Positions 1 to 64,000 of a DNA stretch of 64,000 nucleotides are shown in pieces; position 1 is the first letter of the stretch; every line of letters starts with the position of its first letter. Made by a program: the position numbers and the translations under genes. Below the pieces are notes generated by a model that saw nothing but the letters and a program-made list of their open reading frames with translations, was not told where the DNA came from and searched no databases. The stretch spans positions 1 through 64,000 of the forward strand of contig JANRJM010000018.1 of the NCBI GenBank assembly GCA_033763975.1, read 5' to 3'. The stretch is from Planctomycetota bacterium (GTDB lineage: Bacteria; Planctomycetota; Phycisphaerae; Phycisphaerales; UBA1924).

Positions 1-540
1 GAGCACCTGGCCGGCGCGGGGGCCGGCGCGGGGGCCGGCGCGGGGGCCGGCGCGGGGGCCGGCGGGGGGGCGGGCACGAGCGCGCGGGAGGGGCCTCGCA
101 CGCTGTTCGCGACGCACTACCACGAACTGACCGACCTCGCCGAGCGCCTGCCGGGTCGCGTGCGGAACCTGCACGTGGCGGTGCGCGAGTGGCCAGCCGG
201 GGGCGAGCACGCGGAGATCGTGTTCCTGCACCGGATCCTGCCAGGCCGCACGGACCAGTCGTACGGGCTGCACGTGGCGCGCCTGGCCGGCATGCCCCCG
301 GGTGTCATCGCGCGGGCGCGCGAGGTGCTCTCGAGCCTGGCGGTGCACCACGCGACGCCCGGGTCGCCCGCGCCCGTCGCCCCGCCCCCGGCCGACGACG
401 ATCCCTTCCCGCTGTTCACGCGGTACGTCGCGCACCCGGCGGTGGACCAACTGCGAGAGATCAAGATCGACGCGCTCAGCCCGTTGCAGGCCTTCGAGAC
501 CCTCCGCCGCCTGAGCGAGCAGGCGCGCCGCGGCGGGTAA
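1..540 (+). CDS. mutS: DNA mismatch repair protein MutS, C-terminal part (5' end outside window)
   Basis: This is the end of MutS, the ATPase that recognises mispaired bases and starts mismatch repair. Reading frame 1 is open from the first base. The segment [10 protein letters not shown] at bases 100-129 is the conserved motif of the MutS ATPase domain that follows the Walker B region, and it is followed by the usual dimerisation helix-turn-helix region ([19 protein letters not shown]). The tail after this is short, ending with an [14 protein letters not shown] segment typical of MutS C-termini. Unusually, a Gly-Ala repeat coded by a 12-bp tandem repeat sits just before [11 protein letters not shown], at a place where MutS proteins normally have only a short loop. 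The Walker A and B motifs lie upstream of the window. Confidence 0.93.
9..64 (+). repeat. 12-bp tandem repeat inside mutS
   Basis: Four exact copies of the unit ggccggcgcggg (9-20, 21-32, 33-44, 45-56) are followed by a partial copy. The unit length is a multiple of three, so changes in copy number keep the mutS frame and lengthen or shorten a Gly-Ala run by four residues. Confidence 0.95.
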
Positions 541-612
541 CACGGGTCCGCGGCTAGAGTCTGGCGAGGACCGGCGATGACGTCTGGCCGCGATGCCCCG
601 GGAGGCTTGCCC

Positions 613-1197
613 ATGGTCACGACAGCCCTGCTGCGATCGAAGTTCGCCGACGCGATGCCCTACGACGCGTACATCCGCTCGGGAACGCCCAGCCAGCTCG
701 ACGCGTGGCGATCGTTCGAGCGCGTGGCGCGCAACCACGCCAGCCTCGACAGCCACCAGCGCTCGGCGATGTCGGACTTCGCCCGTCGCGTCAACGTGCT
801 CGTGCTCTCGGGCCTGTGGTGCGGCGACTGCGTGGCGCAGTGCCCGCTGCTCCAGATCATCGCCGAGGGCAAGCCCGACCTCATCGACCTGCGATTCCTC
901 GACCGCGACGCGCACGCCGACCTGGCGGAGATGGTCATGATCGCCGGCGGGCGGCGCGTGCCCACCGCGATCTTCATGAACGAGGACTACGAGTTCGTCT
1001 CGCTCATGGGCGACAAGTCGCTCGCGCGTCTGCGGTCGCTCGCCTCCGCGTCGCTGGGCCCCTCGTGCCCGCTGCCGACGGCCGAGGTGCCCCCCGACGA
1101 GATCGAGGCAACCCTGCAGGACTGGCTGCGGGAGTTCGAGCGGGTGCACCTGCTGCTGCGCCTGAGCCCGAAGCTGCGGGAGCGATACAACGACTGA
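613..1197 (+). CDS. thioredoxin-family protein
   Basis: A cytoplasmic-looking protein of 194 residues with a thioredoxin fold. The redox motif WCGDC is at residues 69-73, after a beta strand (VNVLVLSGL), and the cis-proline loop (RRVPTAIF) is near residue 117. The N-terminal 60 residues and the C-terminal helix resemble the thioredoxin-like proteins of unknown partner found in planctomycetes. It probably reduces disulfides or passes electrons to a peroxidase or reductase; the substrate cannot be told. I chose the ATG at 613 because GGGAGG lies seven bases before it; an in-frame ATG at 577 is possible and has a TAGAGT element 17 bases upstream. It follows mutS by 72 bases and is not obviously co-transcribed. 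Confidence 0.8.
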   Translation: MVTTALLRSKFADAMPYDAYIRSGTPSQLDAWRSFERVARNHASLDSHQRSAMSDFARRVNVLVLSGLWCGDCVAQCPLLQIIAEGKPDLIDLRFLDRDAHADLAEMVMIAGGRRVPTAIFMNEDYEFVSLMGDKSLARLRSLASASLGPSCPLPTAEVPPDEIEATLQDWLREFERVHLLLRLSPKLRERYND

Positions 1198-1291
1198 CGG
1201 CGGGGGTCCGATAAGTCCGGGCACGCCTCGCGGACGTTCGCGCAAATCACTGCGGGAGCGAGATTTTCTGTTCCTGCCCCACACTTTCCGC
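1198..1291. other. short intergenic stretch
   Basis: Ninety-odd bases between the thioredoxin-like gene and the promoter of the next gene. I see no gene, hairpin terminator or repeat in it. Confidence 0.6.
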
Positions 1292-1320
1292 TTGTGCGAC
1301 TCGCGGAGTTCTGGTGCAAT
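1292..1320 (+). promoter_or_regulatory. probable sigma-70 promoter of the secreted protein gene at 1402
   Basis: TTGTGC at 1292-1297 and TGCAAT at 1315-1320 are separated by 17 bp. The predicted leader then contains a CCCGGG-GCAA-CCCGGG hairpin at 1333-1348 and a purine-rich ribosome binding site (GGAGAAGGAG) just before the ATG at 1402. Confidence 0.5.
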
Positions 1321-1401
1321 CAATGGACCTTTCCCGGGGCAACCCGGGTCGGTTGCGTGGGTGCTGACTTGAACGCGGTTCTCGAGGAGAAGGAGAGAAA
1401 C

Positions 1402-2220
1402 ATGACTCGTCGTCTGCTGTCGGTGTGCGGTGTGTTGGCGGTGCTCGGCGCGTCTTCGGCTGCGCTGGCCCAGAACGACGTGTACGCCATCAACCTCCGT
1501 GCGAACCCGAACACGCTGCTGCGCTTCCCCGTGAACGCGCCGGCGAACAACGTGATCTCGGCGAACGCCAGCTACGACGGCTTCGCGATCGACTTCAACG
1601 CCGACGCCTCGGTGCTGTACGGCATCACCGCCGGGGTCGCCGGCACCCAGCAGTGGGGCACCATCGACACCACGACCGGCAACTTCACCTCGATCACCAC
1701 GATCGGCGTGGTTGAGAGCAACTGGGGCGGGCTGTCGTACGACAACACCAACGGCAACATGTACGCCCTGGCCGGCCAGAACCTGTACACGATCAACGTC
1801 GCGACCGGCGCCGCCACGCTCGTGGCGCCGTTCAGCGGCGGGCCGACGGGCATGTTGCTGATCGACATCGCCGTGCACCCGACCACCGGCCAGATGTACG
1901 CGCACGACATCGGCACCGACTCGCTCATGTCGATCGACAAGAGCACCGGCGCCGTCACGACCATCGGCCCGACCGGCTTCCTCGCCAACTTCGCGCAGGG
2001 CATGGACTTTGACCCCTCCACCGGCATCCTGTACGGCGCGATCTACACCGGCGGGGGCACGGGCGCGTTCGCGTCCTTCGACCTCACCACGGGCGCGGCG
2101 ACCACGATCGTCAGCACCACGCCCTGGAACGCCGAGATGGAGATGGCGATCGCTCCCGCACCCGGCGCCGCGGCGCTGCTGGGCCTGGGCGCGGTGGCGG
2201 CCTTCCGCCGTCGTCGCTAA
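1402..2220 (+). CDS. secreted DUF4394-like beta-propeller protein with PEP-CTERM-like tail
   Basis: A 272-residue exported protein. Residues 1-23 form a signal peptide ending ALAQ. The body has repeated strands of the type YAINL, YGIT, NMYALAGQNLYTIN and TGAATLV, which resemble the DUF4394 beta-propeller found in secreted bacterial proteins. The last 22 residues are a sorting tail: an APAPGAAALLGLG hydrophobic segment followed by FRRRR, as in PEP-CTERM-type proteins of Phycisphaerae, which are thought to be handled by an exosortase-like enzyme; none is in this window. The start at 1402 is fixed by the signal peptide and by the strong GGAGAAGGAG site; the open frame reaching back to 1294 overlaps the promoter. 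The function is unknown. Confidence 0.85.
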   Translation: MTRRLLSVCGVLAVLGASSAALAQNDVYAINLRANPNTLLRFPVNAPANNVISANASYDGFAIDFNADASVLYGITAGVAGTQQWGTIDTTTGNFTSITTIGVVESNWGGLSYDNTNGNMYALAGQNLYTINVATGAATLVAPFSGGPTGMLLIDIAVHPTTGQMYAHDIGTDSLMSIDKSTGAVTTIGPTGFLANFAQGMDFDPSTGILYGAIYTGGGTGAFASFDLTTGAATTIVSTTPWNAEMEMAIAPAPGAAALLGLGAVAAFRRRR

Positions 2221-2249
2221 GACAGAATCCCATCCGGGAGTGGAACGTC

Positions 2250-2286
2250 GCACCCCTGCGGGCATCCGCGGGGGTGCTTTCGTTTT
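2250..2286 (+). terminator. Rho-independent terminator
   Basis: A 12-bp stem (2250-2261 paired with 2266-2277, one G-T wobble) with the loop gcat is followed by tttcgtttt. It ends the transcript of the secreted protein gene. Confidence 0.85.
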
Positions 2287-2327
2287 GCAGGCTCGCCGCC
2301 GCTTGGCAGCATCGCCGCGGCCCCACG

Positions 2328-2945
2328 TCACTTCAACGCGCGCTCGCCCCGCGCCCGGCGCGCCTCGTTCAGCATGGCGAACGCCGGCGGGTGGTCCTTC
2401 ACGAGCCGCACGAGCTGGCTCGTCGTGCACGCCAGGCGCGCCGCGGCCCTGGCGACATCAAGCCCGCATGCCCACGCCATGTCCAGGGCTTCGGCGAGCA
2501 ACGCCGGGAAATCGGCGTGCTGCGGGTTGCAGGCGATGCGCCCGGCGCGGTCGCAGCGCGATCGCCACAGGGCGCTGCGCTGGTCGCCGTCGGGCACCGG
2601 GCAACGCACGCCCATGGCCAGCGCGAGGCGCAGCCGCCGCAGCGCGACGGGCCGGTTCTCGCGCACGCTGCGTCGCTCGGCGGCCTGGGCGATGATGCCC
2701 GTGCCCGGGTGCGTGAAGACGACGGCCGTCTCGACCTTGTTGCGGTGCTGCCCGCCCGGGCCGCCGCTGCGCTGGCGGTCCATGGTGATCTCGCGCAGCA
2801 GTGTTTCTTCGTCGAGCGTGGCGGGGTGTGGGGGATCGCGCCAGAGCACGGGCGGCTCGCGCGCCGGGGGCGCGTCGGGTGCGCGAGCGCCCGGCGCCGG
2901 CGGCTTGCCCGCGAATCGGAAGGGGTTGGGGCGTCCGGAGGGCAT
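2328..2945 (-). CDS. peptide chain release factor-like protein (GGQ domain)
   Basis: A 205-residue protein with the catalytic domain of class I release factors. The motif GGPGGQHRNK at residues 61-70 carries the Gly-Gly-Gln that triggers peptidyl-tRNA hydrolysis in the ribosomal peptidyl transferase centre, followed by VETAVVF as in RF1/RF2 and ArfB. It lacks the codon-recognition domains of RF1/RF2, so a role in ribosome rescue or peptidyl-tRNA release is more likely than normal termination. The C-terminal half differs from ArfB and has no strongly basic tail, so the exact subgroup is unclear. Its start codon lies one base after the tsaD stop codon, so it is the last gene of a three-gene minus-strand operon. 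Confidence 0.82.
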   Translation of the reverse strand: MPSGRPNPFRFAGKPPAPGARAPDAPPAREPPVLWRDPPHPATLDEETLLREITMDRQRSGGPGGQHRNKVETAVVFTHPGTGIIAQAAERRSVRENRPVALRRLRLALAMGVRCPVPDGDQRSALWRSRCDRAGRIACNPQHADFPALLAEALDMAWACGLDVARAAARLACTTSQLVRLVKDHPPAFAMLNEARRARGERALK

Positions 2946-2946
2946 G

Positions 2947-4011
2947 TCAGCACGACGTGGTGGGCTGGGCCTGCAGCGACAGGTCCGATGTGCGTCCGCT
3001 CGTGGCGAGGACGTGCGCGAGCCCCGCGATCATGGCGGCGTTGTCGACGCACAGGTGCAGCGGCGGGATGACGAGCGCCGCGCCCCGTGCCGCGGCGAAT
3101 CGCGTCAGTTCGCGCCGCAGCAGGCGGTTCGCCGCCACGCCCCCGCCGACGAGCAGCGCGCGGGGCGGGACGGGCGCATGGTCGAACGCGCGCGTGATCT
3201 TGAGGAGCGCCGCGTCGCAGGCGGCTCGGCGGAAGCTCGCCGCCAGATCGCGCCGGCGCCCGTCGGTCAGCGCCGGGGGCGGGGGCGTCTTCGATCGCTC
3301 GCCCGGCACGCCCTTCGCCGCGTACAGCAACGCCGTCTTGAGCCCCGAGAACGAGAAGTCCAGCGACTCGCGCCCCAGGCGGCTGACGGGAAGGTCCGCC
3401 GCCCGGTCGTCGGCGCCCGGTGATTCGGCCAGCGCGTCGAGGTGAGGCCCGCCGGGGAACGGGATGCCGAGAATCGCGGCGGCCTTGTCGAACGCCTCGC
3501 CCATCGCGTCGTCGATCGTCGCGCCCACGCGCGTCAGGCCCGTCCACGATTCCAGGCGGTACAGGCTCGTGTGCCCCCCCGACACCACGAGTCCCACCGC
3601 GGGGAACAGGTCATCCGCCGGCGTCGCGGGCCGCTCTCCGGGCTCGTGCAGCACGCCCGCGTACAGGTGCGCGTGCACATGGTCGACGCCGACCAGGGGC
3701 CTGCCCAGGCTCCACGCCAGCGCCTTGGCGCCCGACACCCCCACGAGCAGCGAGCCGATGAGCCCCGGGCGATGTCCGACCGCGACGGCGTCGATCATCC
3801 CCAGCCCGATCCCGGCCTCTTCCAGCGCGGCCCGCACGACCGGCACGAGGCGTTCGGCGTGGGCGCGGCTGGCGAGCTCGGGCACGACGCCCGCGTACTC
3901 GGCGTGGATGTCGTTCTGCGAGGCGACGACGCTCGACAGCACCACCCGCCCGTCGCGGACGATCGCCGCCGCGGTCTCGTCGCAGGAGGTTTCGAGCCCG
4001 AGGATGATCAT
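2947..4011 (-). CDS. tsaD: tRNA N6-adenosine threonylcarbamoyltransferase
   Basis: TsaD transfers the threonylcarbamoyl group from threonylcarbamoyl-AMP to A37 of tRNAs that read ANN codons, acting with TsaB, TsaC and TsaE. The protein has 354 residues, close to the family norm, and starts with the hallmark MIILGLETSCDET. The metal-binding HVHAH motif and the C-terminal CVDNAAMIA motif are present, as is SGGHTSLY of the ASKHA fold. The start at 4011 is set by the family N-terminus; the frame extends 15 codons further upstream into the S41 protease gene, which cannot be real. It starts four bases after the stop of the protease gene, so the two are very likely co-transcribed. Confidence 0.95.
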   Translation of the reverse strand: MIILGLETSCDETAAAIVRDGRVVLSSVVASQNDIHAEYAGVVPELASRAHAERLVPVVRAALEEAGIGLGMIDAVAVGHRPGLIGSLLVGVSGAKALAWSLGRPLVGVDHVHAHLYAGVLHEPGERPATPADDLFPAVGLVVSGGHTSLYRLESWTGLTRVGATIDDAMGEAFDKAAAILGIPFPGGPHLDALAESPGADDRAADLPVSRLGRESLDFSFSGLKTALLYAAKGVPGERSKTPPPPALTDGRRRDLAASFRRAACDAALLKITRAFDHAPVPPRALLVGGGVAANRLLRRELTRFAAARGAALVIPPLHLCVDNAAMIAGLAHVLATSGRTSDLSLQAQPTTSC

Positions 4012-4015
4012 CGGA

Positions 4016-5713
4016 CTAGCGCTGGGGCGTGGCGGGGCGCGGCTTGACGGGCGCATCGACCAGCCAGCGTTCCAGGTCCGGCCCGGTGACGTCGAGCGTG
4101 GCGATGAGCGCGCCGTTCTTGTCGCGGATCTCGACGACGCCGCCCGAGACCTCGGCGCTGTCGGCCCACAGGTCCTGCGGCTTCACCTCGCCCACCGCCG
4201 ACTCGAGCGCCTCGAGCCGTCGATCCGTGCGGTCGAGTTCGCGGAGCATGCGCTCGCGAAGCTGCGTGAGACGGGCGGCCTCGGCCAGACCGATCGCCGT
4301 CACGGCCTGGCCCGCCTGCCCGGTTTTGACCCACGCGCCGGTGTCAATCTTGCCGCGCATGGCCTTGACCGCCGCGGCGAGCTGCGCGTCCTTCAGTTCC
4401 TCGAGCACCCACTCCGGGTCGCTCCAGTTGCCCGTCGGGGGCGTGCCCCCGGCGGCGCGCAGCACCTCGTTCTTGCGGCGCACTTCGAGCATCGCGATGA
4501 GTTCGGCGTCGGTGACGGGCACGTAGAAGCCGTCCGTCGGGTCGACGCCCCACGCGGGCGAGTCGTCCTTGCGCGAGAGGCTGCGCCCGCTGGGCAGGTA
4601 GTACCCCTGCTCGGTGAGCTTGAGTTCCGAGCCGTTCCCGCTCGGCAGGTGCAGCACGCTCTGCACGCTCCCCTTGCCGAACGAGCGCGTGCCGACGGCG
4701 ACCGCGCGGTTGTTCTCGACGAGCGCCCCGGCCAGCACCTCGCTGGCCGACGCCGACTGCCCGTTCAGCAGCAGCACGATCGGGAAGTCCGGCAGCGTGC
4801 CCGGCGCTTCGGCCCGGCGCACCTGCTCCGGGTGCGCCCGCCCCCGCGTCGAGACGATGACGCCCTCGGCGAGGAAGAGGTCCGCGATCTTCTCGGCCTC
4901 GTTCAGCAGCCCGCCCGGGTTGAACCGCAGATCGAGCACGAGCCCGCCCAGCGCGCCCGAGTCGGCGCCGACCGATCGCAGCGCCGCCTCGACCTCGTCG
5001 GCGCAGCCGGGCGTGAACTGCGTGAGCCGGATGTACGCGATCCGCCGATTGGGATCGATGAGGTAGTCCCACGCGTTGGGGTCGGCGTCGGAGCGGCGGA
5101 AGCCCTTGACGGCGCGGGTCTTGATCCGCTCGCGCACGATCGTGATCTGCGAACGCTCGCCCGACCGCTCGACGGTGAGCACGACGCTGGTGCCCGGCTC
5201 GCCCAGCAGCAGGTCGATGCACTCGTCGACGCTCAGGCCCTGCGTGCTCTTGCCGTCGATCTCGACGACGCGATCCTCGGCCATGAGCCCGGCGCGGAAC
5301 GCGGGTGAATCTTCCAGCGGAGAGACGATGGTGAGCCAGCCCTCCTGCTGGTTCACCTGCGCGCCGATGCCGACGTACTCGCCGGTCAGGTCCTTGTTGA
5401 AGTTGCGCTGCTCGGCCGCGGGCACGTACACGGTGTACGGGTCGTCGAGGGCCTCGACCATGCCGCGGATGGCGCCCTCGCGGAGCCTTGCGTCGTCGGG
5501 TGCGTCGACGTACCGCTGCGAGAGCAGGTGCTTGACCTCGACGAGTTCGTCGAAGAACGCGTAGTCGTCGGCGGAGGCGCCGGTGGCGAGGCGCTTGCCG
5601 ATGGCCGCACCCGCCGCGAGCCCCAGCACGCTGATGCCCACGACGGGCACGGCGATGAGGGCGCGCTTCCACGCCGCACGGGGCTGCGTCCGATATCGCT
5701 CGCTCTTGGTCAC
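4016..5713 (-). CDS. carboxy-terminal processing protease, S41 family
   Basis: A 565-residue membrane-anchored serine protease. Residues 16-40 form an N-terminal membrane segment (ALIAVPVVGISVLGLAAGA). A PDZ domain follows (YVGIGAQVNQ, GLMAEDRVVEIDGKS), then the S41 catalytic domain with the serine in NGQSASASEV (about residue 320) and the lysine in RSFGKGSVQ (about residue 345), the expected Ser-Lys dyad. It should cut periplasmic proteins near their C-termini. I chose the GTG at 5713 because AAGGAG lies six bases upstream and because the open frame beyond it has no family similarity. A TACCAT element on the minus strand (5769-5774) may be the promoter -10. It heads the operon with tsaD and the release-factor-like gene. 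Confidence 0.9.
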   Translation of the reverse strand: MTKSERYRTQPRAAWKRALIAVPVVGISVLGLAAGAAIGKRLATGASADDYAFFDELVEVKHLLSQRYVDAPDDARLREGAIRGMVEALDDPYTVYVPAAEQRNFNKDLTGEYVGIGAQVNQQEGWLTIVSPLEDSPAFRAGLMAEDRVVEIDGKSTQGLSVDECIDLLLGEPGTSVVLTVERSGERSQITIVRERIKTRAVKGFRRSDADPNAWDYLIDPNRRIAYIRLTQFTPGCADEVEAALRSVGADSGALGGLVLDLRFNPGGLLNEAEKIADLFLAEGVIVSTRGRAHPEQVRRAEAPGTLPDFPIVLLLNGQSASASEVLAGALVENNRAVAVGTRSFGKGSVQSVLHLPSGNGSELKLTEQGYYLPSGRSLSRKDDSPAWGVDPTDGFYVPVTDAELIAMLEVRRKNEVLRAAGGTPPTGNWSDPEWVLEELKDAQLAAAVKAMRGKIDTGAWVKTGQAGQAVTAIGLAEAARLTQLRERMLRELDRTDRRLEALESAVGEVKPQDLWADSAEVSGGVVEIRDKNGALIATLDVTGPDLERWLVDAPVKPRPATPQR

Positions 5714-5877
5714 ACGGCGCTCCTTCGCGTGGGGGGTGGGCGGCGGCAGGCCGCGCACGCACCGGGCGATGGTAGGGTTTCCGCGTCGGGCGGTTGCACG
5801 GATGCACGCGGGGCCGGGTCTTCACGCCGGGCGGGTCTTCGCGCCCGGGCGGGCGGCCCCTACCATGTCCCGACACG

Positions 5878-7302
5878 ATGGCGAAGGAACGAACCGAACT
5901 CCGCGTGGCGTCCGAACGGGCGGTCCTCGCGGCCGTCCGACTCCCGGACTCCACATTCGACCCGCGCGACCCCTTCGGCGAGCTGCGCGCCCTGGCCGAG
6001 CAGGCCGGCGCGACCGTCGTGGGCGAGTGCTCGCAGCGCCTGGAGCGCCCGGTGGCCGGCACGTACATGGGCAGCGGGAAGATCAGCGAACTGAAGGGGC
6101 TGTGCGAGATGCTCGAGGCCTCGACGGTGCTCTTTGATCATGACCTCTCGCCCAAGCAGATCAGCAACATCGAGCAGGCGATCGGGCGGAAGGTGGTGGA
6201 CCGCTCGGAGCTGATCCTCGACATCTTCGCCAGCCGCGCCACCACGAACGAGGCCAAGCTGCAGGTGGAGCTCGCGCAGCTCGAGTACACGTACCCGCGC
6301 CTCAAGGCGATGTGGGACCACCTGGAGCGCATCGTCGGGGGCGGTGGCGTCGCAGGAATCGGCACGCGCGGCCCGGGCGAGCAGCAGCTCGAGATCGACC
6401 GGCGCCTCGTGCAGCGGCGCAAGCTCGCCCTGCAGCGCGAGCTCGAGGTCATCCAGGCCCGGCGCCGGCGCGAGGTCGCCGCCCGCAAGCGCGAGCACTT
6501 CACCGTCGGCATCGTCGGGTACACGAACGCCGGAAAGTCCACGCTCTTCAACACCCTCACCGCGGGCGGTGCCTACGCCGACGACCGCCTCTTCGCCACG
6601 CTCATGACCCGCACGCGCCACTGGGACCTCGGCGGCGGCGGGGGCGTGATGCTCTCCGACACCGTCGGCTTCGTGCGCGACATCCCGCACCACCTCGTCG
6701 CGTCCTTCAAGGCGACCCTCGAGGAAGCCACCCACGCCGACATGTTGCTCATCGTGCTCGACGTCTCGGACCCCGCGGCCGAACTGCAGTACGCCGCCGT
6801 GAACCGCGTGCTGGACGAGCTGTTCGAGGAACTGGAACGCTCGCGCCACGAGGAAGACCGCCTGCACGCCCGCCCGGCGCGCGTGCTGCTGCTGAACAAG
6901 GTCGATCGCCTCACCGACAATGCCGAACTGCTGGTCTGGCAGCGCAAGGTGCCCGGCGCGATCGGCATCTCGGCACTCCCCGGGCCCGACGGCCGCCTGT
7001 CGATCGGGGCCGACGAACTGGAGCGTGTCGTGCGCGACGCCTGCCTCGGCGGCGTCGAGACGTTCCGCATCACCCTGCCGATCTCGGACGCGAAGACGAT
7101 CCACATGATCGAGACCCGCGGCGAGGTGACGGCCCGCGAGTACGACGCCGACCGCGTGACGATCGTCGCGCACATCGGACGCCGACACCTGGCGCAACTG
7201 CGTTCGCAAGGGGCGAGGCTGGAACTCGCGGACGAGCGCGGCAGGCCGCTGACGCCGGAAGAGACGCCCGGATACACGCCCGCGCGTGCGTGGGGCGAGT
7301 AG
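5878..7302 (+). CDS. hflX: ribosome-associated GTPase HflX
   Basis: HflX binds the 50S subunit and splits stalled ribosomes using GTP. The 474-residue protein has the N-terminal HflX domain with YMGSGK and the glycine-rich loop GTRGPGEQQLE, then a GTPase domain with G1 GYTNAGKS near residue 213, G3 DTVGF near 260 and G4 NKVD near 339. A C-terminal domain of about 70 residues follows. The ATG at 5878 fits the family start. TACCAT at 5861-5866 lies only 11 bases before it, and there is no clear ribosome binding site, so the transcript may be nearly leaderless. The gene stands alone, divergent from the S41 protease operon. Confidence 0.93.
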   Translation: MAKERTELRVASERAVLAAVRLPDSTFDPRDPFGELRALAEQAGATVVGECSQRLERPVAGTYMGSGKISELKGLCEMLEASTVLFDHDLSPKQISNIEQAIGRKVVDRSELILDIFASRATTNEAKLQVELAQLEYTYPRLKAMWDHLERIVGGGGVAGIGTRGPGEQQLEIDRRLVQRRKLALQRELEVIQARRRREVAARKREHFTVGIVGYTNAGKSTLFNTLTAGGAYADDRLFATLMTRTRHWDLGGGGGVMLSDTVGFVRDIPHHLVASFKATLEEATHADMLLIVLDVSDPAAELQYAAVNRVLDELFEELERSRHEEDRLHARPARVLLLNKVDRLTDNAELLVWQRKVPGAIGISALPGPDGRLSIGADELERVVRDACLGGVETFRITLPISDAKTIHMIETRGEVTAREYDADRVTIVAHIGRRHLAQLRSQGARLELADERGRPLTPEETPGYTPARAWGE

Positions 7303-7341
7303 CGGGCTCGAACAGACTTTCGCCGCCGTTGAACCACGCCG

Positions 7342-8625
7342 CTAGTCGTGGCGCAGCGCGACGATGGGGTCCTGGGCGCTGGCGCGTCGGGCGGGGTACA
7401 GGCCGAAGATCAGGCCCGTCGCCGTCGCCACCGCGAAGGAGAGCAGGATCGACCAGAGCGTGAGGGCGGTGGGCATGCTGGGCACGGCCCAGCCGACGGC
7501 GAGGCTTCCCCCGACGCCGACGCCCACGCCGACCAGCCCGCCGATGGCGGAGAGCACGCCGGTCTCGACCAGGAACTGCCACATGATGTGCTTGCGCGTG
7601 GCGCCCAGGGCCCGGCGGATGCCGATCTCGCGGATGCGCTCCGTCACGCTGGCGAGCATGATGTTCATGATGCCGATGCCGCCGACGAGCAGCGAGATCG
7701 CGGCGATGGCGCCGAAGATCAGGTTGTAGGTGAGGGCCGTGCGGCGGGCGTTCTCGAGCAGCTCGTACGGCACGATGAGCGTGACGTCGGGCAGGCCCGG
7801 GTGCCGGTTCTTCATGATGAGGCGCAGGCGGTCGGCGTCGTTGAGCACGCGGTCGCGGTTGGGGCACGCGATGTAGATCTCGCTGATCTCGGTGGAGTTG
7901 GCCTGCATCGACCCGCTGCTCCCGCGGATCACCAGGTCGCCGAACATCTCGCGGGCCGCCGTGAGCGGGACGTGCACGTCGAGGTTGAGGTCGCGTCCGA
8001 TGAGAGCGGCCCCTGCGCCCCCGGCCAGCCCGATGGGCGCGAGCACGCCCACGACCGTGAACGGCTTGGCGTCCACGCGCAGCGTCTTGCCGATGGGGTC
8101 TTCGAGCGGGAACAACTGGTTCGCCACCTCCGCCCCGATGACGCACACGGGCAGGCGCGCTTCCAGATCCGTGGTCGTGAGGTACCGCCCCTGCGCGACG
8201 GTGAGGTTCGCCACGCGTTGCAGGTCCGGCGTGGTGCCGTAGGCCTGGCTTGTGCGGCGGAGTTCGTCCTTGATCACCTGCCCGCCGATCTCCTTGAGCG
8301 GCACGATCGCCTCGGCATCGGGGAAGTTCGCCTGGATGACCTCCAGGTCCAGCCGCGTGATGCCGAAGCGGCTCACGAAGCTGCGCTGCTGCCCGCTCTG
8401 CTGGTTCTGCGACTCCGGGGGCTTCTGCGAGCGCACGATGATGTTCTTCGCCCCGAGGCGCTCGATCTGCGCGAGCGCCTGGCGCTTGCTGCCCTCGCCC
8501 AGGCTGCTCATCACGATCACCGCCAGCACGCCGAAGATGATCCCCAGCGCGGTGAGGATGGACCGCAGCATGTGCAGGCGGAGGTTCGACAGACCCAGCC
8601 GGATGATCTCGAGGATGAAGCTCAC
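7342..8625 (-). CDS. ABC transporter permease, MacB/FtsX type
   Basis: A 427-residue inner-membrane permease of the MacB type: an N-terminal membrane helix (ILTALGIIFGVLAVIVMSSLG), a long periplasmic MacB_PCD domain, then three C-terminal helices of the FtsX domain with the conserved NIMLASVTERIREIGIRRALGAT loop. Such permeases work with a cytoplasmic ATPase in mechanotransmission-type export or efflux. No ATPase gene is next to it, so its partner must be coded elsewhere. The start is a GTG at 8625. A minus-strand -10 such as ACAATT lies about 40 bases upstream, but I cannot define the promoter well. Confidence 0.85.
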   Translation of the reverse strand: MSFILEIIRLGLSNLRLHMLRSILTALGIIFGVLAVIVMSSLGEGSKRQALAQIERLGAKNIIVRSQKPPESQNQQSGQQRSFVSRFGITRLDLEVIQANFPDAEAIVPLKEIGGQVIKDELRRTSQAYGTTPDLQRVANLTVAQGRYLTTTDLEARLPVCVIGAEVANQLFPLEDPIGKTLRVDAKPFTVVGVLAPIGLAGGAGAALIGRDLNLDVHVPLTAAREMFGDLVIRGSSGSMQANSTEISEIYIACPNRDRVLNDADRLRLIMKNRHPGLPDVTLIVPYELLENARRTALTYNLIFGAIAAISLLVGGIGIMNIMLASVTERIREIGIRRALGATRKHIMWQFLVETGVLSAIGGLVGVGVGVGGSLAVGWAVPSMPTALTLWSILLSFAVATATGLIFGLYPARRASAQDPIVALRHD

Positions 8626-8809
8626 CGTGCGCTCGGCTCCGAGGGGGCGTGCATGCGCCGAATTGTCGCAAACTTGTCTCGCACTTTTCCCGTCCGCGGG
8701 TAGGGTTCGTGCGGATCGATGCTACGCCCCCGAAAGATGTGCGGCCGACCGGGGAGCGCCCCGCGGAATCCGCCGAAAGCCGCCCCTCTGCCGGACCGAT
8801 GACCAGACC

Positions 8810-9127
8810 ATGGATCGCCCCGGAGCATCCCGAGCCCTTCCCAAGCCCGCCGCGCGGGTGCTCACCGAGCGCGAATCCGTTGGCGGATGGCGGTACGAAG
8901 TGCTCATCCTCTGGCCCGACGGCGCCGAAACCGCCCACGACGTCACGCTCGGCTGGCGCGACCACGACTACTGGTGCGGCGGGGCCTCGGCGCCTTCCCG
9001 CGTCGTGCAGTCCGTCGTCGAGTACGTGCTCGACCACTGGGACGGCGAGATCCCGCCCCGGTTCGACGCCGCCCGCGTGCGCCGTTGGCTTCCGCGGATC
9101 GACGAAGAACTCCGCGGCACGATCTAG
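8810..9127 (+). CDS. conserved hypothetical protein, 105 aa
   Basis: A small soluble protein with no cysteine clusters or membrane segment. It reads as a compact fold with strands around WRYEVLILWPDG and HDVTLGWRDHDYWCGG and a C-terminal helix pair ending in RRWLPRIDEELRGTI. The high content of Trp, Asp and His and the balanced amino acid mix argue that it is coding, and I recall similar short proteins only from planctomycetes. The ATG at 8810 is the first in-frame start that leaves the 5' region free; no strong ribosome binding site is visible. A TAGGGT element sits about 100 bases upstream. The function is unknown. Confidence 0.6.
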   Translation: MDRPGASRALPKPAARVLTERESVGGWRYEVLILWPDGAETAHDVTLGWRDHDYWCGGASAPSRVVQSVVEYVLDHWDGEIPPRFDAARVRRWLPRIDEELRGTI

Positions 9128-9163
9128 CGACGGGCGTGGGCGTGCATCGCCACTGTTCACCGA

Positions 9164-9760
9164 TCAACCCGCCGGCAACTCCCCGACGCGCTGCACGCCC
9201 GGCCACAACCAGGCGAAGATGCCGCCGGTGACGAGCGCGTAGATCACGCCGTCGATCAGTCGCCCGGGCACCTGCGACCACGGCATGCCGTGCCAGATCG
9301 CCATGGGCAACGCGTAGCCGGCGTGGGCGAGCAACGCGGCGGCCCCGACCGCGCGGAAGACGGCGAGGAACGGCGCACCGGCGGCAAGCCCGGTGCCGGC
9401 GACATACGCCACGAAGACGCCGACGATGAGCAGGTGCGCGAACCACGCGCCGAGGTTCTTGCCCATGCTCGGCGGGCCGCCCTGCACGTAGACGAGCGCC
9501 CAGGGCCCGGCCTTGAGCTTTTCCATCATCGCGCCCTTGTCGGCCATGCCCATGCACCAGGGCAGGAAGTACACGCCCGGCGCGAGGGCGGCGTCGCGCA
9601 GCGCGTCGAGCAGCCGCGGCTCTTTGTCGCCGGGGTTCTTGTAGTCGTGCTTGTGCAGCGGCGTGGCCATCCAGATGAGCGAACTCGCGACGAAGACGCC
9701 GACGGCGCTGGCGAGGATCGGCAGCCAGAGCGAACCAACCGCGACCGCCGCGAGAACCAT
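9164..9760 (-). CDS. conserved hypothetical membrane protein
   Basis: A protein of about 198 residues with four or five membrane segments: an N-terminal helix (PILASAVGVFVASSLIWM), then VYFLPWCMGMA, LLIVGVFVAYVAGTGLAAG, AAALLAHAGYALPMAIW and VIYALVTGGIFAWLWPG. The N-terminal helix followed by a charged segment with HKHDYKNPGDKEPRLLDAL is a pattern I know from uncharacterised membrane proteins of several phyla. The start could be 9760 or 9799 (13 residues longer); neither has a convincing ribosome binding site. No function can be given. Confidence 0.65.
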   Translation of the reverse strand: MVLAAVAVGSLWLPILASAVGVFVASSLIWMATPLHKHDYKNPGDKEPRLLDALRDAALAPGVYFLPWCMGMADKGAMMEKLKAGPWALVYVQGGPPSMGKNLGAWFAHLLIVGVFVAYVAGTGLAAGAPFLAVFRAVGAAALLAHAGYALPMAIWHGMPWSQVPGRLIDGVIYALVTGGIFAWLWPGVQRVGELPAG

Positions 9761-9897
9761 CGGCGCGCCGGACCCGAGCGTGCAGTTGGCGTGCAGCATG
9801 CGGAAAACCCCCGTGCCCGGGCGTCAGCCCGGAGAAACCCGCAGCATCGCAGCGAGTCGTGCGGCTGTCAAGCAGTGTGCGGGCGGGCCCGCGCACC

Positions 9898-13023
<3,126 letters not shown>

Positions 13024-13105
13024 GCTAGGCCGTGCACGGCGAACTGGAAGGTTTTTGTTCGTGCCACGCCCGAGCAGCCCGCCGCGTGAGGAGCGATCGC
13101 ACGGC

Positions 13106-13639
13106 CTAGGACTTCGTGGACTTCCGCGGCGCCTTGCGATTGGCGCGCGTTGCCGCCTTCTTGGCGGCCTTCTTCGTGGCCTTCTTCGCGGGCGTGCGGG
13201 AGGGCTTCGGCGCCGGCGGACGCGGCGATTCCGGGGCGGGTGCGGGGCCCAGCCACTCGAGCCGCCCGCGGCGCTTCACGATGTTCTTGTAATCCCACTG
13301 GAGCAACGCAGCCTTCGCGAGCCAGCGGGCCAGGGCGGCCGTGTCGACCTGGTCGACGGACGTGTAGCGCGCTTCCGCGGCCTTGAAGCTCCCCTCGGGC
13401 TCGAGGCCCGGCTCATCGAACGACTGCCCGCTCCAGAACAGCAGGCGGACGCAGTCCTTGAGTGTGCTGTAGCCCACGATCGGGTTGCCGTCGAGGAACC
13501 AGACCGGGTGGCGGTGCCAGACTTTGTTCTCGGCGCCGGGGAGGTTGCGGTCGATCGTCCGGGCGAGCAGGTCGCAAGTGCGTGCTTCGCTCGCCGATCG
13601 GGCGGCGTTGTACGCGACGGTGTCGTGGTGGATCGGCAT
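13106..13639 (-). CDS. DUF1801-like protein with basic Lys/Ala-rich tail
   Basis: A 177-residue protein. Residues 1-125 resemble the DUF1801 (YdhG-like) fold: NKVWHRHPVWFLDGNPIVGYS, then LKDCVRLLFWSGQSFDEPGLEPEGSFKAAEARY and a final helical part. The last 45 residues are a disordered basic tail (PAKKATKKAAKKAATRANRK) like those of histone H1-like or AlgP-like proteins, which suggests binding to nucleic acid. The ATG at 13639 gives the expected domain start. The gene lies between uvrA and a small membrane protein gene on the same strand; the gaps (82 and 35 bases) allow co-transcription with the upstream small gene. The function is unknown. Confidence 0.7.
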   Translation of the reverse strand: MPIHHDTVAYNAARSASEARTCDLLARTIDRNLPGAENKVWHRHPVWFLDGNPIVGYSTLKDCVRLLFWSGQSFDEPGLEPEGSFKAAEARYTSVDQVDTAALARWLAKAALLQWDYKNIVKRRGRLEWLGPAPAPESPRPPAPKPSRTPAKKATKKAAKKAATRANRKAPRKSTKS

Positions 13640-13674
13640 GCGCTGCTCCGTGATGCGCAGTTCGGCGTGCGAGG

Positions 13675-13899
13675 TTACGGGGCCGTGCCGGCAGGCGTCG
13701 GGCCGGGCGACGCCGCGCCCGGTGGGGGCGGGGTGCTCGAGGTCTGGTGCGCGGGCGGGGGCCCGGGCGGGGCCGGGTTCTGGCGGACCTGCGCCTTGAT
13801 CCACCAGATCATGCCGAGCATCGCGCAGCCGATGGACAGCCCGACGAGGTAGTAGCCGAGGCGCTGGCGAAAGCCGGGCGCGGGACGAAGGTCCGACAT
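13675..13899 (-). CDS. small single-pass membrane protein, 74 aa
   Basis: The N-terminal half contains one membrane helix (LGYYLVGLSIGCAMLGMIWW) after a short cytoplasmic leader MSDLRPAPGFRQR. The C-terminal half is a Pro-rich low-complexity tail. Support for coding comes from the clear helix and from TACACT on the minus strand (13905-13910), which ends five bases before the ATG and could be the -10 of a leaderless transcript. I recall similar small planctomycete proteins of unknown role. Confidence 0.55.
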   Translation of the reverse strand: MSDLRPAPGFRQRLGYYLVGLSIGCAMLGMIWWIKAQVRQNPAPPGPPPAHQTSSTPPPPGAASPGPTPAGTAP

Positions 13900-13951
13900 G
13901 CCGGAGTGTACGGCGTGGGGAATCTGGGCACGGCGCGTGCGGGCGAACCGC

Positions 13952-13979
13952 TTGACAGGTATATCGTATATGGTATCGT
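13952..13979 (+). promoter_or_regulatory. promoter and likely operator of the toxin-antitoxin operon
   Basis: TTGACA (13952-13957) and TATCGT (13974-13979) are 16 bp apart. The spacer is made of A+T-rich repeats (gtatatcgtatatggtatcgt) that stand out from the G+C-rich surroundings and could be bound by the helix-turn-helix antitoxin for autorepression. Confidence 0.65.
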
Positions 13980-14030
13980 GAAGTACGAAAAAGTGATGGA
14001 TCGAAGGATGGCCTCGAGCGGGGGAAACGC

Positions 14031-14294
14031 GTGTTCCGAGCCGTGCTCTCGCGCGAGGTGGTCGGGTGGCTGCGGGCGAGGCCCGCGCTGGTGGAGCCGT
14101 TCGCGGCGGCGTTGGGCAGGGTGCGCTCGGGCGTTGACCTGGGCGAGCCGATCAAAGAACCGGGCTCGAAGTACCTGCTGCGGTTCTTTCGGTTCGGTCG
14201 GGACGGGTCGTACATCGCGGTGTTCGTGTCCGAGGCCGCGACTCGGACGGTGAGGGTGGTGACATGCCGAAGCGTTCGACCGGAGCAGCCGTGA
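14031..14294 (+). CDS. RelE/HigB-family toxin
   Basis: An 87-residue protein with the short alpha-beta fold of RelE/HigB-type toxins: helical VVGWLRARPALVEPFAAAL, then GEPIKEPGSKYLLRFFRFGRDG and a strand-rich end IAVFVSEAATRTVRVVTCR. Such toxins cut mRNA on the ribosome. The start is a GTG at 14031, about 50 bases after the promoter -10, with GGGGGA about ten bases upstream. It overlaps the antitoxin gene by 31 bases, with the toxin first, the gene order of HigBA-type systems. It is among the shorter members but looks intact. Confidence 0.7.
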   Translation: MFRAVLSREVVGWLRARPALVEPFAAALGRVRSGVDLGEPIKEPGSKYLLRFFRFGRDGSYIAVFVSEAATRTVRVVTCRSVRPEQP

Positions 14295-14734
14295 AGTCGC
14301 CCGCCAAGCCATCCGCCAGGCCATCGGCCAAGCCGGGAGCGAAGGCGGGTGTGCAGACCCGCACCAAGCCGACGTCTGCGAGCGGGCACCGGGCGGCGGC
14401 CACGCGCGTGCGGCGCGGAGGCGAGTACGTGCTCGTCCCGACGGCGGAGTACGAGCGGCTCGTCGTCCGCCAGGCGGCCCGCCGCGCGGCGCAGGTGCTG
14501 GACGCGGGCGACGCCGGATGGGTGGACTCCGACGCGGCGCTGACGTCGCTGCGTCGCGGGCGCATCGCGCAGGTGCGCGAAGAACGCGGGCTGACGCAGC
14601 GCGAACTCGGGCGGCTGCTCGGCGTGCCGCAGTCGCGGGTGTCGCGCCTCGAGCGCCACCCGGACTCCACCACGCTGCGGCAGCTCAAGCGCGTGGCCGA
14701 GGCGCTCGGCGTCGAGCCCGCCGACCTGCTGTAA
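14264..14734 (+). CDS. XRE-family antitoxin (HigA-like)
   Basis: A 156-residue protein. The C-terminal 60 residues form an XRE-type helix-turn-helix (RGLTQRELGRLLGVPQSRVSRLE) followed by LKRVAEALGVEPADLL. A central segment (GGEYVLVPTAEYERLV) is of the kind that contacts the toxin in RelB/Phd-type antitoxins. The first 45 residues are Lys/Ala/Pro-rich and basic, which is unusual for an antitoxin and may be a DNA-binding tail. It should neutralise the toxin coded just upstream and repress the shared promoter at its A+T-rich repeats. Confidence 0.78.
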   Translation: MPKRSTGAAVKSPAKPSARPSAKPGAKAGVQTRTKPTSASGHRAAATRVRRGGEYVLVPTAEYERLVVRQAARRAAQVLDAGDAGWVDSDAALTSLRRGRIAQVREERGLTQRELGRLLGVPQSRVSRLERHPDSTTLRQLKRVAEALGVEPADLL

Positions 14735-14761
14735 CCGGCGACGTCGCGAGCGAAGCGTGAG

Positions 14762-15406
14762 TCATCGCCTGCGGCGAAGTGCCGTGAGCGTACCCATCAG
14801 GAGCAGGCCCGTTGTCCCGACCGACGGCACCACCGCGACCTCGAACTGCCCCGTGCCGCCGATGAAGCCCATCATGCTGCCGCTTTGAAACCTGATCGAC
14901 GCCTGATAGGAGCCGGGCCCAATCACGCCGGAGACGGTTTCATTCCGATCGGTTGCGAAGTTCACGATGTCGGCGCCGCCGAAGTACGAAAGTTTGAAAT
15001 AGCCGTATCCGAACCAAGCCTCGGATACTGTGCTGGAAAAAGTGAACGTATGCACGTGAATGAGATCGAAGTTCACTCGTATCTCGGTTGGCGTTTGACC
15101 GCCGCCATGTCCGGCGCCGCCGCCGATGGAGCTCCAGCCATCGATGAAGAACATCGATTCGTTGACCCAAGAAAACTGGCTGGCTCTCCCGGATGCACCT
15201 GCGGTGCTCTGTATTGCCGCCGACCATGGGTCGAGCGAGTTCGTCTCCTGTGTTTCGCTGAAACTCCCGGGGTTCGCGGAGCCGCCGTACGTTGAGACGG
15301 TGACGTAGCTGTATCTGGAGAGATTCAGCATGCTGGCGCGAGCCTGAACGGCAGCGCCCGCGAGTACGAATCCGACAACACATCCCAGGCGAGACGAGCG
15401 GTTCAT
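14762..15406 (-). CDS. secreted protein with PEP-CTERM-like tail
   Basis: A 214-residue exported protein. A signal peptide (GCVVGFVLAGAAVQARA) is followed by a strand-rich body with many Ser, Thr, Gly and aromatic residues and no known domain. The tail, VVPSVGTTGLLLMGTLTALRRRR, is a sorting signal of the type seen at 1402, 45341 and 46280. The ATG at 15406 has GGAGG five bases upstream. Codon use is visibly less G+C-rich than in the neighbours, which may mean recent acquisition or weak codon selection. It has its own promoter and lies tail-to-tail with the antitoxin gene. Confidence 0.8.
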   Translation of the reverse strand: MNRSSRLGCVVGFVLAGAAVQARASMLNLSRYSYVTVSTYGGSANPGSFSETQETNSLDPWSAAIQSTAGASGRASQFSWVNESMFFIDGWSSIGGGAGHGGGQTPTEIRVNFDLIHVHTFTFSSTVSEAWFGYGYFKLSYFGGADIVNFATDRNETVSGVIGPGSYQASIRFQSGSMMGFIGGTGQFEVAVVPSVGTTGLLLMGTLTALRRRR

Positions 15407-15436
15407 GAGTTCCTCCGCCTGTCTCTCTCGTGCGTC

Positions 15437-15465
15437 AGAATACTTGAGCGCACCCATGCGTGCAA
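15437..15465 (-). promoter_or_regulatory. sigma-70 promoter of the secreted protein gene
   Basis: On the minus strand TTGCAC (15460-15465) and TATTCT (15437-15442) are separated by 17 bp. Transcription would begin near 15430, giving a leader of about 25 bases that contains GGAGG. Confidence 0.7.
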
Positions 15466-15564
15466 GCATCACGCCGTTGCGTCGTGCTAAGAATCATCAA
15501 ACGCAGTGTTCGTCACCCGTACGGAGTTCAGCGGGCTCGAGCGACCGTCGTTGCGCCGTCCGCG

Positions 15565-17796
<2,232 letters not shown>

Positions 17797-17844
17797 CGGC
17801 GGAGGGTAGCGGGGGAGAGGCCGTCGCCCGCCCGCACGGCACGG

Positions 17845-18750
17845 TCAGCGGGCGCTCGACTTCACACGGGACGCGAGCCACGCGCTCTCGCACACGGCAC
17901 AGCGGACCATGAGCCCGCGCCGCCGCCCGCTCGTGTGAAGATCGGTCAGGCAACTGGGGCACACACCCCTGCGCAGCGCGATGTCGCATCGGTCTCGCCA
18001 CGGGAACGGCACTAGAAACGGGAAGACAGCGCCGGCGAACGTGCTCATCGCGATGACCATCCACCAACCGGGCGGCAGCCCCGGGGCGAACAGCCTGACG
18101 GCGCCGACGCCGAGCGCACCCGCGAGCAACACGACGCCGCTCACCCGCAGTCGATATCGCAGCTGATGCGTGCAGCAGGCGTCGAAAATCGCCGAGTTCA
18201 GCCGTGACCCTTCCCACCTGTCATGGAGCTCTCGCACCAGGAACACGCGGACGGGCGTGCGCTCGTCGTCGCAACCATCCCAGCGCGGAAGCGTCATCGG
18301 CGCTCCCGTCGCCTTCGCGGCGAGTTGCCCGCATTCCGGGCAGCGCCGACTGGGCAGATCGACCATCAAGTACCCGCAACCCGGGCAGAGGTCGTCTTTC
18401 GGCGGCTCCGAACCGCTGCGGGTTGCCTGTCGATCCGGTCGCCACGCGTGCCCGCACGTCGGGCACTCCCGGTTGCCATCGGGGGCGACGGGCCGATCGT
18501 CGAGGGGCGTCCCGCACCGCCCGCACAGGCCGTGCGTGCAGAACTGGGACGCGATGAACTTGGCCGGCACACTGATTCCGTGAGGCTTCGGGATGATGAT
18601 GACAATGAACACGCACAGGCCGACGAACACCGCGTCGACGTTCGCGTACCACAAGAGTATCGTGAAGAAGGAGAGCGGCAGCAATACCGCGGTAGCCCCC
18701 GTCGCCAGCGGCAGAGTCGTGAGCAGATGTCGAAGCCCCGAGTGTTTCAA
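17845..18750 (-). CDS. membrane protein with three zinc-ribbon CXXC pairs
   Basis: A 301-residue protein with two N-terminal membrane helices (ATAVLLPLSFFTILLWYA, AVFVGLCVFIVIIIP), a zinc-ribbon region with CGRC...CPTC and CPGC...CPEC, two more helices (VSGVVLLAGALGVGAVRLF, WWMVIAMSTFAGAVFPFLV) and a C-terminal zinc ribbon CPSC...CAVC. This layout of repeated zinc ribbons between membrane helices is common in uncharacterised planctomycete proteins. The ribbons should lie in the cytoplasm and may bind protein or nucleic acid. The base composition is slightly less extreme than in the neighbours. No function can be given. Confidence 0.7.
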   Translation of the reverse strand: MKHSGLRHLLTTLPLATGATAVLLPLSFFTILLWYANVDAVFVGLCVFIVIIIPKPHGISVPAKFIASQFCTHGLCGRCGTPLDDRPVAPDGNRECPTCGHAWRPDRQATRSGSEPPKDDLCPGCGYLMVDLPSRRCPECGQLAAKATGAPMTLPRWDGCDDERTPVRVFLVRELHDRWEGSRLNSAIFDACCTHQLRYRLRVSGVVLLAGALGVGAVRLFAPGLPPGWWMVIAMSTFAGAVFPFLVPFPWRDRCDIALRRGVCPSCLTDLHTSGRRRGLMVRCAVCESAWLASRVKSSAR

Positions 18751-18921
18751 TCCGACCTAATCCAGCGCTCGCAGCAGTTCTCGACGCGGCGCCAAATAAC
18801 ACAACTGTCCTCGATCGTCCCTGAACGGGAACGTGAGCGGTGAACGAGTCTGGCGGAACGGATTCCACACGCGGGCGCACAGCATACCGCGCCCGCCGGC
18901 GGGATCGGTTTACCATCCCCC

Positions 18922-20187
18922 ATGCTCCGCGTCCTCTACATCGACATGAACTCCTACTTCGCCTCGGTGGAGCAGCACTTCCGCCCCGAGCTGCGCGGCA
19001 AGCCCATCGCCGTCGTCCCCGTCGAGGCCGACACCACCTCCTGCATCGCCGCCAGCTACCCCGCGAAGGCGTACGGCGTGCGCACCGGCACGAAGGTCGG
19101 CGACGCCAAGCGCATGTGCCCGGGGCTCATCCTCGTCCGTGGGCGCCCCGACCTGTACGTCCGCGTGCACCACGAGGTCCTCGCGGCGATCGACACCGTG
19201 CTGCCCGTGCACGCGGTGCACTCGATCGACGAGTGCTCGTGCCGCCTCGTCGAGGCCGAGCGTTCGCCCGGCGCGGCGGAGGCAATCGGGCATCGCGTCA
19301 AGCGCGCCATCACCACGCGCGTGGGCGAGTGCCTCACCTCGTCCGTGGGCGTGGCCCCCAACCGCTTCCTCGCGAAGGTCGCCGCCGACCTGCACAAGCC
19401 CGACGGCCTCACCATCCTCGACGACGCCGACATCCCCGCCCGCCTCCTGCACCTGGCGATCACCGACCTGCCCGGCATCGGCCCGAAGATGCGCGTGCGT
19501 CTTGATCGCGCGGGCGTGCGGACGATTTCCGATCTCTACGCCCTCGACGAAGCCGGGCTGCGGCGCGCCTGGGGCAGCGTGGTCGGCGCGGAGTGGTACT
19601 ACCTGCTGCGCGGGCTGCCCGTGAACGACCCCTTCGACGGGCCGCGTCCGCGACGCACCATCGGGCACTCGCACGTGCTCGGCCCCGACAGCCGCGACGA
19701 GCATCGCGCCCGCCAGGTGGGCGTGCGCCTGCTCACGAAGGTCGGGCAGCGGGCGAGACACCTTGGTTACGTCGCCGAGTGGCTCACGCTCTCGCTGCGA
19801 TACCTCCGCTCGCGCGAGGACCGGCTGCACGCGCCCGACTCGGGCCCGCCCGAACGCTGGCACGATCGCGCCTCGCTCGCGGGCGCGGCCGACGCCGAAG
19901 CGCTCCTCCGCGCCTTCGCGTCCATGTGGGCCAGACGCCCGCCCGGGCACCTGCTGCAGATCGGCGTCACGCTCCACGACCTCGCGCGGCGCGAGGCCGC
20001 CACGCCGTCGCTCTTTGACGCGGCCCGGCGCGACGGGCGTCTGTCGTCGGCGATCGACCGCATCAACCAGCGGTTCGGCGCCGACGCCGTCTACCCCGCC
20101 GCGATGCACGAGGCGCGCAAGTCCGCGCCCCGGCGCATCGCGTTCGGCAACATCCCGGACCTGGGCCTGCCGGACTTGGAAGACTGA
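18922..20187 (+). CDS. dinB: Y-family DNA polymerase (DinB / Pol IV-like)
   Basis: A translesion polymerase of 421 residues. The catalytic acidic residues are present: D8 in YIDMNSYFASVE and D103-E104 in SIDE. The finger and palm segments (AASYPAKAYGVRTG, SSVGVAPNRFLAKVAADLHKPDG) and the helix-hairpin-helix thumb (ITDLPGIGPKMRVRLDRAG) are clear, followed by a little-finger domain and a C-terminal extension of about 60 residues. There is no beta-clamp motif that I can assign with confidence. TACCAT (18911-18916) ends five bases before the ATG, which suggests a leaderless transcript. No imuA-like or SOS-type partner gene is adjacent. Confidence 0.92.
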   Translation: MLRVLYIDMNSYFASVEQHFRPELRGKPIAVVPVEADTTSCIAASYPAKAYGVRTGTKVGDAKRMCPGLILVRGRPDLYVRVHHEVLAAIDTVLPVHAVHSIDECSCRLVEAERSPGAAEAIGHRVKRAITTRVGECLTSSVGVAPNRFLAKVAADLHKPDGLTILDDADIPARLLHLAITDLPGIGPKMRVRLDRAGVRTISDLYALDEAGLRRAWGSVVGAEWYYLLRGLPVNDPFDGPRPRRTIGHSHVLGPDSRDEHRARQVGVRLLTKVGQRARHLGYVAEWLTLSLRYLRSREDRLHAPDSGPPERWHDRASLAGAADAEALLRAFASMWARRPPGHLLQIGVTLHDLARREAATPSLFDAARRDGRLSSAIDRINQRFGADAVYPAAMHEARKSAPRRIAFGNIPDLGLPDLED

Positions 20188-20204
20188 CGGCGCACCCGCG
20201 CCGG

Positions 20205-20987
20205 CTACCGCTCTTTCCGGGGGTTCTCGCGCGGGGCCCCGTCGGCGTATTCCCACACGATGACCTGCAGCTTCTGCCGCCCCCAGCGACGTGCCCGCTC
20301 ATGCGTCGGGTACAGCACATCCAGGCGGCGGCCCTTGATCGCCCCGCCGCAGTCCAGCACCGGCACGATCCGCCCGTTGTCGTACCCGGGGATCGTCAGC
20401 ATCGAGCCGTACGGCAGGACCTTCGGGTCCGCCGCGACCAGCGCGTGCCCGTTCGTCTCCACCGAGTGCAGCGTGGCGGTCTTCCCGTCGGCCGAATCGC
20501 CGCACGAGCGCCAGTCCGGCGAGTACGCCGTCACCACCATCTCCATCACGCGCGCCGGGCGCACGGGACGCCCGTTGAACCACCGCACGTTCGGGTCGGT
20601 GCTGTACACGCCCGCGGGCAGCCGCGGCCCCGGCTCGTCGGCCCGGGCTGGGTCTGGCTTCTGCGCGCCTTCGGAAGTCGCCTCGGGCTTGGGAGGCAGA
20701 TCGGCCTGCGACCACGCCCCTTCGCCGTGCGTCGGTGCGGCTTCCGCACGCGGCTCGCCCAGCGTCACCAGCCGCACCGGCATGATCGGCACGCCGCCCG
20801 CTTCCGGCAGCGACAACGATGCCAGCGGCACAGGCCGCTTGCCCGATTCCTTGGCCAGGATGGCCGAACCGGCAACGCCCAGGACGAGCGTTGCCGCGCC
20901 GACGGCCTTGAGCGCCGGCACCCGCCACTTCCGGAGCCGCGCAATCACGCGTTTGGCACGCGCCGCGCGGGGCGATCGAGTCTTCAC
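20205..20987 (-). CDS. 3D-domain protein (double-psi beta-barrel, MltA-like)
   Basis: A 260-residue protein with a basic N-terminus, a membrane anchor (AVGAATLVLGVAGSAILA), a low-complexity linker and a C-terminal 3D domain. The domain shows VTAYSP, SADGKTATL, DPKVLPYGSMLTIPGY, VLDCGGAIKGRRLDVLY with the three conserved Asp residues. 3D domains occur in cell-wall lytic transglycosylases and resuscitation factors, so the protein probably acts on peptidoglycan outside the membrane. The start is the GTG at 20987, with GGAGG six bases upstream. The gene is convergent with dinB, with 17 bases between stops. Confidence 0.82.
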   Translation of the reverse strand: MKTRSPRAARAKRVIARLRKWRVPALKAVGAATLVLGVAGSAILAKESGKRPVPLASLSLPEAGGVPIMPVRLVTLGEPRAEAAPTHGEGAWSQADLPPKPEATSEGAQKPDPARADEPGPRLPAGVYSTDPNVRWFNGRPVRPARVMEMVVTAYSPDWRSCGDSADGKTATLHSVETNGHALVAADPKVLPYGSMLTIPGYDNGRIVPVLDCGGAIKGRRLDVLYPTHERARRWGRQKLQVIVWEYADGAPRENPRKER

Positions 20988-21399
20988 CGCCCACCTCCAC
21001 GTGTCGGGCACCTCTCGCCTGCCCGGGCCCACCAGCCCGGACCGGCTCGATCAAGGTTGCCCAACCCACCACACGGCGCGAAGTCTAACCGACAGGCTTC
21101 GCGCACCGCACATACGTCAGCAGGTCCGGCGCAAGAACCCGGAAAAATCCCGGGTACGGAACCGCTGCCACGACGGGGTGGAAGATAGCCCGGGTAGGCA
21201 TGGGCGGCACTCGTAACTCGAAATACCAGCGAACTTTGCGTCAATCTCCCCCGCACAGACCCTACACGCCGCGCAGACAGAATCCGGCCATTGAGGAAAA
21301 CACCCAGAGGCTGCGTCTGAGAATCAGACGCAATCGAACAAAATACAACCGACAGACGTACCATCGCAGCCCCAATCATGGGGCAGGAGGACGATCGCC
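20988..21399. other. 412-bp intergenic region between the divergent 3D-protein and htpX genes
   Basis: It holds at least three hairpins. One is an 8-bp perfect stem, gcgcgaag/cttcgcgc, at 21076-21104 with a 13-base loop. Another is gcgtctga-gaa-tcagacgc at 21313-21331. The third, gcccc/ggggc at 21369-21384, lies directly in front of the htpX ribosome binding site GCAGGAGG. The base composition falls near 21280-21360. I could not match it to a known riboswitch; I see no coding region. Confidence 0.55.
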
Positions 21400-22260
21400 A
21401 TGACCCGGTTCATCAACAACGTCAAGACGGCGCTGCTGATGGGCGGCCTGATGGGGCTGTGCCTCGCCGTCGGTAGCCAGTTCGGCCAGCAGGGCCTCAT
21501 CCTCGCGCTGATCTTCGGCGGGCTCATGAACGTCGGCGCCTGGTTCTTCTCCGACACCATCGCGCTGCGCGCCATGGGCGCCCAGGAAGTCGGCCCCGAC
21601 ACGCCCGGCGCCGGGGGCGAACTCTACCGCATGGTGGACGAACTCCGCCAGCGCGCGGGCCTGCCCATGCCCAAGGTCTGCATCTGCCCGCACGAAGCGC
21701 CCAACGCGTTCGCGACGGGGCGTTCGCCGTCGAAGGCCGCCGTCGCTGTGACCGAGGGCGCGCTCCGCGTGCTGAACTACGAGGAACTGCGGGGCGTGAT
21801 GGCGCACGAACTGGCGCACGTCAAGAACCGCGACACGCTGACGAGCTGCATCGCCGCGACGGTGTCGGGCGTGCTGGCGTACCTCGCCCACTTCGGGATG
21901 TTCCTGGGCGGGCGGCGCGACAGCAACCCGCTGATCATGCTCGCGACGGTGATCCTCGCGGCGATCGGCGCCGCGCTCATCAAGGCCATGATCTCCCGCA
22001 GCCGCGAGTACGTCGCCGATCACGACGGCGCGGTGATCGCCGGCTCGCCCCGCGGCCTGATGTCCGCGCTCCAGCGCCTCGAGGCGTACAACCAGCGCAT
22101 CCCGCTCGACAACCCCAACCCGGCGCAGAACAACCTCTTCATCGTCGAGCCCCTCACCGGGGCCAGCACGGTGCTCCGCCTCTTCGCCAGCCACCCGCCC
22201 ATGGAGAAGCGCATCGCGGCGTTGGCGCGCCAAGAGCAGGAAATGGCCCGGGCGGCGTAG
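21400..22260 (+). CDS. htpX: M48 family membrane metalloprotease HtpX
   Basis: HtpX degrades damaged membrane proteins in the inner membrane. The 286-residue protein has two N-terminal membrane helices (ALLMGGLMGLCLAVGS, LILALIFGGLMNVGAWFF), the zinc motif HELAH at residues 136-140, two further helices, and the third zinc ligand E203 in SREYVADHDG. The start at 21400 has a strong GCAGGAGG site; a hairpin (21369-21384) abuts it and may influence translation. The long upstream region could hold stress-dependent control, but I recognise no heat-shock box. Confidence 0.93.
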   Translation: MTRFINNVKTALLMGGLMGLCLAVGSQFGQQGLILALIFGGLMNVGAWFFSDTIALRAMGAQEVGPDTPGAGGELYRMVDELRQRAGLPMPKVCICPHEAPNAFATGRSPSKAAVAVTEGALRVLNYEELRGVMAHELAHVKNRDTLTSCIAATVSGVLAYLAHFGMFLGGRRDSNPLIMLATVILAAIGAALIKAMISRSREYVADHDGAVIAGSPRGLMSALQRLEAYNQRIPLDNPNPAQNNLFIVEPLTGASTVLRLFASHPPMEKRIAALARQEQEMARAA

Positions 22261-22304
22261 ACGGGTCAGAGGGCGGTCCGGCTGGCCGCCGTCGCCTCGC
22301 GTCG

Positions 22305-25154
22305 TCAGCCTTTCATCGCCGCGAGCAGTTCGCGCGGGCCCTTGCGGGCGAGCGCCAGCACCGCCGGTGCCGCGGCGAGCAGGGTCATCGCGAGCGTGAT
22401 GCCCCAGCCCATGGCGATCGGGCCCGGGGGCGGGCGCAGACGGAGTTCGACGCCCAGGAGTAGCTGGTCGATGCGTTGCACGGCGTAGACGCCCTGCAGG
22501 CCCATGATGGTGCCGACGAACGCCGCGGTGAGCCCGACCAGGGCGGCCTCGCCGAGCACGAGGCGCGTGACGAGGTGCTTGTGCGCGCCGACGGCCCGGA
22601 GCACGCCGAACTCGAACTGCCGGGCCGTCACGCCCGCGATGATGAGGTTCGCGACGCCCAGCCCCGCGATGATCATGGCGACGACGGCGATGAGCGAGAA
22701 CGCGAGGAGCCCGCCCTTCACGAACGTGCGGATTGCGTCCTTCACCTGGCGTCCGCTGCCGACGTCGAGGATCCCCGCGTCCGCCAGGCGCGTGCGGATC
22801 TCGCCCAGCACGCGCTCGTCGTCGGCGTCGTCGGCGAGTTCGACCTGCACGAGGTGCACGGCGTCGACGCCGAAGCGCTCGCGCAGGTCCGATCGCGAGC
22901 CGAAGACCGCGTGCACCGACTGGTCGGCGAAGTTCTCGCCCACCGCGAAGAACTGGCTGACGACCTCGAGCCCCGGGCTCGTCACGACGCCCACGATCTC
23001 GAAGCGGTGCTCGTTTCCCTCCTCGCGGCAGACGAACGTATCGCCCACGCCCATGCCCTTGGCGATCATGAACTCCTTGGCGACGATGACCGCGCCGCCC
23101 TCGTTGAGGCGCCGGGTCGCGGTGTCGCGATCGCCCTGCACCCACACCGGGTTCACCATGCGGAAGAACGCCTCGGGCTCGAACGCGATGAACGCCGTCG
23201 TGTACGTCTGGAGCGCCCGCACGCCGAACGCGTCGGTCTCCACTGGGTGGATCGTGATCGCGCACGTGCCGGTGACGCCCTCGATGCGTTCGATCTCCTG
23301 TCGGGCGGCCTCGTCGAGGTCAAACCCCGTGACGAACGCGTCGGGGAAGGTCAGGCGGTCGAGCCAGTCGCGCTGCACCGCCCCGCCCTGCGTCCAGATG
23401 CTCACCATGAGGGCCAGGCCCATCATCATCGACCCGGCCGTGAAGCCGTAGCGGTAGGGCGTGGCGCGGATCGTCCGCGCGAGCAGGTGGGGGGGCAGCG
23501 CGAACACGCGCGACACCAGCGGCCCGCACGCCGCCGTCACCGCCATGAGCCCGGGCACCGCGAGCAGGAAGTACCCGAGGAAGAGCGTCGGCAGCCCCAG
23601 GAACACGTACGACCAGAACCGCACCTGCCCGTCGGTGGTGAACGTCACGATCGCGAGCGGCACGCCCGCCAGCAGCAGCCCCGCGACGAGCACGCGGCGC
23701 ACCCCCGCGGCGCGCGCCGGCTCGCTCCGCGCCGCCATCGCCTGCAGCGGGCTGACGCGTGCCGCGCTCCACGCCGGGTACACGGCGCCGATGAGCCCGC
23801 ACACCACCGCGCCGCCCAGCGCGAGCCCCGCCCCCCACGCGGGCACGTGCAGCGATACCTCGATCTGCGTCTGCAGGATCTCGACCAGCCCCGCGCCCAC
23901 GCCCACCCCCAGCGGGACGCCGACCAACGCGCCCATCCCGCCGATGAGGAGCCCCACCAGCAACTGGCTCTGCGCCAACTGCCCGCGCGACGCCCCCACG
24001 CAGCGCAGCACGCCCAGCTCGCGCCGCTTCTCCGCCAGCGCGGTGCACATGCCCGTCGTGATGATGAACGCCGCCGAGAAGAACGCGATCGTCGTCGCGA
24101 GCAGGAAGCCCAGGCGGCTGGCCTCGATGTTCTCGTCGAGCTTCGACGACACCTTCGCGCTCGTGCGCAGCAGCACGCCCCGCGGCATCGACTCGCGGTG
24201 CGCCGCGACCAGCGCGTCGGGATCGACGCCCGGCGCCACCGTCAGCCCGATCTCGCTCAATCGACCCTTCGACCCCGTGATCGACTCCACGGTCTCGATC
24301 GTCGCGACCAGCGTCGCCCGCCCGCCCAGCGGCGGGGCCTTCGCCACCCCGACCACCGTCAGCTCCACCGGCCGGCGCAGCAGCCCGCCCAACGCGTCGA
24401 GCGGCACGCCCACCCCCGTCGCCCGCGCGAACGCCGCGGCCTTCTCCGGATCGCCCCGCACCTTCGACAGGTCCACGTCCGGCAGCACCCGGCGCGACAC
24501 CTCCACCACGTCGCCCACGCGCACGCCCACCTGCTCGTTGAGGCGAGCGGCCTCGTCGAGCGCTCCGACCCGCTCGGGCAGCGACGGGTGCGGGCCGGTC
24601 AGGTGCGTCCGCTGCCCGCCCACGCGCCCGGGCAGGTCGAACATCGTTGCCGAATCGCCCGCCGCCGCCGACAGGAACGCCGCCAGCGTCGCGTCGATCA
24701 CGATCTCGCCGGGCGCACTGGGGAGACGTCCCTCGAGCAGGTCGAGCGGGGGCTCGGCGCCCGGCTGGTGCCCGAAGGCCAGCGCCGTGACGCTGCGTTC
24801 GCGCGGCGCACGGCGGGCGCCGCCGGCGCCGTCGGGCTCGAGCACGTCGTACGACGCGGTGACGGTGACGGGCGACTTGAGCACGCCCTGGGCGCCCGCC
24901 ACGCCGGGCCACGCGCGGACCTCGTCGAGCAGCGAGGCCCGCAGGAGCTGCCCGCGTCCGGCGGGGGCGATCGCGGCGTCGGCCTCGCCCACGAGCTGGT
25001 GCATCTGCGCCCGCGCCGAGACCTGCACCGAGTTCATCGCGCACGCGATCGCCGCGACCAGCGCCGCCGAGAGCGCCACCGTGCCCGCCAGCAGCGCCGA
25101 GCGGCTACCCCTGGCGGACAGCGAGCTGATAGCGAGACGCCACGCCGGGCGCAT
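22305..25154 (-). CDS. ABC transporter permease with two FtsX modules
   Basis: A 949-residue inner-membrane permease. It has one N-terminal helix (SALLAGTVALSAALVAAIACA), a large periplasmic region, a first FtsX core (LGFLLATTIAFFSAAFIIT ... KRRELGVLRCVGASRGQL ...), helices in the middle, a second periplasmic region and a second FtsX core near the C-terminus (FEFGVLRAVGAHKHLVTRLVLGEAALVGLTAAF). This is the duplicated permease layout of the YbbP/LolC-like family. The start codon ATG lies 50 bases inside the end of the ATPase gene, so the two are translationally linked. The substrate is unknown; lipid or lipoprotein handling is the usual role of relatives. Confidence 0.85.
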   Translation of the reverse strand: MRPAWRLAISSLSARGSRSALLAGTVALSAALVAAIACAMNSVQVSARAQMHQLVGEADAAIAPAGRGQLLRASLLDEVRAWPGVAGAQGVLKSPVTVTASYDVLEPDGAGGARRAPRERSVTALAFGHQPGAEPPLDLLEGRLPSAPGEIVIDATLAAFLSAAAGDSATMFDLPGRVGGQRTHLTGPHPSLPERVGALDEAARLNEQVGVRVGDVVEVSRRVLPDVDLSKVRGDPEKAAAFARATGVGVPLDALGGLLRRPVELTVVGVAKAPPLGGRATLVATIETVESITGSKGRLSEIGLTVAPGVDPDALVAAHRESMPRGVLLRTSAKVSSKLDENIEASRLGFLLATTIAFFSAAFIITTGMCTALAEKRRELGVLRCVGASRGQLAQSQLLVGLLIGGMGALVGVPLGVGVGAGLVEILQTQIEVSLHVPAWGAGLALGGAVVCGLIGAVYPAWSAARVSPLQAMAARSEPARAAGVRRVLVAGLLLAGVPLAIVTFTTDGQVRFWSYVFLGLPTLFLGYFLLAVPGLMAVTAACGPLVSRVFALPPHLLARTIRATPYRYGFTAGSMMMGLALMVSIWTQGGAVQRDWLDRLTFPDAFVTGFDLDEAARQEIERIEGVTGTCAITIHPVETDAFGVRALQTYTTAFIAFEPEAFFRMVNPVWVQGDRDTATRRLNEGGAVIVAKEFMIAKGMGVGDTFVCREEGNEHRFEIVGVVTSPGLEVVSQFFAVGENFADQSVHAVFGSRSDLRERFGVDAVHLVQVELADDADDERVLGEIRTRLADAGILDVGSGRQVKDAIRTFVKGGLLAFSLIAVVAMIIAGLGVANLIIAGVTARQFEFGVLRAVGAHKHLVTRLVLGEAALVGLTAAFVGTIMGLQGVYAVQRIDQLLLGVELRLRPPPGPIAMGWGITLAMTLLAAAPAVLALARKGPRELLAAMKG

Positions 25155-25890
25155 CCAGTCCTCCCGTTTCGAACGAGGTGCGGCACACGCCGTCCTGCAG
25201 CACGAAGACGCGCTCGCAGTGTGCGGCGGCGGCGGGCTCGTGCGTCACCATGACCACGAGCATCTCGCGTTCGCGCGCGATCTGGGCGAGCAGCTCCCAC
25301 AGGCGCTGCGCGCTCGCCGAGTCGAGGTTGCCCGTCGGCTCGTCGGCGAACAGCACCCGCGGCGCAAAGAGCAGCGCCCGCGCGATCGCCACGCGCTGCT
25401 GCTCGCCCCCGGAGAGCGCGTCGGGCCGATGATCGGCCCGCGCGGAGAGCCCCAGGCGCTCGAGCAGTTCCCCGCTGCGGGCGCGCAGCGATCGCGCGTC
25501 TTCGCCCGCGAGCAGCCCGGGCAGTTCGACGTTCTCTCGTGCGCGCAGCGTCGGGATCAGGTTGAACTGCTGGAAGACGATCCCGATCTCGCGCCGGCGG
25601 AAGAGCGTCGCCTCGCGTTCGCGCAGCGCGTGCACCGCGCGGCTACCCAGGTGGATCTCGCCCGAGTCGGGGCGGTCGAGGGCCGCGAGCAGGTGCAGCA
25701 GCGTCGACTTCCCGCTCCCGGATTGCCCCATGATGGCGTAGAAGCCGGGGCGGTCGATGGTGAGCGAGCACCCGCGCAGCGCCGCGACGCGCGCGTCGCC
25801 CAGCGTGTACGACTTGTGCACGTCGGTGCAGCGCAGCGCGGGCTGTGCGTGCGCCGCGCCGTCGGACGGTGCCCCGGCGATGTCGGTCAC
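25105..25890 (-). CDS. ABC transporter ATP-binding protein, LolD type
   Basis: The ATPase partner of the permease. It has the Walker A GQSGSGKSTLLH, the Q-loop FQQFNLIPTLRARENVELP, the signature LSGGEQQRVAIARAL and the Walker B LFADEPTGNLD, the pattern of the MacB/LolD family. I chose the GTG at 25890: it overlaps the gcvH stop codon as GTGA, a typical coupled start, and it leaves a 20-residue leader before the domain. A longer open frame reaching 25971 would lie inside gcvH. Confidence 0.88.
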   Translation of the reverse strand: MTDIAGAPSDGAAHAQPALRCTDVHKSYTLGDARVAALRGCSLTIDRPGFYAIMGQSGSGKSTLLHLLAALDRPDSGEIHLGSRAVHALREREATLFRRREIGIVFQQFNLIPTLRARENVELPGLLAGEDARSLRARSGELLERLGLSARADHRPDALSGGEQQRVAIARALLFAPRVLFADEPTGNLDSASAQRLWELLAQIAREREMLVVMVTHEPAAAAHCERVFVLQDGVCRTSFETGGLDAPGVASRYQLAVRQG

Positions 25891-26264
25891 GGGTGCTGGG
25901 CGTCGTACGCCTTGGAGTCCATGCACGAGGAAAGTCCCGCGGCGTCCGTCACGCGTGCCTTGAGAAGCCACCCCGCGTTGTACGGGTCGCTGTTCAGAAG
26001 GCCCGGCTGATCGGCGAGCGCCGGATTGACCTCAACGACTTCGCCCGAAACGAAGCAGTAGATGTCGCTCGTCGTCTTCACGGATTCCACCTCGCCGACG
26101 ATGTCGCCCGCCTTGAAGACGAACCCGGGCTTCTTCATCTCGACGAACGTGACGTCGGTGAGTTGGTCCACCGCGAACTGCGTGAGGCCGAGCGTGACAA
26201 CGCCCCCCTCGACTTTGTGCCATTCGTGGGAAGGGGAGTAGACGCGATCCGTCGGGCTGGGCAT
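25887..26264 (-). CDS. gcvH: glycine cleavage system H protein
   Basis: GcvH is the lipoylated shuttle protein of the glycine cleavage complex; in some bacteria it also serves as the scaffold for lipoate assembly. The 125-residue protein has the usual start (DRVYSPSHEWHKVEGG), the lipoyl-lysine motif VESVKTTSDIY with K63, and the end NSDPYNAGWLLKARV. The start ATG at 26264 has AAAGGTG about ten bases upstream. A TACCAT element on the minus strand (26309-26314) may be its -10. The genes for GcvP and GcvT are not here; instead gcvH overlaps an ABC transporter operon by four bases. Confidence 0.92.
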   Translation of the reverse strand: MPSPTDRVYSPSHEWHKVEGGVVTLGLTQFAVDQLTDVTFVEMKKPGFVFKAGDIVGEVESVKTTSDIYCFVSGEVVEVNPALADQPGLLNSDPYNAGWLLKARVTDAAGLSSCMDSKAYDAQHP

Positions 26265-26374
26265 GCGCAAAGCACCTTTCTGAGGCCGTCGCGGCGGCTC
26301 GGGGCCAGATGGTAGCGTCTTGGCTCCCGCGTGCGTGCCGGTGTTTTCCCGCAGGCGGTTGCGCTTCTCTTCCA

Positions 26375-26403
26375 TTGACGGTGTGAGTCTGGGTAGGTAT
26401 TCT
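26375..26403 (+). promoter_or_regulatory. strong sigma-70-type promoter
   Basis: TTGACG (26375-26380) and TATTCT (26398-26403) are separated by exactly 17 bp, giving a predicted start near 26410. A terminator follows after only about 15 bases, so the product is a very short RNA or an attenuated leader for the gene at 26546. Confidence 0.7.
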
Positions 26404-26409
26404 CGGGCT

Positions 26410-26465
26410 TGTTTCTCCCCTCCGGACGGCCAGCACCCTAGCGGGTCTGGCCGTCTTCTTTTTAT
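26410..26465 (+). ncRNA. putative small RNA or attenuator of about 55 nt
   Basis: The stretch between the promoter and the end of the T tract has no start codon with a ribosome binding site. It consists of a pyrimidine-rich start (cttgtttctcccctcc) and a terminator hairpin. The pyrimidine-rich part could pair with purine-rich ribosome binding sites (AGGAG, GGAG), which makes an antisense-type small RNA possible. Alternatively it is an attenuated leader of the sugar isomerase gene that begins 80 bases downstream, though that gene has its own TAGAGT element. Confidence 0.5.
26425..26463 (+). terminator. Rho-independent terminator
   Basis: The stem gacggccag/ctggccgtc (26425-26433 with 26447-26455) is perfect over 9 bp. 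The loop can form a further 4-bp stem (accc/gggt). It is followed by ttcttttt. It points away from gcvH, so it cannot terminate that gene. Confidence 0.88.
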
Positions 26466-26545
26466 CTTTGCGCCGCGCTTGCGCACCACCCCTCGGGCCC
26501 TCCGGTTTGCGGGACGGCACCGGCTGCGACTAGAGTGGCGCCCGC

Positions 26546-27418
26546 ATGTTGCTGACCCTCAGCGCGAGCTGCATCCGTTCCCTCGTTCTCCCGCCCGGGC
26601 GGAGCAAGAAGCCGCCGGCGGTGGGGCTGCTCGATCTGCCGGCGTTTGTTCGCGAACAGTTGGGGCTCGCGGGGCTGAATCTCTCGACCGAAGTTCTGGC
26701 GGGCGCCGACCGCGGCCGGCTGGAGAGCCTGCGCGAGCGCGCCGATCGCCAGGGCTGCGCGTGCCTGCTGCTGGTGGAGACCGACGCGCAGAACTTCGGG
26801 GGCGGCACCGACGCCGGCGCCAACGCCGTCCAGCGCCTCACCCGCGTCGTCGAAGCGGCGCACATCCTGGGGTGCAGCGCCGCGGCGGTGCGGATCGTCG
26901 CGAGCGACGACGACGAGTCGCTGGTGAAGGTGGCGGGGCGGCTGCGCCAGGCCGTCGAGCGTGCCGAGAAGCTCGACCTCAACGTCCTCATCGCGCCGCA
27001 CACGGGCCTGACCGAGCGGCCCGAGCGCGTGACGGAACTCCTGAAGAAGGTCGGCGGGTTCCGCGTGGGAACCTTCCCGGACTTCGAGAGCGCGAGCAAG
27101 TCGAAAGACCCGGCGGCGTACCTGCATCGCCTGACGCCCTACGCCACCGTCGTGTCGGCGTCGACGGTGGAGTTCGCGCCCGGCAAGAAGCCCGGCGCCG
27201 AGCCGAGCGTGGAGGCGTTCCGCGCCGGCGCGTGGGAGCACCGCCCGTACTCGCTGAGCGCGTATGTGGGCGCGATCCGGGCGGTGGGGTACGACGGCCC
27301 GCTGGCGATCGACTACCGTGGCGCGGGCGACGTGACCCAGGGCGTGCGCCTCAGCCGCGATGCGCTGCTCGCCACCATCGGTGGGGGCGACCCCGCGCGT
27401 GGCGACGAGGAGCCCTGA
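26546..27418 (+). CDS. sugar phosphate isomerase/epimerase-like TIM-barrel protein
   Basis: A 290-residue protein of the AP-endonuclease family 2 (xylose isomerase-like) TIM barrel. Typical strands are seen: GLAGLNLSTEVL, CACLLLVETDAQNFGG, AAAVRIVASDDD, LNVLIAPHTGL, FRVGTFPDFES, TVVSASTVEF and YDGPLAIDYRG. Metal-binding residues such as the E in VETDAQ, the H in APHTG and the final D in AIDYRG fit the family. The substrate cannot be inferred. TAGAGT (26531-26536) ends nine bases before the ATG. It is followed by cmk after 49 bases. Confidence 0.8.
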   Translation: MLLTLSASCIRSLVLPPGRSKKPPAVGLLDLPAFVREQLGLAGLNLSTEVLAGADRGRLESLRERADRQGCACLLLVETDAQNFGGGTDAGANAVQRLTRVVEAAHILGCSAAAVRIVASDDDESLVKVAGRLRQAVERAEKLDLNVLIAPHTGLTERPERVTELLKKVGGFRVGTFPDFESASKSKDPAAYLHRLTPYATVVSASTVEFAPGKKPGAEPSVEAFRAGAWEHRPYSLSAYVGAIRAVGYDGPLAIDYRGAGDVTQGVRLSRDALLATIGGGDPARGDEEP

Positions 27419-27467
27419 GCCGCTCGGGGCGACGGGCGCCCCGGGGCCCTCGGGTCGGAAGTGCGAC

Positions 27468-28160
27468 GTGTTCAGACTCGACCAGCCGACCATCATCACG
27501 ATCGACGGGCCGGCGGGGACGGGCAAGTCGTCGGTCGCGCGGATGCTCGCGCGTCGCCTGGGCCTGGATTTCCTGGACACGGGCGCGATGTACCGGGCCG
27601 CGGCGCTCGTCGCGCTGCGCGAAGGCCTGGACCCGGCGGACCCCGTCGCCCTCGTGCCCCGCGTGGTCGACGCCGACATCCGGTTTGATTGGTCGCTCGA
27701 CCCGCCCGAGGTGCTGGTGTTCGGCGAGCCCGAGGCACGCGCGATCCGGTCGCCGGCGGTGACGGCCATCGTCTCGCAGGTCGCGGGGATCCGCGCGCTG
27801 CGCACGCACCTGGTGGAGCGCCAGCGCGACATCGCCCGCAAGCACCCGCGCCTGGTCTCCGAGGGGCGTGACCAGGGCTCGGTCGTCTTCCCCAACGCCC
27901 CGGTGAAGTTCTACCTCGACGCGTCCGCCGCGGTGCGCGCCGCGCGCCGGGCGCGGCAGCTCCGCGACGCCGGGCAGCCCGCCGACGAGGCCCGCCTGCT
28001 CGACGAGATCATCGCGCGCGACCGCAGCGACATGGGACGCGCCGACGGCCCGCTCGTCTGCCCCGCCGACGCCGTTCTCGTCGATACCTCCACGCTCGAG
28101 TTCAACGGCGTGGTGGACGAACTCGAACGCATCGTCCGCCGCCGGGCGGCCGAGCCCTAG
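27468..28160 (+). CDS. cmk: cytidylate kinase
   Basis: Cmk phosphorylates CMP and dCMP with ATP in pyrimidine nucleotide supply. The 230-residue protein has the P-loop GPAGTGKSS at residues 14-22, the substrate motif FLDTGAMYRAAAL, EGRDQGSVVFPNAPVKFYLDAS, and the lid-type DRSDMGRADGPL. The start is a GTG at 27468 with GGAAG seven bases upstream; the frame extends further upstream only into the end of the isomerase gene. It is probably co-transcribed with the upstream gene. Confidence 0.93.
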   Translation: MFRLDQPTIITIDGPAGTGKSSVARMLARRLGLDFLDTGAMYRAAALVALREGLDPADPVALVPRVVDADIRFDWSLDPPEVLVFGEPEARAIRSPAVTAIVSQVAGIRALRTHLVERQRDIARKHPRLVSEGRDQGSVVFPNAPVKFYLDASAAVRAARRARQLRDAGQPADEARLLDEIIARDRSDMGRADGPLVCPADAVLVDTSTLEFNGVVDELERIVRRRAAEP

Positions 28161-28201
28161 GCCGCCTCGCACCCGCCGAACCCTCTACGCTCCGCGTCGA
28201 C

Positions 28202-28921
28202 ATGGGAACACCACTTCGAGCACGCCAGCCCGGCGCCTCCCTGGCCCGAACGCTGGTGTACGAGGCGTGCCGTCGGGCGGCCCGGCTCACCCTCCGCCTC
28301 TGCTTCGGGCTGCGGGCGCAGGGCGTCGAGCACGTCCCCGCGACCGGTGCGCTGCTCATCGTCGCGAACCACGAGTCGTACCTCGACCCGCCCTGCATTG
28401 GCTCGTCCGTCACGCAGCGCCACCTGACGTACGTCGCCCGCGCCGGGCTCTTCGCGTTCAAGCCGTTCGCGTGGCTCATCGGCACGCTCAACTCCATTCC
28501 CATCCGCGAGGACCAGGGCGACGCCGCCGCCATCCGCGAGATCCTCGCCCGCCTCGCGCGCGGGCAGGCGGTGCTGATCTTCCCGGAGGGCTCGCGCACG
28601 CCGGACGGCGAGATGCGCGACTTCAAGCGGGGCGTTGCGCTGCTCCTCAAGCGCGCCAAGTGCCCCGTCGTGCCCGCCGCGATCGACGGCGCCTTCGAGC
28701 GCTGGCCTGTCGCGCGCCGGTGGCCCCGCGTGCGGGGCCCACGCGTCCGCGTCCTCTTCGGCCAGCCCATCCCCGCGTCGACGCTGCTCGCCGAGGGCAC
28801 GGAGCAGGCCCTCGCGCACGTGGAGCGCGACGTGCGCGCCCTGCGCGCCCGCCTCGAGGGCGCACGCACGCCGCCCCACCGGCGCGACCCGGCCCCGGGT
28901 GATACCGTCCCCTCGCCATGA
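28202..28921 (+). CDS. plsC: 1-acyl-sn-glycerol-3-phosphate acyltransferase
   Basis: A 239-residue acyltransferase that makes phosphatidic acid from lysophosphatidic acid at the membrane. The catalytic block NHESYLD is at residues 56-62 (the NHX4D motif, with H57 and D62) and FPEGSRT, which binds the phosphate of the acceptor, at residues 127-133. A hydrophobic segment before the catalytic block (LTLRLCFGLRAQG) may contact the membrane. In related genomes plsC often follows cmk, as here. TACGCT (28186-28191) lies ten bases before the ATG. The stop codon overlaps the next start codon as ATGA. Confidence 0.9.
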   Translation: MGTPLRARQPGASLARTLVYEACRRAARLTLRLCFGLRAQGVEHVPATGALLIVANHESYLDPPCIGSSVTQRHLTYVARAGLFAFKPFAWLIGTLNSIPIREDQGDAAAIREILARLARGQAVLIFPEGSRTPDGEMRDFKRGVALLLKRAKCPVVPAAIDGAFERWPVARRWPRVRGPRVRVLFGQPIPASTLLAEGTEQALAHVERDVRALRARLEGARTPPHRRDPAPGDTVPSP

Positions 28922-29892
28922 TCGTCGGCAGCCTCGCCAGCCCCCCGCAGCGACTGGACGATCTGCTCGGCCCCGCGCTCGCGGCCCGTCTCGACCGCCT
29001 CGACATCCTCAGCCGCAAAGTGCTCTCGGGCACGATGCCCGGCGAGCGGCGTTCGAAGCGGCGCGGGCGATCCGTCGAGTTCGACGACTTTCGCGAGTAC
29101 GCGCCGGGCGACGATCTCCGCCATGTCGACTGGAACGTCTACGCGCGCCTCGACCGGCTGTTCGTGAAGCTCTTCCGCGCCGAGGAGGACCTCTCCCTCA
29201 CGATCGTCGTCGACGCCTCGGGCTCGATGCAGGCGGGCGATCCGCCCAAGGGCGTGTACGCCCACCGCCTGGCGTTCGCGCTCGCGTACCTCGGCCTGGT
29301 GAACCAGAACCGCGTGCGCGTGGCCCTCGCCGCGGGCGGAACCGGCGCCGACGCGCTCCGCACGCTCGCGCCGCTGCGCGGGCGCCCGAACGTCCGGCGG
29401 GTCGGGCTCTTCCTGCTCGAATCGCTCCGGCGCGGGGCCCCCGCCGTCGCGACCGGCCCGGCCGACACCTTCGCCGACGCGATGCGTCGGCTGTCGGGCG
29501 AGCGGGCGGCCCGTGGCGTGTGCGTCGTGCTGTCCGACTTCCTGTTCGACCCGACGCGCGGGCTGGACTACCTCGCCGCGGGCGTCGCCGAGGGCGCGCT
29601 CGACGTGTTCTGCGTGCAGACGCTGTCGCCGGGCGAACTCGACCCCGCGGAAGAGGCCCCGCGCGGGCTCTTCGGCGACCTGCGATTAACCGACGTCGAG
29701 ACCGGGGCCGCCCGCGACGTGACCGTGACGCCCGCGACCATCGAGGCGTACCGCGTCGCGATGCGCCGGTCGATCGACGGGCTGCGGGGCGCGTGCCACG
29801 CCCGTGGCATGGCGCACCTGCTCGTCACGACGCGCACGCCCCTGGAAGAACTCGTGACGAGCGCGCTGCGCCGCGGCGGGCTGCTCACATGA
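28918..29892 (+). CDS. DUF58 domain protein
   Basis: A 324-residue protein with the hallmark DUF58 segment GRSVEFDDFREYAPGDDLRHVDW followed by a von Willebrand A-like domain with the metal site DASGSMQ. DUF58 proteins are usually coded beside MoxR-type AAA ATPases; no moxR is next to this gene, so the partner must lie elsewhere. It starts at an ATG that overlaps the plsC stop codon. A TACCGT element at 28903-28908 could add an internal start of transcription. Confidence 0.87.
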   Translation: MIVGSLASPPQRLDDLLGPALAARLDRLDILSRKVLSGTMPGERRSKRRGRSVEFDDFREYAPGDDLRHVDWNVYARLDRLFVKLFRAEEDLSLTIVVDASGSMQAGDPPKGVYAHRLAFALAYLGLVNQNRVRVALAAGGTGADALRTLAPLRGRPNVRRVGLFLLESLRRGAPAVATGPADTFADAMRRLSGERAARGVCVVLSDFLFDPTRGLDYLAAGVAEGALDVFCVQTLSPGELDPAEEAPRGLFGDLRLTDVETGAARDVTVTPATIEAYRVAMRRSIDGLRGACHARGMAHLLVTTRTPLEELVTSALRRGGLLT

Positions 29893-30237
29893 TCAGCGGG
29901 CCTCCGGCGCCCGCTCGCCGTCGGGAAAATCCCTGTACAGCGCGCTCGTGAAGTCGGTCACCATCGAGTACACGGGGTGGTGCAGGCGCTCGACCTCGCC
30001 CTCGCGCGTGGCGACGTGCGAGAACGCCGCGTCGAGCTGCGTGAGATCGCGGAACGCGATGGAGATGTGGAACTCGCCCAGCGCGGCGGGCCCGAAGCCG
30101 AACTTCCGCCGGGTGATCCGCCATGATTCCAGGCGTCCCTGCGCCTTGAGGTGCCCCATGTACGCGTCGACCGCGCGGCAGAACTCCAGGTCGCGGTGCG
30201 ATTCCTTCAGGTTCACCCAGATCTCGTAATAGTTCAT
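29893..30237 (-). CDS. DUF6614-like small protein
   Basis: A 114-residue soluble protein with a ferredoxin-like dimeric alpha-beta look: MNYYEIWVNLKESHRDLEF, then VDAYMGHLKAQGRLESWRITRRKFGFGP, GEFHISIAFRDLTQLDAAFSHVATREGEVERLHHPVYSMV and a final ALYRDFPDGE. I recall this pattern as the DUF6614 family, whose function is not known. It lies directly downstream of the TPR-YggX gene on the same strand (23 bases), so the two are probably co-transcribed. Its stop codon abuts the end of the DUF58 gene. Confidence 0.7.
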   Translation of the reverse strand: MNYYEIWVNLKESHRDLEFCRAVDAYMGHLKAQGRLESWRITRRKFGFGPAALGEFHISIAFRDLTQLDAAFSHVATREGEVERLHHPVYSMVTDFTSALYRDFPDGERAPEAR

Positions 30238-30260
30238 CGACGGTCCTCCCTCGAGCGGGG

Positions 30261-30911
30261 CTACGCCTTCGACCCGCCCGCGATCTCGCGCAGCACGTCG
30301 TCGTCGATGCCCAGGTACTCGCGCATGTGCCGGTCGTACGTCTCGGCGTCCTCTTCGCGCGACAGGTCCAGCCGCATCTCGTTGATGACCTTCGTCCCCT
30401 GGCGCACCCACGCGTCCCACGTCTCCTGCGAGATGTGCGCGTGGATCCACGCCCCCAGCGACCCGCGGAACGGCGCTCGCGCCAGCCGGCACCCCGCCTT
30501 CCCCGTACGACGGCACACGAACGAGCCGTCCGCCGCCGCGCCGCCCGACCCGCCCGGCGCCTCGGGCGCGGGCGCCTCGGGGGGTTCCTGGCCCATCTTC
30601 CGCAGCAGGTCGGCCATCGCCAGCATCGGCATCCGGTCGCCCTTGCTCCGGGCCATCGCGTGCCCGCGCAGCAGCACGTCCGCCGCCCGGCTCAGTTCGC
30701 CGATCCTCACCAGCGACTCGCCCGCCAACTGGTACGCCTTCGACATCGCCGGGTTGAGGGCGACGCACTTCTCGAACGCCGTCGCGGCGTCGGCGTCGCG
30801 CCCGGCGTCGGCGTACGCCCGCCCCAGGCTGAACCAGGCCATGTCGTTGTCGGGGTCGGCCCCGGGTCGGACCATCGTCTCGAACTGGGCGATGCGTTGA
30901 TTGACGTCCAT
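30261..30911 (-). CDS. TPR protein fused to a YggX-like iron-trafficking domain
   Basis: A 216-residue protein of two parts. Residues 1-105 are TPR-like helices (WFSLGRAYADAGRDADAATAFEKCVALNP, then AYQLAGESLVRIGELSRAADVLLRG). After an Ala/Pro-rich linker, residues 130-210 match the Fe(II)-trafficking/oxidative damage protection protein YggX: VCRRTGKAGCRLARAPF, ISQETWDAWVRQGTKVINEMRL and a C-terminal REYLGID. YggX normally stands alone at about 90 residues, so the fusion is notable. It may link iron supply or iron-sulphur protection to a protein partner. TATCTT on the minus strand ends five bases before the ATG. Confidence 0.82.
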   Translation of the reverse strand: MDVNQRIAQFETMVRPGADPDNDMAWFSLGRAYADAGRDADAATAFEKCVALNPAMSKAYQLAGESLVRIGELSRAADVLLRGHAMARSKGDRMPMLAMADLLRKMGQEPPEAPAPEAPGGSGGAAADGSFVCRRTGKAGCRLARAPFRGSLGAWIHAHISQETWDAWVRQGTKVINEMRLDLSREEDAETYDRHMREYLGIDDDVLREIAGGSKA

Positions 30912-30951
30912 GGCGGAAGATAGGCGGGAGGCCGCGGTACGATGCGTCCGG

Positions 30952-31950
30952 TTGACCAGCCCCCACGACGCCATCCTCGCGACAGACCTGGCGGGCCTCG
31001 CGCTCCGCACGCCCGTGCTCCTGGCCGCGGGCACCGCGGGCACCCTCGACGAAATGGCCGACGCCGTCGACCTCGCGCGCGTCGGCGGGGTGGTGACCAA
31101 GTCCATCACGCCCCTGGCCCGCGAGGGGAACGCCACGTGGCGCATGCTGCCCGTCGAGGCCGGCATGCTCAACGCCATCGGGCTCGCGAACGTCGGGCTC
31201 GACGCGTTCCTGCGCGATGTCGCCCCGCGGGCGGCCCGCGTGCCGACCACCGTCATCGGCTCCATCTCGGGCTTCAGCGTCGAGGACTTCGTCCGCGTCG
31301 CCTCGGGCATGGCGGACGTCGAGGCCATCCGCGCGGTCGAGCTCAACGTCTCGTGCCCGAACGTGAAGCACGGCACCGAGTTCGGGTCTGACCCCGCGCT
31401 CCTCGCCGAACTCATCCGCGAGGTGCGGGCGGTGCTCCCCGCGCAGCGCCTGTTCGCCAAGCTCAGCCCCATCGCCATGGGCCCCATGAAGCTCTCGACC
31501 CTCGCCCGGGCCGCCATCGAGCCCCCCGGATCCTCGCCCCGCGGGCCCAACCAGCGCCCCGGCGCCGACGCCCTGTGCGTCTGCAACACCATCAGCGCCA
31601 TGGCCATCGACGTCACCACCCGGCGACCGCGCCTGGCGAACGTCACCGGCGGGCTCAGCGGCCCGGCGCTGCACCCCATCGCCGTCAAGCTCGTCCACGA
31701 CGTCTACCGCGATGTCGCGCGCGACACGCACACGCCGATCATCGGGCTCGGGGGCGTGCTGCGCTGGGAGCACGCGGCGGAGTTCGTCCTCGCCGGCGCC
31801 ACCGCCGTCGAGATCGGCACCGGGCTCTTCGTCGATCCGCGCAGCCCCGTGCGCGTCGCGCAGGGGCTGGCCACGTGGGCACGCGCCCAGGGCGTGGCCC
31901 GCGTGCAGGACCTGGTCGGCGCGGTCGACCTCTCGCCCCCGAAGGAGTAG
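30952..31950 (+). CDS. pyrD: dihydroorotate dehydrogenase, class 1-like
   Basis: PyrD oxidises dihydroorotate to orotate with FMN in pyrimidine synthesis. The protein of 332 residues (from 30952) has PVLLAAGTAG, VVTKSITPLAREGN, the active-site cysteine in VELNVSCPNVKHG (C135), CNTISAMAID, GGLSGPALHPIA and the phosphate site GLGGVLRWEHAAEFVLAGATAVEIG. A cysteine base marks the class 1, cytosolic type. The start is uncertain: TTG at 30952 gives the family-length N-terminus and lies eight bases after a TACGAT element; the ATG at 30910 would overlap the divergent gene's start codon. Confidence 0.88.
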   Translation: MTSPHDAILATDLAGLALRTPVLLAAGTAGTLDEMADAVDLARVGGVVTKSITPLAREGNATWRMLPVEAGMLNAIGLANVGLDAFLRDVAPRAARVPTTVIGSISGFSVEDFVRVASGMADVEAIRAVELNVSCPNVKHGTEFGSDPALLAELIREVRAVLPAQRLFAKLSPIAMGPMKLSTLARAAIEPPGSSPRGPNQRPGADALCVCNTISAMAIDVTTRRPRLANVTGGLSGPALHPIAVKLVHDVYRDVARDTHTPIIGLGGVLRWEHAAEFVLAGATAVEIGTGLFVDPRSPVRVAQGLATWARAQGVARVQDLVGAVDLSPPKE

Positions 31951-31953
31951 CGC

Positions 31954-33225
31954 ATGCGTCGCTTCGCCGTGCCGGTGCTGTCAGTGCTCGGCGTGCTCGC
32001 TCCGGTGGCCTTCGTGCCCGGCGCGATCGGGCAGCCAGCCTCGCCACAGCCACACGAGCCCACCCCCGCGCCCCAGCGGCCGGCCCCCGCGCCGCAGCAG
32101 CCTGCGCTCCCCGAGGCTCCGCCCGACGCCGCGCTCATCGCGCACGACGTCTCGGCCCTGCTCGAACCCATCCGCGCGAAACACGATGTCCCCGCGCTCG
32201 CCGCGTGTCTGGTCTCGGGCGAGACGGTCACCATGATCGGCGCCAGTGGCGTGCGCGAGGCCAACGGCAACGACCCCGCGACCGTCGACGACCTCTGGCA
32301 CATCGGCTCGTGCGCCAAGGCCATCACCGCGACGCTGTGCGCCGTGCTCGTGGAGGAAGGCCGCCTGACGTGGGGCTCCACGCCCGCCGACGTCTTCCCC
32401 GAACTCGCCCCGGACATGCACGAGTCGTGGCGGAAGGTCACGCTCCGCCACCTCGTGACGCACCGCGGCGGCGTCGTCGCGAACGCGACGGGCGCACTCG
32501 GCACGCGCCTGGCGCGGAGCAACGAGCCGCCCCACGTGCAGCGGCGTCTGCTCGTCGAGGCGCTGACGCAAGCGCCGACCGCGTCCCCGCCCGGGACGTC
32601 GCACGAGTACTCGAACGTGGGCTACGCGATCGCAGGGGCGATGTGCGAACGTGCCGCGGGGGAGCCGTACGAATCGCTCGTGCGTCGCCGGGTGCTCTCG
32701 CCCCTGGGGGCGGATCGTGTGGGCTTCGGCGCCCCCGGGCTGCGGGGTGTGGTGAGCCAGCCGCGCGGGCACACGGGCCCGCGCACGCCCGTGCAGCCCG
32801 GGCATGGCGCGGACAACCCGCCGTGGATCGCCCCCGCGGGCGGGCTGCACATGCCGCTGCGCGACTGGGCCCGCTTCATCGCGCTGCACCTGCGGGGCAA
32901 CGCGCAGAACCCCAGCCGCGCGGAGCGCCTGATCTCGCGTGAATCGTTCGACCTGCTGCACACGCCCGACGCGGGGGAGTACGCGGGCGGCTGGGGCCGC
33001 GGGTCGCGTCCGTGGGCCGGGGGCGTCGTGCTGACGCACGCCGGGAGCAACACGATGTGGTTCTGCGTCGTGTGGGTGGCGCCCAAGAGGGACTTCGCCG
33101 TGCTCGCCTGCACGAACATCGGGGGCGACGCGGGCGCGAAGGCGGCCGACGAAGCGGTGGGGGCGCTCATCCAGCGTCATCTGGCGTCCAACGCCGACGC
33201 GGCCCGCGACGCCGGCGGGAAGTAG
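31954..33225 (+). CDS. serine hydrolase of the beta-lactamase/penicillin-binding fold
   Basis: A 423-residue exported protein. A signal peptide (VLSVLGVLAPVAFVPGAIG) is followed by a Pro-rich linker to about residue 57 and a class C beta-lactamase-like domain. The catalytic SCAK is at residues 119-122, the YSN motif at 219-221, and the third motif is THAGS near residue 357. It should act on peptides, esters or peptidoglycan outside the membrane. The start is four bases after the pyrD stop codon, and GAAGGAG overlaps the pyrD end, so it is co-transcribed with pyrD. Confidence 0.87.
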   Translation: MRRFAVPVLSVLGVLAPVAFVPGAIGQPASPQPHEPTPAPQRPAPAPQQPALPEAPPDAALIAHDVSALLEPIRAKHDVPALAACLVSGETVTMIGASGVREANGNDPATVDDLWHIGSCAKAITATLCAVLVEEGRLTWGSTPADVFPELAPDMHESWRKVTLRHLVTHRGGVVANATGALGTRLARSNEPPHVQRRLLVEALTQAPTASPPGTSHEYSNVGYAIAGAMCERAAGEPYESLVRRRVLSPLGADRVGFGAPGLRGVVSQPRGHTGPRTPVQPGHGADNPPWIAPAGGLHMPLRDWARFIALHLRGNAQNPSRAERLISRESFDLLHTPDAGEYAGGWGRGSRPWAGGVVLTHAGSNTMWFCVVWVAPKRDFAVLACTNIGGDAGAKAADEAVGALIQRHLASNADAARDAGGK

Positions 33226-33232
33226 CGCCGCG

Positions 33233-36200
33233 TCAGGCCCCGCTGTGCGCGTTCGACTTGCCGTGCCGCGCCACGAGTTCATCGAGCACCGAGGGCGGCG
33301 CGACGTTGACGATCGGCGCCTCGCGCCTGGGGCGCCGGGCGCGGGGCTTAGGCGCCGGCGGCGTGTCCGGCGCCTCGGTCGCCGCCGGCGTCTCGGGCGA
33401 GCCAGACGTCTCGGCCATCGCGCGGACGGCGCCGGACGGGCGCGACGACTCGCCCGGGTCGTGCGCCGCCGCGGACGCCCCCCGCCCCGGCGTCACGCGC
33501 ACGTTGCCGTGCTCGTCCACCTGGTCGAAGCGCACGCTGACGCGCGTGGAGACGCCCCGTTCCTGCATCGTCACGCCGTAAAGGCGGTCCGTCGCCTGCA
33601 TCGTCCGCTTGTTGTGCGTGATGACGATGAAGTGCGAGAGGTCGGTGAACTGTCGCACGACCTGCGTGAAGCGCGAGACGTTGCCCTCGTCGAGGGCGGC
33701 GTCCACCTCGTCGAGCACGCAGAAGCAGCTCGGCTTGCTGCGGAAGATCGACATGAGCAGCGCCACGGCCGTCAGCGTCTTCTCCCCGCCCGAGAGCTGG
33801 CTGATGCTGCGGGGCTCCTTGCCCGGGGGCTTGGCGATCACCTCGATCCCGCTCTCGAGCAGGTCCGTCTCGTCGGTCTCGACCTTCTGCACCGTGCCGT
33901 CGTCGCGCTCCACCTCGCGCACCAGCGGCATGAGCCGCACCTCCGCCTTGCCACCGCCGAACAGGCGTCGGAACATCCCCTGCTCGCTCCCGAACGTCTC
34001 GCGGATGCGCTCGAACACCTCGCCGAACCGCTCGCGGCTCACGGTGTCGAGGTGCTGGATGAGGTCCGCGAGCTGCGTGCGAGCGGCGTCGATGTCCGCC
34101 ACCTGGCGCACCAGGTCCTCGTTGCGCGCCTGCAGCGTCGTCTCTTCCTGCAGCGCGTCCATGTTGACGTGCCCGAGGCGCCGGACCTCGTCGCGCAGGA
34201 TCTCGATGGCCCGGGCCGCCTCGTTCGTGTCGATGCGCGCCACGTCGCCGTCGGCCATCATCGCGCGATAGTCGCCGAACTCTGCCGTGAGGTCGACGCC
34301 CAGCTCGTGCAGCGTGCGTTCCTGGGCCGCCTCGCGCTTCACCTCGACCTCGCGCCGCGAGACCTCGAGGCTGTGCCAGTCGCGCTCGACGACGCCGAAG
34401 CGCTGGCGCACGCCGTGCAACTGCTCGCCCAGGGCCTCGCACGCGCGGGCGGCATCGTCCGCCGCCGAGCGGACCTGCGCGAGCGACTCGCCGAGCTCGC
34501 GTGCCCGTCCCGCCGCGTCCACGCTCCGCGCGCGGGCCTCGTCTACCCCCGCCCGATGCCCGGCCGCCCGTTCGTCGAGCCTCGCGAGCCCCGCGCCCAG
34601 ATCGCGCGCCTGGCGAGCCAGGTCGTCGCGGAGCAGGTCGAGGCGTGCGGCCTCGCGCCGCGCCTGCGACACGGCCGACCCAAGCCGCCCGACCTCGATG
34701 GTCGCGCCCGACACGTCCTCGAGGGCCGCGTCGGCGGCGGCCTGCGCCGCCCGTACCTGCCCGTCGAGCGCCTCGGCGCCGGCCTGCTCGTCGGCGAGCA
34801 GGCGCGACAGGCTGTCGGCCCGTCGCTGCATGTCCTCGCGGTCTTGCTCGAGCCTCGCCAGTCGCTCGCGCGACTGGGCCAGGTCCTGCTCCACGCCCGC
34901 GCGCTCGCGCGCCACGCGTGCGATCTCCGCGCCAAGCCGCTCGACCGCGCCGCTCGCCCCAATCGCCTCGCGCTGGGCGTCGAGCAGCGCCGCGCGTGCC
35001 GCACTCACCTCGCGCGCCAGCGCCGAGACCTCCGCGTCCGCCGCGAGCAGTGCGTCGCGCTCGCCCTCCACGACCTGGCGCAGCGAGGCCACCTCGCGCG
35101 TGAGGCCTTTCAGGTCCGCCCGGCGACGGAGCAGTCGTCCGGTGTCGTCCGCCCCGGCCCGCCCGCCCGCGCGGACGCGCCCGTCGGCGTCGAGCAGCAC
35201 GCCCTCACGCGTCACGAACCGGGCCCGCGCGCCCGCCAGGGGCCCGCCCGAGAGCAGCACCGCCGCGTCCAGCGATTCGACCAAGAACGTCCGCCCGAGC
35301 AGCCGGTCGAGCAGATCGACCAGCCCCGGGTCGGCCGCGTCGCCCGCGCGCGGGCGCACCAGCGAGCGCAGACACACCAGACGCCCGGCCGGGTCGTCGG
35401 TCCGCAGCCCGGCCTCGGCCAGCGTCCCCAGCCCCGAGCCCGCGCAGGGCAGTGATCCCGCGCACCCCAGCACCGCCTGCGGCAGGAACGCCACCGGCCC
35501 GCCCAGGCGGGCCAGTTCCTCCGTGCCCGGCAGCGCCGCCAGCGACGCGACCACCAGGCCCTGCAGATCGGCGCCCAACGCCGCCTCCACCGCGCCCGCC
35601 GCGTCCGGGTCTACGTCGGCGCGCGTCTCGATCAGGTCCGCCAGCGGCGCGATCACGTCCGCGAAACCCTCGCCCCGGGCCTTCATGTCCAGCACCCGCC
35701 GCACGGCCTCGTCGAACCCCGCACGCGTTTCGATCATCTCGTGCAGCATCGCCCGGCGTGAATCCGCCCGCGCCAGGTCTTGCTCCACCTGCCCCAGCAG
35801 TTCCGCCCGCTCGCGCCGCTCGGCCCCCAGCGCGTCGATCCGCGACTCGAGCCCGCGCACCGTCGCCTCGAGCTCCGCCACCCGCGCCTGCGCGTCGCGC
35901 GCGCGTGCCTCGCCCTGCGTCACGGCCTCGCGGGCCGCGCGCTCGTCGGCGTCCAGCGCCTCGCCCCGCTTGCGCAGGCGTTCCGCCTGCTCCCGCACGC
36001 CCTCGCTCCGGCGCGCCTCGCCCGCGATCGACGCCACCAGCCCCAGGCGCTCCCGGTCGATCCGCTGCGCCGCGCTCGTCTTCGCGGTCAGTTCGGCGCG
36101 GGCGGCCTGCAGCGCCCGCACGCACTCGGCCCGGCGCGTTTGCGCCGTCGCCAGCGATGATTCCCGCGCCGCCAAGTCGCGCGACAGGTCCGCGAGCAGC

Positions 36201-37408
36201 GCGCGCTGCTCCTCGCCCTGCTGCTCGGCCGCCGCGCGCGACGTCTCGATCTCGTCCAGCCGCCGCCGGTCGCTCTGCGCCTGGTGCACCGCCTCGTCCG
36301 CCGCCCGGGCGAGCATCGTCGCCCGCTGGGCCGCCTGCTGCTCTTCATGCGACGCGGCGAGGCGCGCCCGCTCCAGGTCCTGCGCGGTCGCCGCCAGTTC
36401 GTGGCGCTCGATCTCCCGCGCCTGCTTGGTCGCCTCGGCCTCCGCCAGCAGCCGCCCGACCTCGGCGCGCTCCGTGTCCAGCAGCGCCTGGCGGCTCGTG
36501 AGCCCCGCGAGGCGCGACTCCAGTTCGTCGTACTGCTCGAACGCCAGCGCCGCCCGCCACGCGCGCAGCTCCGTGTCCAGTTCCACGAACTTGCGCGCCT
36601 TGGCCGCCTGCCCCTTCACCACCCGCAGCCGACGCTCCGTGCTCTCCAACTGCTCGCGCACGCCCGTCAGGTTCGCCTGCGTCCGCGCCAGCTTCCGCTC
36701 CGCCTCCACCCGGCGCTGGCGGTACTTCGCGATGCCCGCGGCCTCTTCGAAGATCACCCGGCGCTCCTGCGGGCTCGCCAGCAGCATCGCGTCGACCTTG
36801 CCCTGCTCGATGATCGAGTACGCGTCCGCGCCCACGCCCGTGTCGAGGAACATCTCGCGGATGTCCTTGAGCCGCGCCACGCGACCATTGATCAGGTACT
36901 CGCTGTCCCCGTCGCGGTACAGCCGCCGCTCGATCTCCACGACGTCGCTGTCCACCGGCAGCGCCCGGCGGCCCCTCGCCGCCGGCGCGGGCGACGCGTC
37001 GGACCCCTGCGCTTCGGCGTCGTGCGCGGTCGGTGCACCCGGCTCGGCCGGCGCGCTCGCCGCGCCGGCCTGCGGGTCCCGCGACGCGTCGCCAGCGACC
37101 GCCATCTCGATCGCCGGCGCGGCCGCCCCGACCCCGCCCGTCAGCACCGGGTTGTCGAACGTCAGCGCCACGCTGGCCATGCCCATAGGCTTTCGCCCCG
37201 CCGAGCCCGCGAAGATGACGTCCACCATCTCCTGCCCGCGCAGGCTCTTGCTGCTCCGCTCTCCCAGCACCCACTTGATCGCGTCGACGACGTTGCTCTT
37301 CCCGCACCCGTTGGGGCCAACGATGCCGGTGACGGCGTCGTCGAACGTGAACTCCGTCACGTCCGCGAAGCTCTTGAAGCCGCTCAGGGTGAGTTTCCGC
37401 AGTCGCAT
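33233..37408 (-). CDS. smc: chromosome segregation protein SMC
   Basis: SMC is the core ATPase of the bacterial condensin. The 1391-residue protein has Walker A GPNGCGKSN at residues 31-39, a long coiled coil, a hinge domain around the middle, and a C-terminal head with the signature QLSGGEKTLTAVALL and Walker B FCVLDEVDAALDE. It exceeds the usual 1150-1200 residues: an Ala/Pro-rich insertion of about 60 residues (87-147) splits the N-terminal head, and a basic Ala/Pro-rich extension follows the C-terminal head. The ATG at 37408 has GGAGG six bases upstream and gives the standard MRLRKLTLSGFKSF start. The kleisin genes scpA and scpB are not nearby. Confidence 0.95.
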   Translation of the reverse strand: MRLRKLTLSGFKSFADVTEFTFDDAVTGIVGPNGCGKSNVVDAIKWVLGERSSKSLRGQEMVDVIFAGSAGRKPMGMASVALTFDNPVLTGGVGAAAPAIEMAVAGDASRDPQAGAASAPAEPGAPTAHDAEAQGSDASPAPAARGRRALPVDSDVVEIERRLYRDGDSEYLINGRVARLKDIREMFLDTGVGADAYSIIEQGKVDAMLLASPQERRVIFEEAAGIAKYRQRRVEAERKLARTQANLTGVREQLESTERRLRVVKGQAAKARKFVELDTELRAWRAALAFEQYDELESRLAGLTSRQALLDTERAEVGRLLAEAEATKQAREIERHELAATAQDLERARLAASHEEQQAAQRATMLARAADEAVHQAQSDRRRLDEIETSRAAAEQQGEEQRALLADLSRDLAARESSLATAQTRRAECVRALQAARAELTAKTSAAQRIDRERLGLVASIAGEARRSEGVREQAERLRKRGEALDADERAAREAVTQGEARARDAQARVAELEATVRGLESRIDALGAERRERAELLGQVEQDLARADSRRAMLHEMIETRAGFDEAVRRVLDMKARGEGFADVIAPLADLIETRADVDPDAAGAVEAALGADLQGLVVASLAALPGTEELARLGGPVAFLPQAVLGCAGSLPCAGSGLGTLAEAGLRTDDPAGRLVCLRSLVRPRAGDAADPGLVDLLDRLLGRTFLVESLDAAVLLSGGPLAGARARFVTREGVLLDADGRVRAGGRAGADDTGRLLRRRADLKGLTREVASLRQVVEGERDALLAADAEVSALAREVSAARAALLDAQREAIGASGAVERLGAEIARVARERAGVEQDLAQSRERLARLEQDREDMQRRADSLSRLLADEQAGAEALDGQVRAAQAAADAALEDVSGATIEVGRLGSAVSQARREAARLDLLRDDLARQARDLGAGLARLDERAAGHRAGVDEARARSVDAAGRARELGESLAQVRSAADDAARACEALGEQLHGVRQRFGVVERDWHSLEVSRREVEVKREAAQERTLHELGVDLTAEFGDYRAMMADGDVARIDTNEAARAIEILRDEVRRLGHVNMDALQEETTLQARNEDLVRQVADIDAARTQLADLIQHLDTVSRERFGEVFERIRETFGSEQGMFRRLFGGGKAEVRLMPLVREVERDDGTVQKVETDETDLLESGIEVIAKPPGKEPRSISQLSGGEKTLTAVALLMSIFRSKPSCFCVLDEVDAALDEGNVSRFTQVVRQFTDLSHFIVITHNKRTMQATDRLYGVTMQERGVSTRVSVRFDQVDEHGNVRVTPGRGASAAAHDPGESSRPSGAVRAMAETSGSPETPAATEAPDTPPAPKPRARRPRREAPIVNVAPPSVLDELVARHGKSNAHSGA

Positions 37409-37562
37409 CCGCAACCTCCGTGTCGCGTGCACGCGCTCACGCGCGTCCGGCCCGCGGGGTGCGTCGACGCTCCCCGCCCCCGGCGTCCGTGCCGGCGTCT
37501 CTCACGATATCGACTTTCGCGCGCGGGCGGAACCCCTTCCCGCCGACAAGCGCCAGATCTCA

Positions 37563-39521
37563 TCACTTTTTCGCGGGGGGCACGATCGGCACGATCCGGG
37601 GCGGAGGCTCCGACCCGGGCACCTCCGTCCGCACCGCCGTCGGCGACTCGTGCAGCACGATCGGCTCGTCCCCCGGGCGGTCCGGGCGCTCGAGCATGTC
37701 CTGCGACGTGGACGCCGCGAGCAGGTCGGCCTTCAGCTTGTCCGCCTGCGTCGCGAACGCGGCTCGGACCCCGCCCTTGGCCGACATCGCGGCCAGCGCG
37801 CCGACGACGTCGCTGTACGTCATGCCCAGCCCGGGCGTGCCGCTGAGGTCTCGGGGCGACGTCGCGAGGAACTGCACCAGCGACACGATGTCCGCCGGCG
37901 TCTCGCCCGTCCGCACGCTCACCCCGTCCGACCCCACGTAGCGCACCCGCACCGAGGTCGCCCCGGGCTCGGCCGTGATGAGCAGCCGGTCGTCCGACGC
38001 CGACACCAGCGAAGGCCGCAGGATCGCGCGGTCCTCGCCGAACACCACGATCCGCGGGAAGCCCACCTGCGTGACGTACACGAGCGGCTCGCCGAAGGGC
38101 ACGATGTCCAGGATGAAGCTCTCGCCCACGATCTCCCGCCGGATGCCCTGCACGTTCCGTCGCGCCCACCGCGCCCGCCCCAGCACTTCCAGGCGCGTCG
38201 GCGAGATCCGCGGGGCGTCGGGGTTGCTCTCGAGCAACGCCGCCAGGCGCGCCGTCTGCTCGCGCGATGCACGCTCGACCAACGCCTCGTACGCCGCCAC
38301 CCGAACCTCGAGCGCAGGCTCTGACAGCAGGTCGCGCAGCGCCATGTCCACCCGCGGCCCGCCGTCCAACTCCCCCAGCAGTTCGATCGCGCGCGTCCGT
38401 ACCCGCCCCGTGCCCGTCCGCGCGATGTCACGCAGCGGCTCGGACGCCAGCGAATCGTTCAGCCGCGCCCCGGCCCGCAGACCAGCCATCCGCGGCGCCA
38501 GGTCCGGGTGCTCGTACAACTGCCGCACAAACGGCAGCCCGCGGCTGCCGATCGCCTCCAGGCACCACGACACCTCTTCCGCCAGCGCCGGCTCGGCCTG
38601 CACGCCCTGCACCAGCCGCCTCGCCTGCTCCTCCGGGAAGCTCCCGTCGATCGGCAGGTGCATCACCAGTTCGAGAAACTCGCCCGGCTCCAGGCGGTAC
38701 CGGCGCGGGATCCGCAGCGCCACGCTGCCCCCCGCGTCCGACACCGCCCGCCCGCGCGCCGTGTCGCCGGGGTCTCCCGGGCCCTTCGGGAAGCGGCTGT
38801 TGATCGCCGACACGATCGCCCGCGCCCGCGCGTGGCTGTTGCTGTCGAGCACCAGTTCCACCGAGAACGGCTGCGTCACCGAGCCCCCGCCGAGCACGCG
38901 TCCCGCCGTCCGCGTCACGCCGTCGGCCCCGCTCGGACGATCTTCCGCGAACGGATTGATGAAGATCGGCCCGCGCGCCGTGGCGATGGGCCTGGCCTGC
39001 ACCGCGCCGAACACCGCCGGGTCGCCCAGGCGCAGTTCGGTCGTCCAGAGCGTGCCGCCCTCGAGGCTCGTGGCGTTCATGGCGCGCACGACGACGTCGA
39101 ACGACGAGTTCGCGGGCGAGCCGGGCGGGATCGCCGCCTGCACGATCACCACCGCGGTGTTCGGATTGCGCAGCACCTCGGCGGGTGTTTTGCCTTCCAG
39201 GGCCGTTCCGCGGAACGCGTCGACGCCGCCGACGCCCATGAGGCTCATCTGGCGCTGCATGGTGGAGGCGACGCTCTCGGGCAGGATGTCCCCGCCCGTG
39301 CCATCAAGCCCGACGACCAGCCCAAACCCCGAGACGAGCACCGGTTGCACGCCCCGCAACTGACCCTCCGCGCCGATCGTCCCGCGCAGCAGCGGGTGCA
39401 CGTCGCGCGTGATCGCCTCCTGCGTCGGGATCGCCTTGGGGGTCTTGGGAGCGCAGCCGGACAGGCCGGCGGCGATCGCCACGACCACACCCACCGCCGC
39501 GTACGCGAGCGCTCGCACCAT
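37563..39521 (-). CDS. lipoprotein with FlgI-like domain and HEAT-like repeats
   Basis: A 652-residue predicted lipoprotein: the signal peptide ends in LSGC with the lipidated cysteine at 23. Residues 30-270 resemble the flagellar P-ring protein FlgI (VSGFGLVVGLDGTGGD, VVIVQAAIPPG, FDVVVRAMNATSLEGGTLWTTELRLGD). The middle has short helical repeats of HEAT type (ELLGELDGGPRVDMALRDLLSEPALEVRVAAYEAL). The C-terminal part has strands and a charged Pro-rich tail. Unlike true FlgI it has a lipid anchor and extra domains, and there are no other flagellar genes in the window. The start at 39521 has GGAGAG seven bases upstream. A minus-strand TACAGT lies nearby as a possible -10. Confidence 0.72.
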   Translation of the reverse strand: MVRALAYAAVGVVVAIAAGLSGCAPKTPKAIPTQEAITRDVHPLLRGTIGAEGQLRGVQPVLVSGFGLVVGLDGTGGDILPESVASTMQRQMSLMGVGGVDAFRGTALEGKTPAEVLRNPNTAVVIVQAAIPPGSPANSSFDVVVRAMNATSLEGGTLWTTELRLGDPAVFGAVQARPIATARGPIFINPFAEDRPSGADGVTRTAGRVLGGGSVTQPFSVELVLDSNSHARARAIVSAINSRFPKGPGDPGDTARGRAVSDAGGSVALRIPRRYRLEPGEFLELVMHLPIDGSFPEEQARRLVQGVQAEPALAEEVSWCLEAIGSRGLPFVRQLYEHPDLAPRMAGLRAGARLNDSLASEPLRDIARTGTGRVRTRAIELLGELDGGPRVDMALRDLLSEPALEVRVAAYEALVERASREQTARLAALLESNPDAPRISPTRLEVLGRARWARRNVQGIRREIVGESFILDIVPFGEPLVYVTQVGFPRIVVFGEDRAILRPSLVSASDDRLLITAEPGATSVRVRYVGSDGVSVRTGETPADIVSLVQFLATSPRDLSGTPGLGMTYSDVVGALAAMSAKGGVRAAFATQADKLKADLLAASTSQDMLERPDRPGDEPIVLHESPTAVRTEVPGSEPPPRIVPIVPPAKK

Positions 39522-39851
39522 CGCACAACTCTCCGGGACGCCGAGCGTTGCGGGCGGCGTCGGCCCGCGCACCACTGTACCGAGTCCCGGCGCGCCGGTC
39601 GAATCCGTACGCCCGCGCACGCGCGCGTGCCGTCCGCCCGTAACGCCCGTCGCCCAACGCCCTTAACGCCGGCCCCACCCGAACACCGCATTCGCCCGAC
39701 ATCCGCCCGCCACCAACCGCCAACTTCGCCACACCGACCGACAGGCCGATCGGCCGCGCCCGCCCGCGGGCGGGCGATCTTCAACTCGCCGTGCGGACGA
39801 GATTTGCGTGCATCCGACAGTTCATCCCCAAAGTTTTGGGGCTCAACCGGC
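39522..39851. other. intergenic region with palindromes
   Basis: About 330 bases without a gene between the divergent FlgI-like and dcd genes. It contains an exact 18-bp palindrome (gcccgcccgcgggcgggc, 39758-39775) and a hairpin ccccaaa-gt-tttgggg at 39826-39841 shortly before the dcd promoter, which may be an operator. The middle part, with many cgcccg and aacgcc words, looks like neutral sequence. Confidence 0.5.
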
Positions 39852-39879
39852 TTGCACACACGATAGGTAGTGGTATGCT
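39852..39879 (+). promoter_or_regulatory. probable promoter of dcd
   Basis: TTGCAC (39852-39857) and TATGCT (39874-39879) are 16 bp apart. Transcription would start near 39886 and leave a leader of about 145-185 bases before dcd, long enough for regulation, but no known element is seen in it. Confidence 0.55.
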
Positions 39880-40029
39880 CCGGATGTCTTCAACCCGTCC
39901 GCGACCGCTCGCGAACGGCGTCTTCGAGAAAATCCGTTCGTTCCGGGCGGACCGTTCCCGAGTTGGGTGGTTCGGACGCCGCGCCGGGCGACGGGAGTTC
40001 GGTTCGAGTTTTGTGCGTATCTTGTACGG

Positions 40030-40641
40030 ATGAGTGTGGTGCGCGAACGTGGAAGGGTGGGTGGTTCGGTGGGCGTGCTCTGCGACAGCCAGATCCGAGA
40101 GCGAGTGCGGATCGAGCCCTTCGAGGCCGCGGTGAAGCGCCCGGGGCGCATCTCCTACGGCGTGTCGTCGTACGGGTACGACGTCCGCGTGGGCAACCGC
40201 TTCAAGATCTTCACCCCCACGCCCCGCACCGGGCAGATCACCGTCGTGGACCCCAAGGCCTTCACCGACGACCTGATGGTCGAGGTCGATTGCGGCGCGC
40301 TCGGGCTCGACCACGTGATCATCCCGCCCAACTCCTTCGCGCTGTGCGAGACGGTGGAGTACATCGAGGTTCCGCGCGACGTGCTGGTGATCTGCCTGGG
40401 CAAGAGCACCTACGCCCGCTGCGGGCTCATCGTGAACGTCACGCCGCTCGAGCCCGAGTGGCGCGGCAAGGTCACGCTGGAAATCTCCAACACCACGCCC
40501 CTGCCGGCCAAGGTCTACGCGAACGAGGGCGTCGCGCAGTTCGTGTTCCTGCAGGCCGAGCAGGTGTGCGAGAAGAGCTACGCCGACAAGGGTGGGAAGT
40601 ACCAGGACCAGGGTGGATTGACGTTGCCGAAAGTGGATTGA
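40030..40641 (+). CDS. dcd: dCTP deaminase
   Basis: Dcd converts dCTP to dUTP, the step that feeds dTMP synthesis. The protein shows [105 protein letters not shown], with the nucleotide-binding and catalytic residues of the trimeric dUTPase-like fold (the catalytic Glu is in TPLEPEW). The length is about 190 residues. The start is uncertain: ATG at 40030, or GTG at 40069, which gives the family N-terminus and has GGGTGG upstream. It lies just before nrdJ, so enzymes of deoxynucleotide supply are close together, with a possible mobile cassette between them. Confidence 0.92.
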
Positions 40642-40647
40642 ACAGCA

Positions 40648-40676
40648 GGCATTCGGGATTGGGCATTCGGCATTCG
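40648..40676 (+). repeat. left inverted repeat of the cassette
   Basis: 29 bp, starting ggcattcggg and ending ggcattcg; it matches the reverse complement of 41061-41089 with three mismatches. Confidence 0.85.
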
Positions 40677-40701
40677 AGGTGGCACATGCGTGGGGCGGGT
40701 C

Positions 40702-41070
40702 ATGAGTGCGATCAGATCACACCGAGACTTGCGGGCATGGCAGTTCGCGTACGCCCTGGGTTTGCGGGTGGTGCGAGCGACCCGCACATTTCCGAAGCAC
40801 GAGATGTTCGCGCTCTCGCTGCAACTGCGAAGGTCTTCGGTATCCGTTCCGTCCAACATCGCGGAGGGCTTCGGACGAGGCAGCCGCGCCGACTACCTGA
40901 GGTTTCTCAAGATCGCGCGGGGCAGCTTGTTCGAGGTCGACACGCAACTGAGATTTGCGCTGGACTTGGGATATCTGAAGCCCGCCGGACACGAGAGCCT
41001 GCACACCGATTGGAATGAGGTCAGCAAGGTGCTCGCAGGTTTGATCAAGCGTATCGAATCGAATGCCTAA
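40702..41070 (+). CDS. four-helix-bundle protein of the 23S rRNA intervening-sequence (IVP) family
   Basis: A 122-residue all-helical protein. The hallmark features are the start HRDLRAWQFAYALGLRVVRAT, FPKHEMFALSLQLRRSSVSVPSNIAEGFGRGS and DYLRFLKIARGSLFEVDTQLRFALDLGY, the pattern of the IVP/S23 family, which is related to the Avd protein of diversity-generating retroelements and forms basic pentamers that bind nucleic acid. The ATG at 40702 is preferred over a GTG at 40690. The gene lies inside a pair of 29-bp inverted repeats; its final codons and stop are within the right repeat. No reverse transcriptase or variable-repeat gene is nearby, so an Avd role is unlikely. Confidence 0.88.
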   Translation: MSAIRSHRDLRAWQFAYALGLRVVRATRTFPKHEMFALSLQLRRSSVSVPSNIAEGFGRGSRADYLRFLKIARGSLFEVDTQLRFALDLGYLKPAGHESLHTDWNEVSKVLAGLIKRIESNA

Positions 41071-41089
41071 TGCCGAATCACGAATGCCG
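41061..41089 (-). repeat. right inverted repeat of the cassette
   Basis: 29 bp, the inverse of the left repeat with three mismatches. It includes the end of the IVP gene, whose stop codon TAA is at 41068-41070. Confidence 0.85.
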
Positions 41090-41134
41090 CAGAGCGCATC
41101 TGCGTAACGCGGACGACCAGGTCAGGAATCACGC

Positions 41135-44611
<3,477 letters not shown>

Positions 44612-45034
44612 GCGGGCGCGCCGGCGGGCGGCGTCCCCACCGCCCCGCAGGATGCCGGCGCCGACGAAGGAGGCTGCGCGACGGGGCGAGGAACGCTCCG
44701 CTCGCGTGTCGGGAGCACGGGCCGGCGGTACGGAAACCGCCGGCGGGCCGAGTCGAGGATTGACGACGCCCCGCGCCGACTCCGACGGATGGCTAGAGGC
44801 GTCCCGGCCTTCGCGAGCGATCGTGGAGGGTCGGGGAAGCACGGAACACCCGCCCGCGGGCAGCCGCGAGCACGCCAGGAGGCCAGTTGTCAGAGGGATA
44901 CCCCGAACGCGGCATTGGTCCGAGAACCCTGCGCCGCCTCTTTCGTCAGCGTCGGACCCACCCATGCGGAGCCGAGGAGTGCCGTCCACCCCGGCCAGAC
45001 CCCCTCTGAGGGGCATTCGGCTCCGCGACTCACG
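44612..45034 (+). ncRNA. structured non-coding stretch, unassigned RNA candidate
   Basis: About 420 bases after nrdJ hold no convincing gene: the open frames here run through the terminator and have low-complexity products. The stretch has several strong stems: gccggcggt/accgccggc (44721-44744, loop acggaa) and gcggagccga/tcggctccgc (44966-44975 with 45017-45026), the latter enclosing a second hairpin cccctc/gagggg. It ends at a strong terminator. I looked for the core motifs of RNase P RNA, tmRNA, SRP RNA and 6S RNA and could not place them. It may be a long 3' untranslated region of nrdJ or a separate RNA. Confidence 0.35.
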
Positions 45035-45070
45035 ACCCCCGGGGAACCACCGCCCCGGGGGTTCTTTGTT
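45035..45070 (+). terminator. strong Rho-independent terminator
   Basis: The stem acccccgggg/ccccgggggt (45035-45044 with 45053-45062) and loop aaccaccg are followed by tctttgttt. It ends any transcript coming from nrdJ or the structured stretch. Confidence 0.88.
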
Positions 45071-45232
45071 TCAAGCAACGAACGGATGCGGAACAGTCTC
45101 GGCAAGTTGTCTCTTGATAACCACTTGATGAGGACTTCGTGAACCGTCGAACCGAGGGGTGGCGGAACGCGGAACGGAACTGCAAAAGACAAGGCAATCC
45201 GCGAAAAAATCGTGCAAGTCGAGGAAAGACCC

Positions 45233-45261
45233 TTGACATGGGTCCTTGAACTCGCGAAACT
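45233..45261 (+). promoter_or_regulatory. probable promoter of the secreted protein gene at 45341
   Basis: A perfect TTGACA (45233-45238) is followed after 17 bp by a weak -10 (GAAACT, 45256-45261). The -10 assignment is uncertain. Confidence 0.45.
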
Positions 45262-45280
45262 TGCTCCGGAGTAAGAGGAC

Positions 45281-45323
45281 CTGCCGAGAGAGGCAGCGTG
45301 CAATCCGCGGGAGCGGACTGCAC
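45281..45323 (+). promoter_or_regulatory. two leader hairpins in front of a strong ribosome binding site
   Basis: ctgcc/ggcag (45281-45296) and gtgcaatccgc/gcggactgcac (45298-45323, one mismatch, loop ggga) stand directly before AAGGAGGAG. They may protect the mRNA or tune translation. Confidence 0.55.
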
Positions 45324-45340
45324 AAGGAGGAGATGAGGCC

Positions 45341-46027
45341 ATGCGTACGAATGTGATTTCGAGCGCCGTCATTGCTTGCGTCGGGCTCTCGGCGTCGGTG
45401 GCGAACGCGGACGTGGTGCTTGTGTCGATGCGGTACGACTCGCTCGCGGGTTCGTACTCGACCGCGACGCAGGAGTTCCGGGCGCGTGCGGCCGACTCTG
45501 CGATGCTGCGTTCGACGGGCGCGGTCTCGCGTCTGGTTTCTCCGGCGGGCACCGCCACGTTCCAGGCGGGCTTCGTGAGCGGCGGTGATCCGGCCGACTT
45601 CGACATCCGCATCCCCTCGATCCCGACCGGCAACCCGAACGTCCGACTGGGCGTGAACGGCCTGTTCGTCGCGACGGACGTGAACGGCGACACGATCTCG
45701 GGTCGCGTTGATGGTCGCTGGGTGAACGGCGGCCCCGGGTTCATCTTCTTCAACGGCACGCTGACCGAGGTCGTGGTGACCCCCGCCGGCGGCGATGTCG
45801 CGAACTCGACGTTCGACGGCTCGGCCGCGGGCGCCTGGGGCTTTGATCTCCCGGCCGCGTCCCCGTACGAGGGCGCGATCGTGCAGCTCGTCTTCGGTGC
45901 GCCGTCGTTCTTCACGGCGGACTTCGCGGACCGTGCGACGGGCGTGACCGCCCAGCTCATTCCCTCGACCGGCGCGCTGGCGCTGCTCGGCGTGGGCGGG
46001 CTGGTGATGGGCCGCCGCCGCCGCTAA
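45341..46027 (+). CDS. secreted protein with PEP-CTERM-like tail (paralogue 1)
   Basis: A 228-residue exported protein. The signal peptide ends SVANADVV. The body shares a pattern with the next gene: ATQEFRARAADSAMLRSTGAVSR, GTATFQAGFVSGGDPADFDIR, VNGDTISGRVDGRWVNGG, FFNGTLTEVVV and STFDGS. The tail, STGALALLGVGGLVMGRRRR, is a sorting signal. It has its own promoter region, leader hairpins and terminator. The domain is not one I can name; it may be a surface or matrix protein. The strong AAGGAGGAG site and codon choice suggest high expression. Confidence 0.82.
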   Translation: MRTNVISSAVIACVGLSASVANADVVLVSMRYDSLAGSYSTATQEFRARAADSAMLRSTGAVSRLVSPAGTATFQAGFVSGGDPADFDIRIPSIPTGNPNVRLGVNGLFVATDVNGDTISGRVDGRWVNGGPGFIFFNGTLTEVVVTPAGGDVANSTFDGSAAGAWGFDLPAASPYEGAIVQLVFGAPSFFTADFADRATGVTAQLIPSTGALALLGVGGLVMGRRRR

Positions 46028-46053
46028 GCACGGCTGAACGGACCAAACTCCGA

Positions 46054-46087
46054 AGCCACGGGGCGACATGGCACCGTGGCTTTTTTT
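46054..46087 (+). terminator. Rho-independent terminator
   Basis: The 8-bp stem agccacgg/ccgtggct (46054-46061 with 46074-46081) runs into seven T residues. It separates the two paralogous secreted protein genes. Confidence 0.92.
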
Positions 46088-46170
46088 ACGAGACAGGTGT
46101 TGAAGCAAGCGAGACTGAGGTTGGCGACGGTGTTCGGTGTGTGTGCGGCAAAGTGTGTGTGGTAATTTTC

Positions 46171-46199
46171 TTGACGCCGTCGCGAACCTGTGTCATACT
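46171..46199 (+). promoter_or_regulatory. sigma-70 promoter of the second secreted protein gene
   Basis: TTGACG (46171-46176) and CATACT (46194-46199) with a 17-bp spacer; A+T-rich sequence (gtaatttt) lies just upstream. The leader is about 75 bases and has GGAGGAG before the ATG. Confidence 0.72.
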
Positions 46200-46279
46200 G
46201 AAGCACATGGGGTCGAGCCCCCGAGAGAGAGATAGACCGATCCGGGAGGATCGTTCGTAGGAACTGGAGGAGAAGAGAT

Positions 46280-46930
46280 ATGCGTACCCGTAGCCTTGTT
46301 GTCGCTGTTGCCGGGACCGTCTGCGCCATGAGCGCGGTCGCCTCGGGTCAGGTCATCGCGTCCGCCACGTACTTCGACCTTCGCGGCTCGTGGGACGGCA
46401 CTCTCTTCCGCGCCAACGCGGAGGCGCTCCCCGGCATGAACTCGAGCGGCTCGATCGCCCGCACGGTCGCCCCGATCGGCACCGCCGATTTCGAGCCCGG
46501 CTTCGTCGCTGGTGCGAGCCCCGCTGACTTCCGCCTCACGCTCGACTTCGTCGGCATGGGCCCCGGCGTCGGCAGCGGCACGGGCTCGTTCATCGTCACC
46601 GACGCGGACGGCGACACCGTCAGCGGCAACATCTCGGGCACCTGGATCGACGGCGGCTCGCAGGTGTTCTTCAACGGTGCGATGTCCAACGTCGTCTTCA
46701 CCGGCACCTCGTTCGACGGCACGTCGTCGGGCTCGTTCAGCACGCTCTTCGGCGGCTCGGGCGTCTACGACGGCGCTGTGACGCAGCTCTTCCTCTCGCC
46801 CCCCGGCAACTTCTTCGCCACCCCGTTCGACATGGTCTCGACGGGCGCCACCATGCAGATCCTCCCCGCCCCGGGCGCTGCCGCCCTGCTGGGCCTGGGC
46901 GGCCTCGTCGTCGCCCGCCGCCGCCGCTGA
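46280..46930 (+). CDS. secreted protein with PEP-CTERM-like tail (paralogue 2)
   Basis: A 216-residue exported protein that looks like a tandem duplicate of the gene at 45341: the order of motifs is the same (LFRANAEALPGMNSSGSIAR, GTADFEPGFVAGASPADFRL, DADGDTVSGNISGTWIDGG, FFNGAMSNVVF, SFDGTS). A signal peptide ends VASGQ. The sorting tail is ILPAPGAAALLGLGGLVVARRRR. Separate promoter and terminator allow the two copies to be expressed independently. The role is unknown. Confidence 0.82.
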   Translation: MRTRSLVVAVAGTVCAMSAVASGQVIASATYFDLRGSWDGTLFRANAEALPGMNSSGSIARTVAPIGTADFEPGFVAGASPADFRLTLDFVGMGPGVGSGTGSFIVTDADGDTVSGNISGTWIDGGSQVFFNGAMSNVVFTGTSFDGTSSGSFSTLFGGSGVYDGAVTQLFLSPPGNFFATPFDMVSTGATMQILPAPGAAALLGLGGLVVARRRR

Positions 46931-46957
46931 TCGGCACGGCTGACTCCGGTTTCCGAT

Positions 46958-46992
46958 CAACGCCCCGGCTTCGCGCCGGGGCGTTGTCTTTT
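46958..46992 (+). terminator. Rho-independent terminator
   Basis: A perfect 12-bp stem caacgccccggc/gccggggcgttg (46958-46969 with 46975-46986) with loop ttcgc is followed by tctttt. Confidence 0.92.
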
Positions 46993-47136
46993 CCCGCACG
47001 CGGCGACCCGCCTCGCGTGCACCGGGTTGAAACGCGGCCGTCCGCACCATCACAGCGACGGCCCTCGTCGCGTGTCACGGATCGCACGTCTCGGATGCGT
47101 CGCGACGGGCGATGGGCAACCTGCGATGGCGGCACT

Positions 47137-47787
47137 TCAGGGCGTCGGCGATTCCAACGCCGCCCGGCCCGGCGGCATCGCGAACCGCTCGCGCGTCGTG
47201 CAGTAGTTGAACCCGCCCATGCGTCCGATGGCGTCGATGATGCCCGGGTCGAGGTGGTGCCGCTCGTTGATGGCGTCGTCGCGCACGTGCACCTGCACGA
47301 CCTCGCCGAGCAGGACGTTCCCGCCCGCGGGCGCGCCGGGGTTCGTGCGGATGATCTGGCGCGTGACGCACTCGAACGAAACGACAGATTCGGCCACGCG
47401 GGGCGGCGCGACGCGCCGGCTCGGAGCCGGCGTGAGCCCGGAGAGGTCGAACTCGCTGTCGCCGTAGGGCAGGGGCTCGGCGCACGCGGCCATGCGCCGG
47501 GCCCACGCGTGCGAGACGATGTTTGCGACAAACTCGCCGGTGCCGCCCTCGCTCGCGGGCTTGGCGTTGCGCAGGGTGTCCTTCTCCGAGCCGTCGGCGT
47601 TGTTGGCCGGGCAGACGAGCAGGGTCATCGGGTTCGAGCCGACGCCGGCGAAGAAGGAGAAGGGCGCGAGGTTGGTGCGTCCATCGGGCGAGATCGTCGC
47701 GACCAGGGCGATCGGGCGCGGCACGATGGCGCCGATGAGGAGCTTGTAGCGGTCTTCGGCCGCGAGCGCCGCGGGATCGAGGTGCAT
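47137..47787 (-). CDS. flavin reductase family protein
   Basis: A 216-residue protein of the FMN-binding split-barrel flavin reductase family: YKLLIGAIVPRPIALVATISPDGRTNLAPFSFFAGVGSNPMTLLVC, then ANIVSHAWARRM and SVVSFECVTRQIIR. Such proteins bind FMN and reduce it for partner oxygenases, or act on other substrates; the partner is not apparent here. TACGAT on the minus strand (47794-47799) ends six bases before the ATG, suggesting a leaderless transcript. It is divergent from the next gene. Confidence 0.87.
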   Translation of the reverse strand: MHLDPAALAAEDRYKLLIGAIVPRPIALVATISPDGRTNLAPFSFFAGVGSNPMTLLVCPANNADGSEKDTLRNAKPASEGGTGEFVANIVSHAWARRMAACAEPLPYGDSEFDLSGLTPAPSRRVAPPRVAESVVSFECVTRQIIRTNPGAPAGGNVLLGEVVQVHVRDDAINERHHLDPGIIDAIGRMGGFNYCTTRERFAMPPGRAALESPTP

Positions 47788-47804
47788 GGGCGCATCGTAG
47801 TGTG

Positions 47805-48617
47805 ATGCGCGTACCGTTCGACATGCCCGATCGAGTCGTTGGCTGGGCGGCGTTACTCGCGCGGTGGACGGACTTCGCCCGGTCGGCGGCGGCGTTGCCG
47901 AAGGAGGGCGAGGGCGGGCGGCTGCGCGAGGCGGTGGCGTCGATCATCGCGTTGCAGGCCGTGTTCCACGCGCTGGGCGAGATTGATTCGCTCGCGCCCG
48001 ACGAGTACGCGGTGGCGCAGGACCGGGGCGAGGTGCTGATCCGCGAGCACGCCGGGGCGGTGCACGCGATCTGGCGGGGCGAGGAGATGCCGGCGGGCGT
48101 GCGGGAGATCATCGACGACGCGCGGGCGGCGTTGGAACGCACGCGGACGGCGGGCGTCGAGTGGGTGGTCGCGGGCGCGACGCTGCGGGGCGAGCACCCG
48201 GCGGAGTTGGTCTCGGGATTGATCGCGGCGGGGTTCGGGGGCGACCTGTACGTGCCCGCGGCGGGGGTGGTGCTGTCGCGCGGGTGCCCGGCGGGGTTCA
48301 TGCGGGAGAAGACGGGGGCCGCCCCGACCGAGGAGGCGTGCGACGCGGTGGGGGAGTTCCTGGGCGAGGTAGACGGCCCGTCGCGGGTGTGGGAGATGCG
48401 GCAGGCGTACCGGCAGTGGGACTTTGGGGCCGGGCGGGTGGTGCGAGACTACGTGGTGCCGATGTCGGCGGAGCTGCCGGGCGGGCAGCCGCTGCTGGTG
48501 CCGGCGATCGTGGGCGGGGAGGCGAGGCCGGTGGCGATGCCGATCCGCGGGGCGGACGCGCCGCCGCCGAAACTGGAGTTTGCGGGCGACGCGCGGGGCG
48601 AGGATCGCGGGCGCTAG
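47805..48617 (+). CDS. conserved hypothetical protein, about 270 aa
   Basis: A soluble protein with a mainly helical N-terminal half (TDFARSAAALP, ASIIALQAVFHALGEIDSLAPDEYAVAQDRGEVLI, GVREIIDDARAALE) and a C-terminal half with strands (WVVAGATLRG, LYVPAAGVVLSRG, RVVRDYVVPMSAELPGGQPLLVPAIVGG). I do not recognise a domain; similar proteins are known to me only as planctomycete hypotheticals. The start may be ATG at 47805 or 47823. It is followed by mdh after 45 bases. Confidence 0.65.
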   Translation: MRVPFDMPDRVVGWAALLARWTDFARSAAALPKEGEGGRLREAVASIIALQAVFHALGEIDSLAPDEYAVAQDRGEVLIREHAGAVHAIWRGEEMPAGVREIIDDARAALERTRTAGVEWVVAGATLRGEHPAELVSGLIAAGFGGDLYVPAAGVVLSRGCPAGFMREKTGAAPTEEACDAVGEFLGEVDGPSRVWEMRQAYRQWDFGAGRVVRDYVVPMSAELPGGQPLLVPAIVGGEARPVAMPIRGADAPPPKLEFAGDARGEDRGR

Positions 48618-48662
48618 TATTGGCCCTTTGGTGCGGGTGAAGCCCGCGAAAGGACTTGATCG

Positions 48663-49646
48663 ATGATGCGTCGGGCGAAGATCAGCGTGATCGGGGCGGG
48701 GAACATCGGTGGCGAGTGCGCGCGGTCGATCGCGATGAAGGAACTGGGTGATGTCGTGCTGGTCGACATCCCGAACAAGGACAAGCCCGAACTGCACATG
48801 CCGCGGGGCAAGGCGCTGGACCTGGCGTGCTGCGGTCCGGTGGAGAACTTTGACGCGAAGATCACGGGGACGTTCGAGTACGCGGACATCGCGGGGTCGG
48901 ACGTGGTGATCGTGACGGCGGGCGTGCCGCGCAAGCCCGGGCAGAGCCGCGATGACCTGGTGGCGATCAACGCGGGGATCGTGAAGAACGTGGCGCAGCA
49001 GATCAAGCAGCACGCGCCCAACGCGATCGTGATCGTGGTGAGCAACCCGCTGGACGCGATGGTGTACGTGATGTGGAAGGTGACGGGGTTCCCGGCGTCG
49101 CGGGTGCTGGGGCAGGCGGGCGCGCTGGACGTGGCGCGGTACAAGGCGTTCCTGGCGATGGAGCTGGGCGTGAGCGTCGAGGACATCCAGGGGCTGCTGC
49201 TGGGCGGGCACGGCGACGACATGGTCCCGCTGCCGCGCCTGACGAGCGTGAACGGGATTCCCGTGAGCGACCTGCTGCCGGCGGAGAAGATCCAGGCGTG
49301 CGTGGAGCGCGCGAAGGTCGGCGGCGGCGAGGTGGTGAAGCTGATGGGCACGAGCGCGTGGTACGCGCCCAGCGCCGGGACGATCGAGATGGTCGAGGCG
49401 ATCGTGCGCGACAAGAAGCGCGTGATCCCGTGCGCGGCGTACTGCGAGCGGGAGTTCGGCGTCGCGGCGATGAACGGGGGCAAGGGCCTGTTCGTCGGCG
49501 TGCCGTGCGTGCTGGGGGCCAAGGGCGTAGAGAAGGTGCTGACGTTCTCGATGAACGAGACGGAGCAGAAGTCGATGCACGAGTCGATCAGCCATGTGAA
49601 GGACCTGATCGGCGCGACGGTGAAGCTCTTCCCCGACCTGGCGTAG
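48663..49646 (+). CDS. mdh: malate dehydrogenase
   Basis: Mdh interconverts malate and oxaloacetate with NAD in the citric acid cycle. The 327-residue protein has the Rossmann loop GAGNIGGECA, the aspartate in VLVDI that favours NAD, VIVTAGVPRKPGQSRDDL with the substrate arginines, NPLDAMVYVMWKVTG, and the catalytic histidine in LLLGGHGDDMVP. It belongs to the LDH-like MDH type. AAAGGA lies eight bases before the ATG at 48663; TAGTAT at 48616-48621 overlaps the end of the upstream gene and may be the -10. Confidence 0.94.
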   Translation: MMRRAKISVIGAGNIGGECARSIAMKELGDVVLVDIPNKDKPELHMPRGKALDLACCGPVENFDAKITGTFEYADIAGSDVVIVTAGVPRKPGQSRDDLVAINAGIVKNVAQQIKQHAPNAIVIVVSNPLDAMVYVMWKVTGFPASRVLGQAGALDVARYKAFLAMELGVSVEDIQGLLLGGHGDDMVPLPRLTSVNGIPVSDLLPAEKIQACVERAKVGGGEVVKLMGTSAWYAPSAGTIEMVEAIVRDKKRVIPCAAYCEREFGVAAMNGGKGLFVGVPCVLGAKGVEKVLTFSMNETEQKSMHESISHVKDLIGATVKLFPDLA

Positions 49647-49733
49647 GCCGGCGTGCGGAAGCGGCCCGGATCGCGGCGGGAATGTTCGGCGGATCGACAC
49701 GCGCAGCAGAGGCGGACACACGAGGGACCAGAA

Positions 49734-50903
49734 ATGAAGCGAAGCTACCTGGTGTTGGCGGCGGTGCTCTTGCAGGGCGGGGCGGCGTGGGCGCAGGACG
49801 GCGCGCAGGGCGTGCCGGAGAAGGCCGTCCGCGAGGTGGAGCGCCTGCTCGCGGAACGGGAGAAGGCGGCCCGGGCCCCGGTGTGGACGGACCCGGAGTT
49901 CGAGGCCATCGCGGGCATGCTCCACGGATCGTGGATCTCCGACAGTGCGGTGAGCACGGTCGGCGAGGGCGATGCGAAGTCGCAGGTCATCGCGAGCTTC
50001 GCGCCGGTGCGCGTGGAGGGCGTGCCGAACGCCATGTACTGCGAAGTGGTGCGGGCCGACGCGCCGCGCGTTCCCTACCGCCAGACGGTGCTCTCGTTCG
50101 CCCGGGTCGGCGGCAAAGTCCGCATGACCACCCACGAGTTCCGGCGCAGCGGTGGGCTGCTGCCCAGCGCGTACTGGACGTGGGCGGCCCCGGAGACGTT
50201 CCCGCGCGTGACGCCCGACGACCTGGTCGCCACGATGATGGTCGACCTCACCGGCTCGGCCGGACGCTACGAGGGGCGTTCGCCCCATGCGTACCCGTCG
50301 TCGATGCACGGCGCGGTCGAGATGACGACGTCGCTCACGATCACGCCGACCTCGCTCGAGACGGCGGACCGCGGCATCGGCGCGGACGGGTCGCAGGTCT
50401 GGGGCCCGGCGCCGGGCTCGAGCACATCGTGGCAGAAGCACGACCTGGGGCTGAAGGTCCGCACGCGCGACGGCGGGCTCGTGTCGATCACCTATCCGAC
50501 CGAACTGACCGGTGAGCCCGCCAAGCAGGGCGAACTGCTGACGGTGCACTACGCGGGCTACCTGCAGGACGGGCGCACGTTCGACACGTCGTACCAGCGC
50601 GGGCAGCCGTTCAAGTACGCCAAGGGCCAGCCGCTGATCGAGGGCTGGAACACGCTGATGGAAGACATGCAGGCGGGGATGGTCCGCCGGATCATCGTGC
50701 CGGGGAACTTCGCGTACGGCGAGCGCGGGCGTCCGCCGACGATCCCGCCGAACGCGACGCTGGTGTTCGACATCGAGGTGCTCGCCGTGGAGCCGGCGCC
50801 GCCGCCGCCCGCGCCGCCCGCGCCCCCGGCGGACCCGCAGGGCGAGGGCAAGCCCAAGTTCGAGGTGAAGCCCGTGGAGATCAAGCCGTCCGAGCCGAAG
50901 TAA
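49734..50903 (+). CDS. exported CpcT/CpeT-like domain fused to an FKBP-type peptidyl-prolyl isomerase
   Basis: A 389-residue exported protein. After a signal peptide (LVLAAVLLQGGAAWAQ), residues 50-240 resemble the CpcT/CpeT fold known from phycobilin lyases: FEAIAGMLHGSWIS, NAMYCEVVRADAPRVPYRQTVLSF, VRMTTHEFRR. Residues 255-355 are an FKBP domain: GELLTVHYAGYLQDGRTFDTS, GQPLIEGWNTLMEDMQAGMVRRIIVPGNFAYGERG, IPPNATLVFDIEVL, with the proline-binding aromatic residues in place. A Pro/Ala/Glu/Lys-rich tail follows. Phycobilins are not expected here, so the first domain probably binds another ligand. The ATG at 49734 is set by the signal peptide. Confidence 0.78.
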   Translation: MKRSYLVLAAVLLQGGAAWAQDGAQGVPEKAVREVERLLAEREKAARAPVWTDPEFEAIAGMLHGSWISDSAVSTVGEGDAKSQVIASFAPVRVEGVPNAMYCEVVRADAPRVPYRQTVLSFARVGGKVRMTTHEFRRSGGLLPSAYWTWAAPETFPRVTPDDLVATMMVDLTGSAGRYEGRSPHAYPSSMHGAVEMTTSLTITPTSLETADRGIGADGSQVWGPAPGSSTSWQKHDLGLKVRTRDGGLVSITYPTELTGEPAKQGELLTVHYAGYLQDGRTFDTSYQRGQPFKYAKGQPLIEGWNTLMEDMQAGMVRRIIVPGNFAYGERGRPPTIPPNATLVFDIEVLAVEPAPPPPAPPAPPADPQGEGKPKFEVKPVEIKPSEPK

Positions 50904-50931
50904 GCGGCTTGGGCCGGTGAGCGCGGCACAC

Positions 50932-51921
50932 ATGGCGGAGCGGGACTACTACGAAACGCTCGGGGTGGCGCGCGACGCGAGCGCGGATCAGATCCGCGCG
51001 GCGTACCGCGCGCTGGCGCGCAAGTTCCACCCGGACGTGAACAAGTCTCCGGACGCAACGGCGAAGTTCTCGGAGGTGCAGCGCGCGTACGACGTGCTGG
51101 GCGACGAGACCAAGCGCCGGCTGTTCGATCAGTACGGGGTTGCGGGCGTGGAGGGCGGCGCGCCGCCCCCGCCCCGGGGGCGCGCCAGGCCGGGGGGCGC
51201 GCCCGGCACGCCGCACACGGTCGGTGACTTCGACCCCGAGGAGCTTTCGGAGATCTTCGAGTCGTTCTTCGGGCGCGGGTCGGGCGGGTTCGGCACGCGC
51301 CCCGGCGAGGGCGGGCCGGGCGGGCCGCGCGGGGGGCGCGGGCGTGCGACGCCCCGCGCCGAGCCGGAGCCGGTGCGCGCGGACGTGACGGTGCCGTTTG
51401 TGCGAGCGGCGGTGGGTGGGCCCGAGACGGTGGGCGTGCGCGAGAACGGGCGCACGAAGCGGATCGAGGTGCGCATCCCCGCGGGGGTCGAGGACGGCGC
51501 GACCCTGCGCATGCGCGGCGCGCTCGGGGGCGCGAAGTCGCCGCAGGACCTGATCCTGACGGTGCGCGTCTCCCCGCACCCGTTGTGGCGTCGGGGCGAG
51601 GGCGCGAGCGAGGGCAAGGGGCTGGACCTGTTCGTGGATCTTCCGCTGACGGTGGCGGAGGCGTTCCTGGGCGCGACGGTGACGGTGCCGACGCCGGGCG
51701 GCCCGGTTGACCTGCAGGTGCCGGCGCTCTCGGGGTCGGGGCGTCGGCTGCGTCTGCGCGGTCGTGGGATCCGCGATGACGAGGGGCGCGAGGGAGATCT
51801 GTACGCGGTGCTGCGGATCGTGGCGCCGGGGGCGCTAACGGACGAGGACAAGGCCGCGTTGATCGTGCTGGGTGAGAAGACACTCACGCCGCGTTCGGGT
51901 CCCGAGTGGCGAACGACGTGA
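50932..51921 (+). CDS. DnaJ-like co-chaperone without zinc fingers (CbpA-type)
   Basis: A 329-residue Hsp40. The J domain (RDYYETLGVARDASADQIRAAYR, with HPD at about residues 34-36) activates a DnaK partner. A Gly/Pro/Arg-rich linker replaces the Gly/Phe region, and the C-terminal substrate domains (VTVPFVRAAVGG, LILTVRVSPHPLWRRGEG, LFVDLPLTVAEAFLGATVTVPTPGG) are present. The cysteine-rich zinc domain of type I DnaJ is absent, so it is of the CbpA or DnaJ2 type. The start may be ATG at 50932 or GTG at 50917. It lies 28 bases after the FKBP fusion gene, so the two folding factors may share a transcript. Confidence 0.9.
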   Translation: MAERDYYETLGVARDASADQIRAAYRALARKFHPDVNKSPDATAKFSEVQRAYDVLGDETKRRLFDQYGVAGVEGGAPPPPRGRARPGGAPGTPHTVGDFDPEELSEIFESFFGRGSGGFGTRPGEGGPGGPRGGRGRATPRAEPEPVRADVTVPFVRAAVGGPETVGVRENGRTKRIEVRIPAGVEDGATLRMRGALGGAKSPQDLILTVRVSPHPLWRRGEGASEGKGLDLFVDLPLTVAEAFLGATVTVPTPGGPVDLQVPALSGSGRRLRLRGRGIRDDEGREGDLYAVLRIVAPGALTDEDKAALIVLGEKTLTPRSGPEWRTT

Positions 51922-52069
51922 GCGGAATCGCGGTAAAGACTTGACGCGCGAACCGCGGGCGGAGAAACTTGCATCCGAACACAGGTCGCGCCCGGCAGGA
52001 CGCTGGGTCGTCGGCGGAACGCGAGGACGCCCGTGGGGCGGGGGCCGCCGGAACCGGGAGCACACAGCG

Positions 52070-53551
52070 GTGCTCAAGCAGCGCCATCAGGTTTTCGTGT
52101 TTCTGTTGAGCGTCGCGGACGCGGCGGTGGCGAGCTGCGCGTGCGTGCTGGCGTGGCTGGTGCGGCGCGTGCTGGTCGAGGGGCACGTGCCCTCGCCGTT
52201 CGAAGATCCGCAGGCGTGGATCCGCGAGCCGCTGCTGGTGCCGCTGGTCCCGCTGACGCTGCTGAGCCTGTGGGTGTTCGGGCTGTACCGCCCGCGCCGC
52301 GATCAGGCGCTGTGGGAAGAGCAGCGACAACTGTTGAAGGCGACGATCGGCGCGCTGGTGGGGCTGGTGGTGGTCATCTGGCTGATCGGCGGGCAGGAGA
52401 TCTCGCGCGACGGACAGATCGTGCGCCTGGGGCTGGGGCTGGGCGGGGCGTCGATGAGCGTGGACGCGGGGCGCGTGCAGCTGGGCGCGCTGGGCGTGAT
52501 CGGCACGACGATGGTGTGCGCGACGCGACTGATCTTCCGCGTGTCGCTGCGCCAGCTCCGCAAGCGCGGCTGGAACCTTCGGCACGTGTGCATCATCGGC
52601 ACGGGGCGGCTGGCGCGCATCTGCTGCCGCACGCTTGACCGCAACTCGTGGACGGGCATCCACGTCGCGTACTTCATCTCGCACCAGGAGCACGTGCCCG
52701 CGGGCACGATCCTGCTCGGACGCCCCGTGCGGGGGGGGCTGGCGGACCTGGAATCGATCCTCGACGCCGAGTGCCCGGACGCGGTGTACCTCGCGCTGCC
52801 GAGCACGCGCGCGTCGTTCCGCCCGCAGTTGCTGCGCCGGCTCGAGAAGTTCTGCGTCAGCGTGCGCGTCGTGCCCGACGTGCACCCTCGCTACATGGCG
52901 CACGGCATGACGCTCAGCGAGCTCGACGGCATGCCGGTGCTCAGCGTGCGCGAGAACCCGCTCATGGGCCTGGGCGGGGCGGGCAAGCGCGTGCTGGACA
53001 TCGCCGGGGCGCTCGTCGGCCTGGTGCTCTTCGCGCCGCTGCTCGCGGGCATCGCGCTGGCCGTGCGGGCGAGCGGGCCCGGGCCGGTCATCTTCCGCCA
53101 GCGCCGGGTCTCGCTGGGGGGCGAGGAGTTCCGCATCCTGAAGTTCCGCACCATGCGTCACGCGGCGGACGAGCAGGGCCCCGCCCGCTGGACCAGCCGC
53201 AACGACCCCCGCGTCACGCGCATCGGCCGGTTCCTCCGGCGCACGAGCCTGGACGAACTCCCCCAGTTGTTCAACGTCCTCGCGGGCGACATGAGCCTCG
53301 TGGGCCCGCGCCCGGAGCGCCCGGAGCTCATCGCCCGCTTCCGCGAAGACTGGCGGGGCTACATGCTCCGCCAGCACGTGAAGGCCGGCATGACCGGCTG
53401 GGCGCAGGTCAACGGCCTGCGGGGCGACACCAGCCTCAAGAAGCGCCTCCAGCACGACCTGTTCTACGTGCGCCACTGGTCGCTCGGGTTTGATGTCAAG
53501 ATCCTGTGGCTCACGATCCTGCGGGGCTTTGCGCACCCCAACGCGCATTAG
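52070..53551 (+). CDS. polyprenyl-phosphate sugar-phosphate transferase (exopolysaccharide start enzyme)
   Basis: A 493-residue membrane enzyme that loads the first sugar phosphate onto undecaprenyl phosphate in surface polysaccharide synthesis (WbaP/CpsE family). Four N-terminal helices (for example [21 protein letters not shown]) are followed by a CoA-binding-like domain ([14 protein letters not shown]), a fifth helix ([19 protein letters not shown]) and the catalytic domain with [38 protein letters not shown] and [15 protein letters not shown]. The start is a GTG at 52070 with GGGAG upstream. No other polysaccharide genes are in the window, so the acceptor pathway is unknown. Confidence 0.9.
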
Positions 53552-53630
53552 CGCCCCAACACAGCGTCCCAACGAGCACGGGCACCCGAGCGCGCGCCGT
53601 CCCCGGGCGGCTCATACCCTCTCGCCGGTC

Positions 53631-55697
<2,067 letters not shown>

Positions 55698-55705
55698 GAT
55701 CGCGG

Positions 55706-57439
55706 ATGCTCGCGGTGCTCGCACAGCAGGGCGTCTCGCACGCCGGTGTTCAGTTGCTCCTGGTCGTGGCGACGGCCGGGGCCGTTGCGCTCGCGTTGGG
55801 GCGGCTGCGGCTGCCGACGGTGCCGGGATACCTGATCGCAGGCGCGATCATCGGGCCTCACACGCTCGCGCTGGTGCAGGACTCCGACGAACTGGCCTCG
55901 ATCGGCAGCCTGTCGACGATCCTGCTGATGTTCGTCATCGGCCTGCAACTGGACATGACGCGCGTGCGCACCGGGCTGCTGTCGATCGTCGGGGTGACGC
56001 TGCTGGCGACGGGCACGATGGCCGCCCTCGCCTGGCCTCTCGCGTCGGCGTGGGTGGGGTCCGCCCCGGCAGGCCTGGCGCTGGCGCTGGCGTTCTCGGT
56101 GGCGGCGACGGCCGTCCCGCTGCGGATGCTGGAGACGCGCCACGAGACGCACTCGGCGTTCGGTCGCCTGGCGTTCGGCGTCACCCTGTTCCAGGATCTG
56201 ATCGCGGTGGGCATGCTCGCGGTGCTCCCGCTGCTGGCGATGTGGAAGGGCGAGGGCGCCATCAGCGGCACGACCGGCGGGCTGGCGCTGCGGGGCATGG
56301 TCGCGGTGGGGGGCATGGTCGTGCTGATCTTCGGCGGGCGGTGGCTGCTGCCCCGCCTGCTGGATCAGGCCAGCCGGGTCGGCAGCGAGGTGCTCATCGT
56401 GGTGTGCGCGGGCGTCGCGCTGGGGGCGGCGATCTTGAGCGCGGTGCTCGGTCTGAGCCCGGAGATGGGCGCCTTCATCGCGGGATTCCTGCTCGCGTCC
56501 ACGCCCTTTAGGTTCCATGTCGCGTCGGCCCTGCTCCCGCTGCGAGACCTCTTCCTCGCGGTCTTCTTCACCGTCGTGGGCATGTCCGTGCCCTTCATGG
56601 AGGTCCTCTCGGGCTGGTGGATCGTGCTGCTCGGGCTGCTGGCGCTCGGGGTCTTCAAGCTCGTGGGCATCGCCGGGGCGGCGTGGGCCTTGGGCGCGCC
56701 CGCCCGGCACGGGGTGCTGGCGGCGATCACCCTCGCACCGGCCGGAGAGTTCACGCTCGTCGTGCTCGGGCAGAGCAAGGGCATCCTCGACGCCCAGCAC
56801 GTCGCGTACGCGACCGCCATCGTCGGGCTCTCGCTCGTCGCGGCGCCGCTCATCGTCTGGGCGGGGCATCGGTCCACCTGGCCCAACCGCATCCCGCCCG
56901 CCCCGTGGGTGAAGTCCTCGGCGCTTCGGGCGGCGTTCGCCGCCACCACCCCGGATGCGCCCCTGGCGTCGGGCGAGGCCAGCCCCCCGCACGTGATCGT
57001 GGCGGGGTTTGGCCCCGTCGGGCGGGCGGTGGCCGACGCACTGGAGCAGCGGGGGGTGCGGATCACGATCATCGAGCTCAACCCGCGCACCATCGCACGC
57101 CAGGCGACGCTGGGGCGCCAGGTGGTGTACGGCGACGTGTCCAGCCGCGGCGTGCTGGAGTCGGCGGGGATCGCGCATGCCCAGGCCGTGGTCCTCTCCG
57201 CGCCCGACGAGGACGCGATGCTCCGGGCGTGCGAGTCGATCCGGTCGTTCCGCGACGACGTGTTCGTCTCGATCCGGGTGAGCGCGCTCAGCGTCGGGCT
57301 GCGGGCGCGCGCCCTCGGGGCCGACCACATGGTCGTGGAAGAACTCGTTACGGCCGAGACGATGGCGCGCGAGGTCGCCGGTGAGCTCGACCGCCGCGCC
57401 GGGGCCCGCCCGGCGCCGTCGGACATCGTCCCCGCGTAG
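55706..57439 (+). CDS. monovalent cation:proton antiporter-2 (KefB-type) with NAD-binding domain
   Basis: A 577-residue inner-membrane antiporter. About twelve membrane helices (LRLPTVPGYLIAGAIIGPHTL, LLMFVIGLQLD, LFQDLIAVGMLAVLPLLA, GLSPEMGAFIAGFLLAS and others) form the CPA2 transport domain, which exchanges K+ or Na+ for protons. A C-terminal TrkA-N domain starts with VIVAGFGPVGRAVADALEQRG and senses nucleotides. The gene starts nine bases after mnmG; TAGGAT (55695-55700) overlaps the mnmG end and lies five bases before the ATG, so it may also have its own leaderless start. Confidence 0.9.
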   Translation: MLAVLAQQGVSHAGVQLLLVVATAGAVALALGRLRLPTVPGYLIAGAIIGPHTLALVQDSDELASIGSLSTILLMFVIGLQLDMTRVRTGLLSIVGVTLLATGTMAALAWPLASAWVGSAPAGLALALAFSVAATAVPLRMLETRHETHSAFGRLAFGVTLFQDLIAVGMLAVLPLLAMWKGEGAISGTTGGLALRGMVAVGGMVVLIFGGRWLLPRLLDQASRVGSEVLIVVCAGVALGAAILSAVLGLSPEMGAFIAGFLLASTPFRFHVASALLPLRDLFLAVFFTVVGMSVPFMEVLSGWWIVLLGLLALGVFKLVGIAGAAWALGAPARHGVLAAITLAPAGEFTLVVLGQSKGILDAQHVAYATAIVGLSLVAAPLIVWAGHRSTWPNRIPPAPWVKSSALRAAFAATTPDAPLASGEASPPHVIVAGFGPVGRAVADALEQRGVRITIIELNPRTIARQATLGRQVVYGDVSSRGVLESAGIAHAQAVVLSAPDEDAMLRACESIRSFRDDVFVSIRVSALSVGLRARALGADHMVVEELVTAETMAREVAGELDRRAGARPAPSDIVPA

Positions 57440-57451
57440 GCACGCCGGACG

Positions 57452-58210
57452 TCATTCCTTGAGTTGCTTCAGTTCGTCGCGGAGGATCGCGGCGAGCTCG
57501 TAGTTCTCGTCGGCGATCGCGCGGGCCAGCCGGTCCTTGAGTTCGGACTTCTGGCTCACCGGCAGTTTGGGCACGAGCGCCTCGCGCATGCCCCGCAGGG
57601 CCTGCACCTCGTTGCTCGCGTCGAACAACTGCGGTCGCCCGGCTTCCTCGAAGTGGCGCCGGAGCACCTCCAGCCCTTCGTCGATCGCGAGCAGGGCGGC
57701 CTTGGGCTCGCCGTCCTTGACGGCCTGGCTCGCGAGCGCCCGCGTCCGCATCATGGTGATGTACGGGCGGAACTTCTCGAGCGAGGTGCGGTCGTCCTCG
57801 GTCTCGGCGTGGGCGGCGATGAAGTCGAGCAGGTGGAGGTTTCGGGTCGTATCCCGGACGACCCGATCAAAGTCCTCCAGCACCATCAGGGCGATGTACC
57901 GGCGGTAGTACATCTCGGCCTCGTCGCGGAGCTGGCGGCAGTCGTCTTCGTTCAGCGAACGCTTCTCGGACCTTGGGTCGTCGTCCTGCGGGGCGGTGCG
58001 ATTCTCGTCGAGGACTTCCTGGTAATAATCAAGGAGGCTGGAGAAACCGTGGGGGCGTTCGCCGTCGGGGCGGCCGTCCGCACGCATCTGGAGGAGGCCC
58101 ATGTCGAGACGAACTTGGATGTAGGGTTCTCCGTCCTCGCCCATGATGAGCCGGCAGGAGAGTTGACCGGACTCGTAGGGCCATTCGGAGAGGATCTTGC
58201 TGATGTCCAC
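57452..58210 (-). CDS. protein with C-terminal UVR (UvrB/UvrC) motif
   Basis: A 252-residue soluble protein. The N-terminal half starts DISKILSEWPYESGQLSCRLIMGEDGEPYIQVRLDMG, followed by a long helical region (DDCRQLRDEAEMYYRRYIALMVLEDFDRVVRDTTRN) and a C-terminal UVR motif (LARAIADENYELAAILRDELKQL). UVR motifs mediate contacts in UvrB/UvrC and occur in stress proteins such as McsA. No zinc fingers are present, so it is not McsA. I recall it as a conserved planctomycete protein. The start is the GTG at 58210, chosen because the upstream extension has no family character. Confidence 0.72.
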   Translation of the reverse strand: MDISKILSEWPYESGQLSCRLIMGEDGEPYIQVRLDMGLLQMRADGRPDGERPHGFSSLLDYYQEVLDENRTAPQDDDPRSEKRSLNEDDCRQLRDEAEMYYRRYIALMVLEDFDRVVRDTTRNLHLLDFIAAHAETEDDRTSLEKFRPYITMMRTRALASQAVKDGEPKAALLAIDEGLEVLRRHFEEAGRPQLFDASNEVQALRGMREALVPKLPVSQKSELKDRLARAIADENYELAAILRDELKQLKE

Positions 58211-58564
58211 GGCGTGCTCTTCGTTCGGATGCCGGTCGGAGCGACCGGTGACTCCACAGTAGGTTCGGCGTGGCGGCGTGTGGGGTTCGGAAGGGGGCGG
58301 GAATGCTAATGGCATGTCTTGAGGGAACTTGAAACTTTTTCCGAAAGTGCCTTGCTTTTGGCGGTGGGCGTGACAGAGTCAGAGTGGGAGGTGGTAGAGA
58401 GAGTCAGGCCCTGAAGCCTTCCCCCTCCCCAGGACGATGCAACCCCAGGACGGGCGCAGGCGAACATTCACGGTGCTCTTATGTGTCTAGAGCATCTCAC
58501 GTTCGCCTCGTTCGAGTGGACGCGGGAGGAGCGGCGGTTCTCGCCGGGAAGGTAGGGTTGAGAC
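58211..58564. other. intergenic region upstream of the sigma factor gene
   Basis: About 350 bases between divergent genes. It contains an A+T-rich patch (aacttgaaactttttccgaaag, about 58326) and a nested hairpin: gcgaac/gttcgc (58460-58465 with 58501-58506) around tgctct/agagca (58474-58479 with 58489-58494). TAGGGT at 58553-58558 ends six bases before the sigma factor start. I see no gene. Confidence 0.5.
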
Positions 58565-59470
58565 GTGAGTGCAGTGCGTACCAGCGCCGGGGGATCGCGA
58601 CGCGCGTCGAGCGGCGTCCAGAGCGACCTCCAGGTCTACCTGCGTGAGATTTCCAAGACCCCGCTCCTGACCGCCGAGGAGGAGCGTGAGTACGGCTGGC
58701 GCATCGTCAACGAGAACGATCCGATCGCGCGGGAGCGCATGATCCGGGCGAACCTGCGCCTGGTCGTCGCGATCGCCAAGAACTACGCCGGGCGCGGGCT
58801 GCCGATGTCGGACCTGGTCGAGGAAGGCAATATCGGGCTGCTGCGCGCGGTGGAGGGGTTCGACCCCGCCCAGGGCGCCCGGTTCAGCACGTACGCCTCG
58901 TGGTGGATCAAGCAGGCGATCAAGCGGGCGCTGGTGAACTCGTGCCAGCAGGTGCACGTTCCGGCGTACATGGTCGAACTGATCGCGAAGTGGAAGGTCG
59001 CGTACCGGCGTCTGGAGGCCGAACTGGGCACCACGCCCACGCTGCAGGACCTGGCGCAGGCGATGGACCTGCCGCTGCACAAGGTGCGGATCGTGCGGCG
59101 CGCCGTGAAGGCGATGCAGTCGGCGTCGAAGGGCGGGGTGAGCGAGAAGGCCGAGCTGGTGAACCTGAGCGAGATCATGGCCGATCCGCGCGTCGGCACG
59201 CCGCAGGACCGCGTCTTCCGCGAGGAAGAACTGGAAACCCTGCGCCGGCTGATGGAGACGATCGACGAGCGCGAGGCGAAGGTGCTGCGGATGCGGTTCG
59301 GCCTGGATGGGTGCGAGCCCCTGACGCTGCGGCAGATCGCCGACGAGATCGGCATCAGCCGGGAACGCGTCCGCCAGATCGTGGACGAGGGCCTGACGCG
59401 CCTGAACGAGCGTCTGTCGGGCACGCCCGACGCCGAGGCCGCCGTCGCCGGGGCCCGCGCGGGAAACTGA
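58565..59470 (+). CDS. RNA polymerase sigma-70 factor (RpoD/SigA-like, no region 1.1)
   Basis: A 301-residue sigma factor of the primary or group 2 type. Region 1.2 (SDLQVYLREISKTPLLTAEEE), region 2 (IRANLRLVVAIAKNYAGRGLPMSDLVEEGNIGLLRAVEGFDP and FSTYASWWIKQAIKRAL), region 3 and region 4.2 (TLRQIADEIGISRERVRQIVDEGLTRL) are complete, so it should recognise both -10 and -35 elements. It is shorter than E. coli RpoD because region 1.1 and the non-conserved insert are missing, as is usual in planctomycetes. The start is the GTG at 58565; TAGGGT lies six bases upstream, which suggests a leaderless message. Whether it is the main sigma factor cannot be told from one window. Confidence 0.9.
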   Translation: MSAVRTSAGGSRRASSGVQSDLQVYLREISKTPLLTAEEEREYGWRIVNENDPIARERMIRANLRLVVAIAKNYAGRGLPMSDLVEEGNIGLLRAVEGFDPAQGARFSTYASWWIKQAIKRALVNSCQQVHVPAYMVELIAKWKVAYRRLEAELGTTPTLQDLAQAMDLPLHKVRIVRRAVKAMQSASKGGVSEKAELVNLSEIMADPRVGTPQDRVFREEELETLRRLMETIDEREAKVLRMRFGLDGCEPLTLRQIADEIGISRERVRQIVDEGLTRLNERLSGTPDAEAAVAGARAGN

Positions 59471-59524
59471 CCCCCCGGGTGATCTGACCGCGCGTGCGCC
59501 GGGGCGTCCTGCTACCATCGGCAC

Positions 59525-61120
59525 ATGCATGAACTTCAGCGTTTCGCCGGCCGCCTGTCGCGTGCGAGGGCCTTGGCCGCTGCCGTCGTGCTCGCCTCGG
59601 GCTGCCTCGTCGCCCGAGCGCAGAGCGGTGACTATCTGAACCAGGTGAACCGGGCGTACGCGCCGATCGACGCGTCGCGCCGCAGCGACCTGGTCCTGCT
59701 GCCGCTGATGGCGAAGATGGACGCGCCCCCGCCGGAGATGGACTCGCTGGAGCGGGCGGCGTTGCTGCCGGCGAGCGCGCCGTCGTTCGCGTCGGTCGCG
59801 GCGTGGGCGGGTGCGCCCGCGCAGCGCGCGGTGCTGGACGCGTTGGCACGCGTGACGCAGGAGACGGACTGGCGCCGGGCGTACGCGTTCGGACAGCCCT
59901 ACGGGTTCGAGAACGTCGAGCCCGAACTGATCGAGGCCGGGCTGTACACGCAGTTGGGCGATCCGCCCACGCTGGCGGCGGCCCGCCACGGGTACCTGCC
60001 GGCGCTCGATCGTGTGGCGATCCTGGTGAACGTGGAGGCGAGCCGCCTGGTGGGGGAGGGCAAGCCGGGCGAAGCGATCGACGTGCTGACGAACTGGGCG
60101 TACCTGTCGCGCTCGATGTGCGACCGCCAGTTCTTCGAGGAAGCGTCGTGGGGGCTGCGGTCGCTGGCGGAGGCGTTGGAGCGCATCCGCGACGTGGCGT
60201 ACGTCGACAGCCGCGGCGCCCGGGCGATCAAGGTCGATCGGCTGCTGGAGCAGCTCAAGCGCCTGAGCTGCACGGAGTATCTGGACCTGTCGCGGATGCA
60301 GTTCCCGATGGCGGACCGCGCGGGGGCCGAGCAGATGCTCGCCCGCGTGTACGTGCCCCGGGGGCGGGTCGACGAGCAGAACTTCGCGTCGGCGATGGCG
60401 CGCCTGGGCGCGTCCGACCATCCGCTGCGCCTGTTCTCGGAGGCGGCCCGGTGGGGCAGCGCCGCCGGGTCGCAGGCGGACTGGAACGTGGCGACCGAGA
60501 AGGTGAAGGGCGTGTACGACGACTGGCAGAACCGGTGGCTGTTCGACTGGTTCGACCGGCGTCAGTCGCTGCGGACCTCGTGGAGCGCGGTGCAGGACGA
60601 GATCAGTTCGCTCGCGGTGCTGCAGGCCACCACGCCCGACATGGGCGAACTCGCCTCGCTGCGCCAGATCGCGAAGGTGGAGTGCGTGGGGACGCGCACG
60701 GCGCTCGCGGTGCTGGGGGCGACGTACCAGCGTCAGTCGGCCCCGCCGCAGTTGTCGGCGGTGCGGCCTCGCTGGGTGACGGAGCTGGACGACGATCCGT
60801 ACAACCCGAGCACGCGTGATCGTGGGGGCAAGCCCCCGCTGGAGTTCTTCGTCCCGCAGCGTGACACGCCGGCGGGGGAGGGGGGCGTGAAGGAGCCCTA
60901 CGCGATCGACGTGGTGACGAGCGACCCGTCGCGTCCGCTGTCGCTTCGCCTGACGGACGACGTGTTCGTGCTGTACTCGTGGGGCTCCGACAACGCGAAG
61001 AACTTCGCGAAGCGGACGATGAACACGTCGTCGGTGGTGCAGGGAGCGGACTATCTCATCTGGCCGCCGGTCGTGAGCCTGCAGCGCCAGCACCTGATGG
61101 ACCTGGGGCAACTGAAGTGA
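59525..61120 (+). CDS. exported hypothetical protein, 531 aa
   Basis: A signal peptide (AAAVVLASGCLVARAQ) starts a protein with no domain I can name. The body is mostly helical (LVLLPLMAKMD, ASVAAWAGAPAQRAVLDALARV, EAIDVLTNWAYLSRSMCDRQFFEEASWGLRSLAEALERI, QNRWLFDWFDRRQSLRTSWSAV) with a strand-rich end. An alternative lipobox reading (ASGC) at residues 24-27 makes a lipoprotein possible. TACCAT (59513-59518) ends six bases before the ATG, so the transcript may be leaderless. It overlaps trxB by four bases (GTGA), so the two are co-translated. I recall relatives only from planctomycetes. Confidence 0.72.
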   Translation: MHELQRFAGRLSRARALAAAVVLASGCLVARAQSGDYLNQVNRAYAPIDASRRSDLVLLPLMAKMDAPPPEMDSLERAALLPASAPSFASVAAWAGAPAQRAVLDALARVTQETDWRRAYAFGQPYGFENVEPELIEAGLYTQLGDPPTLAAARHGYLPALDRVAILVNVEASRLVGEGKPGEAIDVLTNWAYLSRSMCDRQFFEEASWGLRSLAEALERIRDVAYVDSRGARAIKVDRLLEQLKRLSCTEYLDLSRMQFPMADRAGAEQMLARVYVPRGRVDEQNFASAMARLGASDHPLRLFSEAARWGSAAGSQADWNVATEKVKGVYDDWQNRWLFDWFDRRQSLRTSWSAVQDEISSLAVLQATTPDMGELASLRQIAKVECVGTRTALAVLGATYQRQSAPPQLSAVRPRWVTELDDDPYNPSTRDRGGKPPLEFFVPQRDTPAGEGGVKEPYAIDVVTSDPSRPLSLRLTDDVFVLYSWGSDNAKNFAKRTMNTSSVVQGADYLIWPPVVSLQRQHLMDLGQLK

Positions 61121-62103
61121 GCGCATCCGCCGGCGACGTGCACAAGGTGGTCATCATCGGATCCGGGCCCGCGGGCTGGACGGCGGCGATCTACGCCGCC
61201 CGGGCAGCCCTCGACCCGGTGGTCTACATCGGCGTGCCCAAGCAGGACCCCGGCCCGGTGCTGCCGGGCGGGCAGTTGATGCTGACCACCGAGGTGGAGA
61301 ACTACCCCGGGTTCCCGCACGGGGTGATGGGCCCGGAGATGATGGACAAGTTCCGCGCCCAGGCCGAGCGGTTCAAGACGCGGGTGATCGAGGACGACAT
61401 CGTCCGGTGCGACTTCACGACGCGTCCCTTCACGCTGCACGCGGGGGAGGGGGGCGTGGTGCGGGCCCACGCGGTGATCATCGCGACGGGCGCGACGGCG
61501 AACTGGCTGGGGCTGGAGAACGAGATGCGCCTGGCCCGCTCGGGCGGGGGCGTGTCGGCGTGCGCGGTGTGCGATGGCGCGCTGCCGATCTTCCGGGGGC
61601 AGGACGTCGCGATCGTGGGCGGGGGCGACACCGCGATGGAAGAGGGCTCGTACCTCACGAAGTTCGCGGGCACCGTGCACCTGGTGCACCGGCGCGACAC
61701 GCTGCGCGCGAGCAAGATCATGCAGCAGCGGTTCCTGTCGCGTCCGAACGTGAAGGCCCACTGGAACAAGGTCGTGGTCGACGTGCTGGGGCAGGACGTC
61801 ATCGAGGGGCTGCTGCTCGAGGACACCGTCACGGGCGAGCGGAGCACGCTTCCGGTGAAGGGGCTGTTCGTCGCGATCGGGCACACGCCGACGACCAGGT
61901 TCCTGCAGGGCACGACGCTGGAGTTCACCGACAAGGGCTACCTGATGCTGCGGTCGCGCTCGAGCCGCACGAACATCCCGGGCGTCTTCGGCGCGGGCGA
62001 CGTGGCGGACAGCGAGTACCGCCAGGCCGTCACCGCCGCGGGCATGGGGTGCCAGGCGGCGTTGGACGCCGAGCGGTGGCTCGCGGCCGAGGGCATCCAC
62101 TGA
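61117..62103 (+). CDS. trxB: thioredoxin reductase
   Basis: A 328-residue NADPH-dependent flavoprotein that reduces thioredoxin in the cytoplasm. It has the FAD motif IIGSGPAGWTAAIYAARA, the redox pair CAVC at residues 149-152 (most homologues have CATC), the NADPH motif VGGGDTAMEEGSYLTKF with HRRD, and the final FAD motif GVFGAGDVADSEYRQAVTAAG. The GTG start at 61117 overlaps the upstream stop codon as GTGA. The thioredoxin-like gene at 613 is far away, so the partner thioredoxin is probably coded outside the window. Confidence 0.94.
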   Translation: MSASAGDVHKVVIIGSGPAGWTAAIYAARAALDPVVYIGVPKQDPGPVLPGGQLMLTTEVENYPGFPHGVMGPEMMDKFRAQAERFKTRVIEDDIVRCDFTTRPFTLHAGEGGVVRAHAVIIATGATANWLGLENEMRLARSGGGVSACAVCDGALPIFRGQDVAIVGGGDTAMEEGSYLTKFAGTVHLVHRRDTLRASKIMQQRFLSRPNVKAHWNKVVVDVLGQDVIEGLLLEDTVTGERSTLPVKGLFVAIGHTPTTRFLQGTTLEFTDKGYLMLRSRSSRTNIPGVFGAGDVADSEYRQAVTAAGMGCQAALDAERWLAAEGIH

Positions 62104-62120
62104 GCACCGGGGAGAGGGCA

Positions 62121-62693
62121 ATGGCGCACGCGTCCCAGGGCGAGCCGCTGCGGCTGCACATCGGCGGGGAACACGCCGCGCCGGGCTGGAAGATCGTCAA
62201 CATCGACCCCGCCCTGCCGCACGTCGACTTCGTCGGCAGCGCGACCGACCTCTCCGCGTTCGCCGACGCCACGGTCGACGAGGTGTACGGCTCGCACATC
62301 TACGAGCACCTGTCGTACAGCACCGAGCTGCTGCAGGCCTTCGGCGAGGTGCACCGCGTGCTGAAGCCGGGCGGGGTCTTCAAGCTCGGCGTGCCCGATC
62401 TGTCCGTGCTGTGCGCGCTGTTCCTCGATCCATCGCTCACGCGCGAGGAGCAGTTCTACGTGATGCGGATGATCTACGGCGGGCAGACCGACGCCTTCGA
62501 CTACCACAAGGGCGGGTACAGCTTCGAGCTCATGGGCGAGTTCATGCACGCCGCGGGGTTCCGGCGCATCCAGAAGGTCGACGGGTTCAACCTGTTCCCC
62601 GACACGTCGAACATGACGTTCCGGGGCATGCCGATCAGCCTCAACATGCAGGGCGTCAAGCCCCGCCCGGGCGAGCCCGAGCACGCCGCCTGA
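62121..62693 (+). CDS. SAM-dependent methyltransferase-like protein
   Basis: A 190-residue protein with a class I methyltransferase core: LRLHIGGEHAAPGWKIVNIDPA, DFVGSATDLSAFADATVDEVYGSHIYEHL, EVHRVLKPGGVFKLGVPDL. The binding glycine motif is degenerate (HIGGE). These features match the predicted SAM-dependent methyltransferases often found with surface polysaccharide genes. The ATG at 62121 has GGAGAGGG upstream. It follows trxB by 17 bases and is probably on the same transcript. Confidence 0.78.
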   Translation: MAHASQGEPLRLHIGGEHAAPGWKIVNIDPALPHVDFVGSATDLSAFADATVDEVYGSHIYEHLSYSTELLQAFGEVHRVLKPGGVFKLGVPDLSVLCALFLDPSLTREEQFYVMRMIYGGQTDAFDYHKGGYSFELMGEFMHAAGFRRIQKVDGFNLFPDTSNMTFRGMPISLNMQGVKPRPGEPEHAA

Positions 62694-62763
62694 CGCGCGC
62701 GGGCGAACTCGCGTTCGCGGAGCAACGCCGGTAGCATGCGTCCCCGTTGGGGGAGGTGGCGTG

Positions 62764-63717
62764 ATGCGGCACTGGGTGGCGGCGGCGGCGTGGCTGGTGG
62801 CGATCGCGTGCTTCGGCGGCGTGTCCCGGGCGGACGACGCGCCCACGCCGGTGCGCGCGGGGATCTTCATCGTGCAGTTGACCGAGCCCGACCTGCGCGC
62901 GGGCACGTTCCAGAGCGTCTTCTGGCTGTGGTTCCGCTGGCGGGGCGACGAGTCGCTGAACCCCATGCAGAAGTTCGAGGTGGTGGGCGGGCAGGTCGAG
63001 TCGCTCGACAACGAGGACGCCCGCACGCACGACGGCGAGCACTACCAGATCGCGCGGGTCCGCGCGACCATCCGCCAGACCTTCGACATCGCCCGGTTCC
63101 CGCAGGACGCCCACGACCTGCGCGTCGCGGTGGAGGAGACCACCGCCTCGGTGTCGGGCATCGTCTACGTGCCCGACGAGCTCAACAGCCGGCTGGAGCC
63201 GGGCGTCACGCTCTCCGGCTGGACGATCGGCGCCCCGCGCGTCGAGGCGGGCGAGAAGCTGTACGCGAGCAACTTCGGCGATCCGGCGCTGCCCAGCGAG
63301 TCCGAGTCGTCGTACGCGATGTTCTCGATCGTCGTGCCCGTGGCGCGCCCGGGCCTGGGGTACACGCTCAAGCTCTTCTGGTCGATGTACCTCTCGGTCT
63401 TCGTCGCGCTCGTCGCGTTCTGGATCAAGCCGACCGACCTCGACCCGCGCTTCGGGCTGGGCATCGGCGCCGTGTTCGCCGCCATGGCCAGCGCGTACGT
63501 CATTTCCTCGACACTGCCCGACAGCAACCAGGTCACGATCGCCGATCGCGTGGTGATGTGGTCGATCGCGTTCATCGTGGTCTCCCTCATCGAGTCCACG
63601 ATCGCGCTGATGCTCTGTCACGCGGGCAACGAGGCACGCGCGATCCGCGTGGACAGGGCGTCGTTCGCGGTGATGGGGGCGGGCTACGCCCTCGTGAACG
63701 TCCTGCTGCTGTCGTGA
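62764..63717 (+). CDS. pentameric ligand-gated ion channel-like protein
   Basis: A 317-residue membrane protein. A signal peptide (WLVAIACFGGVSRAD) precedes an extracellular domain of strands (GIFIVQLTEPDL, FQSVFWLWFRWRG, YQIARVRATIRQTFDIARFPQDAHDLRVAVEE, IVYVPDEL) that fits the bacterial Cys-loop-like binding domain: the RFPQDAHDLRV segment corresponds to the family's FPFD loop, without cysteines. Four helices follow (LFWSMYLSVFVALVAFWI, IGAVFAAMASAYVISSTL, VMWSIAFIVVSLIESTIAL, FAVMGAGYALVNVLLLS). TAGCAT (62732-62737) and GGGAGG precede the start (ATG 62764; GTG 62761 possible). The assignment is by pattern only. Confidence 0.55.
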   Translation: MRHWVAAAAWLVAIACFGGVSRADDAPTPVRAGIFIVQLTEPDLRAGTFQSVFWLWFRWRGDESLNPMQKFEVVGGQVESLDNEDARTHDGEHYQIARVRATIRQTFDIARFPQDAHDLRVAVEETTASVSGIVYVPDELNSRLEPGVTLSGWTIGAPRVEAGEKLYASNFGDPALPSESESSYAMFSIVVPVARPGLGYTLKLFWSMYLSVFVALVAFWIKPTDLDPRFGLGIGAVFAAMASAYVISSTLPDSNQVTIADRVVMWSIAFIVVSLIESTIALMLCHAGNEARAIRVDRASFAVMGAGYALVNVLLLS

Positions 63718-63721
63718 CGGG

Positions 63722-64000
63722 CTACCCCTCGGCGCGGACGAGGTCGGCCTCGCCCAGCAGGCGGAACTCCTTGCGCCGCAGGATCTGCCCCGCGAGGGTG
63801 AGGTCGTCGACGGCGAGCGCGATGTTGGCGTGCCCGCTGTAGCTCTGCATGAGCGGGTAGGCGAACTGGATCGAGAGCTCCGCCGCCAGCAGCGAGAGGC
63901 ACATGCCCGACAGCGTGTGGGGCGGGGCGATCTCGACGACGAGCACCTCGCGCGAGCTGTACGGGAGTTCTTCACGCCGCAGGATCTCGGCGGCGGCGTC
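63722..64000 (-). CDS. ACT-domain protein, C-terminal part (5' end outside window)
   Basis: The frame is open to the window edge on the minus strand: the last visible 92 residues contain REVLVVEIAPPHTLSGMCLSLLAAELSIQFAYPLM, ANIALAVDDLTLAGQILRRKEFRLLGEADL, the beta-alpha-beta pattern of an ACT domain, a small-molecule (often amino acid) sensor. What precedes it is not visible. The stop codon is four bases from the end of the channel-like gene on the other strand. Confidence 0.72.
   Translation of the reverse strand, partial: DAAAEILRREELPYSSREVLVVEIAPPHTLSGMCLSLLAAELSIQFAYPLMQSYSGHANIALAVDDLTLAGQILRRKEFRLLGEADLVRAEG

Follow-up and report, generated by a model that had tools for sequence, protein, structure and literature searches.

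Introduction

The closest described relatives of the element discussed here are the intervening sequences (IVSs) of 23S rRNA genes that contain an S23p/IVP reading frame. According to the parts of PMC4990558 considered here, the Coxiella IVS has tandem GACAGAT heptamers upstream of its reading frame, the Xanthomonas IVP is a homopentameric toroid, and a mobile origin of IVSs was proposed earlier (Burgin 1990; Ralph and McClelland 1993, cited therein). A second group of described sequences is the heptameric repeats of Xanthomonas and Nostoc, which are mostly intergenic, G-rich 7-nt units that most often occur as four units (PMC4692102, in the sections considered here). The same sections report 70 and 75 convergent inverted heptamer pairs in two xanthomonads, and Rehm et al. 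report that for 90% of the Xanthomonas repeats the neighbouring genes are the same in two species (PMC4692102). These conserved positions speak against frequent movement in Xanthomonas. Heptameric simple repeats of this kind are also called STRRs.

The IVP family, the 23S intervening sequences and the intergenic heptamers are treated apart in the papers considered here. A search of the open-licence papers in PMC brought up none that links IVP, inverted repeats and heptamers.

A cassette between dcd and nrdJ

The window is the whole stretch of 64,000 nt that was analysed, and it belongs to a planctomycete genome of 3.27 Mb (G000) that was studied within a set of 61 genomes made up of G000 and its relatives (G001 and so on). 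The locus lies between two host genes on the plus strand. On the left is dcd (dCTP deaminase), whose open frame spans 39967..40641, with the true start inside this frame and a TIGR02274 match over frame residues 38-222. On the right is nrdJ (B12-dependent ribonucleotide reductase; 41135..44611; TIGR02504, PRK06556). The left arm (40648..40677, plus strand) begins 6 nt past the dcd stop codon and contains the four 7-nt units GGCATTC, GGGATTG, GGCATTC and GGCATTC. The right arm (41059..41088, minus strand) is an inverted array that reads GGCATTC, GTGATTC, GGCATTA and GGCATTC on the minus strand. Between the arms is an IVP/S23 four-helix-bundle gene (40702..41070, plus strand) that encodes 122 aa from the ATG at 40702, with a GTG at 40690 as a possible upstream start.

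A preliminary description of this locus, made from the letters alone, had named the gene as IVP, and profile searches bear this out: PF05635 matched at an E of 7e-36 (123 bits against a curated cut-off of 33.8) and TIGR02436 at an E of 1.5e-34 (118.4 bits against 24). Its account of the arms was also accurate in that 26 of 29 positions match when inverted (40648-40676 against 41060-41088; 27 of 30 when each arm is extended by one position, 40648-40677 against 41059-41088) and in that the stop codon, TAA at 41068-41070, falls inside the right arm. The arms had been described as built from ggcattcg words. Repeated words are indeed present, but they are tandem arrays of the 7-nt unit GGCATTC, which Tandem Repeats Finder reported as a period-7 array of 4.1 copies at 40648-40676. 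The inverted-match score of the arms is 22.5, and the maximum was 14.5 among 2000 pairs of flanks resampled from a first-order Markov chain. The arm pattern has four matches in the window, all within the two arms, where 0.01 would be expected. When the whole unit was folded as RNA, a check proposed in the preliminary description, the ends paired, with 27 of the 30 left-arm bases joined to the right arm in a predicted structure with a z of -3.63. A search of Rfam over 40400-41300 gave no match at an E of 0.1 or better. The unit sits outside a 23S rRNA gene, unlike the 23S IVSs, and is a resident copy with an intact reading frame between dcd and nrdJ.

The AlphaFold model of the protein, a monomer, has a mean pLDDT of 96.7. 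Its best match in the PDB is 2gsc (E 1e-8, TM 0.89), followed by 2rld, and both entries contain five chains. Later matches include Avd and DGR complexes (4dwl, 8ub7; E about 0.02-0.3, TM 0.66-0.80). By profile the protein matches families of the IVP/Avd type only and not Y1 (HUH) transposases.

Inverted arms as the general architecture of IVP loci

IVP homologues were found in 39 of the 61 genomes, G000 included. The 83 rows of matches correspond, by our count, to 81 genes, and 71 of these were analysed after the ten of the weakest were left out. With a threshold of 14 or more for the inverted-arm score, arms are present at 58 of these 71 loci. Control pairings of flanks from different loci reached the threshold in 3.3% of 4858 cases, and windows of equal geometry within the same loci did so in 2.0% of 2232. 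A second set spans Planctomycetota, Bacteroidota, Acidobacteriota, Pseudomonadota, Bacillota, candidate-phyla bacteria and others, and consists of the best 80 of at least 586 related stretches from a scan of one genome per species, in which both the scan motif and the ranking favour close homologues. Arms were found at 56 of these 80 loci, compared with 2.3% of 6320 cross pairs and 0.6% of 3929 same-locus windows. The homologues that scored under 14 number 13 of the 71 and 24 of the 80. All 12 plasmid IVP loci, a set taken without control pairs that comprises 11 from cyanobacteria (two of them near-copies) and one from Riemerella, score between 15.5 and 31.5.

The arms follow common rules. On the coding strand, the left arm has more G than C at 107 of the 114 armed loci, fewer at four and equal numbers at three. 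The best unit period is 7 at 76 of these loci, 8 at 36, and 6 and 9 at one each. The unit differs from locus to locus, is common to both arms of a locus, and faces one way. At 98 of 112 loci, at least 80% of the units have an AG or GG dinucleotide in the same phase, while the mirror test with CT or CC is positive at 9 of 112. The first position of the 7-nt units is A in 75% and G in 23%, the second is G in 93%, and the remaining ones are weakly conserved; the phase was picked to favour AG in these frequencies, for which the mirror test is the fair control. The GACAGAT heptamers of Coxiella fit this AG-N5 pattern. Four or five units per arm are found at 73 of 112 loci. An extreme in size is a planctomycete locus (L166) in which each arm exceeds 200 nt and has about 32 units of the GGTGGAC kind.

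On a quick protein tree built from few columns, unit length changes 12 times over 106 rows; six ambiguous rows were left out. For the label 'eight' the tree requires 15 changes, compared with a mean of 28.7 after shuffling, and none of 500 shuffles was as low. Loci of one unit length group together on the tree, and plain shared descent of the gene together with its arms would explain this too.

Arrays elsewhere in the genome and its relatives

Arrays related to the arms, other copies of which the preliminary description had named as a sign of mobility, are present elsewhere in G000. The arm pattern has 58 matches there and the reversed-pattern control has none. By our grouping the matches form 15 clusters, one of them that of the window. 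The 14 others were fetched and read by eye; they are apparently intergenic, and none contains an IVP gene, the genome search having placed the two IVP genes of G000 elsewhere. Two of the clusters, L025 and L029, consist of inverted pairs without a gene. Arm arrays are scattered over G000, mostly without an IVP gene. The second IVP gene of the genome (L037 1855-2277; G000:C6:9911-10255) is 45% identical to that of the window and is flanked by a different inverted repeat of AGCGAGACAGCGAA words, classed as 8-nt, which begins at the stop codon of the gene before it. Tandem arrays of AGTCCCC, of CACTCCAC-like and of TCACCTCC-like units were also seen beside GGCATTC clusters (L027, L032 and L036) and are possibly the remains of other cassettes.

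In the congener G001, the IVP gene at the dcd site carries an in-frame TGA. One 29-nt arm of this cassette, GGCATTCGGCATTCGTGATTCGGCATTCG, is present as an exact copy at 13 of 18 dispersed G001 loci that were fetched because they match the arm pattern. Inverted pairs were recognised at seven of these 18 loci, and their loops, 25-51 nt long, appear unrelated by eye.

The number of GGCATTC-pattern matches was compared among genomes, for which the reversed-pattern controls gave 0-5 matches. There are 58 in G000, 84 in G001 and 71 in G003, where the IVP genes have arms of the GGCATTC type; 3 in G002, 3 in G004, 10 in G005 and 6 in G006; and none in G011 or G020, 3 in G022 and 11 in G028. An exception is G016, which has 125 matches, yet none of its four fetched IVP genes has GGCATTC arms. 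Among 21 genomes of our choosing, a pattern of the AAGGCATC type occurred in 9 of the 10 that have an IVP gene and in 1 of the 11 in which none was found; incomplete drafts may hide IVP genes. The two departures are G011 (6 matches, no IVP found) and G004 (IVP present, 0 matches). Arrays of these two kinds of unit are plentiful mainly in the genomes that have IVP genes.

The dcd-nrdJ junction in relatives

Of 30 returned dcd loci 21 were read, three of which are without nrdJ or the dcd end. An IVP gene closely follows dcd in G000, G001, G003, G006, G008 (decayed), G015, G017, G019 and G031; in the eight genomes besides G000 the distance is within about 160 nt, and in G023 and G009 the gene is further off. 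The arms at these other dcd-site IVP genes (ten genomes) are similar in two and different or undetected in the rest. A comparison of junctions, as the preliminary description had suggested, brought out empty sites within the same genus (G002, G004 and G005). Together with G010, G011 and G016, these genomes have dcd and nrdJ 39-151 nt apart with no IVP gene between them. Other sequence occupies the gap in G018, G012 and G007, and small reading frames seem to fill it in G018 (L120) and G012 (L133). The dcd-nrdJ junction is possibly a general spot for insertions.

On the Dcd/NrdJ tree, genomes with a filled site are intermingled with empty ones, and monophyly of the nine dcd-site IVP genes that were tested is not rejected (p-AU 0.32). 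The site has thus seen more than one gain or loss. An early grouping suggested that IVP genes had arrived there twice, but this grouping included the doubtful L049 and omitted L041, later found to belong, and the AU test did not uphold it. The history of the site is compatible with one old vertical lineage, and both gain and loss would fit it. A gene at the same site in all relatives with diverged flanks and no arms elsewhere had been put forward as the picture that would speak against mobility; half of it is seen, in that relatives do have IVP genes at this site, while arms elsewhere and empty sites are both present.

Filled and empty sites in plasmids of Nostoc and other cyanobacteria

In a row of hypothetical genes, a 417-nt IVP cassette is present in pNsp_a, pC052_D and the N6 plasmid. 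The same junction is empty in pNsp_c, pC052_A, pC052_B, pNsp_b and C057_H, in which the two genes are 3 nt apart, and C057_A has another small gene there. With gaps excluded, pNsp_a shares 90-96% identity with the five plasmids in which the site is empty. At the next junction pNsp_c has a different IVP cassette, which accounts for 506 nt relative to pC052_A (93% identity) and is absent from eight other compared plasmids. The third case is a 182-nt gene-less hairpin with heptamer ends of the same kind, which lies inside the IVP gene of the N6 copy (L231, about 1194-1376) and is missing from pNsp_a and pC052_D. By blastn this element matches 98 places in 43 plasmid records. The repeated letters at the three insertion points, read by eye, amount to about 3 nt, up to 5-6 nt, and 0-1 nt, and no target duplication of fixed length was seen in these three base-level cases.

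Presence and absence at precise sites, read from aligned plasmid sequences, shows that the class is mobile in cyanobacterial plasmids. Gain rather than loss appears to be the direction in Nostoc, because a junction of 3 nt between intact gene ends is naturally read as ancestral. The idea of a free-standing mobile cassette with no transposase of its own, put forward in the preliminary description, thus stands as to the kind of unit (that of the 23S IVSs) and as to the mobility of the class in Nostoc plasmids; the window copy itself is a putative mobile unit.

Several other plasmid sites were considered as junctions and set aside. At the TraM, ribonucleotide reductase and integrase sites the IVP gene is absent in relatives of 95%, 86% and 90% identity, respectively, and the spacers are too different for a base-level comparison. 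In pANA02 of Anabaena sp. 90 an IVP cassette whose left array is well over 200 nt (L224 1600-2440) lies in a type I-D CRISPR operon between cas6 and cas4; a related Dolichospermum plasmid has no IVP gene at this place, but another hairpin is there, and the site was rejected as a clean empty one. A recent hairpin insertion was also proposed from plasmids of Tolypothrix PCC 7601 and Microchaete NIES-3275. The 85-kb Tolypothrix record (NZ_CP064883.1; L260, L261) has its gene order twice and looks like two joined copies of a 42.6-kb plasmid; because of this apparent two-fold repeat its second copy is uninformative, and the case was dropped. In Nostoc edaphicum (L220 1995-2363), an IVP cassette lies on the opposite strand between two ribonucleotide reductase genes, so that it and the window cassette both adjoin genes of nucleotide metabolism. 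The phage collection gave no IVP match at an E of 1e-5.

Proposed mechanism and alternatives

We think it probable, on balance, that the window unit belongs to a widespread class of very small mobile cassettes that work in the manner of REPIN-RAYT systems, with the IVP as the putative arm-binding protein. Such a cassette would consist of a gene for a toroidal IVP/S23 protein between terminal inverted repeats, each arm being an array of about 4-5 units, 7 or 8 nt long, in which a purine-G dinucleotide keeps a fixed phase. The IVP pentamer may bind the arm as a single strand, with one subunit for each RG-N5/6 unit, and this binding could juxtapose the ends for use by a host enzyme or the replication fork. 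Hairpins that have matching arms but no gene would be carried in trans, as REPINs are by RAYTs, and old cassettes would decay into the heptamer arrays between genes that are called STRRs or heptameric SSRs. TRAP, also a ring protein, binds (G/U)AG triplets at regular spacing. By analogy, the five subunits, the 4-5 units per arm and the fixed RG at a spacing of 7 or 8 nt suggest that the IVP ring wraps one strand of the arm.

An unlikely alternative is that the arms serve the mRNA and that movement is incidental. The AG-rich 5' arm would pair with the 3' arm to form a stem cut by RNase III, like those of the 23S IVSs, or would be wrapped by the IVP ring, resulting in autoregulation of the cassette and separation of the flanking cistrons. 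This reading draws on the strand rule relative to the gene seen in the G-rich left arms (107 of 114), on the long stem predicted for the window unit, on the 10 of 12 plasmid loci in which the IVP gene is co-directional with its upstream neighbour, and on the excision of the Coxiella IVS by RNase III (PMC4990558, in the part considered here). It leaves unexplained the gene-less hairpins with the same arms, one of which lies inside an IVP gene.

We give an equally low chance to the possibility that a RAYT-like Y1 (HUH) transposase encoded elsewhere moves both cassettes and hairpins, with the IVP as a passenger or accessory. Y1_Tnp matches occur in 47 of the 61 genomes, with three in G000, the gene-less inverted pairs resemble REPINs, and the three insertion points show no consistent target duplication. 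However, the gene between the arms is IVP and not Y1, and Y1_Tnp was not found in the draft genome G023, which has five IVP matches, nor in the IVP-bearing drafts G007, G027 and G041.

It is improbable that the arms arose by replication slippage and template switching (quasi-palindrome correction) around a vertically inherited operon gene. The retention of the same site in many relatives, the single lineage that the AU test did not reject, and the variation in heptamer number among Coxiella strains (PMC4990558, in the same part) would all fit this origin. It is countered by the exact 29-nt arms at dispersed G001 loci, by the rarity of arms at matched windows of the same loci, and by the precise filled and empty plasmid sites, which contradict it for the Nostoc plasmids.

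Least probable by far is a retro-route in which a reverse transcriptase copies the cassette RNA with the IVP as an Avd-like helper: the model resembles Avd (4dwl, 8ub7) and the protein matches DivGenRetAVD weakly, at 23.6 bits where the cut-off is 80, but the RNA-based route allowed for in the preliminary description finds no support here, since RVT_1 was found in none of the seven genomes of the genus (G000 and six congeners, all drafts) and in 16 of the 61 genomes overall, compared with 39 for IVP. A reverse transcriptase is not needed in the genus, as far as the drafts show.

Returning to the arm-binding ring, a bolder version is that IVP cassettes constitute a new class of autonomous mobile element of ~400 nt, whose sole protein is a non-catalytic pentameric ring that wraps the RG-N5/6 arrays at the ends as single strands and hands these ends to the replication machinery, with the intergenic heptamers of many bacterial phyla as its tracks. 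We put this forward tentatively, as a possibility that is somewhat less likely than its opposite. The main reading would already link the S23/IVP family, the 23S rRNA intervening sequences and the intergenic heptameric repeats of Nostoc, Xanthomonas and others; if it is right, a single cassette class spread over many phyla has these repeats as its ends or remains, and what the ring protein does would become testable.

Comparison with known systems

The 23S IVS with an S23p/IVP frame, as in Coxiella (PMC4990558, in part), belongs to the same family, is of similar size (428 nt) and has inverted repeats. Unlike it, the window cassette is not in an rRNA gene, its arms are heptamer arrays and gene-less copies are dispersed; the IVP cassette class also differs in its presence and absence at precise plasmid sites. 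The arrays of the window and of G000 are tandem 7-nt units in intergenic DNA, as in STRR-like repeats. In the sections of PMC4692102 considered here, the heptameric repeats are described without a link to IVP and, in general, without association with mobile elements.

The comparison with TRAP, a ring protein with regularly spaced AG units, is an analogy only. The Avd protein of DGRs has the same fold (PMC10053308, in part), but no reverse transcriptase was found in G000. A parallel in organisation is offered by REPIN-RAYT systems (PMC3116915). In these, inverted repeats surround one gene and many gene-less pairs with variable loops are present. Gene-less inverted pairs with ends of the same kind were likewise found in G000 (L025, L029) and at the G001 loci. 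Unlike REPIN-RAYT, the protein of the IVP cassettes is a four-helix bundle in which no catalytic site is known, and their ends are tandem units of 7 or 8 nt. By this analogy, IVP cassettes would work like REPIN-RAYT systems but lack the Y1 gene that defines them.
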